Assembly: GCF_029760915.1 (NCBI RefSeq)
Contig: NZ_CP121685.1
Span: 186,001-250,000 of the forward strand
Source: Olleya sp. YS
GTDB taxonomy: Bacteria > Bacteroidota > Bacteroidia > Flavobacteriales > Flavobacteriaceae
DNA length: 64,000 bases
Reading direction: 5' to 3'
The notes under the pieces were generated by a model that saw only the letters and a list, made by a program, of their open reading frames with translations, was not told the DNA's origin and did not search any database. Made by a program: the position numbers and the translations under genes. Shown here piece after piece: positions 1-64,000 of this stretch. The stretch's first letter is position 1, and each line of letters opens with the position of its first letter.

Positions 1-1013
1 CACTAAACGTTGGTCGTATAAAATTAGCTGCTGCATGTTTAGATTCTCAAAGACGAATTTTAACAACTGCTGTTAATTATGCTAACGAGCGTAAACAATT
101 TAAAACGCCTATTGCAGACTTCGGTGCTATTAAAACCAAATTAGCAGAAATGGCTGCTAGTGCTTATGCTGGAGAGTCTGCAACGTACAGAGCTGCAAAA
201 AATATAGAAGACAGAATAGCTTTAAGAGTTGCTGGTGGAAACACACATCAAGAAGCAGAATTAAAAGGTGTTGAAGAATATGCAATAGAATGTTCTATCT
301 TAAAAGTTGCAGTGTCTGAAGATGTACAGAATTGTGCAGATGAAGGAATCCAAATATTTGGAGGAATGGGATTCTCTGAAGAAACACCAATGGAAGCAGC
401 TTGGAGAGACGCACGTATCGCTCGTATTTACGAAGGTACTAATGAGATAAACCGAATGTTAGCGGTTGGAATGCTTGTTAAAAAAGCAATGAAAGGGCAT
501 GTTGACCTATTAGGCCCAGCTCAAGCAGTTCAGGAAGAATTAATGGGTATACCATCTTTTGACACACCTGATTACTCTGAATTATTTTCAGAAGAAAAAG
601 AAATGATTAAAAAGCTAAAAAAGACCTTTTTAATGGTTGCTGGTGGAGCAGTTCAAAAATACGGACCACAATTAGAAGATCACCAACAGTTATTAATAGC
701 AGCTGCAGATATTTTAATTGAAATCTATATGGCAGAATCTGCAATTTTAAGAACAGAGAAAAACGCAAAACGTTTTGGTGAAGAAGCACAATCTGCACAA
801 ATCGCTATGGCTAAATTATACTTATACCACGCAGTAGATACTGTTGAAGAAAAAGGAAAAGAAAGTATTATTTCTTTTGCAGAAGGTGATGAGCAACGTA
901 TGATGCTAATGGGTCTTAAGCGTTTTACAAAATATGCTAACTATCCAGATATCGTAGATTTACGTATTGAAATAGCAGAAAAAGTTAAAGCAGAAAACAA
1001 ATACTGCTTTTAA
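1..1013 (+). CDS. Acyl-CoA dehydrogenase, C-terminal part (5' end outside window)
   Basis: The reading frame is open from the first bases of the window and ends at a TAA at 1011-1013, so the start lies upstream. The visible part holds the C-terminal helical domain of acyl-CoA dehydrogenases: an early stretch RKQFKTPIADF, then QIFGGMGFSEETPMEAAWRD and the signature RIYEGTNEINR, which in this family lies near the FAD and the acyl chain. A further helical extension of about 180 residues follows, as in the roughly 600-residue bacterial forms. The expected role is the first oxidation step of fatty-acid beta-oxidation in the cytoplasm. A strong terminator follows. The family call is firm; the chain-length specificity cannot be read from the sequence. 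Confidence 0.93.
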   Translation, partial: LNVGRIKLAAACLDSQRRILTTAVNYANERKQFKTPIADFGAIKTKLAEMAASAYAGESATYRAAKNIEDRIALRVAGGNTHQEAELKGVEEYAIECSILKVAVSEDVQNCADEGIQIFGGMGFSEETPMEAAWRDARIARIYEGTNEINRMLAVGMLVKKAMKGHVDLLGPAQAVQEELMGIPSFDTPDYSELFSEEKEMIKKLKKTFLMVAGGAVQKYGPQLEDHQQLLIAAADILIEIYMAESAILRTEKNAKRFGEEAQSAQIAMAKLYLYHAVDTVEEKGKESIISFAEGDEQRMMLMGLKRFTKYANYPDIVDLRIEIAEKVKAENKYCF

Positions 1014-1041
1014 TAGTTAAGTTTTAGTTTTAATTACCCCT

Positions 1042-1074
1042 AAAAAAGCTGTTTTATAATGAAACAGCTTTTTT
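1042..1074 (+). terminator. Rho-independent terminator after acyl-CoA dehydrogenase
   Basis: The arms AAAAAAGCTGTTT and AAACAGCTTTTTT flank a short AT loop and end in a T run. This closes the acyl-CoA dehydrogenase transcript. Confidence 0.85.
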
Positions 1075-1085
1075 ATTTCGTTAAA

Positions 1086-1111
1086 AAAACCACCCTTGTT
1101 GGAGTGGTTTT
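1086..1111 (+). terminator. Second hairpin with T-rich end before the M28 peptidase
   Basis: AAAACCAC and GTGGTTTT form an 8-bp stem around a 10-nt loop, 12 bases after the first terminator. It may be a back-up terminator or a hairpin in the leader of the next gene. Confidence 0.5.
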
Positions 1112-1146
1112 CTAATTTTCATTAATTTAGAAGAAAATTAGTCAAA

Positions 1147-2478
1147 ATGAAAAAATTAATACTCCCTATACTCCTACTTTCAATTTCAGTTTCCTTAGCT
1201 CAAACTAATCAAAAAATATATGATATAATCGAATCTGTTTCAGCAGAACGAATCGAGAAAAACATACAAACATTAGTCGATTTTGGTACTAGGAATACGT
1301 TTAGTGATACTATCTCAGAAACCAGAGGGATTGGTGCAGCACGACGTTGGATAAAATCGGAATTTGAAACCATTTCCAAAAACTGTAATAACTGCTTAAA
1401 CACGTTTTATCAAAAAGATTTTGTGACTAAAGAGGGGAATCGTCGTGTGCCTCATGATGCTTGGATAGTTAATGTTGTTGCTATTCAAAAAGGAACAAAA
1501 TATCCAAATCGCTACATTATTATAAGTGGTGATATCGACTCCAGAGGTAGTGATACTATGGAGTTTACTAAAGATGCTCCAGGCGCAAACGATAATGCTT
1601 CTGGCATGGCAGGAACTATTGAAGCTGCTAGAGTACTGTCAAAATATAAATTTGAAAACAGCATTGTTTATGTTGGTTTATCTGGTGAAGAACAAGGATT
1701 ATTTGGTGGTGCAGGATTAGCAAAATATGCTCAAGAACAAGGATGGGACATTATTGGAATTTTAAATAACGACATGATAGGAAACATCAAAGGTGTAGAT
1801 GGCGTAATAGATAATCGCACATTTAGAATTTTCTCAGAACCTGTTCCTCCTACCGAAACTGAACGCGAACGTACTTTAAGACGTTTTTATGGTGGTGAAA
1901 TTGATGGAATATCGCGTCAACTAGCACGCTATGTGCATAAAAACGTAAAAACCTACATGCCTGAAATGAATCCGATGATGGTTTACCGATTAGATCGCTT
2001 TGGACGTGGTGGACACCATAGACCGTTTAACGACTTAGGATTTGCTGGAATCAGAATCATGGAAGCTCATGAAAATTACACACAACAACATCAAGATATT
2101 AGAGAAGAAGATGGTATACAATATGGAGATGTCATAGAGCATGTTAATTTTGATTACGCCAAAAAATTAACAGCAGTTAACGCCATAAATTTAGCTAGCT
2201 TAGCTTGGGCACCTCCTGCTCCTAAAACAGTTGCTATTGGTGGTATTGTTGAACCTTCAGTTAAACTTAAATGGGATAAAGTAGAAGGTGCAGTTGGTTA
2301 TAAAATTTATTGGCGTGACACCACCTCTCCTACTTGGGATAACAGTCGTTATGTTGGTGATGTATCAGAATTTATGCTAGATGGTATTGTTATTGATAAC
2401 TATTTCTTTGGGATTGCTTCTGTAGGTAAAGACGGTTTTGAAAGTCCAGTTGTATTTCCTAATAAAATCTTTAGATAA
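1147..2478 (+). CDS. Secreted M28-family zinc peptidase with C-terminal Fn3-like domain
   Basis: A Sec signal peptide covers about residues 1-19 (cleavage after SLA). The M28 aminopeptidase core is visible: GDIDS (128-132), PGANDNASG (145-153), GEEQGLFG (EE at 181-182) and NNDMIG (Asp209), with a His-rich segment at 308-315 that should supply the last ligand. The first metal ligand, usually His in an HxD motif, is Asp129 here (DxD). The last 90 residues read like a fibronectin type III module, beginning near AVGYKIYWRD. The protein probably cleaves peptides in the periplasm or outside the cell. It lies 6 bases upstream of an M1 peptidase gene, so the two are probably co-transcribed for peptide use. 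Confidence 0.9.
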   Translation: MKKLILPILLLSISVSLAQTNQKIYDIIESVSAERIEKNIQTLVDFGTRNTFSDTISETRGIGAARRWIKSEFETISKNCNNCLNTFYQKDFVTKEGNRRVPHDAWIVNVVAIQKGTKYPNRYIIISGDIDSRGSDTMEFTKDAPGANDNASGMAGTIEAARVLSKYKFENSIVYVGLSGEEQGLFGGAGLAKYAQEQGWDIIGILNNDMIGNIKGVDGVIDNRTFRIFSEPVPPTETERERTLRRFYGGEIDGISRQLARYVHKNVKTYMPEMNPMMVYRLDRFGRGGHHRPFNDLGFAGIRIMEAHENYTQQHQDIREEDGIQYGDVIEHVNFDYAKKLTAVNAINLASLAWAPPAPKTVAIGGIVEPSVKLKWDKVEGAVGYKIYWRDTTSPTWDNSRYVGDVSEFMLDGIVIDNYFFGIASVGKDGFESPVVFPNKIFR

Positions 2479-2484
2479 TAAAAA

Positions 2485-4128
2485 ATGAAAAACACACCAT
2501 TTTCTTTAATTATGTTAGCTTTTTTGATGGCTAATACAATGTTTGCACAATTACTTCAAGAGAAAGAAAATTTTACAAGACAAGACACATTACGTGGCAG
2601 TATTACACCTGAGCGAGACTGGTGGGATTTAACGTATTATCATTTAGATATTACAGTCAGCCCAGACGACAAAACCATTTCGGGAGAAAACACCATTCAG
2701 TATAAAGTATTACAACCAAACCAAATTTTACAAATCGATTTGCAACCACCTCTAGTATTAACTAAAGTGACTCAAAACGGAAAATCGTTAGACATAAAAC
2801 ATGATGGAAATGCGCATTTTGTAACACTAAAAGATCAGCAACACATTGGTGACATAAATAGTGTTATAGCTTATTATGAAGGAACACCTCGAGAAGCAGT
2901 TCGCGCTCCTTGGGATGGTGGGATTTCTTGGAAAAAGGACAATAATGGAAATCATTTTGTAGCCTCGTCCTGTCAAGGTTTAGGAGCCAGCGTATGGTGG
3001 CCAAACAAAGATCATATGTATGACGAAGTTGATAGTATGCTAATAAGCGTAGAAGTGCCAAAAGGATTAACCAATGTATCTAATGGGAGACTTAGAAACG
3101 TTAAAGAAAAAGAAAACTCAACTACATTTCATTGGTTTGTAAGTAATCCAATTAATAATTATGGTGTAAATATTAATATTGGTGATTACGAAAATTTCTC
3201 AGAAGTTTATAAAGGTGAAAAAGGCGATCTGGATCTCAATTATTATGTTCTAAAAGACAATCTTGATAAAGCCAAAGAACACTTTAAAGACGCACCAAAA
3301 ATGATGAAAGCATTTGAGCATTGGTTTGGACCTTACCCTTTTTATGAAGATAGCTTTAAGCTTGTCGAAGTGCCTTATTTAGGTATGGAGCATCAAAGCT
3401 CTGTTACCTATGGAAACCAATATAAGAAAGGCTATTTAGGTAACGATTTATCAAGAACTGGTTGGGGTTTAAAATTCGATTTTATTATTATTCACGAAGC
3501 TGGACACGAGTGGTTTGCTAATAATATAACTAACGTAGATATTGCAGACATGTGGATTCATGAAGGATTTACAGCCTATTCTGAAAATTTATTTTTAGAT
3601 TATTATTATGGAAAAGAAGCATCTGCAGACTATGTAATAGGTACACGTGCAAATATTCAAAATGATAAACCTTTAATTGGTAAATACAATGTCAATAATG
3701 AAGGCTCTAGCGATATGTATTACAAAGGTGCTAATATGTTGCATACTTTACGACAGTTAGTGGATGATGATAAAAAATGGCGACAGATTTTAAGAGGTTT
3801 AAATTCAAACTTCTATCATCAAACCGTTACTACAAAACAAATTGAAAACTATATAGCAGAACAATCTGGCTTAGAGCTGAAAGGCTTTTTTAATCAGTAT
3901 TTAAGAAGTACAAAAATCCCTGTTTTAGAATATAAAATTGAAGATAAAAAGCTCACTTATAAATGGAATAATATTGTTGAAGATTTTAAAATGCCAATAC
4001 AAGTTGAAATTGATGGACAAACACAATGGATTAACCCTTCATCAAAAAATCAAACTTTAAAATTAAAATCTAAAATTCCTGAAATCAAAATAGATAGAGA
4101 TTTTTATATCGAAGTGAAAGCAATTTAA
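2485..4128 (+). CDS. Secreted M1-family metallopeptidase (aminopeptidase N-like)
   Basis: An N-terminal signal peptide (about residues 1-22, ending MFAQ) is followed by the beta-rich N-domain and the gluzincin catalytic domain. The zinc site HEAGH is at 337-341, and the third ligand Glu360 lies in WIHEGF at the family's usual spacing of 18 residues. The substrate-recognition motif reads GMEH (300-303), where many M1 enzymes have GAMEN or GMEN. At 547 residues it is shorter than full aminopeptidase N (about 850) and lacks the long C-terminal helical domain. It probably removes N-terminal residues from imported or extracellular peptides together with the upstream M28 enzyme. The next gene starts one base after its stop. 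Confidence 0.92.
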   Translation: MKNTPFSLIMLAFLMANTMFAQLLQEKENFTRQDTLRGSITPERDWWDLTYYHLDITVSPDDKTISGENTIQYKVLQPNQILQIDLQPPLVLTKVTQNGKSLDIKHDGNAHFVTLKDQQHIGDINSVIAYYEGTPREAVRAPWDGGISWKKDNNGNHFVASSCQGLGASVWWPNKDHMYDEVDSMLISVEVPKGLTNVSNGRLRNVKEKENSTTFHWFVSNPINNYGVNINIGDYENFSEVYKGEKGDLDLNYYVLKDNLDKAKEHFKDAPKMMKAFEHWFGPYPFYEDSFKLVEVPYLGMEHQSSVTYGNQYKKGYLGNDLSRTGWGLKFDFIIIHEAGHEWFANNITNVDIADMWIHEGFTAYSENLFLDYYYGKEASADYVIGTRANIQNDKPLIGKYNVNNEGSSDMYYKGANMLHTLRQLVDDDKKWRQILRGLNSNFYHQTVTTKQIENYIAEQSGLELKGFFNQYLRSTKIPVLEYKIEDKKLTYKWNNIVEDFKMPIQVEIDGQTQWINPSSKNQTLKLKSKIPEIKIDRDFYIEVKAI

Positions 4129-4129
4129 A

Positions 4130-4702
4130 ATGGAGCTTCAAGAATATTACTTCGAATCTGATACAGAATGGCGCGAATGGTTACATGTTAATCACACAAA
4201 CGATGAAGGCATTTACCTTATCTTTTATAAAGTAGGTCATAAAAACAAAAGCATGCGCTGGGAAGAAGCAGTAAAAGTCGCCTTGTGTTATGGCTGGATT
4301 GATAGTACTGTAAAAAGTTTAGGTAACGGAAAACGTAGACAATATTTTTGTAAGCGTAATCCAAAAAGTGTTTGGAGCGCACTTAACAAAAAGTACATTA
4401 AAGAATTAGAAGCTAAAAATTTAATGCATCCAAGTGGTTATGCTATTATCGAAATTGGTAAACAAAATGGTAGTTGGACAGCTTTAGATGATGTTGAAAA
4501 TGGTATTGTTCCAGAAGCATTACAACATGCTTTTGATGCTAATCCTGTAGCATTTGAAAACTACAACAACTTTGCACCTTCTTACAGAAAAAGCTATTTG
4601 TATTGGTTAAATCAAGCTAAACGTGAGACAACTAGACAAAAAAGAATCGCAGAGATTATAAAACTTTGCGAAGCCAATATTAAATCCAGAAGTAATTGGT
4701 AA
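4130..4702 (+). CDS. YdeI/OmpD-associated family protein
   Basis: This 190-residue protein has no signal peptide. It carries the family pattern EWREWL near the start, then KSMRWEEAVKVALCYGWIDS, the basic segment RRQYFCKRNPKSVWSALNKK, and a C-terminal OmdA-like helix with YLYWLNQAKRETTRQKRI. Family members are often labelled bacteriocin-protection or OmpD-associated, but their molecular activity is not established. It starts one base after the M1 peptidase stop and is probably translationally coupled to it. Its stop lies 3 bases from the end of the opposing LytTR gene. A second, distant relative lies at 16258-16743. Confidence 0.85.
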   Translation: MELQEYYFESDTEWREWLHVNHTNDEGIYLIFYKVGHKNKSMRWEEAVKVALCYGWIDSTVKSLGNGKRRQYFCKRNPKSVWSALNKKYIKELEAKNLMHPSGYAIIEIGKQNGSWTALDDVENGIVPEALQHAFDANPVAFENYNNFAPSYRKSYLYWLNQAKRETTRQKRIAEIIKLCEANIKSRSNW

Positions 4703-4705
4703 TAG

Positions 4706-5434
4706 CTAAAACATTAATTTTTTAATATTATCCATATAGCCTCTACTGACTCTTAGTACGTCACCATTAAGCATAGTTACATCATAGCTCTTAGTATATT
4801 TATTAAGTTCTTTGACCTTGTTTAAATTAATTATTGAGGAACGATGCACTCTTATGAATATAGTATTATTTAGTTTTTCTTCCAATGTAGATATGCCATA
4901 ATTACTTAAATATGTTTTGTTATCTACTATTATTTTAGAGTAATCACCATAAGCCTCAATCCTTACAACATCTTCCAAAGCAATGGTCACCAATTTATTT
5001 TGGCTTTGTACTAAAATACGTTCTGGTGACTTAGTAGTTTCTAATAACAAACTTTCTGCTAAGGGTCTAGCTTTATTAGTATGGTTACTTTTATTAGATT
5101 TTTCAACAGCTACTTTAAAACGATCTTTAGTATAAGGTTTTAAAAGATAGTCTATAGCATGTACCTCAAACGCTTTTAAAGCATATTGATCATAAGCAGT
5201 AGAGAAAATAATTTGTGGCAATTCTTCTAAATGTGTCAAAACATCAAAGCCAGTCATTCCTGGCATTTGGATATCTAAAAAGACCAGATCTGGTTTAAAC
5301 TCGTTTATAATCTTTACTGCATCTACTCCATTATTGGCTTCACCTAACAATACTAAATCTGGAAAGTCTTCAAGATACTCTTTAATTAATTGTCTACCAG
5401 CAGCTTCGTCGTCTATGATAATTACTTTCCTCAT
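4706..5434 (-). CDS. LytTR-family response regulator
   Basis: The receiver domain (about residues 1-120) has acidic residues IIDDE at 7-10, the phosphoacceptor Asp54 in VFLDIQMPG, and a conserved Lys in LLKPY. A LytTR DNA-binding domain follows at about 140-240, with FIRVHRSSIINLNKV and RVSRGYMDNIKKL. The start overlaps the stop of the upstream kinase gene by 4 bases (ATGA), so the two are co-translated. It should bind direct repeats in promoters; a strong candidate is the repeat at 6537-6568, between this operon and the divergent receptor gene. The 242-residue length is normal for the family. Confidence 0.95.
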   Translation of the reverse strand: MRKVIIIDDEAAGRQLIKEYLEDFPDLVLLGEANNGVDAVKIINEFKPDLVFLDIQMPGMTGFDVLTHLEELPQIIFSTAYDQYALKAFEVHAIDYLLKPYTKDRFKVAVEKSNKSNHTNKARPLAESLLLETTKSPERILVQSQNKLVTIALEDVVRIEAYGDYSKIIVDNKTYLSNYGISTLEEKLNNTIFIRVHRSSIINLNKVKELNKYTKSYDVTMLNGDVLRVSRGYMDNIKKLMF

Positions 5435-6492
5435 ATTTCAAAACTGATTTTTAAACCTTTAGGAGTGTTGTTTGATAACTTTAAAGTGGTATTATACATT
5501 TTTTCTAAACGTAATCTTGTATTTGTCAAACCAATACCCTTATTAAAAACCGCTTCTTTATTTTCAACTCCAATTCCAGTATCAGAAATTTCAAATGCTA
5601 ATTGATTGTTTTTCTTTTTTATTGAAATAGTAATAGTTCCTCCTTCAATCAAAGACGATAAGCCATGTTTTATTGAATTTTCTACCAAAGGTTGTAATAG
5701 CATTGGAGGTATTAATTCATCTTTAATATGGTCCTCAACTTCAATGTTAACATGAAGCCTATCCTGAAAACGTTCTTTTTCTAAAGCCAAATACTTTTTG
5801 ACAAATTCTAATTCTTCTTTGATGGTTACTTTTTCGACTTGAGATGCTTTAAGTTGATATCTAAACAAGTCTGATAACTCAGCAATCATATGTCGTGTTT
5901 TTTCGTTTTCAGCTGGTACTGATGCACTAATGGTGTTAAAAATATTATATAAAAAGTGTGGATTTAATTGGGCTTTAATAGCTGATAATTCACTTTTCAA
6001 TGCAGCAGTTTTTAACTCGCCTTCAATTTTTAACTTTTGTTGATTTTCTTTAAAGTAGCGATAGGCAAAAAAACACCCAAACTGAATCATCATAAATAGT
6101 GATGGAATGTACCAATCCCAAACTGCACCCGCACCTCCTAAGTGCCAAATACCTATACTATCAAGAAAAACATATCTAGATTCTCTAATTATAAATACAA
6201 TTATGGGAATTAACAGTACCACAACACCTATTTGAACTATAGTTTTTTTACGTTTTAAAAGGTGAACACCAATAAACCAAATAAATATTGACGCTATAAA
6301 ATAAAATACGTATTGCATACCAGACATGTACCAATAGTCTCTAAGTTTAGCCCATCCCCAAAAACCTTCTGATGCATAATTATTTGCACTATACCATAAT
6401 ACAATTCTGTACAAAACTGAAAAGAACAGATAGAATAGAAAAATTATTATAATTTCTGTTTTAGTTATTTTTTTCATTTTTAAAAGTTTCAT
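5431..6492 (-). CDS. LytS-like sensor histidine kinase
   Basis: The N-terminal third holds several hydrophobic segments (about residues 13-30, 50-70, 78-100 and 115-140), then a short coiled coil and the His_kinase domain with the phospho-His motif LNPHFLYNIFNT. The ATPase part shows the N box LLQPLVENSIKHGL, the G1 box DTGIGV and the G2 box GIGLTNTRLRLEKM. It should phosphorylate the LytTR regulator encoded immediately downstream (4-base overlap). The ATG at 6492 is preferred over a TTG one codon upstream; an ATG at 6477 (MKKITKTEI) is also possible. The signal sensed is unknown, and the membrane part has no recognisable ligand domain. Confidence 0.93.
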   Translation of the reverse strand: MKLLKMKKITKTEIIIIFLFYLFFSVLYRIVLWYSANNYASEGFWGWAKLRDYWYMSGMQYVFYFIASIFIWFIGVHLLKRKKTIVQIGVVVLLIPIIVFIIRESRYVFLDSIGIWHLGGAGAVWDWYIPSLFMMIQFGCFFAYRYFKENQQKLKIEGELKTAALKSELSAIKAQLNPHFLYNIFNTISASVPAENEKTRHMIAELSDLFRYQLKASQVEKVTIKEELEFVKKYLALEKERFQDRLHVNIEVEDHIKDELIPPMLLQPLVENSIKHGLSSLIEGGTITISIKKKNNQLAFEISDTGIGVENKEAVFNKGIGLTNTRLRLEKMYNTTLKLSNNTPKGLKISFEI

Positions 6493-6536
6493 CAAATTTA
6501 AAAATACACTTTAATATTTAATATTACATATCGCTG

Positions 6537-6602
6537 AGTTGTCCTATTTTAAGTTTAGTTGTCCTATTCCCATTTAACTGCTTATAGTTCAATTGGACGA
6601 TT
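6537..6602. promoter_or_regulatory. 12-bp direct repeat, candidate LytTR operator
   Basis: AGTTGTCCTATT occurs exactly at 6537-6548 and again at 6557-6568, start to start 20 bp, about two helical turns. A 9-of-12 match in the opposite orientation is at 6591-6602 (AATTGGACGATT). LytTR regulators classically bind two 9-bp direct repeats spaced by about 12 bp. The site lies between a LytTR operon and a divergent outer-membrane receptor gene, so it could control either or both. Binding is inferred, not shown. Confidence 0.55.
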
Positions 6603-6658
6603 CTGGATTTTATAAAATTGTTTTTCTCTAGATATTTGTATCAACAAAAACAAGTATC

Positions 6659-9061
6659 ATGAAAAATCTATTGATAATATTGGCAACATCACTTATAAGT
6701 ATAACAGTTGTCGCTCAACAAGGCGTAAAAGGAAAAGTAGTAGACGACCAATCACTTCCAATACCTGCAACAGTTGTATCTATTTACACTTTAAACAAAG
6801 AAAAATTTGTTAAAGCTGGTATTACAGAAGATAACGGAAACTTCGTAATAAGTACTATAGAAAATGGAACTTATATCATTGAAATTTCCAGCTTAGGGTT
6901 TAAAACCTATCTATCAGATAGTTTCAAAATTGATAACAACGTTAAGGATTTTAATACTATAGTCATGTCTACTGACACAGAGACATTGGATGAAGTAGTT
7001 ATAGAAGTAGAAAAACCAATGGTACAAGTTTTAGCAGATAAAACAGTGTTTAATGTACAAAACACGATAAGCGCTACAGGAGATTCTGGGTTTGAATTAC
7101 TTCGTAAAGCTCCTGGAGTTTTAATTGATAATAATGACTCTATAATTGTTGAAGGTAAAGCTGGTGTGCTAGTTTATATAGACGATAAACCTTCAGTTTT
7201 AAGAGGCGAGGATTTGGTAAACTACCTTAAAACAATTCAAGCTACAGATATTGATGCTATTGAAATTATCACACAACCCTCGTCAAAATACGATGCAGAA
7301 GGTAATGCTGGCATCATTAATATTAAATTTAAAAGAGATAAAAGTCTTGGAACTAATGGTAGTATTTCTAGCGGAATAACCTATGGCGATTTTGGTAGAT
7401 ACAACACGTCTGTATCATTTAATAATAGGAATAAAAAAACAAGTTTGTATGGATCATTCAGCAATAGTTTTGGAGACAGTTTTGGATTTATAAACCTGTA
7501 TCGTACGCAAAATAACACCATTTTTGATGCTAAAACAGAAAGCGTTTATGGTAACAATAATAACAATGCTAGGATAGGTTTTGATTACTACGCCAATAAA
7601 AAATCAACTTTTGGTGTCATACTTACAGGTAATTTTAGTGATAATAATAACGAATCCAATTCCAGAACGCCTATAACACCTCAAGGTAATCAAACTCCAA
7701 CAGAAGTTTTAGTTGCAGGCAGTTTTACAGATAATACATCTTCCAACCTATATTCTAATTTTAACTATAGATTTAAAACCGAAAAGGATTTGTCACTTAA
7801 CATAGATGTAGATTTTGGTAAATATGGAAATGATCGAACCAACCTACAACCTAACCAATATTTTAATGGTGATGAAACACAATTAATAAGTGAGACTATT
7901 AATTACATGATAACACCAATAGACATTAATATTTTTACAGCTAAAGCTGATTTTGAAACCTCTTTTTTAAAAGGAAAAATTGGACTTGGTGTTAAATACT
8001 CTAAAATAAATACAGACAATCAGTTTGATTTTTACAATAGAATAAATGGGCAAGATATTCTAAATGAAGATCGCACAAACGATTTTAATTATGACGAACG
8101 TATCAATGCAGCCTATTTTAATTATAATAGAAGCTTTGAAAAATTAAATGTTCAACTAGGTATGCGAGTTGAGCAAACACAGTCTGATGGTATTTTAACA
8201 AGTACTCAAAACACAGAAAATGATAGAGTAAAAAGAAAATATACCAATTGGTTTCCAAGTGGAGGAATAACTTATCAAGTGAATCAAAAAAATAGTCTTG
8301 CCTTAACTTACAGCAAGCGTATTGCTAGACCTAACTACAGAAGTTTAAATCCGTTTGAGTATAATATAGATGAATTATCTTTTAGTAAAGGAAACCCTTT
8401 TCTACAACCACAATACACAGATAATTTAAAATTATCTCACACTTTTAATTATAGATTAAACACATCTATAAGCTATAGTTTTGTTAAAGATTTTTCTGCA
8501 CAAGTGACAGAAGCAGTCGGAGAAGACAAAAACTTCTTAACTTCAAGAAACGTAGCCAACCAAAAGATATTTAACTTAGGTATTTCGTATCCAACCAAAT
8601 TTAATGATTGGTGGAGTATTTACTTTAGTGTAAATGCGTTTAAAAGTATTTACGAAGCTACTAACCCAGATTTTATCTCTACAGAGCAAAACACCTTAAG
8701 CTTATATGCGCAAAACACATTTACGTTACCAAAAGGATTCAAAGCAGAAGTGTCAGGTTGGTACAGCTCGCCTTCAGTTTGGGGAGGAACCTACCAAACC
8801 AAAAGTTTAGGCTCGTTAAATTTAGCCATTCAAAAAAAGTTTATAGACAACAAGCTAACTGCTAGATTAGCTTTTAATGATGTATTATTTACATCTCCTT
8901 GGCGTGGTGACACGCAATTTGGAGATTTAGTTATCCTAGGAAATGGTGGTGGTGACAGTAGACAAATAAGATTTAACTTATCCTATAATTTTGGTAGAGA
9001 TGATGTAAAAAAAGCAAGAAAAAGAAATACAGGTCTTGAAGACGAAAAAAACAGAATTTAA
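6659..9061 (+). CDS. Outer-membrane beta-barrel / TonB-dependent receptor-like protein
   Basis: The protein has a signal peptide (about 1-20), then a carboxypeptidase-like regulatory domain (about 22-105, starting GVKGKVVDDQ), a plug-like region (FELLRKAPGVLIDNN, IEIITQPSSKYDAEGNAGIINIKFK) and a long barrel region ending NLSYNFGRDDV. This is the OMP_b-brl_3 type of the TonB-dependent receptor superfamily, about 800 residues as expected. No TonB box was identified. The substrate is unknown. It is divergent from the LytS/LytTR pair, with the 12-bp repeat element about 90-120 bases upstream of the start, which suggests control by that system. A small secreted protein follows after 18 bases. Confidence 0.88.
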   Translation: MKNLLIILATSLISITVVAQQGVKGKVVDDQSLPIPATVVSIYTLNKEKFVKAGITEDNGNFVISTIENGTYIIEISSLGFKTYLSDSFKIDNNVKDFNTIVMSTDTETLDEVVIEVEKPMVQVLADKTVFNVQNTISATGDSGFELLRKAPGVLIDNNDSIIVEGKAGVLVYIDDKPSVLRGEDLVNYLKTIQATDIDAIEIITQPSSKYDAEGNAGIINIKFKRDKSLGTNGSISSGITYGDFGRYNTSVSFNNRNKKTSLYGSFSNSFGDSFGFINLYRTQNNTIFDAKTESVYGNNNNNARIGFDYYANKKSTFGVILTGNFSDNNNESNSRTPITPQGNQTPTEVLVAGSFTDNTSSNLYSNFNYRFKTEKDLSLNIDVDFGKYGNDRTNLQPNQYFNGDETQLISETINYMITPIDINIFTAKADFETSFLKGKIGLGVKYSKINTDNQFDFYNRINGQDILNEDRTNDFNYDERINAAYFNYNRSFEKLNVQLGMRVEQTQSDGILTSTQNTENDRVKRKYTNWFPSGGITYQVNQKNSLALTYSKRIARPNYRSLNPFEYNIDELSFSKGNPFLQPQYTDNLKLSHTFNYRLNTSISYSFVKDFSAQVTEAVGEDKNFLTSRNVANQKIFNLGISYPTKFNDWWSIYFSVNAFKSIYEATNPDFISTEQNTLSLYAQNTFTLPKGFKAEVSGWYSSPSVWGGTYQTKSLGSLNLAIQKKFIDNKLTARLAFNDVLFTSPWRGDTQFGDLVILGNGGGDSRQIRFNLSYNFGRDDVKKARKRNTGLEDEKNRI

Positions 9062-9079
9062 TAATTAAAAATAAAAACT

Positions 9080-9736
9080 ATGAAAACAAAAATTTTAACA
9101 ACAGTAATGACCTTAATCTTTTTACTAGTATCAAATCTAGCATTTAGTCAAAATGACTATTTAAAAATTACAAGAAGCAATAATAATGACGATTTTATAA
9201 AGTATCCTCCAGGTACAACTTTTAAACTTAAAGACGAAAAAGGCAAAGTGGTTTACAGTGACACATCATCAAATCGAGAATTTATAATTGATAAGTCTTA
9301 TACATTAACTGTGTTTCCTCCTTATAAAAAATCTTATAATACTTATAAGCTTACGGAAGGAAAACTAGAAATAAAAAACAATAAAGAATATTTTGTAGCA
9401 TTAAAAAAACATAAAAAAAAGAGTAAAACTAGTCAGAACAATAAATCAAAAAACGATAGTCAGGATAACAATAGTGAAGTAACCTATACAGGTGGCATAA
9501 GTATGAAAAAAACATTGCTTCCGTCAGCTGAAAAACTTAACACTTACAATGCAACTTTTGAATTCAGCAATGGTATAAAAGCGTCGTACAAAGATGGAAA
9601 GATGATGGCGACATTAGATGGTAAGACACTAAAAATTGAAAATAAATATTTGATTTATTCTGACTATGGCTTAATTAAATTAAGTTACAATCCAAATAAT
9701 GGTGAAACATGGTGGGTTTTTGATCCCAAAAAATAA
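9080..9736 (+). CDS. Secreted hypothetical protein
   Basis: The family is not recognised. A signal peptide of about 23 residues (ending LAFSQ) is followed by a beta-rich region, a lysine- and asparagine-rich linker at about 108-130 (KKHKKKSKTSQNNKSKN), and a C-terminal part with ASYKDGKMMATLDGKTL ending GETWWVFDPKK. It follows the outer-membrane receptor gene by 18 bases and ends at a bidirectional terminator, so it is probably the second gene of a receptor operon and may be a periplasmic or surface partner. The lysine-rich linker is unusual for its neighbourhood. Confidence 0.75.
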   Translation: MKTKILTTVMTLIFLLVSNLAFSQNDYLKITRSNNNDDFIKYPPGTTFKLKDEKGKVVYSDTSSNREFIIDKSYTLTVFPPYKKSYNTYKLTEGKLEIKNNKEYFVALKKHKKKSKTSQNNKSKNDSQDNNSEVTYTGGISMKKTLLPSAEKLNTYNATFEFSNGIKASYKDGKMMATLDGKTLKIENKYLIYSDYGLIKLSYNPNNGETWWVFDPKK

Positions 9737-9739
9737 TAA

Positions 9740-9771
9740 AAAAAAAGGGAAGCAGTAGCTTCCCTTTTTTT
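9740..9771. terminator. Bidirectional terminator between convergent genes
   Basis: GGGAAGC and GCTTCCC pair around a 4-nt loop, flanked by A and T runs on both sides. It serves the receptor operon on the plus strand and the MoxR gene on the minus strand. Confidence 0.9.
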
Positions 9772-9772
9772 A

Positions 9773-11239
9773 TTAAATACCGCTTATAAAACTACCATAA
9801 GGGTCTTTAAATTGTAATCCTTCTGTAAATCTATATTTACTTAATTGCTTATACTCTACTAAAGCCCAAAGCACAAATTCCTTTACAAAATAACTTTCTT
9901 GTTTTGATAATTTGGGTTGGTACTCGCCTAACAAATCATCTAAAGGTGATACTGCATCTAGTAAGGCTTTATATTCTTTATCTCGTAAATCATCCAATAA
10001 TTCGAAGCCTTCAGCATTATTAAAAAACCATGAGACAATATCGTCATACGGACTGTCATCTTCTTGTTTTTTTAGTTTTTCTATTTTTGGAAAAAATTCT
10101 GGAAACAAACTTTTTACTGCTTCGCCAATTAAATTATAAGCCACTTGTGCTGCACCTTCTTGCTCACCTTCATACACCAATTCTACCTTACCTGTAATGG
10201 CTGGAATAATTCCTAAAAAGTCAGATAATCTGACCGTTGTTGTTTTATCACCTGCTTTTAAACTACGTAACTCTGCTGTACTTAATAAATTTTCAAAAGC
10301 AGTAATACTTAATCGCGCACTAACACCACTTTTTTCGTCAATAAAATCACTTTCGCGAGCTTCAAACACAATTTGCTCTAATAAATCTTTAGCCAATTCT
10401 GGAACGTGAATGTTATCTTTTTGAAGTGCATCAGATTTTGCCTCTTGTTGCGTAATGATTTTTGCGGTTTCGATATCTGTAGGATAATGGGTTAAAATCT
10501 GTGAGCCAATTCTATCTTTTAAAGGCGTAACAATACTACCTCTATTAGTATAATCTTCTGGATTTGCTGTAAAGATAAACTGCATATCTAGTGGTAATCT
10601 CAACTTAAATCCTCTAATCTGAATATCGCCTTCCTGTAAAATATTAAATAAAGCGACTTGTATTCTAGCTTGTAAATCTGGTAACTCATTAATAACAAAA
10701 ATACATCTATTAGCACGTGGAATCATTCCGTAATGGATGACTCTGTCGTCTGCATAACTCAATTTTAAATTAGCAGCTTTTATAGGATCTACATCGCCAA
10801 TAATATCTGCAACTGTAACATCTGGTGTGGCTAGTTTTTCAGCAAAACGTTCGCTTCTATGTAACCAAGTAATTGGTGTAGCATCACCTTTTTCTTTAAT
10901 TAATTCGGTTGCTAAGCGCGAGATTGGTTGTAGTGGATCGTCATTAATTTCTGAACCTTCAACTACTGGAATATATTCGTCTAACAAATTCAGCATTAAA
11001 CGTGCTAAGCGTGTTTTGGCTTGACCACGTAATCCTAAAAAATTGATATTATGACGTGATAAAATAGCACGTTCCAACTCAGGAATTACAGTGTTTTCGT
11101 AACCATGAACACCTTTAAACGTGGTTTCTTTATTTTGTATTTTTTCAATTAAATTATATCTTAATTCGTCTTTAATAGATTTGCTTTGGTATTCAGCTTT
11201 TTTTAAATCTCCTAAAGTTTTTATTTCTTTTATATTCAT
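9773..11239 (-). CDS. MoxR/magnesium-chelatase-like AAA+ ATPase
   Basis: A Walker A variant GLRGQAKT lies at about residues 69-76, a Walker B-type stretch reads CIFVINELPDL, and the sensor segment FIFTANPEDYTNRG with an arginine-bearing helix PLKDRIGSQI follows. These are the marks of the MoxR/ChlI branch of AAA+ proteins. The C-terminal half (about 330-488) is helical. Such ATPases act as chaperones with VWA-domain partners, and the next gene upstream encodes one. The ATG at 11239 (MNIKEIKTL) was chosen because the longer in-frame ATG at 11260 lies inside a dispersed intergenic repeat. A clear terminator follows the stop. Confidence 0.92.
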   Translation of the reverse strand: MNIKEIKTLGDLKKAEYQSKSIKDELRYNLIEKIQNKETTFKGVHGYENTVIPELERAILSRHNINFLGLRGQAKTRLARLMLNLLDEYIPVVEGSEINDDPLQPISRLATELIKEKGDATPITWLHRSERFAEKLATPDVTVADIIGDVDPIKAANLKLSYADDRVIHYGMIPRANRCIFVINELPDLQARIQVALFNILQEGDIQIRGFKLRLPLDMQFIFTANPEDYTNRGSIVTPLKDRIGSQILTHYPTDIETAKIITQQEAKSDALQKDNIHVPELAKDLLEQIVFEARESDFIDEKSGVSARLSITAFENLLSTAELRSLKAGDKTTTVRLSDFLGIIPAITGKVELVYEGEQEGAAQVAYNLIGEAVKSLFPEFFPKIEKLKKQEDDSPYDDIVSWFFNNAEGFELLDDLRDKEYKALLDAVSPLDDLLGEYQPKLSKQESYFVKEFVLWALVEYKQLSKYRFTEGLQFKDPYGSFISGI

Positions 11240-11252
11240 ATATTTTTTCTTT

Positions 11253-11283
11253 TGTGACATCTTGACTGCGCTCGATGTGACAT
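11253..11283. repeat. Short dispersed intergenic repeat with direct TGTGACAT ends
   Basis: TGTGACAT occurs at both ends of a 31-bp stretch with the core GACTGCGCTCGA. Such GCGCTCGA-type snippets are scattered between genes in flavobacterial genomes. It lies between the MoxR and VWA genes and creates a false in-frame ATG for the MoxR gene. Confidence 0.5.
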
Positions 11284-11349
11284 TTTGTTTTAATTATTCA
11301 AAAAATTATTCATTAGAGTGAAAAAAAACTTTTCACTTTTAACTAACCC

Positions 11350-12477
11350 CTATCCTTTAATTCGTTTTTTTCTATTAGTTTCATAATCTTCAAAAATCAT
11401 TTCGCCTAATCCTTTTAATCCTGTATAAAAAGCTTTTCCTTGATTGGCATGCGTAAATTCTTCTACAAATTGCATTAAATATGGGTCTTGTGCAATCATA
11501 AACGTAGTGATTGGTATATGCAATTTTCTAGCTTGCTGCGCTTGTGCGTAACATTTATTAGTGATGTAAGGATTTAAACCATTACTGTCTTTATAATAAG
11601 TTCCGTCAGGTAATCGCAAACAGCTTGGTTTACCATCAGTTATCATAAAAATCTGCTTATTGGTGTTGCGTTTTCGGCGTAATAAATCCATAGCTAATTG
11701 TAAGCCTGCAACTGTATTAGTATGATAAGGTCCAACGTTTAGATATGGTAAATCTTTAATTTTTATTGGCCAAGCATCGTTACCAAAAACCAAAATATCT
11801 AAGGTGTCTTTTGGATAACGTGTTGTAATTAATTCGGCTAAAGCCATAGCGACTTTTTTTGCAGGAGTAATTCGGTCTTCTCCATATAAAATCATACTGT
11901 GACTAATATCTATCATCAAAACCGTACTCATCTGCGATTTGTGAGTCGTTTCTTCTATAACCAAATCGTCTTCGGTTAATTTAAAATCTCCAATACCATT
12001 ATTTATTTGTGCATTACGAAGACTTTCGGTCATAGACACTTTATCTAAAGCATCACCAAATTGGTAGTTTCTAAAATCACCAGTATGTTCGTCTCCTATG
12101 CCAACACCTTTACTTTTGTGGTTTCCAGAACCACTACGTTTGATGTTTCCAAATATTTGATCTAAAGCCGATTGTCTAATGGCACGTTCGGTTTTAGCTG
12201 TAATAGAAGTTCCTTTTTTACCATCAGGTTTAATCTCTTCTCTTATATAACCTTTGTCCTTTAAGTCTTCAATAAAATCTTCAATGGTATAATCAGGAGT
12301 AGTTAAATTGTATTCTTTATCCAATTCTCGTAGCCAATCTATAGCTTCATCAAAATCTCCAGAAGTATGTGTAATCAACTCTTTAAAAACATCAAAGAGT
12401 TTTTCAAAAGGGGTTTGCGAAGGCGAAGAATAAGGTTTAAACACAAACCCTTTTCTATTTAATTTTTCGTTTTTCAT
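11350..12477 (-). CDS. VWA-domain protein, partner of the MoxR ATPase
   Basis: The first 130 residues are charged and helical. The C-terminal half is a von Willebrand A domain with the metal-binding MIDAS motif DISHS (Asp190, Ser192, Ser194) in VLMIDISHSM, and later KQIFMITDGKPS. No signal peptide or membrane segment is visible, so it should act in the cytoplasm. MoxR-VWA pairs are widespread and are thought to insert cofactors or remodel complexes; the client is unknown here. The ATPase gene lies 110 bases downstream on the same strand, separated by a short repeat. Confidence 0.9.
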   Translation of the reverse strand: MKNEKLNRKGFVFKPYSSPSQTPFEKLFDVFKELITHTSGDFDEAIDWLRELDKEYNLTTPDYTIEDFIEDLKDKGYIREEIKPDGKKGTSITAKTERAIRQSALDQIFGNIKRSGSGNHKSKGVGIGDEHTGDFRNYQFGDALDKVSMTESLRNAQINNGIGDFKLTEDDLVIEETTHKSQMSTVLMIDISHSMILYGEDRITPAKKVAMALAELITTRYPKDTLDILVFGNDAWPIKIKDLPYLNVGPYHTNTVAGLQLAMDLLRRKRNTNKQIFMITDGKPSCLRLPDGTYYKDSNGLNPYITNKCYAQAQQARKLHIPITTFMIAQDPYLMQFVEEFTHANQGKAFYTGLKGLGEMIFEDYETNRKKRIKG

Positions 12478-12615
12478 GCACTATAAAAATACTGCTTTAT
12501 TTTATAAAAATTTTTAATAGTTTGTTAAAGCCTCAAAAAAAATTGAGTACTAAATAATTTCAGCATTTGTTTTAAATGTTTTAAATTGTTTGACATAACC
12601 AAAATCTAAAACACA

Positions 12616-12912
12616 ATGAAAAAACTATTATTAATTCCTATAGTAGCTGCGTTAGCACTTAACATGTCTTGTAAAGAGTCTGCGTCAGAAAAATTAGTAG
12701 ATGAAATGGAGGAACACCAAGAAAAAATGGAGACTCATGCGGACAATATAGAAGATGCTACAGAATATGTTGAAGAAGGATTTGAAAATTTAGAAGCTGC
12801 TGTAGAGTATTTTAAGAAAGCACTCGAAGAAGTTGAAGATCCTAAAGAGCGTAAAATTATTAGAGAACGTATTATTAAAATTATGGATGATATTGAGCTT
12901 AAAAATCAGTAA
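12616..12912 (+). CDS. Small acidic putative lipoprotein
   Basis: The 98-residue product begins with a short signal ending LNMSC (Cys19), followed by Lys-Glu, a Bacteroidota-style lipoprotein start although the lipobox is weak. The mature part is a strongly acidic amphipathic helix rich in Glu, with repeats of the type ATEYVEEGFENLEAAVEYFKK, likely a coiled coil. The family is not recognised. It stands alone, with a terminator at 12978-13007. Confidence 0.72.
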   Translation: MKKLLLIPIVAALALNMSCKESASEKLVDEMEEHQEKMETHADNIEDATEYVEEGFENLEAAVEYFKKALEEVEDPKERKIIRERIIKIMDDIELKNQ

Positions 12913-12977
12913 ACTGACAATTAATACTACTAAAGCACACAAAAGTTAAAAAAGAAACTTTTATCTTTTTTGTTAGA

Positions 12978-13007
12978 ATGCAAGATTTAATGTCTTGCAT
13001 TTTTTTT
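12978..13007 (+). terminator. Terminator after the small lipoprotein gene
   Basis: ATGCAAGA (12978-12985) and TCTTGCAT (12993-13000) form a perfect 8-bp stem with a 7-nt loop and a T run. A longer reading of the next gene would begin inside this stem, which argues for the later start at 13035. Confidence 0.85.
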
Positions 13008-13034
13008 ATCTTCATGGCTTACAAAAAAAAACCG

Positions 13035-16000
13035 ATGAAAAAATTATTTACGCTTACAATCTTCTTCTGCTTAACATTACTTTCTGCTCAGGAATTCTCA
13101 ATGGATTTAGTCAAAAATATGAAACCTAGAAACATTGGTCCAGGAGGTATGTCTGGTCGTGTAACTAGCATTGACGTAGTACATAGTAATCCAGACATCA
13201 TGTACGTTGGTACAGCTTCTGGTGGGCTTTGGAAATCGACTTCGGGAGGTATCCAATGGGAACCTGTTTTTGATAAGGAAGCGACCGCCTCTGTTGGTGC
13301 TGTAGCAATCCAACAATCCAACCCTAGTGTTATTTGGGTAGGAACAGGAGAGGGTAATCCAAGAAACAGTTTAAATGGTGGTTATGGTATATATAAATCG
13401 TTAGATGCAGGAAAAACTTGGACTCTAATGGGATTAGAAAAAACGCGTCACATTCATCGCGTTATTATAGATCCTACAAATCCTAACGTAGTTTACGCTG
13501 CTGCAATTGGTAGTCCTTGGGGAGAACACCCAGAACGTGGTGTGTATAAAACTATTGATGGTGGTAAAACTTGGAAAAAAATACTATTTGCTAATAATAA
13601 AACTGGTGCTGCAGATTTAATAATGGACCCAACCAATCCTAATAAATTAATTGCTACCCTTTGGGAACATAAGCGTGATCCTTGGTTTTTTAAATCTGGA
13701 GGAGCAGGTTCTGGTTTACATATCACTCATGATGGAGGAGAAAACTGGACCAAAATAACAGATAAAGAAGGCTTTCCTAAAGGTGAATTAGGACGAATTG
13801 GTGTTGCAATTGCAAGAAACAAGCCTAATATTATTTATGCGTTAGTTGAAGCTAAAAAAAACGCACTTTACAGAAGTGAAGATGGTGGTTTTAAATGGAA
13901 AAAAGTCAATGATAAATCAGACATTGGCAACAGACCATTTTACTATTCTGAAATCTATGTTGATCCACAAAACGAAAACAGAGTCTATTCCATCTACACC
14001 TATGTAAATGTTAGTGAAGATGGCGGAAAAAACTTCAAACAACTTATGCCAGCTTATGGTGTTAGTAATGGTGTACATCCAGATCATCATGCGTGGTGGA
14101 TTCATCCAACTAATGGTAATTTTATGATAGATGGTAATGATGGTGGAATGAATATTACCAAAGATGGCGGTAAGAATTGGCGTTTTATTGGTAATCTTCC
14201 TATTGCTCAATTTTACCATATTAATGTTGATAATGAGTTTCCTTATAACGTCTATGGTGGTATGCAAGATAATGGATCATGGAGAGGTCCTGCTTACGTT
14301 TGGCGTGCGCAAGGTATACGTAATAGCTATTGGCAAGAAATTAGTTTTGGTGATGGTTTTGATGTCGTACCAGATAAAGACGACTCACGTTATGGATGGT
14401 CTATGAGCCAACAAGGTTATGTTAGCAGATACGATTGGCAAACTGGTAATAATTATGGTGTAAAACCAACACATCCAGATAAAGATGTAGTACTAAGATT
14501 TAATTGGAATAGTGCAATTAATATTGACCCTTTTGATAATAGCACCATCTATTTTGGAAGTCAATTTGTACATAAATCTACCGACAAAGGATTGACTTGG
14601 ACAGTTATCTCACCTGACTTAACTACAAACGATCCAGACAAGCAAAAACAGCATGAAAGTGGCGGAATAACAATGGATGCAACAGGTGCAGAAAACCATT
14701 GTAGCATATTAGTTATCGAGCCTTCTCCAGTAGAAAAAGATGTACTTTGGATTGGTACCGATGATGGTAAAGTACACATCACAAAAAATGGAGGACAAAC
14801 GTATGAAGATGTTTCTAATAACCTGAGAGGATTACCTAAGGGAAGTTGGATTCCACAAATAAAAGCTAGTAATAAAAATAAAGGTGAAGCTTTACTAATT
14901 GCCAACGATTATAGACGTTTCAACTACACACCTTATGCTTACAGAACTAAGAATTATGGAAAAACTTGGGAACGTATCGTAGATGAAAATGATGTAAAAA
15001 GTTACGCACTAGCAATAGTTGAAGATTTGGAAGAACCCAATTTGATGTTTTTAGGGACAGATGATGGACTATATGTCTCTATAGATGCAGGAAATAAATG
15101 GACCAAATGGACTAATGGTTTTCCAACAACTTCTGTTAAAGATTTAGTAATTCATCCAAGAGAACACGATTTGGTAATTGGTACGTTTGGACGAGCTGCT
15201 TGGATTTTGGATGATATTAGACCACTACGTGCTATTGCAAAAAACAAACAGGTAATAAATAATAAAATAAAACTCTTCTCTCCTCCTACTGCCTATCAGG
15301 CTGCTTACCAACAACCAACAGGAAGTCGTTTTGGTGCAGATGCGATGTTTAATGGCGAAAACAGAAGAGGTGGTGCACAATTCACCTATTTTGTTAATCC
15401 TGTAAAACCTGCAATAGAAGACCAGGAAAAAGATAAAAAAGAAGATAATGAAGCTAAAAACAGGAATAATAATAATAATAATAATAATGATGTTAAATGG
15501 GATTCCATTACACTTAAAATATATGATGGAGATCGCTTAATTCGTACATTAAAATGTAAAGTTCCAAAAGAAAAAGGACTGCACAAATGGACTTGGAGAA
15601 TGGATGAAAAAGGTGGAGACAGACCGTCTAGAACTATTAGAAAACGTAAATCTGAACCCTCTGGAGTTTCTGTAAAACCCGGAAATTACAAAGCTGTTTT
15701 AGAGTATGGAGATCAAAAAGATGAAACAACTATAATAGTTGCTTCAGATCCTAGATTAGAAGTTTCAACACAAAATATAGAAGACGTATATGCTGCTTTA
15801 AAAGAAATTGAAAGTATGCGTCAAATTGCTGCTGATGCTACAAATCAATTATTAAAAAATAAAAAATTAGTAGAAAAATATAAAACTGAATTAACAGATT
15901 TAGATAAAGAAAAATACAAAGATGAAATACAAGCATCCAAAGATATTATCAAAGAAATTAATGAAATTATTGATGTATTTGTGGGTAAAGAAGATAAACG

Positions 16001-16256
16001 TCAAGGTATTACAAAAACTTTAGACATAAGCGTTAATGATAGATTAGGTGCTGCGTCATGGTATGTTGGTTCTAGACAAACCGGTTTAACAACTACCGAA
16101 AAAACATTAATGCAGCATGCAAAAACCGATTTAAATACAGCTTTAGAGAAAACTAATAGCTTTTTTAATGAAACCTTTAAGCCTTATTACCAAACTATTA
16201 GTAATATAAACATGACCAAAGGTATTGACGAGATAAAAATGTTTAAGTTAGATTAA
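13035..16256 (+). CDS. Secreted VPS10/BNR (sortilin-like beta-propeller) protein
   Basis: A signal peptide (MKKLFTLTIFFCLTLLSAQ) is followed by a large propeller region with about eleven Asp-box motifs of the type SxDxGxTW, for example SLDAGKTWT, TIDGGKTWKK, THDGGENWTK and SIDAGNKWTK. A C-terminal beta domain (GLHKWTWRMDE, KPGNYKAVLEYG) and a helical tail follow. The family is often named glycosyl hydrolase or VPS10-domain protein, but catalytic activity is unproven. An Asn tract encoded by eight AAT codons lies at 15465-15488. The start at 13035 is chosen because the earlier in-frame ATG sits in a terminator stem. The product is 1073 residues and ends one base before the next gene. Confidence 0.9.
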   Translation: MKKLFTLTIFFCLTLLSAQEFSMDLVKNMKPRNIGPGGMSGRVTSIDVVHSNPDIMYVGTASGGLWKSTSGGIQWEPVFDKEATASVGAVAIQQSNPSVIWVGTGEGNPRNSLNGGYGIYKSLDAGKTWTLMGLEKTRHIHRVIIDPTNPNVVYAAAIGSPWGEHPERGVYKTIDGGKTWKKILFANNKTGAADLIMDPTNPNKLIATLWEHKRDPWFFKSGGAGSGLHITHDGGENWTKITDKEGFPKGELGRIGVAIARNKPNIIYALVEAKKNALYRSEDGGFKWKKVNDKSDIGNRPFYYSEIYVDPQNENRVYSIYTYVNVSEDGGKNFKQLMPAYGVSNGVHPDHHAWWIHPTNGNFMIDGNDGGMNITKDGGKNWRFIGNLPIAQFYHINVDNEFPYNVYGGMQDNGSWRGPAYVWRAQGIRNSYWQEISFGDGFDVVPDKDDSRYGWSMSQQGYVSRYDWQTGNNYGVKPTHPDKDVVLRFNWNSAINIDPFDNSTIYFGSQFVHKSTDKGLTWTVISPDLTTNDPDKQKQHESGGITMDATGAENHCSILVIEPSPVEKDVLWIGTDDGKVHITKNGGQTYEDVSNNLRGLPKGSWIPQIKASNKNKGEALLIANDYRRFNYTPYAYRTKNYGKTWERIVDENDVKSYALAIVEDLEEPNLMFLGTDDGLYVSIDAGNKWTKWTNGFPTTSVKDLVIHPREHDLVIGTFGRAAWILDDIRPLRAIAKNKQVINNKIKLFSPPTAYQAAYQQPTGSRFGADAMFNGENRRGGAQFTYFVNPVKPAIEDQEKDKKEDNEAKNRNNNNNNNNDVKWDSITLKIYDGDRLIRTLKCKVPKEKGLHKWTWRMDEKGGDRPSRTIRKRKSEPSGVSVKPGNYKAVLEYGDQKDETTIIVASDPRLEVSTQNIEDVYAALKEIESMRQIAADATNQLLKNKKLVEKYKTELTDLDKEKYKDEIQASKDIIKEINEIIDVFVGKEDKRQGITKTLDISVNDRLGAASWYVGSRQTGLTTTEKTLMQHAKTDLNTALEKTNSFFNETFKPYYQTISNINMTKGIDEIKMFKLD
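15465..15488 (+). repeat. (AAT)8 triplet repeat inside the BNR gene
   Basis: Eight perfect AAT codons encode an Asn tract in a charged linker between the propeller and the C-terminal beta domain. Changes in copy number would keep the frame and only alter linker length. Confidence 0.9.
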
Positions 16257-16257
16257 C

Positions 16258-16743
16258 ATGAAAAGCATCCCTTTTGAAGTTACTTTAGCGGATCAATACA
16301 GTATTATAATTCCTGAAAAATACGTACAACCGTTTTTAGATAAACATTTGAGTCGTGTTAAAATTAAAGCTAGCCATAATGAGCATTCCATAGATTATCA
16401 CGCAGCACTCAAAAAAGAAAAGACAGGTTTAATCCGTACGTATTTTAGTAAAGCAAAACAAAAAGAATTAGGGATTTATATAAACGACTATTTTACTGTT
16501 CAATTATTTGAAGACCAATCCAAATATGGTGTAGAAATGCCTGAATCTTTGGACGCTGTTTTACTGAGTGATTACGAGGCTTTTAAAATTTTTGAAAGCT
16601 TGACTCCTGGTAAACAACGTAGTATAATATATACTATTAAACGTCTTAAAAATGTTCAAAAACAAGTAGATAAATCTATAATAATGACAGATAATTTAAA
16701 AAGAGGAATCACTGACCTAAAACTTTTATTTAAAATTAATTAA
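16258..16743 (+). CDS. YdeI/OmpD-associated (OmdA-like) protein
   Basis: This 161-residue cytoplasmic protein starts one base after the BNR gene stop. Its C-terminal helical part, FESLTPGKQRSIIYTIKRLKN, matches the OmdA pattern (FxxLxPGKxRxxxxxI) of bacteriocin-protection family proteins. The N-terminal half is beta-rich, with EVTLADQYSIIIPEKYV, similar to the DUF1905 type. It is a distant relative of the protein at 4130-4702, and both sit directly behind a gene for a secreted protein. The molecular function is unknown. Confidence 0.72.
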   Translation: MKSIPFEVTLADQYSIIIPEKYVQPFLDKHLSRVKIKASHNEHSIDYHAALKKEKTGLIRTYFSKAKQKELGIYINDYFTVQLFEDQSKYGVEMPESLDAVLLSDYEAFKIFESLTPGKQRSIIYTIKRLKNVQKQVDKSIIMTDNLKRGITDLKLLFKIN

Positions 16744-16810
16744 TAGCAAGTAATTTGCAAAAGCATAAATATCTGCTTAACTTTCTAGATTAAACCAAAA
16801 AACTATAAAA

Positions 16811-17368
16811 ATGAAAAAAATAAACTTAATATTATTAGCACTTACTTTAGTAATAACAGTAAGTTGTAAAAAAGATAAAACTGCACCAGAAACAGAAAAA
16901 ACAGTAGCAGAAACTGCTAAAAAAGTTAAAGTGAAATTAGAGTCTAAAAGCGGAAGTAATGTAACCGGAAATGCTGTTTTCACAGAAGAAGATGGTCAAA
17001 TCAAATTTACTGCGATGATTAGTGGTTTAGAGCAAGGCACACACGCTATTCATATTCATGAAAAAGCTGACTGTTCTTCTGATGATGGAAAATCTACAGG
17101 TGGACACTGGAACCCTACAGGAGCACCTCATGGACAATGGGGAAGCTCAGCAGGTTATCATAAAGGTGATATTGGTAATTTAGAAGCAGATGCGGAAGGT
17201 CATGCTATGATTATGCTTAAAACTGACGAATGGTGCATTGGTTGTAGTGACAAAAACAAAGATGTTTTAGGAAAAGCTATTATAGTGCATGCAGGAACAG
17301 ACGACTTTACAACACAACCTACAGGAGCAGCTGGTGGACGTGTAAGTTGTGGTGGCATTATAAAATAA
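16811..17368 (+). CDS. sodC: Superoxide dismutase [Cu-Zn], lipoprotein form
   Basis: A lipoprotein signal ends VITVSC (Cys19) followed by Lys-Lys-Asp. The SodC fold signature is complete: His81 and His83 in HAIHIHEKADC, GGHWNPTGAPHG (His99, His107), YHKGDIGNL, and IIVHAGTDDF for the last His. Cys88 and the late Cys in GRVSCG should form the family disulfide. The enzyme converts superoxide to hydrogen peroxide and oxygen at the periplasmic face of a membrane. A terminator follows, so it is probably transcribed apart from the downstream ECF sigma gene. It fits the oxidative-stress theme seen in dps and oxyR. Confidence 0.95.
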   Translation: MKKINLILLALTLVITVSCKKDKTAPETEKTVAETAKKVKVKLESKSGSNVTGNAVFTEEDGQIKFTAMISGLEQGTHAIHIHEKADCSSDDGKSTGGHWNPTGAPHGQWGSSAGYHKGDIGNLEADAEGHAMIMLKTDEWCIGCSDKNKDVLGKAIIVHAGTDDFTTQPTGAAGGRVSCGGIIK

Positions 17369-17386
17369 AAACAATAAACGTTATTT

Positions 17387-17416
17387 AAAAAAAATCGCTT
17401 TATGGCGATTTTTTTA
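17387..17416 (+). terminator. Terminator after sodC
   Basis: AATCGC and GCGATT with long A and T flanks form a stem with a 6-nt loop and a T run. Confidence 0.87.
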
Positions 17417-17452
17417 TGTTTTATTGATATATTCGGACAACATTAAATATTT

Positions 17453-17980
17453 ATGGATTTAGACACTTTAGTATTACAATTTAAAAACAAAGACGAAAAA
17501 GCTTTCGAGAAACTTTATAATATGTATAAAGATAGTATGCATGGTGTTATCTACAACATTGTTAGAGATAATGACATAGCAGAAGAAGTCATGCAAGATG
17601 TGTTTATTAAAGCTTGGCATAAATCCGATAGTTATGACGTAACAAAAGGACGTTTTTTTACATGGTTAATTAACATATCCAGAAATGCAGCGATAGATAA
17701 AACCAGATCCAAGTCTTTTAAAAATTCAGGTAAAAACCTTAACTCCGATTATTTCGTAGATATTATACAATCACAAGACAGTTTAGATGATTCAACAGAT
17801 GCAATAGGCATCAAAAAGTTTGTTAATAAACTGGCTAAAAAATGTATAGAAGTTATTGAGCTATTATACTTTAAAGGTTTCACACAAAAAGAAGCTTCAG
17901 AAGAGTTAGATATGCCAATAGGGACTATAAAAACACGAAACAGAAATTGTATTAAAGAATTAAGAGAAGCCGTATTATAA
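17453..17980 (+). CDS. ECF-type RNA polymerase sigma factor
   Basis: Region 2 is visible at about residues 10-80 (DNDIAEEVMQDVFIKAWHKS, FFTWLINISRNAAID) and region 4 at about 120-170 (FKGFTQKEASEELDMPIGTIKTR, a helix-turn-helix). At 175 residues it has the normal ECF length with no extension. Its gene ends one base before an RskA-like anti-sigma gene, the usual SigK/RskA arrangement, so its activity should be held back by that protein until a signal arrives. The target promoters are unknown; the divergent or nearby sodC and DUF4331 genes are candidates by position only. Confidence 0.95.
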   Translation: MDLDTLVLQFKNKDEKAFEKLYNMYKDSMHGVIYNIVRDNDIAEEVMQDVFIKAWHKSDSYDVTKGRFFTWLINISRNAAIDKTRSKSFKNSGKNLNSDYFVDIIQSQDSLDDSTDAIGIKKFVNKLAKKCIEVIELLYFKGFTQKEASEELDMPIGTIKTRNRNCIKELREAVL

Positions 17981-17981
17981 T

Positions 17982-18782
17982 ATGAACATTAACGATTACA
18001 TAAACTCAGGAATACTAGAACTTTACGTTGCTGGCAAGCTGTCTGAAAAAGAGAGCCAAGAGGTGTATGACTTGATGTTAAAACACCCAGAAGTATTAAA
18101 GGAAGTTCTAGAAATTGAAGCTGCATTGGTTAAATTAACTGCTAGTGTTGCTCCTAAAAAAGATATAAAATTTAGTACCATAAAAGGAAGATTAAACACT
18201 AATGATACAGATGGTAAAATTATTAGTTTAAACAGACCAAAAACTAAATGGTTTAGTTATACTGGTTGGGCTGCAGCTGTAGTTTTAGCTGGAGGTTTAC
18301 TCTGGACTATTAATCAAAAATCTGCATTAGAAGACCAAATACAAACAGTTAATACCGAAAAGGATTTTATAGAAATCCAAATGGAAACGTCTAAAACTGA
18401 TTTAGCTGAGACCAAAAATTTATTAAATATAATTAGAGATAAAAGTATTATAAATATTCCTTTAGAAGGTCAAGCAGCAGCTCCTGGAGCTTATGCTACA
18501 GTCTATTGGGATAAAAATGATGATACAGTCTATTTAGACTTACAAGGATTACCAGAACCACCAGAAGGTAAAGTGTACCAAGTCTGGTCTTTAATGCTAA
18601 ATCCACTTACACCTACTAGCTTAGGAACTATAGACGAATTTATACAAGACGACAACAAGATTTTTAAGTTAGAAAACACTAACGAGTCTCAAGCATTTGG
18701 TATTACTTTAGAACCAGCTGGAGGAAGTGTTTCACCAACATTAGAGCAATTATATACTTTAGGTGCTTTAGCGTCCAACTAA
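17982..18782 (+). CDS. RskA-like anti-sigma factor
   Basis: The cytoplasmic N-terminal part (about 1-85) contains a zinc-less anti-sigma segment (ILELYVAGKLSEKESQEVYDLM). One membrane span follows at about 88-106 (GWAAAVVLAGGLLWTI), then a short coiled coil and the C-terminal anti-sigma-K domain with VYWDKNDDTVYLDLQGLP and GKVYQVWSL. It should sit in the inner membrane with its C-domain in the periplasm and sequester the sigma factor encoded one base upstream. A terminator follows directly. Confidence 0.93.
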   Translation: MNINDYINSGILELYVAGKLSEKESQEVYDLMLKHPEVLKEVLEIEAALVKLTASVAPKKDIKFSTIKGRLNTNDTDGKIISLNRPKTKWFSYTGWAAAVVLAGGLLWTINQKSALEDQIQTVNTEKDFIEIQMETSKTDLAETKNLLNIIRDKSIINIPLEGQAAAPGAYATVYWDKNDDTVYLDLQGLPEPPEGKVYQVWSLMLNPLTPTSLGTIDEFIQDDNKIFKLENTNESQAFGITLEPAGGSVSPTLEQLYTLGALASN

Positions 18783-18806
18783 TAGCTATTAAATCTTTTA
18801 AACTAT

Positions 18807-18835
18807 AAAAAAAGACACTAATAGTGTCTTTTTTT
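18807..18835 (+). terminator. Terminator after the anti-sigma gene
   Basis: AAAGACACT (18811-18819) and AGTGTCTTT (18823-18831) pair around a 3-nt loop with a T run after. Confidence 0.9.
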
Positions 18836-19039
18836 ATGCCTTTATATTATCTCTTTGTAATATAGTTGTTAACTAAATATCTTCTACAAAATCACCTTTA
18901 TTTTATTTTTCATACTCTCTGTATTTTATCTAAACAATTTCTACACATCATCTAAATATTATCAGCATATCTTCTTACATGTCATCTACAATTTATCTAG
19001 GCAACTACTACTAGACAATCACTACTTGATATAAAACAA

Positions 19040-19071
19040 GAAAGTGCTTGGAGTTAGATCCAAGCACTTTC
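19040..19071 (-). terminator. Strong hairpin downstream of the minus-strand TonB receptor gene
   Basis: GAAAGTGCTTGG and CCAAGCACTTTC form a perfect 12-bp stem with an 8-nt loop. On the minus strand it is followed by a TTGTTTTATAT stretch, so it probably ends the TonB/DUF4331 operon, about 140 bases past the stop. Confidence 0.65.
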
Positions 19072-19212
19072 AAAACAAACTAACAAAAAACAAACCTTAC
19101 CTTTTCATAGCATTTAACGTAGTGTTAGTTGTATTACTTATCAATTGTATTTTCCCTTAAACTGATAGTCACAAATACATACGTAATTTTTATGAGTAAG
19201 GTTTTATTATAT

Positions 19213-21441
19213 TTAAAACGAATAACTTAAAGTCGTTTTAAAATTAAATGGTGTACCAGGAGTAAAATGAATTTCTTCAACTGGTTGAGCCTCATTCTGT
19301 AATCTAGACTCGGTTAAAAACTGAGTTTCTTTCCAATCTGTATCCAGTACATTTTCAATAACAACACCTAGTTTCCAGTGTGTATTAAAACTGTAATTGA
19401 TATTTAAATCGGTAACAAAATAGCCTTCAGCTATTACACTGTTATCTTCATTTGCTGGTCTATTATCTACATATCTGTAGTTAATTCCTCCAGAAAAATT
19501 ATTTATATCTTTAAAAGCTATTCCTCCAACCAGAGTAAAATCTGGTGCTAAGGGTATATAATCATTTCCATCTTCCTCTTCTAAACTTCTAGCTCTAGTA
19601 AACGTTGCATCTGTATTAAAATAGATGTTGTCTGTAAGTTGATATCTAACTCCAAAATCAATTCCGTAACGCTCAGATTTTCCGCTAGGTTCAATAATAC
19701 CTGCATCACCAACGTATACAAATTCTTCCTCTGAAAACAGATACCATAAAGCAGTATTTAGCACTAACTTATTAGTTGGCTTCCAAATATTTCCTAGGTC
19801 AACTCCATACGCTTTTGGTAGGGCATTATCTATATTTTGATTTAGCACTACTCTAGAGTCATTGGAATGAAATCCAATACCAGATTTGATAAACCATTGT
19901 AAGTTTTCATTTTGATTATATTGGATGGATAGTTTTGGTAGCAAAGCCACTTCACTATCCGTTAAGTTACTATAGGTTTCGCTTAACAGATCTTGATATT
20001 GAAATTTAATGTACTCTAAACGTAACGCTGGAGTAATTTTTACTTTACCTAAATCTATTTCAGCATTAAAAAAACCATATAAGTTACGTTGATTAACATT
20101 ACCTAATTGAATATTTTCTAAGGTAGTTTCTCTATTTAATGTGTGTGATAATTCTATGTCATTAACGTCGTCATAACGAAATCCTAAACCTGAAGTATAA
20201 GTCACATCAAAATTAGTATAGTATTTGTCTTTTTTGAATTGTGTATTAAATCCGAAAATATCTCTATCTTCTTTTTGTCTAATTTGATCTCCATTAACTG
20301 GATCTTCCAGAAAAAAGGTGAAATTAGAATACAATTCAAAGTCATAATTGGAATAAAATGCATTAGACTGCATTGCAATATCATTATCTAAAATAGTACT
20401 GAATTGTACATTAAAATTTGTACGACTTGTGTAACCGCCTTCGGTATCGTCTACTGCTCCAAAATTTGAAATAGTTCCGTTATCTACCAAACGTTGTGGA
20501 ATTTGTCCTGAAGCGTCCCATTGACTGGTAAAATGGCTTAAGGTTAAACCAATTTTAGAATCGTTATTTAAAAAAGCATTATACTTTCCAAACACGTTTA
20601 ATCTATCAAAATTTTGAGGCGACTCAAAAGGTCCATCGGTTTCGATATACTCTACTGCAACATAGGCGTTTTGAGAATTTTTATTTTCTATAAGATTAAA
20701 TAAACCTAATGTTCTAAGCGAGTTAAACTGTCCTGCAGAAAAACTAATTAAGTTGTTTTGCAATTTATCTTTAGTTTTAAAATCTACGAAACCTGCTGTT
20801 GTAAAATCACCATGATTTGCATAATAAGGCCCTTTTCCAAAACCAATAGTATTAATAGTTTCTGGGATTAAAAAATGTAAATCGCTATAACCTTGTCCGT
20901 GTGCGTGAGACACCATATTTACAGGCATACCATCTACAGACAAACTTACATCTGTCCCATGATCTACGTCAAAACCTCTTAAAAATAGCTGTTCAGCTTT
21001 ACCACCTCCAGCATGCTGACCAATGATTAACCCAGGAACTTTCCTTAATATTTCTTGTGAAGAATTTATTGGACTAGTTTCTAAATCTATTTTAACAATA
21101 CTGTTTAAAACATCTATTGGTTCTGTTAATACTAACTCGTCTAAAACAAATGCTTTAGAGTCTATATTAATAATTAAAGTATTTTGTAAAAGAGCTTCTG
21201 TTAAAACCAATGTTGTTTTTTGGTAGCCTAATAATCCAACGGTTAAGCTATCTCCTAAATTGGTATTATTTATAATAAATTGTCCTAATTGATTAGTATG
21301 TGCGTGTTCTTTTGAGTTCTCGTTGTACACGTATGCTGTTTCTAAAGGTTGGTTATTGTCCATAACATAACCTTTTACAGATTGTGCATGAGTCGTCACA
21401 ACAAGACACACCAATCCTATTAAAGTGATTATCTTTTTCAT
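19213..21441 (-). CDS. TonB-dependent receptor, last gene of the DUF4331 operon
   Basis: The signal peptide (about 1-19) is followed by a carboxypeptidase-like domain (SVKGYVMDNNQPLETAYV), a plug domain (about 115-235, with EILRKVPGLIIGQHAGGGKAE and LFLRGFDVDHGTD), and a beta barrel ending FKTTLSYSF with the terminal Phe usual for outer-membrane proteins. The plug and N-domain are rich in His (HAHTN, HAHGQGYSDLHF), which might reflect metal handling, but the substrate is unknown. It starts 10 bases after the TPR lipoprotein stop and is the last gene before a strong hairpin. Confidence 0.92.
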   Translation of the reverse strand: MKKIITLIGLVCLVVTTHAQSVKGYVMDNNQPLETAYVYNENSKEHAHTNQLGQFIINNTNLGDSLTVGLLGYQKTTLVLTEALLQNTLIINIDSKAFVLDELVLTEPIDVLNSIVKIDLETSPINSSQEILRKVPGLIIGQHAGGGKAEQLFLRGFDVDHGTDVSLSVDGMPVNMVSHAHGQGYSDLHFLIPETINTIGFGKGPYYANHGDFTTAGFVDFKTKDKLQNNLISFSAGQFNSLRTLGLFNLIENKNSQNAYVAVEYIETDGPFESPQNFDRLNVFGKYNAFLNNDSKIGLTLSHFTSQWDASGQIPQRLVDNGTISNFGAVDDTEGGYTSRTNFNVQFSTILDNDIAMQSNAFYSNYDFELYSNFTFFLEDPVNGDQIRQKEDRDIFGFNTQFKKDKYYTNFDVTYTSGLGFRYDDVNDIELSHTLNRETTLENIQLGNVNQRNLYGFFNAEIDLGKVKITPALRLEYIKFQYQDLLSETYSNLTDSEVALLPKLSIQYNQNENLQWFIKSGIGFHSNDSRVVLNQNIDNALPKAYGVDLGNIWKPTNKLVLNTALWYLFSEEEFVYVGDAGIIEPSGKSERYGIDFGVRYQLTDNIYFNTDATFTRARSLEEEDGNDYIPLAPDFTLVGGIAFKDINNFSGGINYRYVDNRPANEDNSVIAEGYFVTDLNINYSFNTHWKLGVVIENVLDTDWKETQFLTESRLQNEAQPVEEIHFTPGTPFNFKTTLSYSF

Positions 21442-21451
21442 AATGGTTGGT

Positions 21452-22735
21452 TTATAGTTGGTTAACGACTTTTGCTGTTAATGGTCCAAGCTCGTAGCTA
21501 GCGTCTTGCAATTCTTTTTTAAGTTCTGCTACCTCTTTAAGTTTGCCATTAGCTTTATAGATTTCTGCGATGTGGTATTGTGCTTCTGGTTCAAAAGTTT
21601 TTCCAACTACGTGGTTTTCAATGATGTTTAAAGCCTCTTTGACATTACCATTATTGTAGTAACTCCAAGCTAATAAGTCGTAAGACATTGGTGTTGGTCT
21701 ATTCTCTACTTCTATTTGTGCTAATTCTAAAGCTTTTTCGCTATTAGTTTCTGCTAAAATTTTAGAGGAATACACATTATACATGTCTCCATAATTTGGA
21801 TTATCTATTGCTTTAAAATAAGCATTTAAATAGTCGTTTTTTGACGACTCATCATTTTCATATTCCGCAATTTCTGCTTTAAACAATAAGTAATCTGGTG
21901 CATTGTGTAATTGTGTTAACGCTTCTAAAATTCGGTTAGCTTCTGCAGTATTTTTCTCGTAAGAATATACAATCCAAGCAATTCCTTTTTTAGCGTAAGC
22001 ATCATCAGGGTTTAAAGCTAATGCTTTTAAATAGTGATTGTATGAGTTTTCTATTTGTCCATCATGACCATAAAAATCTGCTAGATTAGTATAGGACCAC
22101 TCTATTAAACCTTCTAGTTTAGAAGACTCAGCAATTACAGTTGCTTTTTCTAAATATTTTATTGCAGATGCTAAGTCACCTTTATGATCGCTCCATTTAG
22201 ACAATCTTATTAAGTATCCAAAATCGCTAAAATCCTTAACTGTTTCAAGATAGTTTTTGGCTAATTGGTAGTTACCTAATTCCATGTGAACATCAAATAA
22301 CATTTTTTGAGTGCCTTTAAGGTTTTCGCCATTATCTTCAGCCTTTTTAAGCATGTCTAAAGCTTGCTTAAATTTATGTTGTGAAATATAATTTCTAGCT
22401 AAAGCACGTAAGCTACCAGCAGAATTATATTGAGTGTCTTCATTTAGTTGTATTAATGTTTTTTCGGCATTAATTAAGTTTTCAATTTGTCCTGTAGATT
22501 TAAATAATCTAGATTCTGCATCAGCAATTTTTGATAAATATGGAAACTGATTAGGAGTGGCTTCCAATTTATTTGTCCAAAAATTATAGTCTTTTAATGC
22601 ATTTTCGGTTTCGGTATTTGATTGTAGAGTTAAATACTGGTTGTAATCTTCAGGGTTAGTAATGGTTTTATTGTTTTCTGAACAACTACTTGCCATTAGT
22701 ATAACAAATAGTAGCATGTATAGTTTAGTGTTCAT
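21452..22735 (-). CDS. TPR-repeat lipoprotein
   Basis: The 427-residue product from the ATG at 22735 has a lipoprotein signal ending MASSC. The rest is helical with several tetratricopeptide units, for example NSYNHYLKALALNPDDAYAKKGIAW and YDLLAWSYYNNGNVKEALNIIE. It probably serves as a periplasmic scaffold for its operon partners, the DUF4331 proteins and the TonB receptor. A longer frame from 22783 would place a (GTTT)4 repeat inside the coding region and put a basic tail before the signal peptide, so the shorter start is preferred. The gap to the receptor gene is 10 bases. Confidence 0.88.
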   Translation of the reverse strand: MNTKLYMLLFVILMASSCSENNKTITNPEDYNQYLTLQSNTETENALKDYNFWTNKLEATPNQFPYLSKIADAESRLFKSTGQIENLINAEKTLIQLNEDTQYNSAGSLRALARNYISQHKFKQALDMLKKAEDNGENLKGTQKMLFDVHMELGNYQLAKNYLETVKDFSDFGYLIRLSKWSDHKGDLASAIKYLEKATVIAESSKLEGLIEWSYTNLADFYGHDGQIENSYNHYLKALALNPDDAYAKKGIAWIVYSYEKNTAEANRILEALTQLHNAPDYLLFKAEIAEYENDESSKNDYLNAYFKAIDNPNYGDMYNVYSSKILAETNSEKALELAQIEVENRPTPMSYDLLAWSYYNNGNVKEALNIIENHVVGKTFEPEAQYHIAEIYKANGKLKEVAELKKELQDASYELGPLTAKVVNQL

Positions 22736-22748
22736 AATTTTGGTTTTT

Positions 22749-22764
22749 GTTTGTTTGTTTGTTT
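22749..22764. repeat. (GTTT)4 tetranucleotide repeat before the TPR gene start
   Basis: Four GTTT units (AAAC on the coding strand), within a wider 22744-22767 T/G tract, lie 14-29 bases upstream of the ATG at 22735, next to the ribosome-binding region. Copy-number change could alter translation, but no variation can be seen from one sequence. Confidence 0.8.
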
Positions 22765-22791
22765 TTGTAGGGTAAAAATTCATGATAGATT

Positions 22792-22824
22792 AACACTATG
22801 TAATTTTAAAAATTACATAGTGTT
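22792..22824 (-). promoter_or_regulatory. Perfect 16-bp intercistronic hairpin between DUF4331 and TPR genes
   Basis: AACACTATGTAATTTT (22792-22807) and AAAATTACATAGTGTT (22809-22824) pair perfectly with a single base between them. On the operon's strand no U run follows, so it resembles an mRNA-stabilising or attenuating hairpin more than a full terminator. It lies 15 bases past the DUF4331 stop and could set a higher level for the DUF4331 genes than for the TPR/TonB genes. Confidence 0.65.
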
Positions 22825-22839
22825 TTTAAGGGATTCATT

Positions 22840-23397
22840 CTACCAAGGAGATGCTAAATATGGGAAAGACGTTGAAAACGGTTTATCATTGGCATCCACA
22901 TTATCGTTAGATAAGGTTGGGTTTTCAGAGAAATCTTCTCCTCCAAAAATCAATAATAATTCTACTGTAATCACATCATCCGCTAAAGCACGACCTGTTA
23001 AAACGTTAGTTCCATCGTAAAATGTTGTTGTTCCATCAAGAGATACATTTAATACGTCTGTAGCTAATAAACCAGTAAAGGTTGGAGCATCTAAACCTAA
23101 TGCGTTTTGGTCTCCTGGATTTGCATAAGCTGGACTTAACCCTGTTAAGTTAGCTTCAAACATAGCTTGGAAAGCCGCATTTTGGTTACTAGGTATTGTT
23201 GTGTTAAACATGTCTTTAGATCCTGTAGACACAAATACTGTATTAACAGCTGGTCTACCCATTTGATCTTGTTGTGTGTAAGTTCCTGTAAAGTCAGGAC
23301 CTGTAGGACTGTTTGGTCCTGCATCGTCATCGTTAGAGCAATTAAATGCTACTAAGGTTACTAAAAGGACGGTAATTATATTTTTTAAATTTTTCAT
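22840..23397 (-). CDS. DUF4331 C-terminal-half lipoprotein
   Basis: A lipoprotein signal ends LVAFNC with acidic residues after Cys (SNDDD). The 185-residue product matches the C-terminal half of DUF4331 proteins: QMGRPAVNTVFV, GRALADDVITVELLLIFGG, and the end NDKPFSTSFPYLASPW. The N-terminal half is encoded by the upstream gene 28 bases away, with its own signal peptide. It is therefore one half of a normally single-chain family split into two exported proteins. The function of DUF4331 is unknown. An intercistronic hairpin follows the stop. Confidence 0.85.
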   Translation of the reverse strand: MKNLKNIITVLLVTLVAFNCSNDDDAGPNSPTGPDFTGTYTQQDQMGRPAVNTVFVSTGSKDMFNTTIPSNQNAAFQAMFEANLTGLSPAYANPGDQNALGLDAPTFTGLLATDVLNVSLDGTTTFYDGTNVLTGRALADDVITVELLLIFGGEDFSENPTLSNDNVDANDKPFSTSFPYLASPW

Positions 23398-23425
23398 GAT
23401 ATTAAAATGTTTTTATGGTTAGTGT

Positions 23426-24076
23426 TTATGACTTTGATTTAGATTCTACCCAAGTATTAATAGTACCTGAACCACCAATCATAGATTTTGGTACTTCAAT
23501 AACAACAGACATAACGTTTGTACCTGCAAATGTGTCTGAACCTGGATTGTTAAATCCTGAAGCTGTTCCGCCTACAATTGCACTGTATTGTGCAAAATCC
23601 ATAAAAAATGGATCGTCTCTTGGTCCTGCAAAAGCAGAAATACCAGCAGTAGTTTGTACCATTGGCGCTGATCCGTAAGTTGTAATATCTACAACTGTTT
23701 GAGGTCCTGACCCAATAACTGTGCTACTTAATCCTGTAGTACCTGGAGCAACTGGTCCAAAAAAGTACATTTTACCATCTCTTGGGATAGCTTGAATAAC
23801 TAAGTCTTCAACATTGTCACCTGTGTTATCAATGTTAAATTCAATCATGACATTTTCATCAAAACTTGCACTAGCAGTAGCAGTAGGACTTAAAAGTCCT
23901 TGTACGTTAGCAACAAATACTAAATTGTCTGTGTCTTCACCTTGAAAGGCATAAAAATCTGTGATATCACTTGTACCACCTTGTACAGCAGGAGCATCAA
24001 TGTGATCTGCTGATAAGAAGAAGAAACTTGCTGCTGCAAATACGCCTACTCCTAAAATAAATTTGAAATTTTTCAT
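23426..24076 (-). CDS. DUF4331 N-terminal-half secreted protein
   Basis: This is the first gene of the operon. A signal peptide or anchor of about 22 residues (GVGVFAAASFFFLSA) is followed by the family start motif DHIDAP and DITDFYAFQGED, then a beta-rich region ending VVIEVPKSMIGGSGTINTWVESKSKS. In full-length DUF4331 proteins the EVPKS segment lies mid-protein, and the C-terminal half is here encoded by the next gene. It has no Cys lipobox, so it is probably periplasmic or exported. The 155-base divergent region upstream, facing the LETM1-like gene, should hold its promoter. Confidence 0.87.
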   Translation of the reverse strand: MKNFKFILGVGVFAAASFFFLSADHIDAPAVQGGTSDITDFYAFQGEDTDNLVFVANVQGLLSPTATASASFDENVMIEFNIDNTGDNVEDLVIQAIPRDGKMYFFGPVAPGTTGLSSTVIGSGPQTVVDITTYGSAPMVQTTAGISAFAGPRDDPFFMDFAQYSAIVGGTASGFNNPGSDTFAGTNVMSVVIEVPKSMIGGSGTINTWVESKSKS

Positions 24077-24231
24077 AATGTTTTGAGATTTTTTGTTAAT
24101 TAATATTTTTGGTTCTCACAGACACTTACGCAACAATTGCAAATGCGGTTTTATTAAAATTTTGTTAAAGCGAAAAAAATGTGTGAAATAAGATTAAAAA
24201 AGTATCTTTATACTTTAATATAAATACCTGA

Positions 24232-25425
24232 ATGAACCCTTCTGCAACTGGTTGGATTAAAAAATTAATAAAAGAGTTAAATCCTGAAGAACTCTTTAAA
24301 GACAACGACTTAGAAGTCTATTATAGACATTTTAGAGACTGCGGATTTATTTATGGTAGCAATGTAAAAGTAGTTAACGATTGGATTGAAAATGAAGATT
24401 TTGAATCTGATGAAATTTGTAAAATAAATTTAGTTATTGCATTACATATTGCTTTTACCAACCATAATACTACAAATGATTTTTACACTGAAGTTGCTAA
24501 TTTTTACAATAAAATTAATAAAAAAAGAGTGTCTTTTCTAGAGGCACTAATGGGTTCAAAAAACAAAACAGATCAAGTAGAACGTATTATAAATAAGCGT
24601 ATTCAAATTGATGATAACTTAATAGACAAAAGTTTTAACTATTTTATTACTAACGCTTTACTGTTTGTAGATGTTTTGGCGTTTAGAAACTATTTAAAAA
24701 CAGGAGAGGTTGCTGAAGAAACAATACGAGAATATGAAGCAGTTATAGAGAGCATTGTGCTAAACACCTTAAATAGTAAGAAAAACAAGTCTGACTACGA
24801 CAAAAGTTTAATTGACTTATTTGAGCAATCTCTACGCTACCAACGTGATACTGTTTTAGTCTTTAGTGAAGCTATTAGTACAGTAAGCACTAATTTATTT
24901 GCACGTTATTGTTTGGATTTAGCAGCAATGGCGACATGGACAGATGCCAAATTAGACAACGAAGAAGAATTATTTTTAAATACGTTAGGCGAAAAACTTA
25001 ATTTATCACAGCATCAAATAGATGAAGCCTCTAAAACTATTGAAGAGTTTTATAAAACTTACAGAGAAAAAGTACCGCTATTAGGCTCTAAAAATATTGT
25101 AAAAACGTTTTATGATAATTCTAGCAATATGGTACTTAAGCTCATTAAGCGTAATAGCAAACGATTAACCAAAGAATTATCAGAGAGTAAAGAACTATTG
25201 GTCTTATTATCACATTCTACCGTTAGAGACTTAAGTAAAGACGAACAGAAAAAAGTACAAGACCAATTATTAGATATCTTTAAGTCTGTACCAAGCTTGG
25301 CAATTTTCCTGTTACCTGGAGGTGCCTTATTATTACCACTAGTGGTCAAGTTTATACCAAAACTACTACCAAGTGCTTTTGATGATAATAGAATTGAGGA
25401 CGACAAAGAACAGGATAAGTCATAG
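24232..25425 (+). CDS. LETM1-related, TerB-like cytoplasmic/membrane protein
   Basis: The 397-residue product has no signal peptide. A helical N-terminal domain is followed by a TerB-like segment at about 220-270 (CLDLAAMATWTDAKLDNEEELFLNTLGEKLNLS). The C-terminal LETM1-like hydrophobic segment reads LAIFLLPGGALLLPLVVKFIPKLLPSAF, and the tail is acidic. Flavobacterial homologues are called LETM1-related biofilm-associated proteins; in eukaryotes LETM1 concerns K+/H+ or Ca2+ exchange, but bacterial function is unproven. It is divergent from the DUF4331 operon and convergent with a LytTR gene that begins one base after its stop. Confidence 0.82.
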   Translation: MNPSATGWIKKLIKELNPEELFKDNDLEVYYRHFRDCGFIYGSNVKVVNDWIENEDFESDEICKINLVIALHIAFTNHNTTNDFYTEVANFYNKINKKRVSFLEALMGSKNKTDQVERIINKRIQIDDNLIDKSFNYFITNALLFVDVLAFRNYLKTGEVAEETIREYEAVIESIVLNTLNSKKNKSDYDKSLIDLFEQSLRYQRDTVLVFSEAISTVSTNLFARYCLDLAAMATWTDAKLDNEEELFLNTLGEKLNLSQHQIDEASKTIEEFYKTYREKVPLLGSKNIVKTFYDNSSNMVLKLIKRNSKRLTKELSESKELLVLLSHSTVRDLSKDEQKKVQDQLLDIFKSVPSLAIFLLPGGALLLPLVVKFIPKLLPSAFDDNRIEDDKEQDKS

Positions 25426-26181
25426 TTACTCTAACCAATTTTTAAAGTCTTTAACACGTTCTCTAGCAACAATAACCTCATCCTCATTATAGTTATTAAG
25501 CTTAATTTGTAAACGCGAATTAGTATAACTTACCATATCTTTTATAGCATTAATATTTACAAAAAACTTTCGGTTAATTCTAAAAAAAGTTTGTGGTTCA
25601 AGTTCTTTTTCTAATGCTTCAAGAGAGGTGTCTAGTAGATAATTTCTGCCTTCTGATGTGTAGAGATATGTTCCTTTATTTTCGCTGTAAAAGCATTCGA
25701 TATCATCAATATTAACCAGTTTTAAGTGCTGACCTACTTTAACTGAGAAACGTTTTTTGTACTCGCGCTCAATAGGATTGACTAATAACTTTTTAATATC
25801 ATCAAAGTCTAATGCAATATTAGTTTTTTCTGGTAGTCTGGTTTTGTATTTAGCAACTGCAGTTTCTAAATCTTCGTCGTCTATTGGTTTTAACAAATAA
25901 TCTATACTATTTAATTTAAAGGCTTGTAAAGCATATTCATCATAAGCAGTTGTAAATATAATAGCCGATTTTACCTCAACTTCATCAAAAATCTCAAAAG
26001 ACAATCCGTCACTTAATTGAATATCCAGAAAAATCAAATCTGGATGTTGGTTATTATTAAACCAATGTATAGCTTCTTCAACAGAGTGCAGAAGTGTTTC
26101 TGTTTTAATATCTATTGCATCTAACATACGCTGTAAGCGTCTTGCGGATGGTTTTTCGTCTTCTATAATTATAACCTTCAT
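25426..26181 (-). CDS. LytTR-family response regulator
   Basis: The receiver domain (about 1-120) has IIEDE at 5-9, phosphoacceptor Asp53 in LIFLDIQLSD, and a Lys in YLLKPIDDED. The LytTR DNA-binding domain follows at about 145-250 (FFRINRKFFVNINAIKDM, VIVARERVKDFKNWLE). It is the last gene of a six-gene operon that also encodes its kinase (27365-28711), with four other genes lying between or before them. The 2-base gap to the DUF2306 gene supports co-translation. Its targets may include the divergent unit at 29521-30372, but no site was found. Confidence 0.94.
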   Translation of the reverse strand: MKVIIIEDEKPSARRLQRMLDAIDIKTETLLHSVEEAIHWFNNNQHPDLIFLDIQLSDGLSFEIFDEVEVKSAIIFTTAYDEYALQAFKLNSIDYLLKPIDDEDLETAVAKYKTRLPEKTNIALDFDDIKKLLVNPIEREYKKRFSVKVGQHLKLVNIDDIECFYSENKGTYLYTSEGRNYLLDTSLEALEKELEPQTFFRINRKFFVNINAIKDMVSYTNSRLQIKLNNYNEDEVIVARERVKDFKNWLE

Positions 26182-26183
26182 GA

Positions 26184-26654
26184 TTATTTTAAATTTAATT
26201 TTTTGGCATTTTTATTAATGATAGTACGACCTATAAAAGCAGTTATCAAGGTTGCTAATGCAACCATCCACCAGAAATCTTTCATATTATTTACAAATCT
26301 AGTCCCTACTTCTGCCCAAAACGCACAGAATAAACCTACTACTGACCAACTCATAAAATAAAAATGGTAAGCAAACCAGTTATTTTGCTTTTTTAGGGTT
26401 GGTACCATACCACCAATAATACTTAATAAACTTACGATAGCAAAAAAATGAAATACGCTAAAACCATTAAAATTTACTATAAAAAAGGAACTAATATTTA
26501 ATAATAACATAGCAATGACATAAACGTAACCCACTCTTTTATGAAACGTGGTGCCTTTAGGGTTTAAAATTACAATTACACCTGTTAGCATAGCTAAAAC
26601 TGCTGTAATAAAGTGAAACCAACCTATATTACTATGTATGATTTCGTTTAACAT
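26184..26654 (-). CDS. DUF2306-type integral membrane protein
   Basis: The 156-residue protein has four hydrophobic spans with His/Trp-bearing loops (IGWFHFITAVLAMLTGVIVIL, GTTFHKRVGYVYVIAMLLLN, YHFYFMSWSVVGLFCAFWAEV, TLITAFIGRTI), matching DUF2306. The ATG overlaps the stop of the upstream 2TM gene by one base (TAATG), so the longer frame with a TTG start at 26663 is unlikely. Function is unknown. It sits inside the LytTR operon and may act as a membrane partner of the kinase or as an output. Confidence 0.82.
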   Translation of the reverse strand: MLNEIIHSNIGWFHFITAVLAMLTGVIVILNPKGTTFHKRVGYVYVIAMLLLNISSFFIVNFNGFSVFHFFAIVSLLSIIGGMVPTLKKQNNWFAYHFYFMSWSVVGLFCAFWAEVGTRFVNNMKDFWWMVALATLITAFIGRTIINKNAKKLNLK

Positions 26655-26968
26655 TATTCCCAACGTTTTTGATCACGTTCTTCTTTTATATATTTCTCTA
26701 TTTGGCGTTGTTCCCATTTAGCTCCTAAAATAAAGTTTGGAAAAAAAGCAGTTAGTGCGTGCATTATTAATACAATTCCCCATAGTGTTAAGGTTATAAA
26801 GTTTCTAGCTTGAAAATAACTTTCTCCTGGATCTAAGTTCTCTATGTTTATATAAACAATTACTGAGTTTATTATTATGTAAATAAGTAAATGCGTGTAA
26901 AAGCTTTTTATTTTTTGTACTCTAATTTTTGCTCGTTCTAAGCGATGTTGATTTCTTGTTGTGTCCAT
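26654..26968 (-). CDS. 2TM domain protein
   Basis: The 104-residue protein has a basic N-terminal helix (ERAKIRVQKIKSFYTHLL), two membrane spans (about 28-45 and 60-80), and the family tail FILGAKWEQRQIEKYIKEERDQKRWE. It is a paralogue of the next protein upstream (27000-27353) and of the C-terminal module fused to the kinase (27365-28711). Its stop overlaps the DUF2306 start by one base. The role of 2TM domains is not established; the repeated occurrence in one signalling operon suggests a membrane interaction network. Confidence 0.88.
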   Translation of the reverse strand: MDTTRNQHRLERAKIRVQKIKSFYTHLLIYIIINSVIVYINIENLDPGESYFQARNFITLTLWGIVLIMHALTAFFPNFILGAKWEQRQIEKYIKEERDQKRWE

Positions 26969-26999
26969 AAGATTTTAATTTAGGTTTGCTTGTTACATA

Positions 27000-27353
27000 C
27001 TACTCCCAACGTTTATTATCTCTTTCCTGATTCATGTACTTCTCAATTTTACGCTCTTCCCAATTTTTTCCGAATAAAAAATCGGCACCAAACACACCCA
27101 AGAAGTGAAACACTAAACCAATACCCCAAAATAAAGGTGTGGACCAGACTGCAATACTCCAAAACGGTTGTCCGGATTTAGTATATATTATAATCATTAT
27201 AAAAATATTTATGACCACATATGAAGCTAAATGCCAATAAAATCCAACGATTTTTTCTACCTTTTTCTTAGCTCTTAGATAGGCTTCTTCTTTTTGATAT
27301 CTAGCTTGCATATCGATGTCGTCTTCTACGTACGGTTGTATATCTTCTCTCAT
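27000..27353 (-). CDS. 2TM domain protein
   Basis: From the ATG at 27353 the product is 117 residues: an acidic start (MREDIQPYVEDDIDM), the basic helix RAKKKVEKIVGFYWHLA, two membrane spans, and the tail FLFGKNWEERKIEKYMNQERDNKRWE. It is close to the neighbouring 2TM protein. The longer frame begins with TTG at 27374 inside the kinase gene and is less likely; the ATG lies 11 bases after the kinase stop with an AAGG-like sequence before it. Confidence 0.87.
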   Translation of the reverse strand: MREDIQPYVEDDIDMQARYQKEEAYLRAKKKVEKIVGFYWHLASYVVINIFIMIIIYTKSGQPFWSIAVWSTPLFWGIGLVFHFLGVFGADFLFGKNWEERKIEKYMNQERDNKRWE

Positions 27354-27364
27354 AACCTTAAAGT

Positions 27365-28711
27365 TTAGTTCCAACGTTGTTGGTTGTCCTCTTCCATAAA
27401 TTTTTTAATCTGTTTTTCTTCCCATGATTTACCTAACATACCATCATTTACAAAAACTTTATAGGCATGAAACGCTAGTCCTAATGCCCAACCAAACATT
27501 GGAAACCAAAACCATTTATAATCCCAATTGGTCTTATAATTAATAAATATTAAAAAAGGTATAACAAAGCAGTAAGAAATCAAGTTGTAGTAAAACTCTT
27601 TTAATTCTTCTACATGTTTTCGTGCTCTTACATAAGAGTCATCAAATTGTTTTTCTGGTAATCGTTTCATAATAGTAATTTCTTTTGATAACATAGGTAT
27701 TGCCACTAAAAAGGTATTATTATTTTGGCTAATACTTACGCGTTTATTGGTTAATAATTGATAGCGTTGTTTGATGTTTTCAAGACCAACTCCACTACTC
27801 TTTTTGACTATCTCTTTGGTTTGTAGATTATTTTCTACAATTAAATTTCCGTTGGATTCGTAAATTTTAATATGTAACGGTTTACTACTGGTTACTATAT
27901 TATGTTTTACTGCGTTTTCTAATAACAGTTGTAACGATAAAGGCACCACTTTACTCTCTGGATGTTGTGCATGCTCCGGAATATCAAAAACAATACTATC
28001 TTCAAATCGCATTTTAATTAGAGACATGTAGGTTTTTGCGAATTTTAACTCTTCATCAACGGTTACTAAATCTTTGTTTTTTTGTTCTAAAACGTAACGA
28101 TAGACTTTAGACAAACTGGTTGTAAATTTTTGTGCGCTGTTTGGATTTTCTTCAATTAGACTAGTTAACACATTTAAACTATTAAATAAAAAATGAGGAT
28201 CTAACTGGTTTTTTAAGGCATCAAACTTGGCACTTGCAGTACCAGCTATTACTTTTTGCTCTTTGACTTTAGTATCTTGTCTTGATTTTAAGTAATAGAC
28301 AATGTAAAATACAGCAGTTATAGTAATAGATATGGTTAAAGAAAACCAATAGAAAATAAATTTCTCGCCAGCAAAAAACTTGGACGCTTCATACCCATTA
28401 ATAACTACTAAAATAAAGAAACGTAATGCAAAAATAGCAATCATGGTAATGCTTACCGACAATAATGCTGCAACCAATAAGTTTTTAGGTTTAAACAAGT
28501 CGTGCTTGTACTTGTTCATCATATAGGTCACAAAATAGGCATTAGCCATATACAAGACTATGGAATATAATTGGTTATACACAAAGTCTATAAACAACTC
28601 ATAATTAGCTTCTATTTTTACTCCTGTCATGTACATGATAATTCCTCTAATTAGGAAAATTAGCACTCCAAGAGAGAAGGCTTTTACTATTTCTTTACCA
28701 AAATTAAACAT
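27365..28711 (-). CDS. LytS-like histidine kinase with C-terminal 2TM domain
   Basis: About four membrane spans occupy residues 10-145. The His_kinase domain follows with LDPHFLFNSLNVLTSL (phospho-His), the N box LLLENAVKHNI and the G box GVGLENIKQRYQLL. The last 100 residues form a 2TM module: a basic helix RARKHVEELKEFYYNL, two spans, and the tail MLGKSWEEKQIKKFMEEDNQQRW, matching the two free 2TM proteins downstream. Its start overlaps the upstream stop by one base (TAATG). It should signal to the LytTR regulator at 25426-26181. The fusion places the catalytic domain between two membrane regions. Confidence 0.92.
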   Translation of the reverse strand: MFNFGKEIVKAFSLGVLIFLIRGIIMYMTGVKIEANYELFIDFVYNQLYSIVLYMANAYFVTYMMNKYKHDLFKPKNLLVAALLSVSITMIAIFALRFFILVVINGYEASKFFAGEKFIFYWFSLTISITITAVFYIVYYLKSRQDTKVKEQKVIAGTASAKFDALKNQLDPHFLFNSLNVLTSLIEENPNSAQKFTTSLSKVYRYVLEQKNKDLVTVDEELKFAKTYMSLIKMRFEDSIVFDIPEHAQHPESKVVPLSLQLLLENAVKHNIVTSSKPLHIKIYESNGNLIVENNLQTKEIVKKSSGVGLENIKQRYQLLTNKRVSISQNNNTFLVAIPMLSKEITIMKRLPEKQFDDSYVRARKHVEELKEFYYNLISYCFVIPFLIFINYKTNWDYKWFWFPMFGWALGLAFHAYKVFVNDGMLGKSWEEKQIKKFMEEDNQQRWN

Positions 28712-29340
28712 TACTCCTCGTTACAGTCTTTAGTTAATTGTTCTGCACGTTCTTTTCCCCAATTAGGATGAAACGCACTCTCTGGTTTAAAGGTATCAAA
28801 AAGTTTAACAGATTGCTCTATTTGCTCACAAAATGGTTTGGTATCCTGACCAAAATATCTGGCACTTCCCATATCCCATTCGGCTTTACTTAAAACTACA
28901 CGTGGATTGTCAGGCTCTAATTCTAAAGCTGTTGTATACAAGCTATTAATTTTTCCAGACAAGGTCATTCCATAAGTTGCTCCATCACTTGCTACATAAG
29001 CAGTATATAACATGGCTTGAAGCACCATGATTTCGGCATTATCTTCAGATCTGTTGATTGCTTCATCTACAAACGTTTGTGCTTTTTTTAATTGCGCGTC
29101 TAAAACGTCTTTATCTTTTAATTTAGAAAAGGCATCTAACACTAACACTTGTGCTGCATAGTAAGAGGGTAACCAGTTGTCTTTTTCGGCAGTAGCAATA
29201 CGCTCAAATAAATTTGAAGCTTCAGCAACTTTACCTTCTCCCCAAAGTGCAAATGCTTTGTTCATTCCGGTTTCGTAGGTGGTTTGCGCTTGTAACATAC
29301 TAGTTACAAATAAGGCAATTGTAATGGCTATTTTATACAT
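28711..29340 (-). CDS. Exported TPR-like protein, first gene of LytTR/2TM operon
   Basis: A signal peptide (about 1-19, ending MLQAQ) is followed by helical TPR-like repeats (KAFALWGEGKVAEASNLFERIA, LYTTALELEPDNPRVVLSKAEW) over the remaining 190 residues. Its stop overlaps the kinase start by one base. As the only exported soluble protein of the operon it could be the sensory or accessory partner of the kinase in the periplasm. A well-formed promoter lies at 29381-29413 on this strand. Confidence 0.85.
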   Translation of the reverse strand: MYKIAITIALFVTSMLQAQTTYETGMNKAFALWGEGKVAEASNLFERIATAEKDNWLPSYYAAQVLVLDAFSKLKDKDVLDAQLKKAQTFVDEAINRSEDNAEIMVLQAMLYTAYVASDGATYGMTLSGKINSLYTTALELEPDNPRVVLSKAEWDMGSARYFGQDTKPFCEQIEQSVKLFDTFKPESAFHPNWGKERAEQLTKDCNEE

Positions 29341-29380
29341 AATTAAACAGTGTTTTGGTTTACACTACAAATATCTAACA

Positions 29381-29413
29381 CAAACTTAATACTTTAAAAA
29401 GCAGTTTACCCAA
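29381..29413 (-). promoter_or_regulatory. Bacteroidota promoter for the LytTR/2TM operon
   Basis: On the minus strand a TAAGTTTG box (29381-29388; consensus TAnnTTTG) lies 22 bases from a TTG (29411-29413). This is the flavobacterial -7/-33 arrangement and would start transcription about 30 bases before the ATG at 29340. Confidence 0.65.
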
Positions 29414-29520
29414 CTGTTATTTTTTAAGGCTGAATTGTAACCAAAACCATTTACGTACTTATACGTATTGTATTTAACCTCTAGAAACCTTAACTTGATG
29501 TCACTAAAACACACAGGATT

Positions 29521-29934
29521 ATGCCATTAAAAACTGTAGAAATAATTGTATTTAGCACCATTGGATTGTTGTTTTTATTAAACATTATATTAAATATTAA
29601 TAGGTATAGAAACGACACCATTAATGTGCTAATTAAAAACTGGAGCTTTAATAAGTACTTTTTTATTACGTTTCTTTGGGGCGTTTTTGGTGGACACTTT
29701 TTTTTAGGCACTAAAGCACCTATACATCCTATTTTTGTCGAGCGTTGGGAAATCCCTCCAATACTTTTAGCAGTTATTGTTATTGTTATGATAATTTATG
29801 GTAAAAAATTACCTAAAGACTATGTTGTACCAACCAAATACCAGATTGCGTTAGTGCTTTCTGGTTTGTTATTTGGACATTTTTTATGGTCGCAACGTCA
29901 TGAAGAGTTTATTAATTTTACCCTAAACCTGTAA
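29521..29934 (+). CDS. Integral membrane protein of unknown family (first of a pair)
   Basis: The 137-residue protein has four predicted spans (about 8-25, 43-60, 78-95, 108-125). It contains FLWGVFGGHFFLGT in span two and GLLFGHFLWSQR in span four. The next gene, 3 bases downstream, encodes a protein with the same layout (FFWGALAANFFFP and GFLMAFLLWRQ), so the two are probably paralogues forming a heteromer. No family is recognised. It is divergent from the LytTR/2TM operon. Confidence 0.78.
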   Translation: MPLKTVEIIVFSTIGLLFLLNIILNINRYRNDTINVLIKNWSFNKYFFITFLWGVFGGHFFLGTKAPIHPIFVERWEIPPILLAVIVIVMIIYGKKLPKDYVVPTKYQIALVLSGLLFGHFLWSQRHEEFINFTLNL

Positions 29935-29937
29935 ACT

Positions 29938-30372
29938 ATGCAACCCATATCACAATTACTAGACAACGATACCTTTGTAAAGCGCGTACAATACGTCATT
30001 ATAACATTATTTATTTTATTAATTGCATTTGATATTTATTTGGCAATAGATAACACCGTAGAGGATGATACTATTAGTAACATTATAAAATCCTACACAG
30101 ATAATGGTTTGTATATCCTTACCTTTTTTTGGGGTGCATTAGCAGCCAACTTCTTTTTTCCAACCAATCAACCATTATTAGTTAGTGGTACAGTAGGTAG
30201 TATTATTTTGGTGGTGTTTGCCATTTTTATTTACTGGTTTAGTTTAGGGACTATGGTTAAAAATATGATAGGTCCAACCGAAAACGATATACGCATAGCT
30301 CACGCTATTTATATGGTTTTTGGGTTTTTAATGGCGTTTTTATTGTGGAGGCAGCCAAGTGTTAATAATTAA
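29938..30372 (+). CDS. Integral membrane protein of unknown family (second of a pair)
   Basis: The 144-residue protein has four predicted spans and shares with its upstream neighbour the FxWGxxxxxFF motif in span two (TFFWGALAANFFFPTN) and the final LLWRQ motif (partner: HFLWSQR). The gap of 3 bases supports an operon. The loop between spans three and four is acidic (GPTENDIRIAH). Family and role are unknown. Confidence 0.77.
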   Translation: MQPISQLLDNDTFVKRVQYVIITLFILLIAFDIYLAIDNTVEDDTISNIIKSYTDNGLYILTFFWGALAANFFFPTNQPLLVSGTVGSIILVVFAIFIYWFSLGTMVKNMIGPTENDIRIAHAIYMVFGFLMAFLLWRQPSVNN

Positions 30373-30408
30373 ATATTAAGCTGTAACTTTACTATAAAAT
30401 TAAACTCC

Positions 30409-30921
30409 ATGCCAACCACCTTTGCAGCAATAGACTTCGAAACCGCAAAAGGACACCACATTTGCTCGGTTGGGATTGTGACCTTTACAGATGGTGAGAT
30501 TGTGGACGAGTACCACCAACTTATTCAACCACCAAATAATGACTACAATTGGCACAACATACAAGTCCATGGTATTACAGAAGCGGATACCAGATTTGCA
30601 CCTAATTTTAAAGCAGTATATCCAGAGATTAAAAAACGTATTTCTGGGATAACAACCGTTGCCCATAACGAAGCGTTTGACAGAACCGTTTTACTAAAAA
30701 CTATGAAAGATTATGGGATATCTGCTTCAGACATTATGATGCCTAGTCGTTGGGAATGTACTCTTAAACTATACCGCAAAAAAGGCTATAAACCTGCAAA
30801 ATTAGATGCGTGTTGTAAAGTCCACAATATTGCCTTAAAGCATCATGATGCCTTGTCTGATGCACGTGCTTGTGGTAAATTGTTTGTAATTGCTCAGTTT
30901 GAGCGTTTACCACTATTTTAG
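30409..30921 (+). CDS. DEDDh 3'-5' exonuclease (DnaQ-like)
   Basis: The 170-residue protein carries the exonuclease motifs: AAIDFETA (Exo I, Asp and Glu), THxAHNEAFDR-like VAHNEAFDR (Exo II), and HHDALSDAR (Exo III, DEDDh type). HGITEADT is also typical of the epsilon-like family. It should remove 3' nucleotides from DNA or RNA in the cytoplasm, perhaps in repair. It stands as a single domain without a polymerase or GIY-YIG fusion. A degenerate inverted repeat lies directly after its stop. Confidence 0.92.
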   Translation: MPTTFAAIDFETAKGHHICSVGIVTFTDGEIVDEYHQLIQPPNNDYNWHNIQVHGITEADTRFAPNFKAVYPEIKKRISGITTVAHNEAFDRTVLLKTMKDYGISASDIMMPSRWECTLKLYRKKGYKPAKLDACCKVHNIALKHHDALSDARACGKLFVIAQFERLPLF

Positions 30922-30924
30922 TTG

Positions 30925-31065
30925 TTCTCGATATGCTTCTCCTTTGTCGTAGCACTCGAACTGACCAGATATGATTATTTAAACCCTAATATAATACAAC
31001 ACGTCTCACATACGCAACGTCACTTCGAGTGATTTGTGAGGTACGAACAAATTGTATCGAGAAGC
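30925..31065. repeat. Degenerate inverted-repeat element between convergent genes
   Basis: TTCTCGATA and CACTCGAACTGAC on the left match the reverse complement of GTCACTTCGAGTG and TATCGAGAAGC on the right, with AT-rich sequence between. TCGAG-type elements of this sort are frequent between flavobacterial genes. It codes for nothing visible and resembles a decayed REP/MITE-like element. Confidence 0.68.
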
Positions 31066-31075
31066 TCTTTACCAA

Positions 31076-31363
31076 CTATGCTCTAGCTTTACGTATTAAC
31101 TTAATCACAAAAAAAGCTATTAATGCTTGTAGTAACGCATTAACAATAATTACTGTCCAAAAACTATTAGTACTGGATCTGTAAATACCATGCTCTGGAA
31201 AGGTCTTATTATATAATGTTAGAGGAAAAGAAATTGCTTCGTCCACAAACTTAACTATCAGACTAGTTGGAGACAATACGTCTGGTACCAAAGCAGATAG
31301 AGAAAACCCTAATGCGATATCAATTAAAAATAGAATAACAAATAGCTTGACAAATAGTTTCAT
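31076..31363 (-). CDS. Small membrane protein, hypothetical
   Basis: The 95-residue product has an N-terminal span (about 4-22) and a C-terminal span (about 68-88, VIIVNALLQALIAFFVI), with a loop YNKTFPEHGIYRSSTNSFW. It ends in basic residues (RKARA). The family is not recognised. It lies 60 bases after the start-distal end of the TonB gene's neighbour and next to the inverted-repeat element. Confidence 0.68.
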   Translation of the reverse strand: MKLFVKLFVILFLIDIALGFSLSALVPDVLSPTSLIVKFVDEAISFPLTLYNKTFPEHGIYRSSTNSFWTVIIVNALLQALIAFFVIKLIRKARA

Positions 31364-31423
31364 GTTGCAAATAAAGCTAATTTTTACTAATTACTACCCA
31401 CTGTCTATTGCCTACTGCCTACT

Positions 31424-33577
31424 CTATAAATTATCTAATTGGTTATCCGTCCCTTTTTCACTAATAGTCCAAAAGAAACCTACAAAGAAAAACTGATCTG
31501 CAGCAGGACGCAATGCACGTCTGTTAAATTGCCCATTAACATTTGGTGTATCTGCATATTGATAACCATTAGTATTTCTAAACCCTAACGCATTATTTAC
31601 TGAAAAATACAAGATTTTTTGCTGACTTAGTAAGTAGGCCCAATTTAAACTTAAGCTATTAAAATTTTTAGCTTTCTCGTTTAAAAAACCTGTTTGATTT
31701 GGGTCTGTATACGTTCTACCAGATGCAAAACCATAGCTAAATCCTACTTGACTTTTCCAATCCTCAATCCAATATTTACCTACTACAGATAAGTTGTGGG
31801 TATTAGCAAAATTAGGTTGTGCAGAAATTGGATAGTTTCTATAATCGCGTTCTGTATCTAACCACGAGTAGCTTACCCAATAATCTATATTTTTAATACT
31901 TTTATTATCTCGCCAAAATAAATCCAATCCTTTAGCAAAACCACTACCTAAATTATTATAATTGGTATCAAAACTGGTAAAATCAGAATCGTATTTTACC
32001 AAGTCGCTATATTTTTTGTAATAGGTTTCTGCTCTAAAAATTTTACCATCTGCATTAAATTGGTAGTTTAAAATAAAATGTTCGGCTTGTTGCGCTTGTA
32101 AGTCTTGATTAAACTTTAAAATATCACTATTAGGTTGTTGGTAAAAGCTACCATATGCTAATGATAACTGACTTTTACTGCCTGTTTTATAAGCTAAAGA
32201 TACTCTTGGAGATATATTTATCTGGTCAAATAATGCGCTATATTCTGCACGTAAACCAGCTTTTAATGCTACATTTTTTGAAAAGAAAATATCAGCTTCG
32301 GTAAAAGCACCTGTAATATCATTATTAAAACCATAAGCGATATTATCTATAAACTGATCGTTATAGGTTTCGTCAAACTTGGTGGTAAATTGCTCTATAC
32401 CAAAGTTTAATTTAAAACGGTTGTTAAAACGATGCTTAGCTTTAATCTTAGCATGCACTGAGTTTTGTGTTGTATTAATCTTGCTATCTATAACGTTAAT
32501 TTTCCCTTTAGCATAGGTGTAACTTAAGCCACCTGAAAGTGTCCAATTGGTTCCTAAAACTTCTCTGTAAGACCCATTAAAATATAAATTTTGATTGTTA
32601 AGCGTAAAAGGCAAACCATTATCTAAATTGATATCTTCTTGTACTAAATCGAAATTTGTAGTATCAAAAGCCGAATATAATTTTAATATTCCGTTGTTTG
32701 TTTTATGTCTAAAAACTGCCTCACCAGAAGCACCTTCAAAGGGTTTCTTCCAATCATTTCTATCATCATAAATCGCTAAATAAGGTGCTAAATTTATGTA
32801 AGAAGCATTGACACTTAAACTGTTTTTACCCCAAATTTGGGTGTTACCAAGGGTTGCACCAACACTCATAATACCAATATCTGTTTTTTCTTGATCAGGT
32901 TGGTTAATAGTATTTAATTCTAAAACACTAGATAAGGCTTGACCATATTCTGCTGAATAACCTCCTGTAGAAAAGGTTATTCCATCAAACAAAAAAGGCG
33001 AATAACGTCCACGTGTTGGAATATTATTAGTAGTTGGTGTGTAAGGTGTAAACACACGAATACCATCTATAAAAATTTGTGTTTCTTCTGCATCTCCTCC
33101 ACGTACAAATAGTCGTCCATCTTCAGAAACGGTTGTGGTCCCAGGAAGAGTCTGTAATGCACCAACAAAGTCGCCTAAAGCACTTGCTGTGGTGACCACA
33201 TCTAATGGTTTTAAAACCGATACTTTACTGTTGTCTCCTGCTTCAAATGTTCCAGCAGAAATCACTACTGCATCCAACGTATTAACATCATCCCTTAACA
33301 CAATTGTTAAATCTTTAAACGCTGAAACGTCTTTAGTAATGGATTTAGTTTCAAAAGACACAAAGGAAATAATTAAGGTTTTTTCTCCAGTTTCTGTTGT
33401 AGAAAAACTAAAGCTTCCATCTGCCAACGTACTTGCTCCATCATAAGTCCCTTCTAAATAGACATTAGCTCCAATAATAGGTTGATTTTTTGAGTCTGTT
33501 ACAATTCCACTAATGGTGTGTTGTGCTTGTACTGATAGACTTATTAAAAAAATTAAGATTGATGTTAGAAGTTTCAT
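31424..33577 (-). CDS. TonB-dependent receptor with carboxypeptidase-like domain
   Basis: From the ATG at 33577 the protein has a signal peptide (MKLLTSILIFLISLSVQAQ), a carboxypeptidase regulatory-like domain (TISGIVTDSKNQPIIGANVYLEG), a plug (ALGDFVGALQTLPGTTTVSEDG, LFVRGGDAEETQIFIDGIRV) and a barrel with the C-terminal segment FFVGFFWTISEK. The substrate is unknown. A longer frame from 33607 uses GTG and adds a tail before the signal peptide, so it is rejected. It is divergent from an ECF sigma factor gene, which may control it. A near-consensus minus-strand -7 box (CATCTTTG) lies around 33606-33613. Confidence 0.92.
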   Translation of the reverse strand: MKLLTSILIFLISLSVQAQHTISGIVTDSKNQPIIGANVYLEGTYDGASTLADGSFSFSTTETGEKTLIISFVSFETKSITKDVSAFKDLTIVLRDDVNTLDAVVISAGTFEAGDNSKVSVLKPLDVVTTASALGDFVGALQTLPGTTTVSEDGRLFVRGGDAEETQIFIDGIRVFTPYTPTTNNIPTRGRYSPFLFDGITFSTGGYSAEYGQALSSVLELNTINQPDQEKTDIGIMSVGATLGNTQIWGKNSLSVNASYINLAPYLAIYDDRNDWKKPFEGASGEAVFRHKTNNGILKLYSAFDTTNFDLVQEDINLDNGLPFTLNNQNLYFNGSYREVLGTNWTLSGGLSYTYAKGKINVIDSKINTTQNSVHAKIKAKHRFNNRFKLNFGIEQFTTKFDETYNDQFIDNIAYGFNNDITGAFTEADIFFSKNVALKAGLRAEYSALFDQINISPRVSLAYKTGSKSQLSLAYGSFYQQPNSDILKFNQDLQAQQAEHFILNYQFNADGKIFRAETYYKKYSDLVKYDSDFTSFDTNYNNLGSGFAKGLDLFWRDNKSIKNIDYWVSYSWLDTERDYRNYPISAQPNFANTHNLSVVGKYWIEDWKSQVGFSYGFASGRTYTDPNQTGFLNEKAKNFNSLSLNWAYLLSQQKILYFSVNNALGFRNTNGYQYADTPNVNGQFNRRALRPAADQFFFVGFFWTISEKGTDNQLDNL

Positions 33578-33709
33578 CTGTTCTGGTTTTTGATTGTTTG
33601 ATGACACAAAGATGATTTACTATCCTATCATTAGAAATTAATTATTCCTGAATTGTTGTTTTTAACGGATGAGTTGCACATCAAAATGCTTAGCACAATA
33701 AAATAATTT

Positions 33710-33717
33710 TACATTTG
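33710..33717 (+). promoter_or_regulatory. TAnnTTTG -7 box upstream of the ECF sigma gene
   Basis: TACATTTG matches the flavobacterial -7 consensus and lies about 50 bases before the TTG start at 33770. No TTG was found at the usual -33 distance. Confidence 0.45.
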
Positions 33718-33769
33718 TGTAACATCTAAATAATTTTGACTACTTATAGTTAAATTAACCATATAACCA

Positions 33770-34264
33770 TTGAGTAAACCACTAGAACAAAATTTTGTTG
33801 AATTGCTGGAACAGCATCAGAATATTGTGCATAAAGTTTGTAGACTTTATACCAATAACTATGATGCGCACAACGATTTGTTCCAGGAAATAACCATTCA
33901 GTTATGGAAAGCATTTCCAAAATTTAGAGGTGATAGTAAGTTTAGTACGTGGATGTATCGTGTAGGTTTAAATACTGCTATTACGTTGTACAGAAAGTCT
34001 AAACGAACCATTAACACACAGCAGTTTGATACTGTACAATTTAAAATTAGTGCAGAAGAGTATGATAGTACAGAAGAAGAACAATTAAAGCTACTATACA
34101 ACGCTGTTCACCAATTAAATGATATTGAAAAAGCGTTAATCTTTTTATATCTAGAAGATAAAAATTATAAAGAAATTAGTGAAACAATGGGTATTACTGA
34201 AGTGAATGCCAGAGTGAAAATGAACAGAGTGAAAACCAAGTTAAAAACCATTTTAAATCCGTAA
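33770..34264 (+). CDS. ECF-type sigma factor (TTG start)
   Basis: The 164-residue product holds region 2 (NNYDAHNDLFQEITIQLWKAF, STWMYRVGLNTAITLYRK) and region 4 (EKALIFLYLEDKNYKEISETMGITEVNARVKMNRVKTKLK). The start is TTG: an in-frame TAA lies two codons upstream and the next Met is inside region 2. The next gene, 3 bases downstream, encodes a membrane protein that may be its anti-sigma factor. The divergent TonB receptor could be a target. Confidence 0.92.
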   Translation: MSKPLEQNFVELLEQHQNIVHKVCRLYTNNYDAHNDLFQEITIQLWKAFPKFRGDSKFSTWMYRVGLNTAITLYRKSKRTINTQQFDTVQFKISAEEYDSTEEEQLKLLYNAVHQLNDIEKALIFLYLEDKNYKEISETMGITEVNARVKMNRVKTKLKTILNP

Positions 34265-34267
34265 CCT

Positions 34268-34900
34268 ATGGATGAATTAGAATTATTAAAAAAAGATTGG
34301 GGCAAAAGCGACGATAAGTTTGAGAAAAAATCGGCTAGTCAATTGTACCCAATGCTACTAAAAAAATCGTCGTCTATTGTTAAGACACTATTTTATATTA
34401 GTGTTGCCGAGTTGGTATTTTGGATTTTAATCAACACTATCCCATTTGTAATGTCTGACACTTATAGAGCTAAACATGAAGCTATGTACACTAGTAATAC
34501 CTTTATTGTATTAAGTGTTTTATCTTATGCTATTATACTAGTATTTGTCTATTTATTATACAAATCGTATAAGTCTATTTCTGTGACAGATAATGCTAGA
34601 CGCCTTATGAAAAACATTATTAACACAAGAAAAGTCATAAAATATTATGTGCTATATAATTTAGTAATGGCTGCAGGAAGTATGGTTTTTGCGTTTTTCT
34701 ATACCAGTAAAAACGACCCAAAATTAGCTGCAAAAATTGATCATTTTACAAGCTCGCAATATATGATTATGGTTGGTGTGTATATTATAGCCACCATAAT
34801 GTTTGTTGTTATTATATGGTTATTTTACAGACTAATTTACGGTATACTTCTTAAACGTTTAAACAGAAATTACAACGAATTAAAAAAGATTGAGGTATAG
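34268..34900 (+). CDS. Membrane protein, putative partner of the ECF sigma factor
   Basis: The 210-residue protein begins with a soluble acidic/basic segment (MDELELLKKDWGKSDDKFEKKS), then four predicted spans (about 40-60, 75-98, 125-145, 168-190), ending in a basic helix RLNRNYNELKKIEV. It lacks a recognised anti-sigma domain, but the short N-terminal helix and 3-base spacing to a sigma gene fit an anti-sigma-like role. No family is recognised. Confidence 0.8.
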   Translation: MDELELLKKDWGKSDDKFEKKSASQLYPMLLKKSSSIVKTLFYISVAELVFWILINTIPFVMSDTYRAKHEAMYTSNTFIVLSVLSYAIILVFVYLLYKSYKSISVTDNARRLMKNIINTRKVIKYYVLYNLVMAAGSMVFAFFYTSKNDPKLAAKIDHFTSSQYMIMVGVYIIATIMFVVIIWLFYRLIYGILLKRLNRNYNELKKIEV

Positions 34901-34950
34901 CTTTGTTAGCTGTTAACTGTTAGTTATTAACTGTTCACTAAGCTAATAAA

Positions 34951-35754
34951 TCAACTCAAAAACTCACGTTGTTTATTAAGCTCTTCTTGTGCCAGCAATT
35001 CTTCCTGCGGAATCACTTTTAAGAATGATGGATGCTGCTCGATAGCGTATTCTATTTTTTCAACAATGCTTGCAATACTTTCGTTGTCGTAATCGATTTG
35101 TAGAGGTTCTTTAATTTCAAAAGATTGATACACATTTTTCTTTTTAATACGTAACCCTTTTTTATCAAAACTACGTCTAAATCCATCAATCACAATTGGG
35201 ACTACTATTGGCTTATATTGTTTAATAATATGTGCTGTACCTTTTCTAATAGGTTTAAAAGGTGTCGTTGTACCTTGAGGAAACGTCACTACCCAACCGT
35301 CATCTAATGCGGTTTTAATAGCAGAAATATCACTCATTTTAACTTGTCGTTTTACATCTTTCCCTTCGCTTCGCCAAGTACGCTCAATACTTATAGACCC
35401 TGTGTAAGCAAAGATTTTAGGAATTAAACCCGCTTTCATTGTCTCTTTAGCTGCAACGTAGTAAAAGTTTAATTTAGGATTCCATAAATAGCCTACATTT
35501 TTAATGGAGTCTTGACGATTGCTTAGCGCTGCATTAAACACATGAAACATTGCTATAACATCTGCAAAATACGTTTGATGGTTAGATATAAATAATACGT
35601 TAGTGTCTGGTAATTGTCTTATAATTTCTGACCCTTCAATTTGTAGCTCGTTAAAACCTCTGTAGCGTCTGTGTGTTAGTAACCCTAAGATTCTAATCAA
35701 CCATTTTTTGATAAAAAGTATATGTCCAAAAGGATTCTTTTTAAATAAACCCAT
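34951..35754 (-). CDS. 1-acyl-sn-glycerol-3-phosphate acyltransferase-like protein
   Basis: The PlsC-type motif I NHQTYFAD (His-x4-Asp) is at about residues 58-65, and motif III reads FPQGTTTP instead of the usual EGTRS. A later PIVVPIVIDGFRR matches motif IV. At 267 residues it has normal length. It probably acylates lysophospholipids at the inner membrane, but substrate choice is uncertain because of the QGTT variant. A TAnnTTTG-type box (minus strand TATATTTG, 35780-35787) lies about 25 bases before the ATG. Confidence 0.87.
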   Translation of the reverse strand: MGLFKKNPFGHILFIKKWLIRILGLLTHRRYRGFNELQIEGSEIIRQLPDTNVLFISNHQTYFADVIAMFHVFNAALSNRQDSIKNVGYLWNPKLNFYYVAAKETMKAGLIPKIFAYTGSISIERTWRSEGKDVKRQVKMSDISAIKTALDDGWVVTFPQGTTTPFKPIRKGTAHIIKQYKPIVVPIVIDGFRRSFDKKGLRIKKKNVYQSFEIKEPLQIDYDNESIASIVEKIEYAIEQHPSFLKVIPQEELLAQEELNKQREFLS

Positions 35755-35801
35755 AGCTTAGTTTTAGTTAAAGTAAATACAAATATAGAAAAACCTTAAG
35801 G

Positions 35802-36443
35802 TTAAAGAGTTGCTTTTAACAAGTCTTTGACTTCATTAAGCATCATAGCAGTTGCTCCCCAAACCAAATGATTGTTTAATCGAAATGCTGGTACCTCAAC
35901 CTCAACATCATAACTAGTTTTAACTAGTTTGTTGGTTATATTATCTTCATTTAACAAATCGGATAAATACACTTCTAATAAATCTTCTACTTCCTCTTCT
36001 TGTTTAGTAAATATTGGTGTTTGATTAGTCACACCCATATATGGCTGTACATAAAAATTACTTGGCGGAATGTAGACTTGTGTCATTTCCTTATATACAG
36101 TAACTAACTCTGGATGCACACCAACCTCTTCATGTGTTTCGCGCAATGCAGTATGCATTAAGTTTTTATCTGCCTCTTCTACTTTACCGCCAGGAAAACC
36201 AACTTGCGCAGAATGGACACCTTTATAGGTTTTTCGTAAAATTAAAATCAGTTTAGTTTGTGCTTCTAAATCTGGATAAAATAAAGCTAACACAGCACTT
36301 TGCTTAGCGTTTTTTATTTTCTCTGCTTGCAGCTTAATTAGTTTTTCTCGGTATGGTGGTGACATTTTAAATTGAGAAGCTTCGGCTGGCAAAGGGATAT
36401 TTTTTATTTTTGGTAACGCTATGATAAATTCATCAAAATTCAT
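35802..36443 (-). CDS. NUDIX hydrolase, CoA-pyrophosphatase-like
   Basis: The Nudix box is complete: GGKVEEADKNLMHTALRET followed by HEEVG (pattern Gx5Ex7REUxEExGU). Upstream of it is LILRKTYKGVHSAQVGFPGG, typical of the CoA-diphosphatase branch. The 213-residue product from the ATG at 36443 (MNFDEFIIALPK) is of normal length; a longer frame into the opposite gene is rejected. Expected activity is hydrolysis of CoA or related nucleotide diphosphates. Its ATG lies 7 bases from the ATG of the divergent cyclophilin gene. Confidence 0.88.
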   Translation of the reverse strand: MNFDEFIIALPKIKNIPLPAEASQFKMSPPYREKLIKLQAEKIKNAKQSAVLALFYPDLEAQTKLILILRKTYKGVHSAQVGFPGGKVEEADKNLMHTALRETHEEVGVHPELVTVYKEMTQVYIPPSNFYVQPYMGVTNQTPIFTKQEEEVEDLLEVYLSDLLNEDNITNKLVKTSYDVEVEVPAFRLNNHLVWGATAMMLNEVKDLLKATL

Positions 36444-36450
36444 TTTAAAA

Positions 36451-37137
36451 ATGCGCTTATTATTATTGATTGTTTGTACGTTTTTACTTTTTAATTGTGA
36501 AGATAAACAATCCAAATCTAAAACACCATCAACCAAAACCAAAACAGAGGTCAAAACCATAGAAAAAGACACGACACCAAAACGCGAATTCCCTTATCTT
36601 ACAGAGGAAAATGCAATGGACTTTTTTTTAGAATACGAAAAAGATAATAAAGAAAACAAAGTCCGTATAACAACTACAAAAGGTGATATAGACCTATTAT
36701 TATATGATAAAACCAAGTTTCATCGTGCTAATTTTATTTTTTTAACCAAACAAGGTGCTTTTGATAATACACAGTTTCATCGTGTGGTTAAAAATTTTAT
36801 TATTCAAGGCGGAAATACAGACAACATAAAAGTAGCTGCAAAACGTGGACGCATTGGTAAATACTTGCTACCAACAGATACCAAACGTGGCTATACTCAT
36901 AAAAGAGGTGTAATCTCTATGCCTAGTGGCGAGATTGAGAATCCACACAAATTAGCGTCACCTTACGAGTTTTTTATCACTCAACAAAATGCGTTTCATT
37001 TAGATGGAGACTACACTATTTTTGGTGAAGTTATAAGAGGTATGGATGTGGTTGATAAAATAAATGCAGTAGATGTAGACGAAGCAGAATGGCCATTAAG
37101 AAATATCTATATTAAAAAAGTAGAAATCATAGAATAA
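36451..37137 (+). CDS. Cyclophilin-type peptidyl-prolyl isomerase lipoprotein
   Basis: A lipoprotein signal ends LLFNC (Cys after LFN) followed by Glu-Asp. A linker rich in Lys/Thr leads into the cyclophilin domain: RITTTKGDIDLLLY, NFIFLTKQGAFDNTQFHRVVKNFIIQGG, and YEFFITQQNAFHLDGDYTIFGEVIRGMDVVDKI. Catalytic-site residues of the FHRVxxxFxIQGG motif are kept. It should assist protein folding in the periplasm. It is divergent from the NUDIX gene with only 7 bases between starts, so promoters must lie within coding sequence. Confidence 0.93.
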   Translation: MRLLLLIVCTFLLFNCEDKQSKSKTPSTKTKTEVKTIEKDTTPKREFPYLTEENAMDFFLEYEKDNKENKVRITTTKGDIDLLLYDKTKFHRANFIFLTKQGAFDNTQFHRVVKNFIIQGGNTDNIKVAAKRGRIGKYLLPTDTKRGYTHKRGVISMPSGEIENPHKLASPYEFFITQQNAFHLDGDYTIFGEVIRGMDVVDKINAVDVDEAEWPLRNIYIKKVEIIE

Positions 37138-37182
37138 CTTAACCCTTTTCCTTATTTTTAAGCTGAAAAATTAGTCATAATC

Positions 37183-39327
37183 ATGAAAACAAACACAATT
37201 CTATCCACTGTTATTTGCACCATGCTATTAACAACAAGTTGTAAAAACGATACTGAAACCAACAAAACTATGAGCGACAACGTGCTACTTCAAGACTACA
37301 CAGGACCTTATGGTGGTGTACCTGCTTTTGATAAGATGTCTGTAGATTTAATAGAACCTGCTGTTTTAGAGGGTATGGAACAAGGGTTAAAAGATATTGA
37401 AGCAATTGCTAATAATACGGAAGTACCAACTTTTGAAAACACCATTGAAGCTATGGAACGTGCTGGAAAAGGCTTAGACAACGTCTTTACTTACTACGGA
37501 ATTTTTAGTAGTAACGTAAGTAGTCCAGAGTTTAGAGAAGTACAAGGTAAATTAGCACCAAAATTATCTGAATACTCCTCAAAAATTAATCAAAACGAAA
37601 AACTATTTAAACGTATTAAATCGGTTTACGATGCGTCTCAAAATAATCCACTTCCTGCTGACCAACAACGTGTAGTCGAGTTAATTTACAAGCGTTTTGA
37701 AATGAATGGAGCCGAATTGGATGAAGCTAAAAAGAAGCGCTATGCAGAAATTAACAAGGAGCTTTCTACATTGTACAACAAGTTTAGTGACAACGTCTTA
37801 CATGACGAAGAAAACTACATTACCTATTTAAGCAAAGACCAGTTGGACGGATTGAGTGAAGGGTTTATCAAATCGGCAGCTAAAATAGCAACCGACAATG
37901 GTAAAGAAGGTATGTATGCTATAACCAACACACGATCATCTATGGATCCGTTTTTAACGTATTCTACAGAGCGAGAATTACGTAAAAAAGTATGGACTAA
38001 TTACTATTCTAGAGGTGATAATGGTGACAAATATGACAATAACCAACTTATTGCCAATATCCTAAAACTAAGAAGAGAACGTGTCGAGCTATTAGGTTAT
38101 AAAAACTATGCAGAATGGCGTTTACAAGATCGTATGGCTAAAACTCCAGAAAATGCTATGGGTTTGATGGAAGCAGTTTGGCCAGCAGCAATTGCAAGAG
38201 TTAAGGAAGAGGTTGCAGATATGCAAGCAGTTGCAGAAGCAGCAGGAGACAATATAGAAATCGCACCTTGGGATTACCGTTTTTATGCCGAAAAAGTACG
38301 TCAGAAAAAATACGATTTAGATAGTGACGAAGTCAAGCAATACTTGCAATTAGACAAATTAACTCAAGCGTTGTTTTATACAGCAGGACGTTTATTTAAT
38401 TATAAATTTACTCCAGTTGAAGACGGTAAAGTACCAGTGTTCCATGAAGATGTAAAAGTTTGGGAAGTAACAGATAAAGATTCTGATAAATTTATTGGAT
38501 TATGGTATTTAGACCCATTTGCACGTAAAGGAAAACGTTCTGGTGCTTGGGCAACAACTTACAGAAGTCACACGACATTTGATGGACCAAAAACCGTTTT
38601 AGCATCCAATAATTCAAACTTTGTAAAAGCAGCTCCAGGAGAAGCAGTTTTAGTGTCTTGGGATGATGCCGAAACGTTTTTTCATGAATTTGGACATGCG
38701 TTACACTTCTTCTCTTCTAACGTTAAATACCCAACCCTAAATGGTGGTGTTAGAGATTATACCGAGTTCCAAAGTCAGTTACTGGAGCGCTGGTTATCTA
38801 CAGACGAGGTGATTAATCAGTTTTTAGTTCACTACAAAACAGGTGAGCCTATTCCAGCAAGTTTAGTAGCCAAAATCAAAAAAGCCTCAACCTTTAATCA
38901 AGGGTTTGGAACGACTGAGTATTTAGCATCTGCATTAATGGACATGAAACTACATTTAGTAGATCCAACTAATATTGATATTGACAAATTTGAACGTGAA
39001 ACATTAGCAGAATTAAATATGCCTAAAGAATTACCAATGCGTCACAGAACACCACATTTTGGACATGTCTTTTCTGGCGAAGGATACGCAACAGCATATT
39101 ATGGTTATATGTGGGCAGATGTTTTAACTAGTGATGCATCTGAAGCTTTTAAAGAAGCACCAGGTGGTTTTTACGACAAAAAAGTAGCAGATAGATTAGT
39201 ACAATATTTATTTGCACCACGTAATAGTATGGATCCAGCTGAAGCCTACAGAAAATTTAGAGGTCGTGATGCCAAAATTGAAGCGTTAATGCGTGATAGA
39301 GGGTTTCCGGTGACGACAGAAAACTAA
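37183..39327 (+). CDS. dcp: M3-family peptidyl-dipeptidase (Dcp-like) lipoprotein
   Basis: A lipoprotein signal ends LLTTSC (Cys at about 20). The large helical body carries the zinc motif HEFGH at residues 501-505 (FFHEFGHALHFF) and the later acidic ligand region. At 714 residues, length is typical for Dcp. It should cut dipeptides from the C-terminus of peptides in the periplasm. It stands as a single gene after the cyclophilin lipoprotein; the two may act together in periplasmic protein turnover. Confidence 0.93.
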   Translation: MKTNTILSTVICTMLLTTSCKNDTETNKTMSDNVLLQDYTGPYGGVPAFDKMSVDLIEPAVLEGMEQGLKDIEAIANNTEVPTFENTIEAMERAGKGLDNVFTYYGIFSSNVSSPEFREVQGKLAPKLSEYSSKINQNEKLFKRIKSVYDASQNNPLPADQQRVVELIYKRFEMNGAELDEAKKKRYAEINKELSTLYNKFSDNVLHDEENYITYLSKDQLDGLSEGFIKSAAKIATDNGKEGMYAITNTRSSMDPFLTYSTERELRKKVWTNYYSRGDNGDKYDNNQLIANILKLRRERVELLGYKNYAEWRLQDRMAKTPENAMGLMEAVWPAAIARVKEEVADMQAVAEAAGDNIEIAPWDYRFYAEKVRQKKYDLDSDEVKQYLQLDKLTQALFYTAGRLFNYKFTPVEDGKVPVFHEDVKVWEVTDKDSDKFIGLWYLDPFARKGKRSGAWATTYRSHTTFDGPKTVLASNNSNFVKAAPGEAVLVSWDDAETFFHEFGHALHFFSSNVKYPTLNGGVRDYTEFQSQLLERWLSTDEVINQFLVHYKTGEPIPASLVAKIKKASTFNQGFGTTEYLASALMDMKLHLVDPTNIDIDKFERETLAELNMPKELPMRHRTPHFGHVFSGEGYATAYYGYMWADVLTSDASEAFKEAPGGFYDKKVADRLVQYLFAPRNSMDPAEAYRKFRGRDAKIEALMRDRGFPVTTEN

Positions 39328-39416
39328 TATATTTTTTAAAGTTCCTTGTATCATTTTTTATAGGGATATAGAGAACTTTAGTAGTTTACGTTACAGTACA
39401 TTTAAAAAAAAACACT

Positions 39417-40361
39417 ATGCCTAAATTTAAACTTTTAGTAACTCTATTTTTAATTTTTGGAGTTCAAATTAATATAAAAGCGGAAACTTGGGACGAACCT
39501 TGGCAGAAAGAAATAATCCAAAAAGCTGAATATTTTGTACTCGCTAATGTTATTGAGTTAGATAGTCTTGGAGTTCAAATTGAAATTCTACAGAACTTTG
39601 GACAGAAGAAATTACCAAATAAAGTCCTAATTAATGGGTTTTCACTTTTAAATTTGGGAAGTTCATCAGGACATGGAGTGCATTATGATTTTGAAAAAGG
39701 ACAAAAATTATATTTTTTACTTACCCAAAAAAAAGATGGAAATTTTGCAATCCCAACACCTACTTCTGGTTTTGCAGTTTTGGATGAAGAAAATAATGTT
39801 TATGCTACATATAGACATAGTTATCATCAAGCATTAATTCCGAAAGATATTTACGAAATGACTTATCAATCAATTTGGAATTATTATCATAATATAGGTT
39901 ATGATAAAAAGTCAATTGTCAAATTTATTAAACAACAAATTGAAAAAGAACCAGCAGGATTTTCTGAAAATGAAATTTCGACTTTCTTTTTACAACACGC
40001 TGCTTTAGAAACTGCTTATTTGTTAGATTTTCCAATCGAATTGAATCAAATTAAAAAGTTTGCAAAATCTGATAATTTTCATTCAAAGGTTTCATCTGTT
40101 CAACTTATGTCTCTTCTTGATAATAAAAACACAAAAGAATTTCTATTTGAATTTATACAAAGTGAGGAAAATGGTAATTTTGAGAAAGTAATTGCAATTC
40201 GTTCTCTCAAAAAAATCGGAGGAAAGAAATACAGATTCAAACTATTGGAAATTGCAGAAAATTTATCAGATGAAGAAACTGGATTTGGTGGAAATCTAAT
40301 GGATCCAAGGATTGGAACAAGATTCCCTAGTCCAAGAGAAGCAGTAAAAGAAACCTATTAG
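39417..40361 (+). CDS. Exported hypothetical protein with HEAT-like C-terminus
   Basis: A signal peptide (about 1-22, ending NIKA) is followed by a beta-rich region (WDEPWQKEIIQKAEYFVLANV, GQKLYFLLTQKKDGNF) and a helical C-terminal part (about 150-314) with HEAT-like features (HSKVSSVQLMSLLDNKNTKEFLFEFI, KVIAIRSLKKIGGKKYRFKLLEIAENL). No family with known function is recognised. The gene lies alone between the M3 peptidase and PhzF genes. Confidence 0.75.
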   Translation: MPKFKLLVTLFLIFGVQINIKAETWDEPWQKEIIQKAEYFVLANVIELDSLGVQIEILQNFGQKKLPNKVLINGFSLLNLGSSSGHGVHYDFEKGQKLYFLLTQKKDGNFAIPTPTSGFAVLDEENNVYATYRHSYHQALIPKDIYEMTYQSIWNYYHNIGYDKKSIVKFIKQQIEKEPAGFSENEISTFFLQHAALETAYLLDFPIELNQIKKFAKSDNFHSKVSSVQLMSLLDNKNTKEFLFEFIQSEENGNFEKVIAIRSLKKIGGKKYRFKLLEIAENLSDEETGFGGNLMDPRIGTRFPSPREAVKETY

Positions 40362-40377
40362 AAATCAATAAGCATAA

Positions 40378-41166
40378 ATGAAACTTGAACTATATCAAAT
40401 AGACGCTTTTACAGATAAAATATTTGGTGGTAATCCTGCTTGTGTAGTTCCGTTAAAAGACTGGTTACCTGATGAGATATTATTGAAAATCGCAAAAGAA
40501 AATGCAGTTGCCGAAACTGCGTTTTTTGTAAACAAAGGTGACACAATACATTTACGTTGGTTTACGCCAGACATTGAAATGGACTTATGCGGTCACGCAA
40601 CCCTTGCAACTGCACATTGCCTAAAATCAATTTTAAACTATCCTAAAGACCAAATAATATTTGAAACATTAAGTGGCGATTTAACTGTTTTAGTAAAACA
40701 TGATGTCTACCATTTGGACTTTCCGTCACGAATGCCCACTGTTTCAGAACTACCAGAAGCGATTAAAAACTCCTTAAATATTCAACCCAAAGAAGTTTAT
40801 AAATCAAGAGATTATGTATTGGTATATGACACAGAACAAGACATCAAAAACATTAAAATAAATAGACAACTATTTGACACCATAAATCTTGATCCTGGAG
40901 GAGTAATTGTTACAGCTAAAGGTGAAAATTGTGATTTTGTGTCACGGTTTTTTACACCTCAAGCGTCTATTTTAGAAGATCCTGTTACAGGTTCAGCACA
41001 TTGTTCATTAATTCCGTTTTGGTCATCAAGGCTTAAAAAAAATGAACTACATGCCATACAAATGTCTGATAGAGTTGGAACATTACGTTGCCAAAACAAA
41101 AAAGATAGAGTCATTATAAGTGGACAAGCTAAAACATATTCAATTGGAAACTTATGGACAGAATAA
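40378..41166 (+). CDS. PhzF-family isomerase-like protein
   Basis: The family start YQIDAFTDKIFGGNPACV is present, with the catalytic Glu in NAVAETAFFV (about residue 45) and GHATLATAHCL. The second domain shows FFTPQASILEDPVTGSAHCSL. At 262 residues length is normal. PhzF itself isomerises DHHA in phenazine synthesis, but most homologues, including this one with no phz genes nearby, have unknown substrates. A small membrane protein gene follows after 22 bases. Confidence 0.9.
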   Translation: MKLELYQIDAFTDKIFGGNPACVVPLKDWLPDEILLKIAKENAVAETAFFVNKGDTIHLRWFTPDIEMDLCGHATLATAHCLKSILNYPKDQIIFETLSGDLTVLVKHDVYHLDFPSRMPTVSELPEAIKNSLNIQPKEVYKSRDYVLVYDTEQDIKNIKINRQLFDTINLDPGGVIVTAKGENCDFVSRFFTPQASILEDPVTGSAHCSLIPFWSSRLKKNELHAIQMSDRVGTLRCQNKKDRVIISGQAKTYSIGNLWTE

Positions 41167-41188
41167 AAAACTAATTAAAAAAACACCT

Positions 41189-41344
41189 ATGACAAACAAA
41201 AAAAGAGACGTTGCATTTATGATTATTTCTGGTGCCATTATAGTAGTTGGTATAATTGGACTTTTTGTATTTAGACCCTTTGGTTTAATCACTATAGTTG
41301 TAGGTGCAGGCATGTTATTAATGGCGTATTTATCTAAATTATAA
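41189..41344 (+). CDS. Small membrane protein of 51 residues
   Basis: The product begins MTNKKRDVAF, has two close hydrophobic spans (about 10-27 and 30-47, IISGAIIVVGIIGLFVF and LITIVVGAGMLLMAYL), and ends LSKL. The family is not recognised. A longer frame begins inside the PhzF gene and is rejected. Confidence 0.65.
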   Translation: MTNKKRDVAFMIISGAIIVVGIIGLFVFRPFGLITIVVGAGMLLMAYLSKL

Positions 41345-41356
41345 TAGTACTAAATC

Positions 41357-41370
41357 ACGTTAAATAACGT
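41357..41370. promoter_or_regulatory. 14-bp palindrome upstream of the PLP enzyme gene
   Basis: ACGTTAAATAACGT is a palindrome with a 2-base centre, 31 bases before the ATG of the PLP enzyme. An AAGGAG ribosome-binding site follows it. It could be an operator; nothing supports a specific regulator. Confidence 0.35.
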
Positions 41371-41401
41371 AAATTGCAAGCCCATTAAAAAGGAGTTAAA
41401 C

Positions 41402-43243
41402 ATGCAGAATCATTCCATGCTAGAGTACATAAAAGACGTATTACAAAACCTGCCAACTAATTGGTTAAATCTAACCACCCACAGACTAGACATTTACAAC
41501 GAAGATAAAGCAAAAACTGAGTTTTTAAACGCATTTGAAACTTTATATCAAACTAATAATTCTAATACTACTGCATTAGATAATTTACCTACAGCGTACG
41601 ACTACATTAGACTAGGCCATCCGTTATCTTGTATTTTAGAATGGGTTATTGCTAATTTAAACGGATTTCAAGCTGAGCATGTTATTAGCTTTTCATCGCA
41701 AGTCACTCCTATTTTAGCAATCCTTAGAAAAAATCTATTAGACAATAAAAACACGCAAATTTGCTACTCTGGGCAATTACCAAAATGCTTTGATGCAGAC
41801 ACCATACAACAGGTTTACGATTATCAATTCAACTTAAAACCAGTCGAAACTATTAACGATATTCCAGAATTTGATGGAAGTACTATTTTTATTGGTCAGC
41901 AAGAGGATATTACTCAGTTTCAAATCAACCAAACTATTGACTTTTACATCAATATTCATCCAGATTTTGGAAGTATCATTGTTGCTAACGGAAATGATGA
42001 CTATATATCAGAGATTCAACATGTAAGACGACGCGAAACTATTGCTATGACACCCATTAATTGTCATTTAGTTTTAAGTGCATTAGCAAACCATTCGTCT
42101 TTTAACTTTAAAAGTGATAATGTTAACGCCGATAAAACTTCAGTTCTACAATCCATTACAAGTATCACTGGTGCTGCTACAAAACCATTAGTGGGTTCTA
42201 GCGGATTATCTATCCAATATGCGATTATGATGGGTCTAATTCATGATGCGCAGGACCATCACAAAGGAAAAGCTATTAAATTTATTGTTCCACCAAATTG
42301 TTATGGTGGCACCAATGACCAAGCAAGACGTGTTGCAACTTGTTTAGACCACGTGGAAATTGTCGATTTACCTGTAGATGGTGAGAATGATATGGTACAA
42401 AGTATAGACCGTATTTTAACCACTATTGCTAGCCAAGATGCTATCCCATATATAATTGCAGAAATTCCAACAAATCCAAGAGTTGAAGTACCAAACCTCG
42501 AAGATTTAAAAGCGGTTTTAAGTAAAATACGTTATACGCCTAATGGCGAAACTGCTATAGATCCTGTATTTATTTTAGATCAAACGTTTTGTCCAAATGT
42601 GCTATTTTTAGGAGAAGGTAAAATACTGTCAACTGTTAAAACTATCTCTTATGCAAGTGGTTCAAAATTTCCGAGTGGTGGATTGTGTACAGCTGGTTAT
42701 TGTGTAGGAAATAGTAAAACAGAACGCTTAATGCAAAAGATAGAACAGCATCTATTATTATGTGATAATGAAGCAACAAATCTGCAATATCAGATTTTGG
42801 CAAAGCAGTTACCATCCATGAATCAGCGCATTGAAGATGCCTATCAAAACACTCGTGAGTTTGTAAACTTTATAAAAGAACATTTACCAGACGCAAAAAT
42901 TAATTTTGTATCAGAAGACTTAGCAGAACAAGGATTCACGCCTTCAGTATTCTCTTTAGATTTACCAACAAAAGGACATACTGCTGAAGAAAAAGAACGT
43001 TACAAACGTGCATTAAATCATAAACTGATTAATTTAATGATTACTAAAATCCCAGAGGAAAGTAAATACTGCGTAAGTTATGGGCAATTAAAAGGCTGTT
43101 ACTGGACTATTCCAGCAACGTCTACACAAGGTACTACCAAAGAAGGTGATAAAGATTATATTGCACGTGTTGCTTTGTCTGGAAATATGGATTTAGAAAA
43201 ACACAAAGAAGTGTTTTTAGAATTTGTTGATAGTATTAAATAA
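41402..43243 (+). CDS. PLP-dependent enzyme of the Cys/Met metabolism family
   Basis: The C-terminal two thirds match Cys/Met metabolism PLP enzymes: YGGTNDQARRVATCL, IAEIPTNPRVEVPNL, and a likely PLP Lys in SYASGSKFPSGG. An N-terminal extension of about 240 residues (to SLQSITSITGAATKP) is unusual for a ~400-residue family, and the total is 613. The reaction may be a beta- or gamma-elimination or replacement on cystathionine or related substrates. A strong AAAGGAG-type ribosome-binding site precedes the ATG. Confidence 0.85.
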   Translation: MQNHSMLEYIKDVLQNLPTNWLNLTTHRLDIYNEDKAKTEFLNAFETLYQTNNSNTTALDNLPTAYDYIRLGHPLSCILEWVIANLNGFQAEHVISFSSQVTPILAILRKNLLDNKNTQICYSGQLPKCFDADTIQQVYDYQFNLKPVETINDIPEFDGSTIFIGQQEDITQFQINQTIDFYINIHPDFGSIIVANGNDDYISEIQHVRRRETIAMTPINCHLVLSALANHSSFNFKSDNVNADKTSVLQSITSITGAATKPLVGSSGLSIQYAIMMGLIHDAQDHHKGKAIKFIVPPNCYGGTNDQARRVATCLDHVEIVDLPVDGENDMVQSIDRILTTIASQDAIPYIIAEIPTNPRVEVPNLEDLKAVLSKIRYTPNGETAIDPVFILDQTFCPNVLFLGEGKILSTVKTISYASGSKFPSGGLCTAGYCVGNSKTERLMQKIEQHLLLCDNEATNLQYQILAKQLPSMNQRIEDAYQNTREFVNFIKEHLPDAKINFVSEDLAEQGFTPSVFSLDLPTKGHTAEEKERYKRALNHKLINLMITKIPEESKYCVSYGQLKGCYWTIPATSTQGTTKEGDKDYIARVALSGNMDLEKHKEVFLEFVDSIK

Positions 43244-43245
43244 GT

Positions 43246-43848
43246 CTAATTCTTATACAAACTAGGTAAACTCACTTTAAACTTAACAGCAATCAATCTA
43301 ACGGTTATTACAACTGCTCCTGCGATAACAAACACAAAATCTGACGCAATAGGTAATTTGATTACTAAAAAATAAGTTGCACCTCCTAAGATACAAGCAG
43401 TAGCATAAACTTCTTTTCTAAAAATTACAGGTATTTCATTACATAAAATATCACGAATCACACCACCAAAACATGCAGACATCGTTCCTAAAAATATACA
43501 GATAATTGGGTGGAGTCCTGCATTTATTCCCTTTTCAACACCAACTACAGTATATAAACCAATACCAATGGTATCAAACAAAAACAAGGACTTACGCAAA
43601 TAATCAATCTTACTTCTAAACACAACTGCAAAGACCGTAGACAAAATAACAACGTAAATAAACGTCATATCTTTCATCCAACTTACAGGAGTTTCACCTA
43701 TTAAAATATCGCGTAAGGTTCCACCACCAACTGCAGTTACAAATGCAATAATTAGTATTCCAAATGCGTCCATTCGCTTATTAAGCGCAACCAAAACTCC
43801 TGATATTGCAAATGCAATAGTTCCTAAAATATCTATGATGTAAAACAT
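43246..43848 (-). CDS. TRIC-type (YadS/UPF0126) membrane channel
   Basis: Two repeats of the glycine-rich TRIC unit are visible, GTIAFAISGVLVALNKRMDAFG with VGGGTLRDILIGE, and FDTIGIGLYTVVG with ACFGGVIRDILCNEIP, across six to seven spans. At 200 residues it is of normal length. Bacterial members are K+ or glycine-related channels of the inner membrane. It is convergent with the PLP gene by a 2-base gap. Confidence 0.92.
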   Translation of the reverse strand: MFYIIDILGTIAFAISGVLVALNKRMDAFGILIIAFVTAVGGGTLRDILIGETPVSWMKDMTFIYVVILSTVFAVVFRSKIDYLRKSLFLFDTIGIGLYTVVGVEKGINAGLHPIICIFLGTMSACFGGVIRDILCNEIPVIFRKEVYATACILGGATYFLVIKLPIASDFVFVIAGAVVITVRLIAVKFKVSLPSLYKN

Positions 43849-43911
43849 ACGCTATAAAAAAGCAAAACTAACACTTTATTATTCGTTTTAATAATAAAAA
43901 TATTAGTGTAT

Positions 43912-43944
43912 ATAGTTTAAAAAACCCTAGTATACTTAAACTAT
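43912..43944. promoter_or_regulatory. Inverted repeat in the region before the OmpA gene
   Basis: ATAGTTTAA (43912-43920) and TTAAACTAT (43936-43944) are perfect inverted 9-mers. The right arm recurs in the palindrome before oxyR (CTTAAACTATTA in both places). It could be an operator, shared or by chance. Confidence 0.35.
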
Positions 43945-44029
43945 TAGAGGCAACAGATTAGTAATTTATTTTTAATATTATCTTTTTTAGCCTATATTGT
44001 CACTGCTATTAATCAATATTCTATAAACC

Positions 44030-45271
44030 ATGAAACGATTAGTTTTATTACTAACTGTTATTCTCCCGTTATGCTTTTCTCATAATTTACAAGCTCAAGA
44101 CGATTATTCTCCTTGGACTGCAAGCTTAAGTACCAATGCTATAAACAATCCTGTAAGATCGTTACCTGGTGACGAGGGTCGTTTTAAAACGTGGAATTGG
44201 GATCCAGCAGGATTTAAAATTGGTTTAGCAAGACATATAAAAGGTAATTTATCTTTTGAAACCACTATTTCGCTTAGCGGAATTAAACAAAACTATGTTA
44301 ATCTTGACGAGAAGTTTCCGTTAATTTCTTTAGACGGACTATTTAAATTAAACTTATCTAACAGTTTTGTGGTTAACCCTTACCTTGCTTTAGGTGGTGG
44401 TTACACTTGGCTGGATAATGTTGGTGCAGGAACCCTAAATGCAGGTGTTGGTATCAACGTGTGGTTAACGTATAATTTTGGATTGACTGCACAATCTGTT
44501 TACAAACATACGTTTAAAGATTATGGATTAAAACATTACCAACACTCGGTTGGAATAATTTTCAAATTTGGAGGCACAGATAGTGATAACGATGGTATTA
44601 TTAATGAAGAAGACCAATGCCCAAACGTGTTTGGCTTAGCAACTTTAAATGGTTGTCCTGACAAGGATAAAGATGGTATTGCAGATAAAGACGATAACTG
44701 TCCTGATATGCCAGGAACTTTAGAGGGTTGTCCAGATACAGATAACGATGGTGTACCAGATCCTTATGACAGATGTCCAAATGTAGCTGGAGAACAATCT
44801 AACAGAGGTTGTCCATTACCAGATACAGATGGAGATGGTGTACTAGACAAGATGGATAAGTGCCCACAAAACAAAGGATTAAGTAGTAACAATGGTTGTC
44901 CAGAAGCTAAAAAAGAGCCAACAAAAATGACAGTATCTAATAAACCTGTTTTAATATATTTTGAATTAAGTAAAGCTGAAATCACAGAAGACAGTCAAAC
45001 CATATTGGATAACGTTGCACAGTTTATGAAAAAATCTAAGTTCAAATCTTATGAGATTTCAGGACATACAGACAATACCTCGTCTAACGAGACCAATTTG
45101 AAACTGTCTTTAGAACGCGCTAATGCAGTAAGAGCTTATCTTGTGGATAAAGGTGTTGATGTAACCATGTTAATAACCAAAGGGTTTGGAGAAGAATTCC
45201 CGATTGACAAAACCAATACAGAGGAAGGTAGACAGAAAAATAGACGTGTAGAAATTATTCCATTGCAATAA
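44030..45271 (+). CDS. OmpA-family protein with thrombospondin type 3 repeats
   Basis: A signal peptide (about 1-23, ending NLQAQ) is followed by a beta-barrel-like domain (about 30-180, with YLALGGGYTWLDNVG), four Ca-binding type 3 repeats of the form DxDxDGxxDxxDxCP (for example DTDGDGVLDKMDKCPQ), and an OmpA C-domain (about 300-413) with ISGHTDNTSSN and RRVEI, which binds peptidoglycan. It tethers the outer membrane to the wall. An inverted repeat lies in the upstream region. The 413-residue length is normal. Confidence 0.95.
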   Translation: MKRLVLLLTVILPLCFSHNLQAQDDYSPWTASLSTNAINNPVRSLPGDEGRFKTWNWDPAGFKIGLARHIKGNLSFETTISLSGIKQNYVNLDEKFPLISLDGLFKLNLSNSFVVNPYLALGGGYTWLDNVGAGTLNAGVGINVWLTYNFGLTAQSVYKHTFKDYGLKHYQHSVGIIFKFGGTDSDNDGIINEEDQCPNVFGLATLNGCPDKDKDGIADKDDNCPDMPGTLEGCPDTDNDGVPDPYDRCPNVAGEQSNRGCPLPDTDGDGVLDKMDKCPQNKGLSSNNGCPEAKKEPTKMTVSNKPVLIYFELSKAEITEDSQTILDNVAQFMKKSKFKSYEISGHTDNTSSNETNLKLSLERANAVRAYLVDKGVDVTMLITKGFGEEFPIDKTNTEEGRQKNRRVEIIPLQ

Positions 45272-45373
45272 TGTGACAACTCATCTATAAAAAATAACAA
45301 CTGGGTTACTTGTTTTAGTGAAACACAACGGTTTATTGCACCTTTGAAGTGTTAAACAATAAAACCACACATC

Positions 45374-45841
45374 ATGAAAACATCAACAACACCAAACCAA
45401 TTAAAAAGTAACCTATTAACCACTTTAGTTTTATTTGTATTAAGCCTAACACTAAGTGTTGCCCAAACAGATACTAAGGTTACTACCGAAGAGGGGCAGA
45501 CTATAACAGTGACAATAGACAATGTAAAAAACAATACTGGACAAGTCGTGTTTGCCTTACATACAAAAGACACTTGGATGAAAGGTCAAGGAGTACAAAA
45601 TACAACCACTACAATTGAAAACAATAGTGTAACAATTACTTTTACAAACGTACAACCAGGTACCTACTCGATTATGGCATTACACGATGTTAATAATAAT
45701 AACCGCATGGATTTTGAAAACGGTATGCCACAAGAAAGCTATGGTATGTCAAACAATCCTATGAGTTATGGACCACCACAATTCTCTGAAGCTAAATTTG
45801 AAGTTACAAACGAAGATTTAGAATTTAACATACGCTTCTAA
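45374..45841 (+). CDS. DUF2141 secreted protein
   Basis: A signal-type N-terminus of about 37 residues (ending LSVAQ) precedes a beta domain with ITVTIDNVKNNTGQVVFALHTKDTWM, NVQPGTYSIMALHDVNNNNRMD and YGMSNNPMSYGPPQFSEAKFEV, the DUF2141 pattern. It probably has an immunoglobulin-like fold and is exported. Function is unknown. A terminator follows. Confidence 0.9.
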   Translation: MKTSTTPNQLKSNLLTTLVLFVLSLTLSVAQTDTKVTTEEGQTITVTIDNVKNNTGQVVFALHTKDTWMKGQGVQNTTTTIENNSVTITFTNVQPGTYSIMALHDVNNNNRMDFENGMPQESYGMSNNPMSYGPPQFSEAKFEVTNEDLEFNIRF

Positions 45842-45866
45842 CCACATCAAAAACCGAATAGTTATT

Positions 45867-45892
45867 AAGCCACTTTTTAAGTGGCTTTTTGT
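45867..45892 (+). terminator. Terminator after DUF2141 gene
   Basis: AAGCCACTT (45867-45875) and AAGTGGCTT (45879-45887) form a 9-bp stem with a 3-base loop and a T run. Confidence 0.87.
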
Positions 45893-46036
45893 GTTTGTAC
45901 TATTTGACTTTGACAAATTTTTCAAGTAACTTCGTTTAACGACTGATATAAAACACTTGTACTGCACTTTTCGAGGTGTTGAAACGTTTTCGTATCATTT
46001 AAGTTTGCATCATTACGAAAAACATCCTGCCATAAA

Positions 46037-46960
46037 TTGAACAATTATTTTCAAGACATCGAATACCATTTAATAAAACACCTTTCGGAAACTAAAGAAA
46101 GACTTTTAATTGCTGTGGCTTGGTTTACGAATCAAACTATTTCTAATGCTTTAATTCGACTGAAAGATGTTAACATTGACATTATTGTAGATGATAATAA
46201 AGTAAATCGAGAATCAACAGCTATAATAGATTTACAGAATAACGCAATACAAATCTCATTCATTAAAGATTTACAAAAGAACTATTATTCAATGCACAAT
46301 AAATTCTGTGTAATTGACAATAAAACTGTTTTAACAGGCTCATATAATTGGTCAAAAAACGCAAATACAAACGACGAGAATTTAGCTTTTATTTCTGACA
46401 AGGATATTGCTACAAGTTACAATATGGAGTTCAGCAAAATAAAGAACAAAAAATATAAAATAGACAGAATTTCATTTTCAAAAACAGAGGTAGAACAAAT
46501 AACAAATCTCATTGAAAAGGGACTTGTCAACTCACTTAAAGCAAATCGTGAAAATCTGGAAACTGGAATGTTTAACAAGTGGACTGACAGAAAAATCAAA
46601 AACCAAATTCGTGAAATTAGCGAGAGAGTTCATAACACAGTCAAAGACAAAGTAGGTTCAATTGGAATTTATTCAGATTTAATAGCTAAATATGGAATTG
46701 AATTTAATTATTTGGCAACCGAAGAGGAAAAAGCCAACTCTCGGCATAAATATTCAAAAGAAGGAATTGATAAAATAGAACACTATTTAAACATTGATTT
46801 TCAGTTATTAAAAATCAAAGCTATAGACAAAATCTTATCTAAATATCAGGAATTAATTAAAACAAAAACAGCCAGAGAGGAAACAAGAAAGATATTAGAA
46901 ATGGTTAATTATATAATAAAAGAGAAGTTATTTATTAATAATCAGTTAAAAAAAGACTGA
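46037..46960 (+). CDS. Phospholipase D-like (single HKD) protein, isolated gene
   Basis: The N-terminal half (about 1-135) shows the PLD/nuclease fold: LLIAVAWFTNQTISNAL and the HKD motif HNKFCVIDNKTVLTGSYNWS with NANTNDEN after it. The C-terminal half (about 140-307) is a helical, Lys/Glu-rich region of unknown family. One HKD motif suggests a dimeric nuclease or lipase. The start is TTG, with no ATG in frame before the upstream stop. Flanking sequences look unlike its neighbours, and a structured repeat follows, so acquisition as a mobile unit is possible. A defence or nuclease role is speculative. Confidence 0.82.
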   Translation: MNNYFQDIEYHLIKHLSETKERLLIAVAWFTNQTISNALIRLKDVNIDIIVDDNKVNRESTAIIDLQNNAIQISFIKDLQKNYYSMHNKFCVIDNKTVLTGSYNWSKNANTNDENLAFISDKDIATSYNMEFSKIKNKKYKIDRISFSKTEVEQITNLIEKGLVNSLKANRENLETGMFNKWTDRKIKNQIREISERVHNTVKDKVGSIGIYSDLIAKYGIEFNYLATEEEKANSRHKYSKEGIDKIEHYLNIDFQLLKIKAIDKILSKYQELIKTKTAREETRKILEMVNYIIKEKLFINNQLKKD

Positions 46961-46981
46961 ATTGAAAAAATAACGTCGCAC

Positions 46982-47109
46982 TACAACGTATAAAATTAAT
47001 TGCTAGTGCAAGCCTACTCACGAAAATTCTCGCCGATTTTCTATTCGGTTTGTATTTGTTAAATTAGTTGCTAAAACCACGAAACTAATCATAAACAAAA
47101 CCGTTAAAC
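46982..47109. repeat. Structured inverted-repeat element after the PLD gene
   Basis: AACG (46985-46988) pairs with CGTT (47102-47105). Imperfect arms, about 46989-47013 (TATAAAATTAATTGCTAGTG) and 47070-47096, pair next, and an inner hairpin is at 47022-47041 (GAAAAT with ATTTTC). The right edge GTTAAAC fits the integron R' consensus GTTRRRY, but the left edge CTACAAC does not fit RYYYAAC. It may be a dispersed flavobacterial hairpin repeat or an attC-like site; neither is proven. Confidence 0.55.
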
Positions 47110-47116
47110 AAAAAAC

Positions 47117-47150
47117 AAAAAAAAGAGCAACTTAAGTTGCTCTTTTTTTT
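47117..47150. terminator. Bidirectional terminator between PLD region and dps
   Basis: AAAAGAGCAACTT and AAGTTGCTCTTTT are perfect inverted arms with A and T runs outside. It mainly serves dps on the minus strand. Confidence 0.87.
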
Positions 47151-47168
47151 GCTATTAATCAATCCTAA

Positions 47169-47648
47169 TTAAAGGCTTTCACCCAACCAAGCATTCATCA
47201 TCCAAACGGTTTTTTCTTGTTCAGTAATAAAATCGCTCATCATAGCGTTGGTTCCTTCATCATTGGCATCGTCAGATGCGTTTAAAATGTGTCGTTCTAT
47301 TTTTAATAATTCGGTTAGCGAGGTTACAATTAACGCAACTGCGTTTTCGTCTTTAGACACATTGTGTCCAACAGGTACTTTAGCCTGTTTAATATAATCT
47401 CCAAAGGTATGTAAAGGGGTTTCGCCTAAAGTTAACACACGCTCTGCTATTAAATCTACTTTCATATTAGCATCTGTATACAGCTCTTCAAACTTAACAT
47501 GTAAGTCAAAAAAGTTTTTTCCTTTTATATTCCAATGGATGCCTCTTAAATTCTGATAATATATCTGAAAATTAGCTAGTAAGTGATTTAATTGATCTGC
47601 TAATTCTTTTGTTTTTTTGATGTCTAATCCAAGACTATTAAGTGTCAT
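47169..47648 (-). CDS. dps: Dps-family DNA-protection/ferritin-like protein
   Basis: The 159-residue helical protein has the Dps signature GIHWNIKGKNFFDLHVKFEELY, giving the His and acidic residues of the intersubunit ferroxidase site, and ends WMMNAWLGESL. It stores iron and consumes hydrogen peroxide, protecting DNA. It is divergent from oxyR across 104 bases that contain a candidate OxyR palindrome, so control by OxyR is likely. Length is normal. Confidence 0.94.
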   Translation of the reverse strand: MTLNSLGLDIKKTKELADQLNHLLANFQIYYQNLRGIHWNIKGKNFFDLHVKFEELYTDANMKVDLIAERVLTLGETPLHTFGDYIKQAKVPVGHNVSKDENAVALIVTSLTELLKIERHILNASDDANDEGTNAMMSDFITEQEKTVWMMNAWLGESL

Positions 47649-47733
47649 AAAGCTATTATTTTTTGTTTAACATAAATTTACTGTGAATTAATTTCGATTT
47701 ATCATAAATTTTATTGATAGATTTTATATTTTT

Positions 47734-47748
47734 ATAGTCTTAAACTAT
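47734..47748. promoter_or_regulatory. OxyR-like palindrome between dps and oxyR
   Basis: ATAGTCTTAAACTAT has the ATAG-N7-CTAT form of an OxyR half-element and ends 4 bases before the oxyR ATG. Another ATAG lies 17 bases upstream. Position fits autorepression by a LysR-type protein and activation of dps on the other side. Confidence 0.55.
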
Positions 47749-47752
47749 TATT

Positions 47753-48691
47753 ATGACTATCACACAATTATCATATGTCCTCGCAGTAGCAGAAAACCAG
47801 AACTTTACCAAAGCTGCTCAAAAATGCTTTGTGACGCAACCTACGCTAAGTATGCAAATACAGAAATTAGAAGACCAATTAGATGTTTTAATTTTTGACC
47901 GAAGTAAAAAACCTATAGAGCTAACCGAAGTTGGTAAAAAAATAGTAACACAAGCTAGAAATATAGTTAACGAATCGTACAGAATACAAGATATTGTAGA
48001 TCAAGAAAAAGGATACATAGGTGGCGAATTTAAACTAGGGATTATCCCAACCGTTATGCCAACCTTACTCCCAATGTTTTTGAACAATTTTGTAAAAAAA
48101 TATCCTAAAGTAAAGCTTAAAATAGAAGAGTTAACCACAGAGGAAATTATTTCTAGAATAAACGACGGACATTTAGATGCTGCTATAGCTGCGACACCGT
48201 TAGAGAACGAAACTATTAAAGAACGTGTCTTGTACTTTGAGCCTTTTGTGGCTTACGTCCCACAAAACCATAGATTAAGAGATAAAAAGACGTTAGAGGT
48301 CTCAGATTTGGATATTGACGACATGTTGTTACTAGAAGATGGACATTGTTTTAGAGATGGTGTGATTAATTTGTGTAAAGCGTTTAAACATCATAGTGAT
48401 GATAAATTTCAACTAGAAAGCGGAAGTATAGAAACCTTAGTAAAATTATCTAATGAAGGCTTAGGTATGACCTTATTACCTTATTTGCATACTTTAGACT
48501 TAAATGATAAAGCCAAAAATAACCTACATTATTTTACAGAACCATCTCCAGCACGAGAAGTGAGTTTAATTTATCATAAAAGTGAACTAAAGATGCAAAT
48601 TATTGAAGCATTACAAGATGTAATATCTGGTGTGGTAAGAGGCGCAATTGCTTTTCAGAACGTGCAAATAATAAGTCCAATAAGTAAATAA
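47753..48691 (+). CDS. oxyR: OxyR-type LysR regulator of peroxide response
   Basis: The N-terminal helix-turn-helix (about 1-60) reads FTKAAQKCFVTQPTLSMQIQKLE. The effector domain holds the peroxide-sensing cysteines, Cys199 and Cys208, in EDGHCFRDGVINLCKAF, at the same numbering as E. coli OxyR. Peroxide forms a disulfide between them and changes DNA binding. It is divergent from dps. Length 312 is normal. A terminator follows. Confidence 0.96.
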   Translation: MTITQLSYVLAVAENQNFTKAAQKCFVTQPTLSMQIQKLEDQLDVLIFDRSKKPIELTEVGKKIVTQARNIVNESYRIQDIVDQEKGYIGGEFKLGIIPTVMPTLLPMFLNNFVKKYPKVKLKIEELTTEEIISRINDGHLDAAIAATPLENETIKERVLYFEPFVAYVPQNHRLRDKKTLEVSDLDIDDMLLLEDGHCFRDGVINLCKAFKHHSDDKFQLESGSIETLVKLSNEGLGMTLLPYLHTLDLNDKAKNNLHYFTEPSPAREVSLIYHKSELKMQIIEALQDVISGVVRGAIAFQNVQIISPISK

Positions 48692-48717
48692 AAAAAGCGA
48701 CCAGTTGGTCGCTTTTT
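48692..48717. terminator. Terminator after oxyR
   Basis: AAAAAGCGACCA and TGGTCGCTTTTT are perfect arms around two bases, ending in T runs on both strands. It also lies just past the stop of the small minus-strand gene. Confidence 0.9.
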
Positions 48718-48728
48718 GGTTTATCTTG

Positions 48729-48926
48729 TTAAGGATTTAAATAAATTAAACATTGATCTAGTTTTGGGTTTTGTAGTACTAAGGATTGTATATACACCTT
48801 AAGCTCTTCTATCTCGTAGGGCAATAATCGCTCCAGAGCTTTTTGTACTTCTTTACAAAACAACGTGGTATCAAAACTAACTTTTTGAAGTACAGTTTTG
48901 GTGTACTCAAACATTGCTCTTGCCAT
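48729..48926 (-). CDS. Conserved small flavobacterial protein
   Basis: The 65-residue product starts MARAMFEYTKTVLQKVSFD and has two or three helices (LFCKEVQKALERLLPYEIEEL). No function or named family is recognised, although I recall similar proteins across flavobacteria. It is transcribed away from AIM24 and ends at the oxyR terminator. Confidence 0.75.
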   Translation of the reverse strand: MARAMFEYTKTVLQKVSFDTTLFCKEVQKALERLLPYEIEELKVYIQSLVLQNPKLDQCLIYLNP

Positions 48927-49071
48927 AATTAATTAAAGGTTTAGTTAAATAAAAGTAGTATTGTATTATAGGCAAACGGTTTAAAAGTTCCGATTAAAGG
49001 TAACAAAAAAATACATTCAAATTTCAAAGTCAACAAACTTTAACACTTAAAAAGACGTTAAATTTTAGGCT

Positions 49072-49902
49072 TTAAAATCTGTTGTCACCATCCAATAAAT
49101 CGCCTAATCCACCTAAAATACTACCTTCGCCTTTACTTTTTCCACCTCTAGGCACGCTTTGTAATACACGTCCTGCTAATCTACTAAATGGTAAGGATTG
49201 CACGTAAACCACACCTGGACCTTTTAGTTTTGCAAAAAACAAACCTTCGCCTCCAAAAACAGTATTTTTTATACCACCAACAAACTCGATGTCATAATTA
49301 ACCTCTTGTGTAAATCCAACAATACAACCAGTATCTACTCTTAAGGTGTCTCCAGCATGTAATACTTTTCTAGCTAATGTTCCGCCAGCGTGTACAAATG
49401 CCATTCCATCTCCTTCTAGTTTTTGCATGATAAATCCTTCACCACCAAACAACCCTCGACCTAATTTTTTACTAAATTCAATTCCAACACTAACACCTTT
49501 AGCTGCACATAAAAAGGCATCTTTTTGGCAAATAAATTTTCCGCCATACTCTAATAAATCGATAGCAACAATTTTTCCTGGATAAGGCGATGCAAAACTC
49601 ACCTTACGTTTTCCTGTAAGGTTATTGTAAAAGGCTGTCATAAATAAACTTTCACCTGTTAGCAATCGTTTTCCTGCGCCAAACACTTTGCCTAAAAAAC
49701 CTGTATCGTTTTTAGAGCCATCTCCAAAAATAGTTTCCATTTTAATGCCATCATCCATCATCATAAAGCTTCCTGCTTCAGCAATAACACCTTCATCTGG
49801 ATCTAATTCGATTTCTACATATTGCATTTCTTCTCCAAAAATCTCAAAATCTATCTCGTGAGCATTTTTGTTATGTTCTGGTAATTCGTCTTTACGATAC
49901 AT
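49072..49902 (-). CDS. TIGR00266/AIM24-family protein
   Basis: The 276-residue protein has the family's repeated beta layout with [52 protein letters not shown], and [20 protein letters not shown] near the end. AIM24 proteins have a beta-trefoil-like fold; their role is unclear. It carries no signal peptide. Gly-rich motifs mark the C-terminus ([17 protein letters not shown]). Confidence 0.9.
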
Positions 49903-49963
49903 ATTTTTAAGGTTTTAATTTATTATATGTTGCTTATTAATGTAATTTGTTACAAAAAGTTAA

Positions 49964-50419
49964 CTACCCTTTAACTTTAATAGACCATTCAAAATTAAAC
50001 GTGGACACAACTAATCCTTCTTGGTTGGTTCCAATGGATTGCATAGTCACCGTTTGACCGTCTCCAGTTTTAATGGCTGCAGCTAGTGCTTGGTCTACCT
50101 TGTGACCATCATCACACACAAAAGTGATTCGTCCAGTTGCTTTTTTAGTAAACGTGGCGTTGTTAGAGGTGACTAACATAGATACTTTTTTACCAGAGGA
50201 TTTAATTTTCATCATCATCATAGCTCCAGTTGCAAACTCTGCTGCCATCCCTTGAACAGCCCAAAACATAGAATTAAACGGATTTTGATTTATCCACCTA
50301 TGCTTTACAGTAGTAATACATTGCTGGTCGTTAAGCACTTTAGTGCGAACACCACAAAAGTAAGCAGATGGTAATTTAAGCATTGTAAATGCGTTGAGTT
50401 TACTGGGAGATATCTTCAT
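49964..50419 (-). CDS. DUF4442 hotdog-fold protein
   Basis: The 151-residue product shows the DUF4442 pattern: NAFTMLKLPSAYFCGVR, NPFNSMFWAVQGMAAEFATGAMMM, and a beta C-terminus. The fold resembles YiiD/hotdog thioesterases, but catalytic residues are not clear. Its start is 145 bases from the divergent DUF4870 gene. Confidence 0.87.
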   Translation of the reverse strand: MKISPSKLNAFTMLKLPSAYFCGVRTKVLNDQQCITTVKHRWINQNPFNSMFWAVQGMAAEFATGAMMMMKIKSSGKKVSMLVTSNNATFTKKATGRITFVCDDGHKVDQALAAAIKTGDGQTVTMQSIGTNQEGLVVSTFNFEWSIKVKG

Positions 50420-50502
50420 TTATAAGTCTATTTTCAGCTAAATTATTGAAAATAATTGACATTACTATATGTTAAAAAAATGTTAATTTTAAGTACTTTG
50501 TA

Positions 50503-50534
50503 TTGCATAATACCTTCTTTTAGATATATATTTG
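50503..50534 (+). promoter_or_regulatory. Promoter of the DUF4870/PadR/PspC cluster
   Basis: TTG (50503-50505), 21 bases, then TATATTTG (50527-50534) matches the flavobacterial TTG-N17-23-TAnnTTTG pattern. It would start transcription about 20-25 bases before the ATG at 50564. Confidence 0.65.
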
Positions 50535-50563
50535 CATAAGAAACTATTATATACTTTTTAAAT

Positions 50564-51010
50564 ATGGTTACCAATCATCATAAAAACCTAGCCACTTGTA
50601 TTCATTTATCGACATTTTCTCGATTTATAATTCCATTTGGAAATATTATAGCGCCAATTATATTATGGATTACTAATAAAGATAAATCAGATTTTATAGA
50701 TACACATGGTAAGCAAGCTATTAATTTTCAATTTAGTGTATTGCTATATGCACTAATTATTGGTTTGGCTTGTATTCCGTTTTTTGCTTTTAATGTATTT
50801 AGTCATTTTGACATCTTAGATTTTCAAGCGTTTGAAGGAATAAGAATTAATATTAGCAAACCCTCTCCTCTATTTTATATTGGAGGAGGATTAGGTCTTT
50901 TAGCTGTTATTGGATTTATATTGGAAATCATTTTTATTATTAATGCAAGCTTAAAAGCTAAAGATGGAGAGAATTACAACTATCCATTAACCATACATTT
51001 TATAAAATAA
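50564..51010 (+). CDS. DUF4870 membrane protein
   Basis: The 148-residue protein has three to four spans and the family start HLSTFSRFIIPFGNIIAPIILW followed by DKSDFIDTHGKQAINFQFS. Function is unknown. The next gene starts 5 bases after its stop, and a promoter lies just upstream, making it the first gene of the PspC cluster. Confidence 0.92.
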   Translation: MVTNHHKNLATCIHLSTFSRFIIPFGNIIAPIILWITNKDKSDFIDTHGKQAINFQFSVLLYALIIGLACIPFFAFNVFSHFDILDFQAFEGIRINISKPSPLFYIGGGLGLLAVIGFILEIIFIINASLKAKDGENYNYPLTIHFIK

Positions 51011-51014
51011 GCAC

Positions 51015-51461
51015 ATGAAACATTCACTATTAATATTAGTCCTATTATTTTCAGTTTTTGCTTTAAGCCAAGTAGATAAAGATTCAGAATTATATAAAAA
51101 ATTAGCTATAAATGATAGTATGTTATTTACAGAAGGATTAAATAAATGTAATCCAAAATTAATGGCTAAATACATACACTCTGACTTTGAATTTTACCAT
51201 GACAAAGGTGGAATCAATAAAGGTAAAGACCAATTTATAATTGGTTTAGAACAACAATGTGCTGGAGAAGGCTTAGGTAACAAACGTTATTTAGTAGCTG
51301 GATCTTTAGTTGTTTATCCTCTTTATAACAAAGGTGAACTTTATGGCGCAATACAACATGGAGAACATAATTTTGGAGATAGTACACCAAAATTTACCCA
51401 CTTATGGCTCCTTGAGAATAACGAGTGGAAAATAAGTAGGGTTTTAAGTTACGACCATTAA
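51015..51461 (+). CDS. Exported NTF2-like (DUF4440-type) protein
   Basis: A signal peptide (about 1-19, ending FALSQ) is followed by an NTF2-like fold with MLFTEGLNKCNPKLMAKYIHSDFEFYHDKGGI and THLWLLENNEWKISRVLSYDH. The pocket-type family includes many small-molecule binders and enzymes; none is assigned here. It lies 4 bases after DUF4870 and is probably co-transcribed with it. Confidence 0.87.
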   Translation: MKHSLLILVLLFSVFALSQVDKDSELYKKLAINDSMLFTEGLNKCNPKLMAKYIHSDFEFYHDKGGINKGKDQFIIGLEQQCAGEGLGNKRYLVAGSLVVYPLYNKGELYGAIQHGEHNFGDSTPKFTHLWLLENNEWKISRVLSYDH

Positions 51462-51528
51462 CAATCATCATCAATCAATCATATCATCAAAAAACGAACA
51501 GTTTAATTATGAAACACTCTAAAGACTT

Positions 51529-51870
51529 ATGAAGATAGAAAACACAAAAGCACAAATGCGTAAAGGCGTTTTAGAATACTGCATTTTGTCTGTTTTAAAA
51601 GACGAAGACGCTTACGTTGCAGAAATTTTAGGTACGCTAAAGGACGCAAAGTTGTTGGTAGTAGAAGGAACCATTTATCCTTTATTAACTCGACTAAAGA
51701 ATGCTGGATTACTCAATTATCGTTGGGAAGAATCTACTTCTGGACCACCACGTAAATATTACGGATTAACAGAAACAGGTCACCTATTTTTAAAGGAATT
51801 AACCACGACTTGGGACGAATTACAAAACGCAGTAAACATAGTAACATCAATTAAATCAACTAAAAAATGA
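51529..51870 (+). CDS. PadR-family transcriptional regulator
   Basis: The winged helix-turn-helix PadR pattern is present: MRKGVLEYCILSVLKDEDAYVAEIL, LLVVEGTIYPLLTRLKNAGLLNYRW, SGPPRKYYGLTETGH. It overlaps the PspC gene by 4 bases (ATGA). It probably controls this cluster, as in many PadR-PspC pairs. Confidence 0.95.
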   Translation: MKIENTKAQMRKGVLEYCILSVLKDEDAYVAEILGTLKDAKLLVVEGTIYPLLTRLKNAGLLNYRWEESTSGPPRKYYGLTETGHLFLKELTTTWDELQNAVNIVTSIKSTKK

Positions 51871-53726
51871 ATAAAACAGTCAACATAAATTTAGCAGGTA
51901 TATTTTTTCATATCGATGAAGATGCATACTTAAAATTACAGCGCTATCTTGAGGCTATAAAACGTTCATTTACAGACTCTCAAGGTCGTTCAGAAATAAT
52001 AGCAGATATAGAAGCTAGAATAGCAGAACTATTCTCTGAACGCATGAAAACAGACCGTCAGGTTATTGGAAATAAAGAAGTTGAAGACGTCATTACTATT
52101 ATGGGGCAACCTGAAGATTATCTTGTCGATGACGAGATTTTTGAAGACGAGCCAAACAAAAGTTATACACATTCAAAATCATCAAAAAGCAGTAATTCTA
52201 AAAAGTTATTTAGAGACACAGAAAACAGTTATATTGGAGGTGTTTGTGCAGGATTAGCGCATTACTTTAATATAGATGTTATTTGGGTGAGATTAGTATG
52301 GATTTTACTTGTTTTTGGAGCAGGAACTGGTATTTTCTTATATATTTTACTTTGGATTTTTATTCCTGAAGCCACAACCACATCGGACAAGTTAACCATG
52401 ACTGGTGAGGAAGTCACGATAACAAACATCGAAAAAAAAATTAAAGATGGATTTGAAAGCGTATCCGAAAATGTAAAGAATATTGATTTTCAAAAACACG
52501 CAGACAAATTAAAAGAAGGATTTGAACAAGCGTCAGATAACATTTCAGAGTCGGTCAAACGTATTGATAGCAACAAGATAAAATCTAGTAGCAAATCGTT
52601 TTTTGATAGTGTTGGAGGCGTATTCTCCTCATTTTTTAAAATCTTTTCAAAATTTATAGGTATTGCTTTAGTCATGTCATGTGTTGCTGGAATAGTTGTT
52701 TTGGCTATAGGTCTATTATTTGGAACATTCTATGATGCTGATTTTAGATTTTTTGATGCCGATTTTATTAGAGCACATGATGCATTAGACGGATCATTTT
52801 GGGTATTTCCAGTATTGATTTTTATAGTCTCTGTTATTCCTATAATTTTCTTTATATACTTAGGTTTAAAAATCTTGATTAACAATCTTAAACCTATGGG
52901 TAGTGTTGCAAAATACAGCTTAATTGGTCTATGGATAATGGCGGTTATTGGACTAGCAATAGTAGGAACCAAACAAGGCTTGAGTTATAAAGAGAAAGCT
53001 GCAGACATCAAAACACAACCATTAGTAAATATCAAAACAAACGACACTTTAGTGGTTAGTATGAATTATAATGACACATTTGCTGAGCGTTTTAGAAGAG
53101 ATTACGGCTTACAAAGTGCTAATGATGACAATGGTAACGAGGTAACTTTCTCTCAAGGTATTCGATTAATAGTAAAATCAACAAAAGATAGCGTCGCTAA
53201 ACTTAGAGTAGATAAATCTGCAAGAGGAAGTAACTTTAACAAAGCTAAAGATAGAGCTAAAAATATAAGTTACAACTATACTTTAAATGGTAATAATTTA
53301 ATTTTAGATAACTATTTTACAGTCCCAAATAATGCTATATCAAGAGATCAAGAAGTAGAATTAACCTTATACTTACCTGAAGGTAGTATTTTATATGCAG
53401 AAGAAAGTACTTATAACTACCACAAAAATAATAGTCACTATTACAATGACATATTAAATAATGGTATGGAAGAGCACTATCTATTGGTTAAACGTGCAAA
53501 ATTAGAATGCCTTGATTGTGAAGAAGATGAAAAAGACAATGACCAAACTATGACCAATGAAGAAGACACCTCAACTCTAGTAGTTAACGAAGATGGTTTA
53601 GTAGCTAAAAGTGAAACTATGGACGTCATTATAAATGATGAAGGTGCAAAAGCTAGCACCAAAAATGTTGAAGTCACTATCACAGAAGAGGATGGTATAA
53701 ATATTACAAACAAAAACGACAAATAA
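51867..53726 (+). CDS. PspC-domain membrane protein with adhesin-like C-terminus
   Basis: The N-terminal helical domain (about 1-90, SEIIADIEARIAELFSERM) leads to the PspC domain (about 115-170, LFRDTENSYIGGVCAGLAHYFNIDV) with its membrane span, then further spans at about 260-370. A long exposed C-terminal beta region (about 390-619) follows, related in style to GIN/DUF2807 domains. PspC proteins act in envelope stress. The start overlaps PadR by 4 bases, the stop is followed by a tiny ORF and a terminator, and a GIN-domain gene comes next. Confidence 0.92.
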   Translation: MNKTVNINLAGIFFHIDEDAYLKLQRYLEAIKRSFTDSQGRSEIIADIEARIAELFSERMKTDRQVIGNKEVEDVITIMGQPEDYLVDDEIFEDEPNKSYTHSKSSKSSNSKKLFRDTENSYIGGVCAGLAHYFNIDVIWVRLVWILLVFGAGTGIFLYILLWIFIPEATTTSDKLTMTGEEVTITNIEKKIKDGFESVSENVKNIDFQKHADKLKEGFEQASDNISESVKRIDSNKIKSSSKSFFDSVGGVFSSFFKIFSKFIGIALVMSCVAGIVVLAIGLLFGTFYDADFRFFDADFIRAHDALDGSFWVFPVLIFIVSVIPIIFFIYLGLKILINNLKPMGSVAKYSLIGLWIMAVIGLAIVGTKQGLSYKEKAADIKTQPLVNIKTNDTLVVSMNYNDTFAERFRRDYGLQSANDDNGNEVTFSQGIRLIVKSTKDSVAKLRVDKSARGSNFNKAKDRAKNISYNYTLNGNNLILDNYFTVPNNAISRDQEVELTLYLPEGSILYAEESTYNYHKNNSHYYNDILNNGMEEHYLLVKRAKLECLDCEEDEKDNDQTMTNEEDTSTLVVNEDGLVAKSETMDVIINDEGAKASTKNVEVTITEEDGINITNKNDK

Positions 53727-53749
53727 CAATCACACTAAAAACAAACATT

Positions 53750-53803
53750 ATGATCGCATTAATCGAGTATCTAGTCACCTCAATTTCATCTATTTTTATA
53801 TAG
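53750..53803 (+). CDS. Possible 17-residue membrane micropeptide
   Basis: ATG to TAG encodes MIALIEYLVTSISSIFI, a short hydrophobic helix-like peptide 23 bases after the PspC stop and before the terminator. Its position in the transcript and hydrophobic content suggest a possible small membrane peptide, but no ribosome-binding site stands out and chance is quite possible. Confidence 0.25.
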   Translation: MIALIEYLVTSISSIFI

Positions 53804-53832
53804 ATAAAACCAAAATCAATCAAAAAAACCAG

Positions 53833-53869
53833 CCATCTCAAGCTTTAAAAAAGTTTGGGATGGTTTTTG
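53833..53869 (+). terminator. Terminator of the PspC transcript
   Basis: A 14-bp stem starting CCATCTCAAGC, with two G-T pairs and a 3-base loop, is followed by a T run. It overlaps a -7-like box (TATATTTG, 53872-53879) of the next gene. Confidence 0.78.
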
Positions 53870-53903
53870 TTTATATTTGTAAGTAACTAAACTATTTATA
53901 CAA

Positions 53904-54728
53904 ATGATTAAACAATTACTATCCTTATTTTTAATACTGATTACTACTACAGCCTTTTCTCAAAAAAAAGAAAAAGTAAAAGGTAGTCGCGTGTTAAGCA
54001 CAGAAACTACTGCTGTTTATGGGTTTCAGCGTTTAGTTTTAAACGAAGATTTTGAAGTTAAATTGGTTAAAGCAGACTCAACGTCGGTACAAATAATGAC
54101 AGACGACAACTTGCATGAATACATAAGTATAGTCTCTCAAGACAGTACCTTAAGTCTTAAAACAACTGCAAAGCTTCAGGAAAAAAAATTAGAAATCACT
54201 GTGTTTTATAATGATATTTTAAATACCATAGAGCTAAATGAAGATGCGGAAATAAGTTCTGAAAACACCTTAGAATTCAACGATTTAACACTTACTGCTT
54301 CAGAAAGCTCAAAAGCCTACTTAACTATAGAATCTGATTTATTTAAAATAATAAACAACGATAGAGCTAAAGTAGAACTTAATGTAACAGCAAAAGCAGT
54401 TAATTTAGAGCTAAACGACAATAGTAAATTAGAAGCTTTAATTAATGCGTCTAATATTGTCGCAGATTTATTAGAAAGTGCTAATGCAAAAGTTGAAGGT
54501 GACACAGAAAACTTAACTTTAACAGCAGATAACTCTTCAGATTTTAGAGGCGAAAATTTAACCGTTAAAGACGCATCTGTAAAGACAGAGAATAGAGCTG
54601 AAGTTAGTATTGAAGTTAATGGAGATTTAATTATTGATGCTTCAGGCTCTTCAGATATTAGTATTTACGGTAGTCCAAAAATTACAATAGAAGCGTTTGA
54701 GGATAATGCTATTTTAAGACGTAAATAG
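53904..54728 (+). CDS. GIN/DUF2807 exported adhesin-like protein
   Basis: A signal peptide (about 1-19, ending AFSQ) precedes a beta-helix-like domain with the GIN pattern: VYGFQRLVLNEDFEVKLVK, LNDNSKLEALINASNIVADLL, and DLIIDASGSSDISIYGSPKI. It is probably surface- or periplasm-located. It lies next to the PspC gene, whose C-terminus has a related fold, and may share its regulation by PadR. A -7 box TATATTTG lies about 25 bases upstream. Confidence 0.92.
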   Translation: MIKQLLSLFLILITTTAFSQKKEKVKGSRVLSTETTAVYGFQRLVLNEDFEVKLVKADSTSVQIMTDDNLHEYISIVSQDSTLSLKTTAKLQEKKLEITVFYNDILNTIELNEDAEISSENTLEFNDLTLTASESSKAYLTIESDLFKIINNDRAKVELNVTAKAVNLELNDNSKLEALINASNIVADLLESANAKVEGDTENLTLTADNSSDFRGENLTVKDASVKTENRAEVSIEVNGDLIIDASGSSDISIYGSPKITIEAFEDNAILRRK

Positions 54729-54744
54729 CCTCATGTTATAATAC

Positions 54745-54776
54745 AAAAAAGCCGAAGCAAATGCTTCGGCTTTTTT
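54745..54776. terminator. Bidirectional terminator between GIN gene and trxB
   Basis: AAAAAAGCCGAAGCA and TGCTTCGGCTTTTTT are perfect 15-base arms around two bases. It serves both convergent genes. Confidence 0.92.
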
Positions 54777-54795
54777 AGTTAGTACTATTAAAGTG

Positions 54796-55779
54796 TTAGT
54801 TATAAGTAGACGTACTTACTTCAAAATTAGCATCTTTTGCTGCTAAATAACGTTCGGCATCTAAAGCTGCCATACAACCTGTTCCTGCAGCTGTAATAGC
54901 TTGTCTATACACGTGGTCTGCTGCGTCTCCACTAACAAAAACTCCGTCTATGTTAGTTTTTGAAGTACCTGGTTTTGCATTAATTATATAACCTGTTTCA
55001 TCTAGGTCTAAATACCCTTTAAAAATATCGGTATTTGGTTTGTGTCCAATTGCAACAAAAAATCCAGTAGCTGGTATCTCATGCTTCTCATTAGTCTGAT
55101 TATTAAATACTCTTACACCAGTAACTACTTGTCCATCACCTAATACCTCATCGGTTTCTGTGTTATATAGTATTTCAATATTCTCAGTATTTTTAACACG
55201 CTCTGTCATAATTTTTGATGCTCTAAACTCATCACGTCTTACTAACATAGTTACTTTGGTGCATAATTTAGATAGGTAATGTGCTTCTTCACAAGCACTA
55301 TCTCCTGCTCCAACAATAACTACTTCTTGATTTCTATAGAAAAAACCATCGCAAACTGCACATGCAGAAACACCACCTCCTAACTTTAGATATTTTTGTT
55401 CTGAGTCTAAACCTAAGTATTTAGCAGAAGCACCTGTAGAAATAATAACAGTATCGCAATGAATTTCTTTTTCATCGTTAACCCATACTTTGTGCGTATC
55501 TCCAGAAAAATCTACTTTAGTAACCCAACCGTTTCTAACATCTGTTTCAAAACGCTCTGCTTGCTTTTGAAGCTGCATCATCATTTCTGGACCAGTAACA
55601 CCATCTGGATAACCTGGAAAATTTTCGACTTCGTTAGTTGTTGTTAATTGTCCACCTGGTTGTGTTCCTTGGTACAAAACTGGTTTCATATTGGCTCTAG
55701 CTGCATAAATTGCTGCAGTATATCCTGCAGGACCAGACCCTATAATTAAGCATTTTACTCTTTCTATTGTATCAGACAT
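54796..55779 (-). CDS. trxB: Thioredoxin-disulfide reductase
   Basis: The FAD-binding GSGPAGYTAAIYAARA motif, the redox CAVC (Cys140 and Cys143), the NADPH-binding GAGDSACEEAHYLS and the C-terminal GVFVSGDAADHVYRQAITAAGTGCMAALDAE region are all present. The 327-residue product from the ATG at 55779 has normal length; the TTG at 55803 is rejected. It reduces thioredoxin with NADPH. A minus-strand TACTTTTG -7 box (55801-55808) lies just upstream. Confidence 0.97.
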   Translation of the reverse strand: MSDTIERVKCLIIGSGPAGYTAAIYAARANMKPVLYQGTQPGGQLTTTNEVENFPGYPDGVTGPEMMMQLQKQAERFETDVRNGWVTKVDFSGDTHKVWVNDEKEIHCDTVIISTGASAKYLGLDSEQKYLKLGGGVSACAVCDGFFYRNQEVVIVGAGDSACEEAHYLSKLCTKVTMLVRRDEFRASKIMTERVKNTENIEILYNTETDEVLGDGQVVTGVRVFNNQTNEKHEIPATGFFVAIGHKPNTDIFKGYLDLDETGYIINAKPGTSKTNIDGVFVSGDAADHVYRQAITAAGTGCMAALDAERYLAAKDANFEVSTSTYN

Positions 55780-55918
55780 ATATATATAATTTTTCTTTGA
55801 CAAAAGTAGAATTTTAAGTCAAAACCTTACCTAAGATTTATTAAAAGTTATTATAAAATCATAAACATATCTTATGGTGTTTTATTGAAACATATATATA
55901 GTGATTGTTTATCTTTTT

Positions 55919-56995
55919 TTAAAATTCTGGTTGAAAAGATTTAAGAAGTCGCATTAAATTAGTTTCCATTTGCGTAAAATGCGTATTCCTTTCTGTTTTA
56001 TTTGAAGCATTGGTAAAATAAGGGACGATGCTTCCATCTTCGTATTTATCTATAATTAAGGGATGTACATAATATTTTCTGCAGACGTTTCTGGTGTTAC
56101 CCAATTCTTTAGCAGCTGTATCAATTGCTATTAATATATTTTTTTTATTCTGTTTATCATCTTCAGTATACCCTAATTCTTTCAAGGTTTCAAAACAAAT
56201 AATTGTGGCTGCCCAAGTCCTAAAATCTTTGGCGGTAAAAAGTATTCCGCTTACCTCTTGCAAGTACTCATTTAGCATCGTACTATCTACTTTTTGCTTT
56301 ACACCATTTTGATCGTAGTATTGAAACAATTCCCAACCAGGTATTTCTTCGCACTTATTAACCAAGCGTATCAATTTTTTGTTTCTTAAAGACACTTTGT
56401 ACTCTTTTCCTTTTTTACCCACAAACTCAAACTGTATTTTATCTTTAAATGTGTTTACGTGTTTGGTTCTTAACGTAGTCAACCCATAGGTTTCGTTACG
56501 TTTAGCGTATTGATGGTTGCCTATTCTAATATGTGTTTCTTCCATTAATCTTACAATTAATGCCAAGACTTTAGTTTGTGTCCATTTGTTTTGGTCTAAA
56601 TCAGATTCAACTTGCGCTCTAATATTGGGTAGCTGTTGACCAAACAAATACATTTTATAAAACTTTGTTTGGTTTCTAATCTTATTCCATTTGGGATGAT
56701 ATCTATATTGTTTACGTTGTTTGTTATCACGTCCTACAACTTGAAGATGTCCATTGGGAAGTTGTGATATTTTCACCTCATTCCAAGCTGGTGGTATTAC
56801 TAATTTTTGCAATCGATCTAACTGGCTTGGCTCTTTAATAATTTTATTTTTTAACTTAAAAACAAAATTGTCATCATCTTTTTCTCTTATGATTTTAAGA
56901 TGTGATGGATTGGTATAAACCAAATCAAATTCTTCTATCACCTGTTCTGGTTGTAAAAGAATTTGATTGTAAATGGATGCATGTAAGGAAGCCAC
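55919..56995 (-). CDS. DNA topoisomerase IB
   Basis: The 358-residue protein has the bacterial/poxvirus-type TopIB layout: PPAWNEVKISQLPNGHLQVVGRDNKQRKQYRYHPKW at the N-terminal half, a catalytic domain with ETHIRIGNHQYAKRNETYGLTTLR, KDFRTWAATIICFETL, and the active-site Tyr in RKYYVHP. It relaxes supercoils. The start is GTG, 2 bases after the hemerythrin stop, so it is coupled in the stress operon. Presence of the enzyme next to YtxH, holin-like and hemerythrin genes is common in flavobacteria, I believe. Confidence 0.93.
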   Translation of the reverse strand: MASLHASIYNQILLQPEQVIEEFDLVYTNPSHLKIIREKDDDNFVFKLKNKIIKEPSQLDRLQKLVIPPAWNEVKISQLPNGHLQVVGRDNKQRKQYRYHPKWNKIRNQTKFYKMYLFGQQLPNIRAQVESDLDQNKWTQTKVLALIVRLMEETHIRIGNHQYAKRNETYGLTTLRTKHVNTFKDKIQFEFVGKKGKEYKVSLRNKKLIRLVNKCEEIPGWELFQYYDQNGVKQKVDSTMLNEYLQEVSGILFTAKDFRTWAATIICFETLKELGYTEDDKQNKKNILIAIDTAAKELGNTRNVCRKYYVHPLIIDKYEDGSIVPYFTNASNKTERNTHFTQMETNLMRLLKSFQPEF

Positions 56996-56997
56996 AA

Positions 56998-57432
56998 CTA
57001 TAAGTTTTTGTGCATATAAGATTTGTAAGCTTCTGCTAATTCTTCTTTTTGTTTGTCGGTAAACACTTTTCCTGCTAATTGAAAAAATGTATGTTCTTCA
57101 TCTTCTAGGTGATGCTCAACTTTCTCTTTTAAATCTTTAGCTATTTTTAACCAAGCAGAAGAGCTATAGTCTGTATTGTCAAGTTGTTCGATTAACTCAT
57201 CAATTTCATGATGCTCTGCAATACCGTGTCTTGCTTTTTCCTGCATCATATCATTGCTAATTAATGGTTTGTAAAAGTGACGTTCTTCAGCTTGAGCATG
57301 GATTTCGAGTTGATTTTTCAATTTTTTGTATAGCATGTCTCTATCACTAGTATCTCCTGAGGTTTTAACAAGACGGTCTAATAACTCCCTTTGGGTATCG
57401 TGGTCTTTTCTAATAGATTCAAAAATAGTCAT
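56998..57432 (-). CDS. Hemerythrin-domain protein
   Basis: The four-helix hemerythrin motif is seen with RKDHDTQRELLDRLV, HAQAEERHFYKPL, HGIAEHHEIDELI and VEHHLEDEEHTFF, which supply His/Glu ligands for a diiron site. It may bind oxygen or NO or act in stress. The ATG at 57432 (MTIFESIRK) is preferred to a TTG at 57489 that would overlap the upstream gene. It is followed by topoisomerase IB after 2 bases. Confidence 0.92.
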   Translation of the reverse strand: MTIFESIRKDHDTQRELLDRLVKTSGDTSDRDMLYKKLKNQLEIHAQAEERHFYKPLISNDMMQEKARHGIAEHHEIDELIEQLDNTDYSSSAWLKIAKDLKEKVEHHLEDEEHTFFQLAGKVFTDKQKEELAEAYKSYMHKNL

Positions 57433-57466
57433 GGTTTTATATTTGATGGTTAATAAAGATGTAGTT

Positions 57467-57667
57467 TTATCTAATAATTTTTTTGACAAGCATCATCAAT
57501 CCTAATTTTGTAAACATTTTAAATCCAGTTTGTAACCAATGTGAAGGCTGTAAAGCATCCCTAAAATCTTCTTTAATTATCTTTAATTCCTCCCATGCAA
57601 TTTGCTTTTCGAGGCTTAACCTTCTAATATCTCTTTCTATGTCTTCCTGTGTATTGTATTGCTTCAT
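57467..57667 (-). CDS. Small protein of the YtxH/holin stress operon
   Basis: The 66-residue product starts MKQYNTQEDIERDIRRLSLEKQIAWEELK and ends with a hydrophobic tail (FTKLGLMMLVKKIIR). It may be peripheral to the membrane. No family is named. It lies 2 bases after the holin-like gene and precedes the hemerythrin gene by 34 bases. Confidence 0.82.
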   Translation of the reverse strand: MKQYNTQEDIERDIRRLSLEKQIAWEELKIIKEDFRDALQPSHWLQTGFKMFTKLGLMMLVKKIIR

Positions 57668-57669
57668 AA

Positions 57670-58017
57670 TTAATCAAAAAAGGATTTAGAAATGGTTCTA
57701 ATTACGGTATTATTTATTTGCTTACGCAGTAAATAAATAATTAAAGAAATTATAAAAAATAAGGCGCCTACAATTACAAAGCCTAATGCAAAACTGTCAA
57801 GATTATTTCCTATAGCTATTGCAGAGGATATTGCTAAAAAAACTAATCCAATAAGCATCAGTCCACCAATTAAAAGTGCTTTAAGCATTAGACTTAAAGA
57901 GCTTGTTAATTGTTGAAAAATTTTAAGCTTGTAATACTCGTGCGATTTTTTTAAAAAAGCTTCGCCTTTATCAACTGCTTGGCTAGAGGTGTCGTTTAAT
58001 GATTCAAAGACGCTCAT
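57670..58017 (-). CDS. Holin-X-like membrane protein (phage holin family)
   Basis: The 115-residue product has a soluble N-terminal helix, then two spans (about 42-65 LMLKALLIGGLMLIGLVFLAI and 72-95 LGFVIVGALFFIISLIIYLL) and a basic tail. It matches the Holin-X/phage holin family in Bacteroidota stress operons; lysis activity is not implied. A 2-base gap separates it from the YtxH gene upstream. Confidence 0.88.
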   Translation of the reverse strand: MSVFESLNDTSSQAVDKGEAFLKKSHEYYKLKIFQQLTSSLSLMLKALLIGGLMLIGLVFLAISSAIAIGNNLDSFALGFVIVGALFFIISLIIYLLRKQINNTVIRTISKSFFD

Positions 58018-58019
58018 TA

Positions 58020-58346
58020 TTATTTTTGTAGTTTTTTATTTCTAGCCTTTAAATCTTTTAATTTTTTTTCTAAAGTAGTAATAACATCGTCAGCTTTATA
58101 ACTAGCACTGGATACAATAGTTTCTAGTTGTGAATCTAGATTACTTTTTTGATTAGTTAATGTACTAGCTACTTGATCTTTTAAGTGTACTGCACTATCT
58201 GCAATTTTATCTTTTGTAGCAATAGCTTCTTCAGTTAATTTTTTTCTAGTATTGCTTCCTTTATCTGGTGCAAATAGTATTCCTAAGGTAGCTCCTATTG
58301 CTCCACCTAATAATAGTCCTAATGCTGTATTTGTGCTTTTACTCAT
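58020..58346 (-). CDS. YtxH-domain protein, first gene of stress operon
   Basis: The start GLLLGGAIGATLGILFAPDKGS is the YtxH glycine-rich membrane segment, followed by an amphipathic coiled-coil helix. Bacillus YtxH is a general-stress protein. The 108-residue product leads the five-gene operon YtxH, holin, small protein, hemerythrin, TopIB, with gaps of 2 bases. A palindrome at 58381-58409 and a TAnnTTTG box (minus strand, 58425-58432) lie upstream. Confidence 0.9.
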   Translation of the reverse strand: MSKSTNTALGLLLGGAIGATLGILFAPDKGSNTRKKLTEEAIATKDKIADSAVHLKDQVASTLTNQKSNLDSQLETIVSSASYKADDVITTLEKKLKDLKARNKKLQK

Positions 58347-58380
58347 GTTTTAATTTTTTTATGGTTAATAATTAAATAAA

Positions 58381-58409
58381 TGAGCTTTCATTATAATATT
58401 GAAAGCTCA
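58381..58409. promoter_or_regulatory. 29-bp near-perfect palindrome before the YtxH operon
   Basis: TGAGCTTTCA and TGAAAGCTCA are perfect 10-base arms around TTATAATAT. On the minus strand it lies between a candidate -7 box (TATCTTTG, 58425-58432) and the YtxH ATG (58346), so it would fold in the 5' leader or act as an operator. Confidence 0.6.
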
Positions 58410-58552
58410 ATTATGGTTTATACCCAAAGATAGAAAACTTCAATTAAATTATTCTTAATAAAAATCTAAATTAATTGATAAATATTTGTTAAAGACTTTA
58501 TATTTTGATCTAATATTATTGATTATTTATAATTTTAACAAAAACACTTGCA

Positions 58553-59917
58553 ATGAAAAAATCAATAACTACCAAAAACCCTTACACTGGGCAGGTTTTA
58601 AAAGAATACCAATATCATTCAAAAAATGATATCGAAAATATTTTAAATACTTCGGATAAAACATTTGAAAATTGGAAAAAAACCGACATAAAGCATCGTA
58701 CAGATTTATTGCAAAATTTAGCAAACTTACTAGAGCAACATAAAGAAAAGTATGCTAAACTTATGATGGAAGAAATGGGAAAACCAATTACGCAAGGTAT
58801 AGCAGAAGTTGAAAAATGTGCTAAGCTTTGTGATTTTTACATTGCTAATGCTGACCATTTTTTAGCAGACCAAATCATTGAAACTGAAGCTAAAGAGAGT
58901 TTTATTAGTTACGATCCGCTTGGCGTTATATTATCCATAATGCCTTGGAATTACCCCTTATGGCAAGTCTTTAGATTTGCTGTACCTACATTAACTGCTG
59001 GTAATGTAGGACTACTTAAACATGCTTCAAACACAACTGGATCAGCTTTAGAAATTGAAAACATTTTTATTGAAGCAGGTTATCCTAAAGGTTGTTTTCA
59101 AACCTTATTAACCGATCATGAAACCATAGAGTCAATAATAGGTAATAAAATTATTAAAGCTGTTACACTTACAGGAAGTGAAAAGGCAGGAAGAAGCATT
59201 GCTGAAGTTGCAGGTAAAAATCTTAAAAAAACAGTTTTGGAATTAGGCGGAAATAATGCCTGTATTATTTTAGACGATGCTAACCTTGATAAATACATAG
59301 ATACAATTGTAAAAGCAAGAATGCAAAACAATGGACAAAGTTGTATTGCTGCAAAACGATTTATTGTAACTGAAAACATCTATGATGAATTCTTAGAAAT
59401 GTTTACTAAAAAAATTGAAGGTTTAACAATAGGTAATCCAGATAGTAAGGATACCTATATTAGTGTAATGGCTAAACAAGGTTTGGCAGAAGAACTAGAA
59501 AATCAGGTTAAAAAATCATTAGAAAAAGGGGCTGTAATCCACTACGGAAACGAAAGAAAAAACGCTTACTACCAACCAACAATCATTACCAACGTAACTT
59601 CAAATATGCCTATATTTGAAGAAGAAACCTTTGGGCCAGTTGCAGCGGTAATTAAAGTCAAAGATAAACAGGAGGCTTTTAAAACCGCAGCTAATTCTAG
59701 ATTTGGATTAGGCACAATGGTATTTTCAGAAAACATCAAAGAAATTTATGATGACATAAGTAATGTTCCAGATGGCGCATTATTTATCAACGAAATGGTA
59801 AAATCAGACCCAAGATTACCCTTTGGTGGAACTAAAGCATCTGGTTACGGTCGTGAATTATCCAAAGAAGGAATCTTAGAATTTGTAAACATCAAAACAG
59901 TATACATTAACAAATAA
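58553..59917 (+). CDS. Aldehyde dehydrogenase (NAD(P)-dependent, succinate-semialdehyde type)
   Basis: The ALDH motifs are complete: PWNYPLWQVFRFAVPTL, TGSEKAGRSIAEVAG, catalytic Glu230 in ELGGNNACIIL and catalytic Cys264 in NGQSCIAAKR, and the C-terminal EETFGPVAAV and RLPFGGTKASGYGRELS. Length 454 is normal. It oxidises an aldehyde to acid; succinate semialdehyde is the common assignment but unproven. A 50-residue membrane protein gene follows. Confidence 0.93.
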   Translation: MKKSITTKNPYTGQVLKEYQYHSKNDIENILNTSDKTFENWKKTDIKHRTDLLQNLANLLEQHKEKYAKLMMEEMGKPITQGIAEVEKCAKLCDFYIANADHFLADQIIETEAKESFISYDPLGVILSIMPWNYPLWQVFRFAVPTLTAGNVGLLKHASNTTGSALEIENIFIEAGYPKGCFQTLLTDHETIESIIGNKIIKAVTLTGSEKAGRSIAEVAGKNLKKTVLELGGNNACIILDDANLDKYIDTIVKARMQNNGQSCIAAKRFIVTENIYDEFLEMFTKKIEGLTIGNPDSKDTYISVMAKQGLAEELENQVKKSLEKGAVIHYGNERKNAYYQPTIITNVTSNMPIFEEETFGPVAAVIKVKDKQEAFKTAANSRFGLGTMVFSENIKEIYDDISNVPDGALFINEMVKSDPRLPFGGTKASGYGRELSKEGILEFVNIKTVYINK

Positions 59918-59941
59918 ATTAACCAAAAATAACTAAACAAT

Positions 59942-60094
59942 ATGAGCTTAATTAAAGACGAAGATGAAAAAAGAAGAGATTACATTTTACAAAAAGACAA
60001 AACAACAAAACGAACTGGAGGTTTTGTAGCAGTCATGTTAATCATACTCACATCAGCTGTTATAATTTCAGGATTGGTATTTAAATGGTTTTAA
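59942..60094 (+). CDS. Small single-span membrane protein (50 residues)
   Basis: ATG at 59942 to TAA at 60094 encodes a charged N-terminus (MSLIKDEDEKRRDYILQKDK) followed by one membrane span (FVAVMLIILTSAVIISGLVF) and KWF. The clean amphiphilic layout supports a real gene. It follows ALDH by 24 bases and could be co-transcribed. Confidence 0.65.
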   Translation: MSLIKDEDEKRRDYILQKDKTTKRTGGFVAVMLIILTSAVIISGLVFKWF

Positions 60095-60156
60095 TTTCAT
60101 TTGAAACAATCTTTTTTGTAAATTGTATGGTGACTTTTTAATTAAAACATATTATT

Positions 60157-60639
60157 ATGAAAGCAAAAATTATATTATTCATAGCATTGTTTTTATGTCT
60201 TTCATGTAATGACAAAAAAGAAAATATTTCAGAAGAAAAAGAAAATACTTATACAGAACAAAAAACCACTAAAAAATTCCCTCTTGAAGGTGCTTGGGAG
60301 CTAGTAAGTTTTTATAATTATGTAGATGATAAAGTCAAAGACTCGTCCTTTACAGATCCAAATCAAAGACAAATAAAGCTCTACACGAAAGAAAAGTTTA
60401 TGTGGAGTAAAAAAAGACCAGCAGATTCAACTGAGTGGTTTGCTTACGGTAATTATAAAGTTGAAAATAATATGTTGATAGAACATGTTGAATATGGCTC
60501 GTTAACCATGGACAATATAATGAAACAACGTTCCTCTTTTGATTATGAATTAATTATAACTCAAGACACTTTTAGTCAAGTAGAACTTGATGAAAATGGT
60601 TCCAGAATTTATTCCGAAAACTATAAAAGACTAGAATAA
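60157..60639 (+). CDS. Lipocalin-like lipoprotein
   Basis: A lipoprotein signal ends LCLSC, followed by an acidic/Lys-rich linker. The folded part begins FPLEGAWELVSFYNYVDDKV, a lipocalin-like GxWxL start, and has alternating strands to RIYSENYKRLE. Probably a small periplasmic binding or stress protein; the family is tentative. A terminator follows. Confidence 0.75.
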   Translation: MKAKIILFIALFLCLSCNDKKENISEEKENTYTEQKTTKKFPLEGAWELVSFYNYVDDKVKDSSFTDPNQRQIKLYTKEKFMWSKKRPADSTEWFAYGNYKVENNMLIEHVEYGSLTMDNIMKQRSSFDYELIITQDTFSQVELDENGSRIYSENYKRLE

Positions 60640-60640
60640 A

Positions 60641-60668
60641 AAAAGCTTCAGTTTCCACTGAAGCTTTT
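60641..60668. terminator. Terminator shared by lipoprotein gene and tRNA-Pro
   Basis: AAAAGCTTCAGT and ACTGAAGCTTTT are perfect 12-base arms around TTCC. It lies between the convergent lipoprotein gene and the minus-strand tRNA. Confidence 0.88.
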
Positions 60669-60672
60669 AAAG

Positions 60673-60747
60673 TCGGGGTGGCAGGATTCGAACCTGCGAC
60701 CTCCGCGTCCCAAACGCGGCGCGATAACCGGGCTACGCTACACCCCG
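60673..60747 (-). tRNA. tRNA-Pro (anticodon TGG)
   Basis: On the minus strand the cloverleaf begins CGGGGTG and ends CACCCCGA. The anticodon loop TTTGGGA is flanked by CCGCG and CGCGG, giving anticodon TGG at 60710-60712. The TpsiC arm GCAGGTTCGAATCCTGC is typical. CCA is not encoded. Confidence 0.97.
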
Positions 60748-60861
60748 AAACTGGTTATCTTTTCCTAAAACATCCTGTTTTTGGAGGTGCAAATATATAC
60801 CTTTTCTTTAAATTAGAATAAAAATTATTAGTAAATTGTATGTTTAATTAATTTGCTTACA

Positions 60862-61977
60862 ATGACGTCTAAAAACATTCAATTTTTAATTCTCATAATC
60901 GTTTCTTTTTTAGCTTGTGCTCAAGATAAAAATCCCGTAAATAATGACCATTACCATGAAATTGTAGTTACAGAATTGAACAATCCTTGGGGATTTGCTT
61001 TTCTTCCTGATGGCTCAATGCTAATTAATGAAAAAGATGGACGTATCATTCATTTTAAAGACAACAAAAAAACAGAAATTGCCAATCCTCCAGACATATA
61101 CCTAAGAGGTCAAGGTGGATTATTAGATATCGAGCTACATCCTGATTATAAAACCAATGGATGGATTTATTTTTCATATGCATCTTCAACAGGAACTGGT
61201 GATGGTGGAAATACTGCTATTATGAGAGCCAAACTAAAAGATAATGCTTTGGTTGATAAACAAGTATTATACAAAGCAACTCCTAACACCACTAAAGGTC
61301 AACATTTTGGATCAAGAATTGTATTTAAAGATGGTTATTTATTTTTCACCATTGGTGATCGTGGAAATAGAGATGAAAACCCGCAAGATTTAACCAGAGA
61401 TGGTGGTAAAGTCTACCGATTGCATGATGATGGACGCATTCCTGAAGACAATCCATTTGTAGATACTAAAAATGCAAAAACTGCAATTTGGTCTTACGGT
61501 CACCGCAATCCACAAGGCATGAAAATTAATCCGTCAACTGGAGATATTTGGACGCATGAGCATGGTCCACGTGGTGGAGATGAAATTAACATTATTAAAA
61601 AAGCAGCTAATTATGGTTGGCCAATCATTACATATGGTAAAAACTATTCTGGTACAACTATTACAGATCAAACAGAAAAAGAAGGCATGGAACAACCGCT
61701 ACACTATTGGGATCCCTCAATCGCACCTTCAGGTATGGCGTTTATATCAAGTGATAAATATGCAGATTGGAAAGGTAGTGTATTAATCGGTTCACTTAAA
61801 TTTCAATATTTAGATTTATGTACTTTAAAAAATGGAAAAGTGGTTAAAGAACAACGCTTATTAGATGGATTGGGTCGTGTTCGTTCTGTCGAGCAAGGTC
61901 CTGATGGCTATATTTATGTAGGCATAGAAAACTTAGGTATTGTTAAATTAATTAGAGGTCAGAAAAATGAAAATTAA
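60862..61977 (+). CDS. PQQ-dependent sugar dehydrogenase-like protein
   Basis: A signal or lipoprotein-like N-terminus (FLILIIVSFLAC, then AQDKN) leads to a soluble six-bladed propeller of the GDH-B/aldose sugar dehydrogenase family: NNPWGFAFLPDGSMLINEKDGRI, LRGQGGLLDIELHPDY, FGSRIVFKDGYLFFTIGDRG, and GHRNPQGM. The catalytic His is probably in the FGSR region near TTKGQHFGS. The ATG at 60862 is chosen over a TTG at 60853. The next gene, a cytochrome c, overlaps by 11 bases and would take the electrons. Confidence 0.92.
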   Translation: MTSKNIQFLILIIVSFLACAQDKNPVNNDHYHEIVVTELNNPWGFAFLPDGSMLINEKDGRIIHFKDNKKTEIANPPDIYLRGQGGLLDIELHPDYKTNGWIYFSYASSTGTGDGGNTAIMRAKLKDNALVDKQVLYKATPNTTKGQHFGSRIVFKDGYLFFTIGDRGNRDENPQDLTRDGGKVYRLHDDGRIPEDNPFVDTKNAKTAIWSYGHRNPQGMKINPSTGDIWTHEHGPRGGDEINIIKKAANYGWPIITYGKNYSGTTITDQTEKEGMEQPLHYWDPSIAPSGMAFISSDKYADWKGSVLIGSLKFQYLDLCTLKNGKVVKEQRLLDGLGRVRSVEQGPDGYIYVGIENLGIVKLIRGQKNEN

Positions 61978-62383
61978 TTTTTTAATTGTAATAGTATTCC
62001 TATTGTTTTTTAGCTGTAATTCGTCAGATAAAAAAGTAGTCTCAAAAGAATTATCAGCATCAATAGACGCTGGACAAACTGTCTACCAAAACTTTTGTTT
62101 AAACTGTCATATGGCTAATGGAGAAGGTATAGAAAAAGTATATCCTCCCTTAGCAAATTCTGATTATTTAAAAAATAATTTAGAAGCCAGCATCAGAGCC
62201 ACTAAATATGGCTTAAAAGGAAAAATAATAGTAAATGACAAAGTGTATAACAATGTAATGGCTCCAATGGGATTAAGTAATCAAGAAGTTGCTGATGTTA
62301 TGAACTATATTTCAAACAGTTGGAACAATAAAAATAACTCACTAATAACTCCTGAACAAGTTTCAAAAATTCAACCTAAATAA
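61967..62383 (+). CDS. Cytochrome c lipoprotein
   Basis: The signal ends LLFFSC (lipoprotein Cys17). The heme-binding motif CLNCH is at 44-48, and the axial Met lies in VMAPMGLS. A single c-type domain of 138 residues overlaps the sugar dehydrogenase gene by 11 bases, which strongly suggests that it receives electrons from that enzyme at the periplasmic face. Confidence 0.94.
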   Translation: MKINFLIVIVFLLFFSCNSSDKKVVSKELSASIDAGQTVYQNFCLNCHMANGEGIEKVYPPLANSDYLKNNLEASIRATKYGLKGKIIVNDKVYNNVMAPMGLSNQEVADVMNYISNSWNNKNNSLITPEQVSKIQPK

Positions 62384-62398
62384 TACCGCTTAAATTCT

Positions 62399-62406
62399 TA
62401 AATTTG
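62399..62406 (+). promoter_or_regulatory. TAnnTTTG -7 box before udk
   Basis: TAAATTTG matches the flavobacterial -7 box, 22 bases before the ATG at 62429. No TTG was seen at the -33 distance. Confidence 0.45.
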
Positions 62407-62428
62407 GAGCAAAATCTAAACATTACAT

Positions 62429-63037
62429 ATGCTTATTATAGGAATAGCTGGAGGTACAGGTTGCGGTAAAACAACTGTTGTTAATCAAATTTTAAATCAA
62501 TTACCTGAAGGAGAAGTTGGTGTCATTTCTCAAGATTCATATTACAAAGATACCACTCACCTATCTTATGACGAACGTGTTAAAATTAATTTTGACCATC
62601 CACGCTCTATAGATTTTGAGTTATTAGAACAGCATTTAAAAGACCTAAAAGATGGTCAAACTATAGAACAGCCTGTATATTCGTTTGTTAAGCATAACAG
62701 AACTGGTGACACCATTAAGACCATACCAAGAAAAGTGATGATTGTTGAAGGTATTTTAATACTGACGCATCCAGAATTAAGAGATATGTTTGATATTAAA
62801 ATTTTTGTACATGCAGATAGTGACGAGCGTTTAATAAGACGATTAAAACGAGACATTACAGAGCGTGGACGTGATATAGACGAAGTGTTAACACGTTATC
62901 AAAATACGTTAAAACCAATGCATCAACAATTTATAGAACCTATGAAAGAGTATGCAGACATTATTATACCTAACAATAAATATAATACTGTAGCGGTTGA
63001 TATTGTTAAGACTATTATTAACGAGAAGTTGCAATAA
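62429..63037 (+). CDS. udk: Uridine kinase
   Basis: The Walker A motif GGTGCGKTT lies at about residues 8-16, followed by ISQDSYYKD and NFDHPRSIDFELLEQHL, and MIVEGILIL, HADSDERLIRRLKRDITERGRD. The 202-residue length is normal. It phosphorylates uridine or cytidine to the monophosphate in pyrimidine salvage. The next gene overlaps the stop by one base (TAATG), in the conserved udk, ftsB/divIC, mutA order. Confidence 0.97.
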   Translation: MLIIGIAGGTGCGKTTVVNQILNQLPEGEVGVISQDSYYKDTTHLSYDERVKINFDHPRSIDFELLEQHLKDLKDGQTIEQPVYSFVKHNRTGDTIKTIPRKVMIVEGILILTHPELRDMFDIKIFVHADSDERLIRRLKRDITERGRDIDEVLTRYQNTLKPMHQQFIEPMKEYADIIIPNNKYNTVAVDIVKTIINEKLQ

Positions 63038-63342
63038 TGAAAACAAAGTGGTACAAAAACGTTTATATTATTATCCTTATCATTTTTGGTATATGGATGA
63101 TTTTTTTTGATACCAATTCTTTAGTCAATCATCATGATGTTAATAAAGAAAAAAATAAGCTTGAAGAACAAAAAGACTATTACAAAACCCAAATCAATCA
63201 AGATAAAGAAGCTTACCAAGAGCTGAATAGCGATGAAGGATTAGAAACCTTTGCAAGAGAAAAATATTACATGAAAAAAGAAAACGAGGATATTTACATC
63301 ATCGAATATGAAGACAGCCTAAAGACCAACAATAATGAGTAA
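63037..63342 (+). CDS. Septum formation initiator (FtsB/DivIC) family protein
   Basis: A short basic N-terminus and one membrane span (about 8-24, YIIILIIFGIWMIFF) are followed by a coiled coil (KEKNKLEEQKDYYKTQINQDKEAY) and a C-terminal FAREKYYMKKENEDIYIIEYED motif typical of FtsB/DivIC. It acts in the division complex at the septum. The stop overlaps the next gene by 8 bases. Confidence 0.93.
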   Translation: MKTKWYKNVYIIILIIFGIWMIFFDTNSLVNHHDVNKEKNKLEEQKDYYKTQINQDKEAYQELNSDEGLETFAREKYYMKKENEDIYIIEYEDSLKTNNNE

Positions 63343-64000
63343 ATCACTTTTTTCTGCATTTGAAAACGTATCGTCTAAAGCTTGGAAACAAAAAATTCAA
63401 GTCGATTTAAAAGGTGCTGACTATAACGACACCTTAATTTGGAAAACTACCGAAGGTATTGACGTTAGACCATTTTATCATCAAGATGAGATAGACAACA
63501 CCTTCCTGATTCAACCTCAACAATGGTCAGTTGGGCAAATTATTTTTGTTCAAAACGAAACTGCTGCAAACCAAAAAGCAATTGATGCCATTCAAAGAGG
63601 TGCAGAAACCATTAAATTTATAATTCCTAACCCAGATATTTCTATTGAAAAAACGCTAGAAGCTATAGATTCTAACATTACAAATATTCAGTTAGAACTT
63701 CAATTTTTTGACCCACAATTTATTGACCAAGTGGCTCAAATTTCTGCGAAAGCACAACTTATAGTAGACCCAATAGGTCAATTAGCAGCTACAGGAAACT
63801 GGTTTAAAAACGAAGAACACACACTAGTTTTTGGTGAGTCGTTAACTATTAACACTACCACTTATCAAAACGCAGGCGCAACTAGCGTACAACAACTAGC
63901 GTATGGCTTAGCCCATTTAAACGAGTATCTAAATCGCGCAGAAGGTAAGTCTTTAAAGACTATTCATTTCAACGTGTCTGTTGGGACAAATTACTTTTTT
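63335..64000 (+). CDS. mutA: Methylmalonyl-CoA mutase small subunit, N-terminal part
   Basis: The frame opens at an ATG overlapping the FtsB-type gene by 8 bases and runs off the window. The first 222 residues (SLFSAFENVSSKAWKQKIQ, LKGADYNDTLIWKTTEGIDVRPFYHQDEID) match the beta (small) subunit, whose role is structural beside the cobalamin-binding alpha subunit. The enzyme interconverts methylmalonyl-CoA and succinyl-CoA. The alpha-subunit gene is expected just downstream. Confidence 0.95.
   Translation, partial: MSKSLFSAFENVSSKAWKQKIQVDLKGADYNDTLIWKTTEGIDVRPFYHQDEIDNTFLIQPQQWSVGQIIFVQNETAANQKAIDAIQRGAETIKFIIPNPDISIEKTLEAIDSNITNIQLELQFFDPQFIDQVAQISAKAQLIVDPIGQLAATGNWFKNEEHTLVFGESLTINTTTYQNAGATSVQQLAYGLAHLNEYLNRAEGKSLKTIHFNVSVGTNYFF

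Follow-up and report, generated by a model that had tools for sequence, protein, structure and literature searches.

Do two neighbouring genes of Olleya sp. YS, each matching a part of the DUF4331 domain (PF14224), encode the parts of a single protein, and what might such a protein do at the cell envelope together with the products of the genes around it? The locus lies in a stretch of 64,000 nucleotides (hereafter the window), and our literature search found no paper naming DUF4331. Both genes are intact and lie on the minus strand. The first (positions 23426-24076; 216 amino acids, referred to as chain N) scored 87.9 bits against the PF14224 profile and the second (22840-23397; a lipoprotein of 185 amino acids, chain C) 61.6 bits, both exceeding the curated 27-bit cut-off. 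Chain N matched in two stretches, placed at profile positions 2-76 and 139-242 by a profile search of the genome and with 139-233 as the best stretch in a single-protein search, and chain C matched positions 247-421. These matches do not overlap, and together the pair spans the domain with positions 77-138 left without a match. An earlier note on this DNA had assigned the two genes to the N- and C-terminal halves of DUF4331; alignment of each chain to the whole domain, which would speak against that assignment, was looked for in the profile search, and the matches proved complementary. No further DUF4331 gene was found in the 3.0 Mb genome by profile search.

The two-gene state is stable, as the same note had held. 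The pair was recovered in all 44 compact loci, 43 of them scored by script and L097 from the DNA itself, as well as in 79 of 80 named loci, a set sharing some genomes with the former; the remaining contig (L183) ends within chain N. In the window, no single chain spans the domain. In Olleya aquimaris, chain N is 96% identical to that of the window. Adjacent N and C genes share one reading frame in 23 of 81 pairs. A frameshift artefact was considered and ruled out, since 119 of the 120 distinct C chains have a lipobox-like Cys and 122 of the 123 N chains a hydrophobic stretch ahead of the conserved N-terminal motif. The only C chain without this Cys, that of L081, starts inside the domain in the ORF call used.

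When the two chains were modelled together with AlphaFold2, they were predicted to fold jointly with moderate confidence (pLDDT 72.9, pTM 0.77) from a shallow alignment of 52 rows, 18 of which covered both chains. Chain C folded alone, a prediction built on a different alignment, gave poorer values (pLDDT 56.5, pTM 0.55) and lost its first strand. Searches for solved relatives returned nothing convincing for chain N (the best hits, at E 0.082, being antibody chains), nothing up to E 0.1 for the single-chain profile, and no match of the joint model in the PDB at E<=0.001 using Foldseek. Because the halves are complementary, their pairing is nearly invariable and the joint model is better than that of chain C alone, the two genes probably encode two parts, N and C, of a single DUF4331 fold, into which the chains are predicted to assemble.

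How the split arose is a separate matter. DUF4331 was found in Bacteroidota, Pseudomonadota, Actinomycetota and Cyanobacteriota, and one scan of viral contigs with a set of single chains (A3) confirmed no relative. Of the 44 split pairs, 23 went into a combined tree, together with 31 of the 32 single-chain rows (17 of the 22 single-chain genomes found were fetched; Paracoccus was left out for want of the cut pattern). The split clade is monophyletic in this tree, whose root does not distinguish the gene fission suggested before from a later fusion. The opposite polarity, in which the two-gene state is ancestral and the single chain was made by fusion, would agree with the midpoint, which divides the split clade from all single-chain rows by long stems, and with the occurrence of a split pair in Croceicoccus, an alphaproteobacterium; yet four phyla have single chains, among them a compact one from Nostoc to which both split profiles align (108 and 54.6 bits); we regard ancestral splitting as rather unlikely. 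Whether the pair derives from a tandem duplicate, the first gene having shed its C part and the second its N part, is not settled by the combined tree.

The export signals of the two chains, judged by eye, bear out the earlier assertion that each has its own, one of them as a lipoprotein. Chain N begins with a Sec-type signal ending FLS|ADHIDAP, which would place the codons of a likely mature N-terminal Ala-Asp-His at 24002-24010 on the minus strand; cleavage might also fall one residue further on, giving Asp-His. The ATCUN motif, a free N-terminus followed by X-X-His, is a pattern that binds Cu(II) and Ni(II). Among 123 distinct split N sequences, 122 have a corresponding [AGS]DH; SSHREAP is found in all 20 single chains of set A3, and among six relatives without a signal a start reading M-[AS]-x-H is possible in all six loci and is the sole start in four. 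An [A/S]-x-His terminus is thus conserved both in exported members, following the likely signal cut, and in signal-less ones, right behind the start Met, where the ATCUN pattern depends on cleavage sites judged by eye and on an assumed removal of Met. In chain C, the lipobox-like Cys is followed by an acidic run (Cys-Ser-Asn-Asp-Asp-Asp, 23323-23340, minus strand) agreeing with the surface-lipoprotein export signal (LES), taken for comparison from the consensus in the part of PMC5080379 used here: a lipobox Cys, a polar residue and acidic residues at +2 to +6. At least two acidic residues at these positions were counted in 111 of 120 C chains, against 19 of 126 TPR proteins, and chain C is accordingly predicted from its sequence to serve as a lipid anchor that is probably flipped onto the cell surface. 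Pfam searches found no T9SS C-terminal sorting domain on the chains of the window; PF18962 was above cut-off in four of eight Bacteroidota single chains tested.

Downstream on the same strand lie genes for a TPR lipoprotein (21452-22735, with Pfam TPR matches; the better start is at 22735, moved from 22783) and a TonB-dependent receptor of 742 amino acids (19213-21441) composed of CarbopepD_reg_2, plug and barrel. Among 60 related genomes, the TPR protein was matched (E<=1e-40) in exactly the 19 that carry DUF4331, and the operon with this lipoprotein proposed previously is supported. The receptor gene comes immediately after that of the TPR protein in 19 of the 44 compact and 51 of the 80 named loci; it is missing from three of the 19 carriers, located elsewhere in six more, and present in six of the 41 genomes without DUF4331. 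The TPR lipoprotein is therefore the constant partner of DUF4331 and the receptor an optional one, and the supposed four-gene order, seen before as a complete surface uptake or assembly system, holds for the DUF4331 pair and the TPR gene but not fully for the receptor. The receptor plug carries SHAHGQGYSD (20881-20910, minus strand), a motif that all 81 distinct receptor ORFs longer than 660 amino acids in the loci share as SH[AGS]HGQGY[AS]D. Receptor orthologs away from DUF4331 follow a small His-rich protein in nine of 12 loci, by eye, and two such regions (L237 and L238) contain NRPS-type genes and a HupE with His first after its signal.

One could suppose that an organic cofactor or a metallophore chelate (PQQ, cobalamin, an NRPS product) is the cargo of the receptor and that DUF4331 serves this receptor as a surface capture lid, as BtuG does for BtuB. 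PqqU/YncD, FecA and CntO are among the eight solved chains that the receptor profile retrieves, although these matches are remote; receptor relatives adjoin the NRPS genes just mentioned, and a relative of 38% identity (L229) lies inside a cobalamin biosynthesis cluster. With the receptor optional and the DUF4331-TPR association constant, we consider this role quite improbable.

Other partners may point towards metals. Of 19 annotated DUF4331 regions outside Bacteroidota, 11 contain a permease of the nickel/cobalt families HupE/UreJ or NicO (seven of these 11 were checked with Pfam); none was seen in the stretches fetched for the other eight, three of which adjoin type II secretion genes and one of which (L217) has only 'hypothetical protein' names. 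By eye, His stands right after the signal in all seven locus permeases examined outside Bacteroidota and in five of six within. These recurrent permeases, and the sharing of one N-terminus by members lacking a signal, weigh against DUF4331 being a surface structural or adhesive protein with the TPR protein as its assembly factor and X-X-His serving processing or folding; such a role, for which the varied display routes (T9SS tail, LES-like lipoprotein, adjoining sortase gene or T2SS genes) and a C-type lectin domain on one member could be cited, appears unlikely. Among the 60 related genomes, HupE_UreJ_2 occurs in all 19 carriers but also in 28 of the 41 others, and the sole match in Olleya is about 1.27 Mb away, leaving the locus of the window without an anglerase-type permease. 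Urease is encoded in only one of the 19 carriers, which disfavours a simple role in nickel nutrition for this enzyme.

A control circuit not linked to DUF4331 in the earlier note co-occurs with it and is, beside the TPR protein, its other constant partner. On the plus strand, an ECF sigma factor gene (17453-17980; Sigma70_r2 and Sigma70_ECF above cut-off) is followed by one for an RskA-type anti-sigma factor (17982-18782; RskA_C, 71.3 bits). Of the 44 compact loci, 33 contain a sigma relative, and RskA matches at E<1e-40, a line set after seeing the data, separate 18 of the 19 carriers from all 41 other genomes (0/41); when all matches within the 1e-10 limit of the search are counted, 32 of the 60 genomes have one. 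Upstream of chain N, on the minus strand, an ECF-like promoter AACC-N16-CGTA (24127-24150; -35 at 24147-24150, -10 at 24127-24130) follows a pattern, set post hoc, found ahead of 100 of 118 distinct chain N sequences and 15 of 2219 other upstream regions, from which an extended consensus was derived. The pattern precedes none of 81 sigma genes, and a broad regulon was rejected, the genome containing 20 matches against 44 for a control. A sigma-70 promoter scan yielded sites no commoner than in shuffles. The gap separating the chain C gene from that of the TPR protein contains a hairpin with a 15-bp stem (22792-22824, minus strand); hairpins with z < -2 were found in 96 of 102 such gaps and in 64 of 200 control gaps. 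The terminator-like stem-loop past the receptor gene (19040-19071, minus strand) is weak, with three in the region where 1.7 are expected, and known RNA elements across the 64-kb window were limited to a tRNA at gathering thresholds.

The sigma/RskA link, NicO-family permeases, the lack of urease in 18 of the 19 carriers and a HupE/UreJ-domain gene as the most nickel-induced in Sphingobium (according to the portion of PMC5557971 consulted) would fit a metal stress module in which DUF4331 sequesters surplus Ni, Cu or Co at the envelope and HupE/NicO relatives export or store it. The gene next in the operon of most named loci encodes a TonB receptor, an import device, and we judge detoxification improbable.

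We favour instead, at a probability of roughly 0.4, a surface or periplasmic metal-capture protein. Signal peptidase would free Ala-Asp-His on chain N as a putative ATCUN-type Cu(II)/Ni(II) site, chain C would anchor the complex by its lipid, probably at the cell surface, and the assembled chains may capture Ni, Co or Cu in the envelope before passing the metal on, perhaps by way of the neighbouring TonB receptor in Olleya and, in other lineages, to a permease of the HupE/UreJ or NicO type. In the periplasm, the TPR lipoprotein would act as a scaffold or assist assembly, expression of the operon would be turned on by the ECF sigma/RskA pair, and the hairpin may keep the DUF4331 pair above the levels of the TPR and receptor genes. 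This reading draws on the X-X-His N-termini, the recurrent nickel/cobalt permeases with their His after the signal (as in anglerases) and the His-rich protein near receptor orthologs. Against it we counted the rarity of urease, HupE_UreJ_2 being common in non-carriers and unlinked in Olleya, the optional receptor, the regions without a permease, and co-fold residues 1-11 with pLDDT < 50; a surface location of chain C would also leave the route of chain N there unaccounted for. A wider proposal is more tentative: that DUF4331 proteins are cross-phylum N-terminal metal chelators, whose [A/S]-x-His is exposed by signal peptidase where the protein is exported and by loss of Met where it stays in the cytoplasm, and which feed HupE/UreJ, NicO or TonB partners, cut in Flavobacteriaceae and some other lineages into a soluble metal-bearing and a lipid-anchored chain that reassemble, with the anchored half circularly permuted in Croceicoccus. 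Conserved partners and an X-X-His terminus narrow the function of DUF4331 to a short list of testable options.

Beyond the earlier note, these results add the ECF sigma/RskA pair, the ECF-like promoter, the hairpin that separates the split pair from the TPR gene, and occurrence outside Bacteroidota, and they allow comparison with known systems. The reference type of ECF sigma/RskA circuits is SigK-RskA, with which the pair shares an RskA_C anti-sigma adjoining the ECF sigma gene; here, in contrast, the likely target is the DUF4331 operon, and the sigma gene lacks the promoter pattern. FecIR-type signalling relies on a FecR-type anti-sigma and on a receptor that bears a signalling (STN) domain at its N-terminus, unlike the domain composition of the receptor and anti-sigma described above. 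SusCD and BtuBG combine a TonB receptor with a surface lipoprotein, and a surface-type lipoprotein likewise adjoins a TonB receptor at this Bacteroidota locus, but DUF4331 and TPR are also found together without the receptor, and Pfam assigns these two families, and no SusD family, to the proteins of the window. The metal-binding 'anglerases' (HupE/UreJ-2 permeases, DUF4198 and DUF6702), as presented in the part of PMC12537917 on which we drew, likewise act in the envelope and have a chelating-type His where the mature protein begins, and several DUF4331 loci carry such permeases; however, the His of DUF4331 occupies position 3 (X-X-His) and not 1, on a separate protein that this source, judging by the literature search, does not name. 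Compared with single-chain DUF4331 members, which measure about 340 to 840 amino acids in this survey (one ORF reaching 1526), the chains of the window keep the conserved motifs and differ in being two exported proteins, one lipid-anchored, and a natural two-chain DUF4331, apparently once circularly permuted, would offer a good model for dividing a fold between differently anchored chains.

The minus-strand row from 24076 to 19213 comprises four genes, coding in turn for DUF4331 chain N (23426-24076, 216 aa), DUF4331 chain C (22840-23397, 185 aa), a TPR lipoprotein (427 aa counted from the better start at 22735) and a TonB-dependent receptor (742 aa). In profile searches, chain N matched positions 2-76 and 139-242 of PF14224 and chain C positions 247-421, without any overlap, so that the two genes code for complementary parts of DUF4331, as the earlier note had read them. 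No further DUF4331 gene was found by profile search in this genome (3.0 Mb, one contig), and the nearest named relative of chain N among the matches listed was Olleya aquimaris (96% identity). The divergent neighbour of chain N (24232-25425, plus strand) encodes a LETM1_RBD-matching protein, which recurs in many Flavobacteriaceae loci and is missing from others. Neither 'DUF4331' nor 'PF14224' was found in a literature search with most subscription papers outside its coverage.

DUF4331 was surveyed in 60 relatives (19 carriers, the window genome counted in) and in 395 Bacteroidota genomes (48 carriers), and fell into two classes, namely compact loci with two genes and single chains matching the profile over its full length or almost all of it (565-838 aa in the ORFs read, plus one of 1526 aa). 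All 44 compact loci, the window among them, were fetched, together with loci from 17 single-chain genomes out of the 22 in the Bacteroidota survey; a second set held the best 80 of 566 confirmed stretches from named organisms, mostly Flavobacteriaceae, some genomes being common to both sets. The split is well supported, and stable as had been claimed, with two genes in 44/44 compact loci (43 by script, one by reading the DNA directly) and in 79/80 named loci, the last being a contig that ends within chain N. Maximum-likelihood inference placed all 23 split rows in a single clade (100/100) with a long stem. This tree did not resolve the root, so that gene fission, proposed earlier as a fact, is likely as the direction of change, short of proof. 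Two points speak for fission: single-chain DUF4331 was met in Bacteroidota, Pseudomonadota, Actinomycetota and Cyanobacteriota, and a Nostoc plasmid encodes a compact single chain that matches both split profiles. The cut site corresponds to a stretch of variable length between the conserved single-chain segments ...IGVWASASRP and QVSRLGMPLVNE.

Among the named loci, 23 of 81 adjacent pairs have the genes for chains N and C in one frame, and the DNA of such pairs could therefore be modelled as a single chain in which the intergenic gap and the second signal serve as linker. From a shallow alignment (18 same-frame loci, 17 N-only and 17 C-only rows), the AlphaFold2 co-fold reached a mean pLDDT of 72.9 and a pTM of 0.77, with no inter-chain error map; strands predominated in the N part and helices in the C part, and residues 244-250, a block with the strand opening chain C, averaged 90. 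Chain C alone, modelled from a different alignment, reached 56.5 and 0.55 and lost its opening strand. These models support mutual folding of the two chains, and a single fold for the pair is what they predict. No similar solved structure was found for the DUF4331 chains at the sensitivity used.

Both halves carry export signals, one as a lipoprotein: the chain N signal is Sec-type, a lipobox-like Cys being flagged in just 2/122 N chains, and such a Cys is present in 119/120 distinct chain C sequences. At least two acidic residues occupy positions +2 to +6 in 111/120 C chains versus 19/126 TPR proteins of the same loci. Because this acidic run fits the Bacteroidetes lipoprotein export signals SDDDD and SDDFE given in the available text of PMC5080379, chain C is, judging from its sequence, probably located on the cell surface. 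Single-chain members give signs of other routes, with a T9SS tail above the cut-off in 4/8 Bacteroidota proteins tested, type II secretion genes adjoining three Rhodobacterales genes and a class F sortase gene close to streptomycete ones. Full-length DUF4331 genes stand in tandem in four loci (L105, L106, L108 and L111); no T9SS tail match was obtained on the first copies of L105 and L106 or on the second copy of L106. One further chain (L110, 9188-11701) carries a C-type lectin domain ahead of its T9SS tail.

The TPR partnership of DUF4331 is well supported, the TPR gene lying directly 3' of the split pair in 41/44 compact and 76/80 named loci and a match at E<=1e-40 occurring in exactly the 19 DUF4331 genomes among the 60 relatives. 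A receptor match (E<=1e-80) was found in 16/19 of these carriers and in 6/41 other genomes, and in 6 of the 16 it lies elsewhere, away from DUF4331; the receptor is thus an optional partner, and of the four-gene neighbourhood described in the earlier note, the TPR part holds and the receptor part is not fully supported. Of the 17 single-chain Bacteroidota loci, 13 have a TPR match, 7 the receptor, 5 HupE and 3 RskA. A hairpin occupies the space that separates chain C from the TPR gene, with z below -2 in 96/102 gaps against 64/200 control gaps drawn from 359, which might act as a step-down or protection element.

An ECF-type sigma gene by Pfam (17453-17980) and an RskA-type anti-sigma gene (17982-18782) neighbour the row on the plus strand. 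An RskA match at E<1e-40 occurs in 18/19 DUF4331 genomes versus 0/41 others, in one carrier (G033) about 67 kb from DUF4331, and the choice of E-value line matters, since 32/60 genomes match at 1e-10. The ECF link of DUF4331 is well supported. The promoter-like pattern AACC-N16-CGTA (extended form TTTAACAAAACCG-N15-CGTAGGTAT) lies 5' of chain N in 100/118 distinct sequences (97 with spacing 16), as against 15/2219 of the remaining upstream regions in these loci and 42/5900 shuffles; it was defined after viewing the sequences, which are related, yet the motif persists between flanks that vary. It is absent from 81/81 sigma-gene upstreams. Split pairs are duplicated in tandem (N-C-N-C) in L070, L076 and L149, and their second N copy is without the pattern, as expected within one operon. 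The neighbouring ECF sigma factor would read the chain N promoter; a broad regulon is unlikely, because the core pattern is no commoner genome-wide than its control (20 versus 44).

The receptor plug carries SH[AGS]HGQGY[AS]D in 81/81 distinct ORFs over 660 aa. Away from DUF4331, a small His-rich protein precedes the receptor in 9/12 loci by eye, and condensation/adenylation enzymes adjoin it in L218 and L222 (Pfam-checked) and a few more by eye. Eight solved chains matched the receptor profile at E<=1e-10, among them PqqU/YncD, FecA and CntO, all remote; the findings on this protein and its relatives would suit a metal or metal-chelate receptor. Two wider Flavobacteriaceae regions (L237, L238) contain a candidate metallophore cluster, small and NRPS-type (condensation, adenylation, carrier, phosphopantetheinyl transferase), in which an ortholog of the window receptor stands with a His-rich membrane protein and a HupE permease whose signal is followed by His. 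A 38% receptor relative (L229, 5509-7758) lies inside a cobalamin biosynthesis cluster (by Pfam, CbiA/GATase_3, CbiB, CbiC and tetrapyrrole methylases).

Among 26 plasmid regions picked from DUF4331 matches, 19 non-Bacteroidota ones come with a gene table, and in 11 of these DUF4331 has a HupE/UreJ or NicO permease close by (7 Pfam-checked): Pseudoalteromonas, Marinobacter, Comamonadaceae, Lichenicola, three Streptomycetaceae, Rhizobium bangladeshense, Croceicoccus, Nostoc and R. leguminosarum. No such permease was found within the stretch fetched in the other 8, one of which lacks informative gene names. In Pseudoalteromonas and Croceicoccus, the neighbours of DUF4331 include a sigma gene and one for an RskA_C protein. 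A split pair also occurs on a Croceicoccus marinus plasmid, in a row with TPR, HupE, sigma and RskA genes; its C half (L232, 5570-6316) is circularly permuted, domain end first (profile 93-144 at residues 104-157, then 1-57 at 177-234), and the identical protein is found in a second strain.

SSHREAP opens the domain in 20/20 aligned single chains, immediately preceded by a small residue compatible with signal peptidase (A in 16, S in 4), and [AGS]DH opens 122/123 distinct split N chains after A (109) or S (13), with the cleavage site placed by eye; if the cut fell one residue further on, X-His would remain. In six loci DUF4331 seemingly has no signal peptide and could start M-S-H-H, M-S-D-H or M-A-D-H, the only start available in four of them, two of which (L236, L262) look alike; in L260 the annotated start lies 18 residues upstream of such a start. 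Signal cleavage in exported members and Met removal in signal-less ones would thus yield the same [A/S]-x-His end by two routes. ATCUN motifs have the form X-X-His. They constitute amino-terminal Cu(II)/Ni(II) sites, according to the available text of PMC7701195. Because the permeases, the X-X-His end and the His-first partners agree in what they suggest, metal capture is tentatively the best single explanation of the DUF4331 system, at a probability of roughly 0.4. Stress defence is a real rival, and the occurrence of urease in only 1/19 carriers speaks against plain nickel nutrition as the role. In the HupE/NicO proteins looked at by eye, a His follows the signal in 7/7 non-Bacteroidota and 5/6 Bacteroidota cases, a feature in which they resemble the anglerases, which bind metal as described in the available text of PMC12537917.
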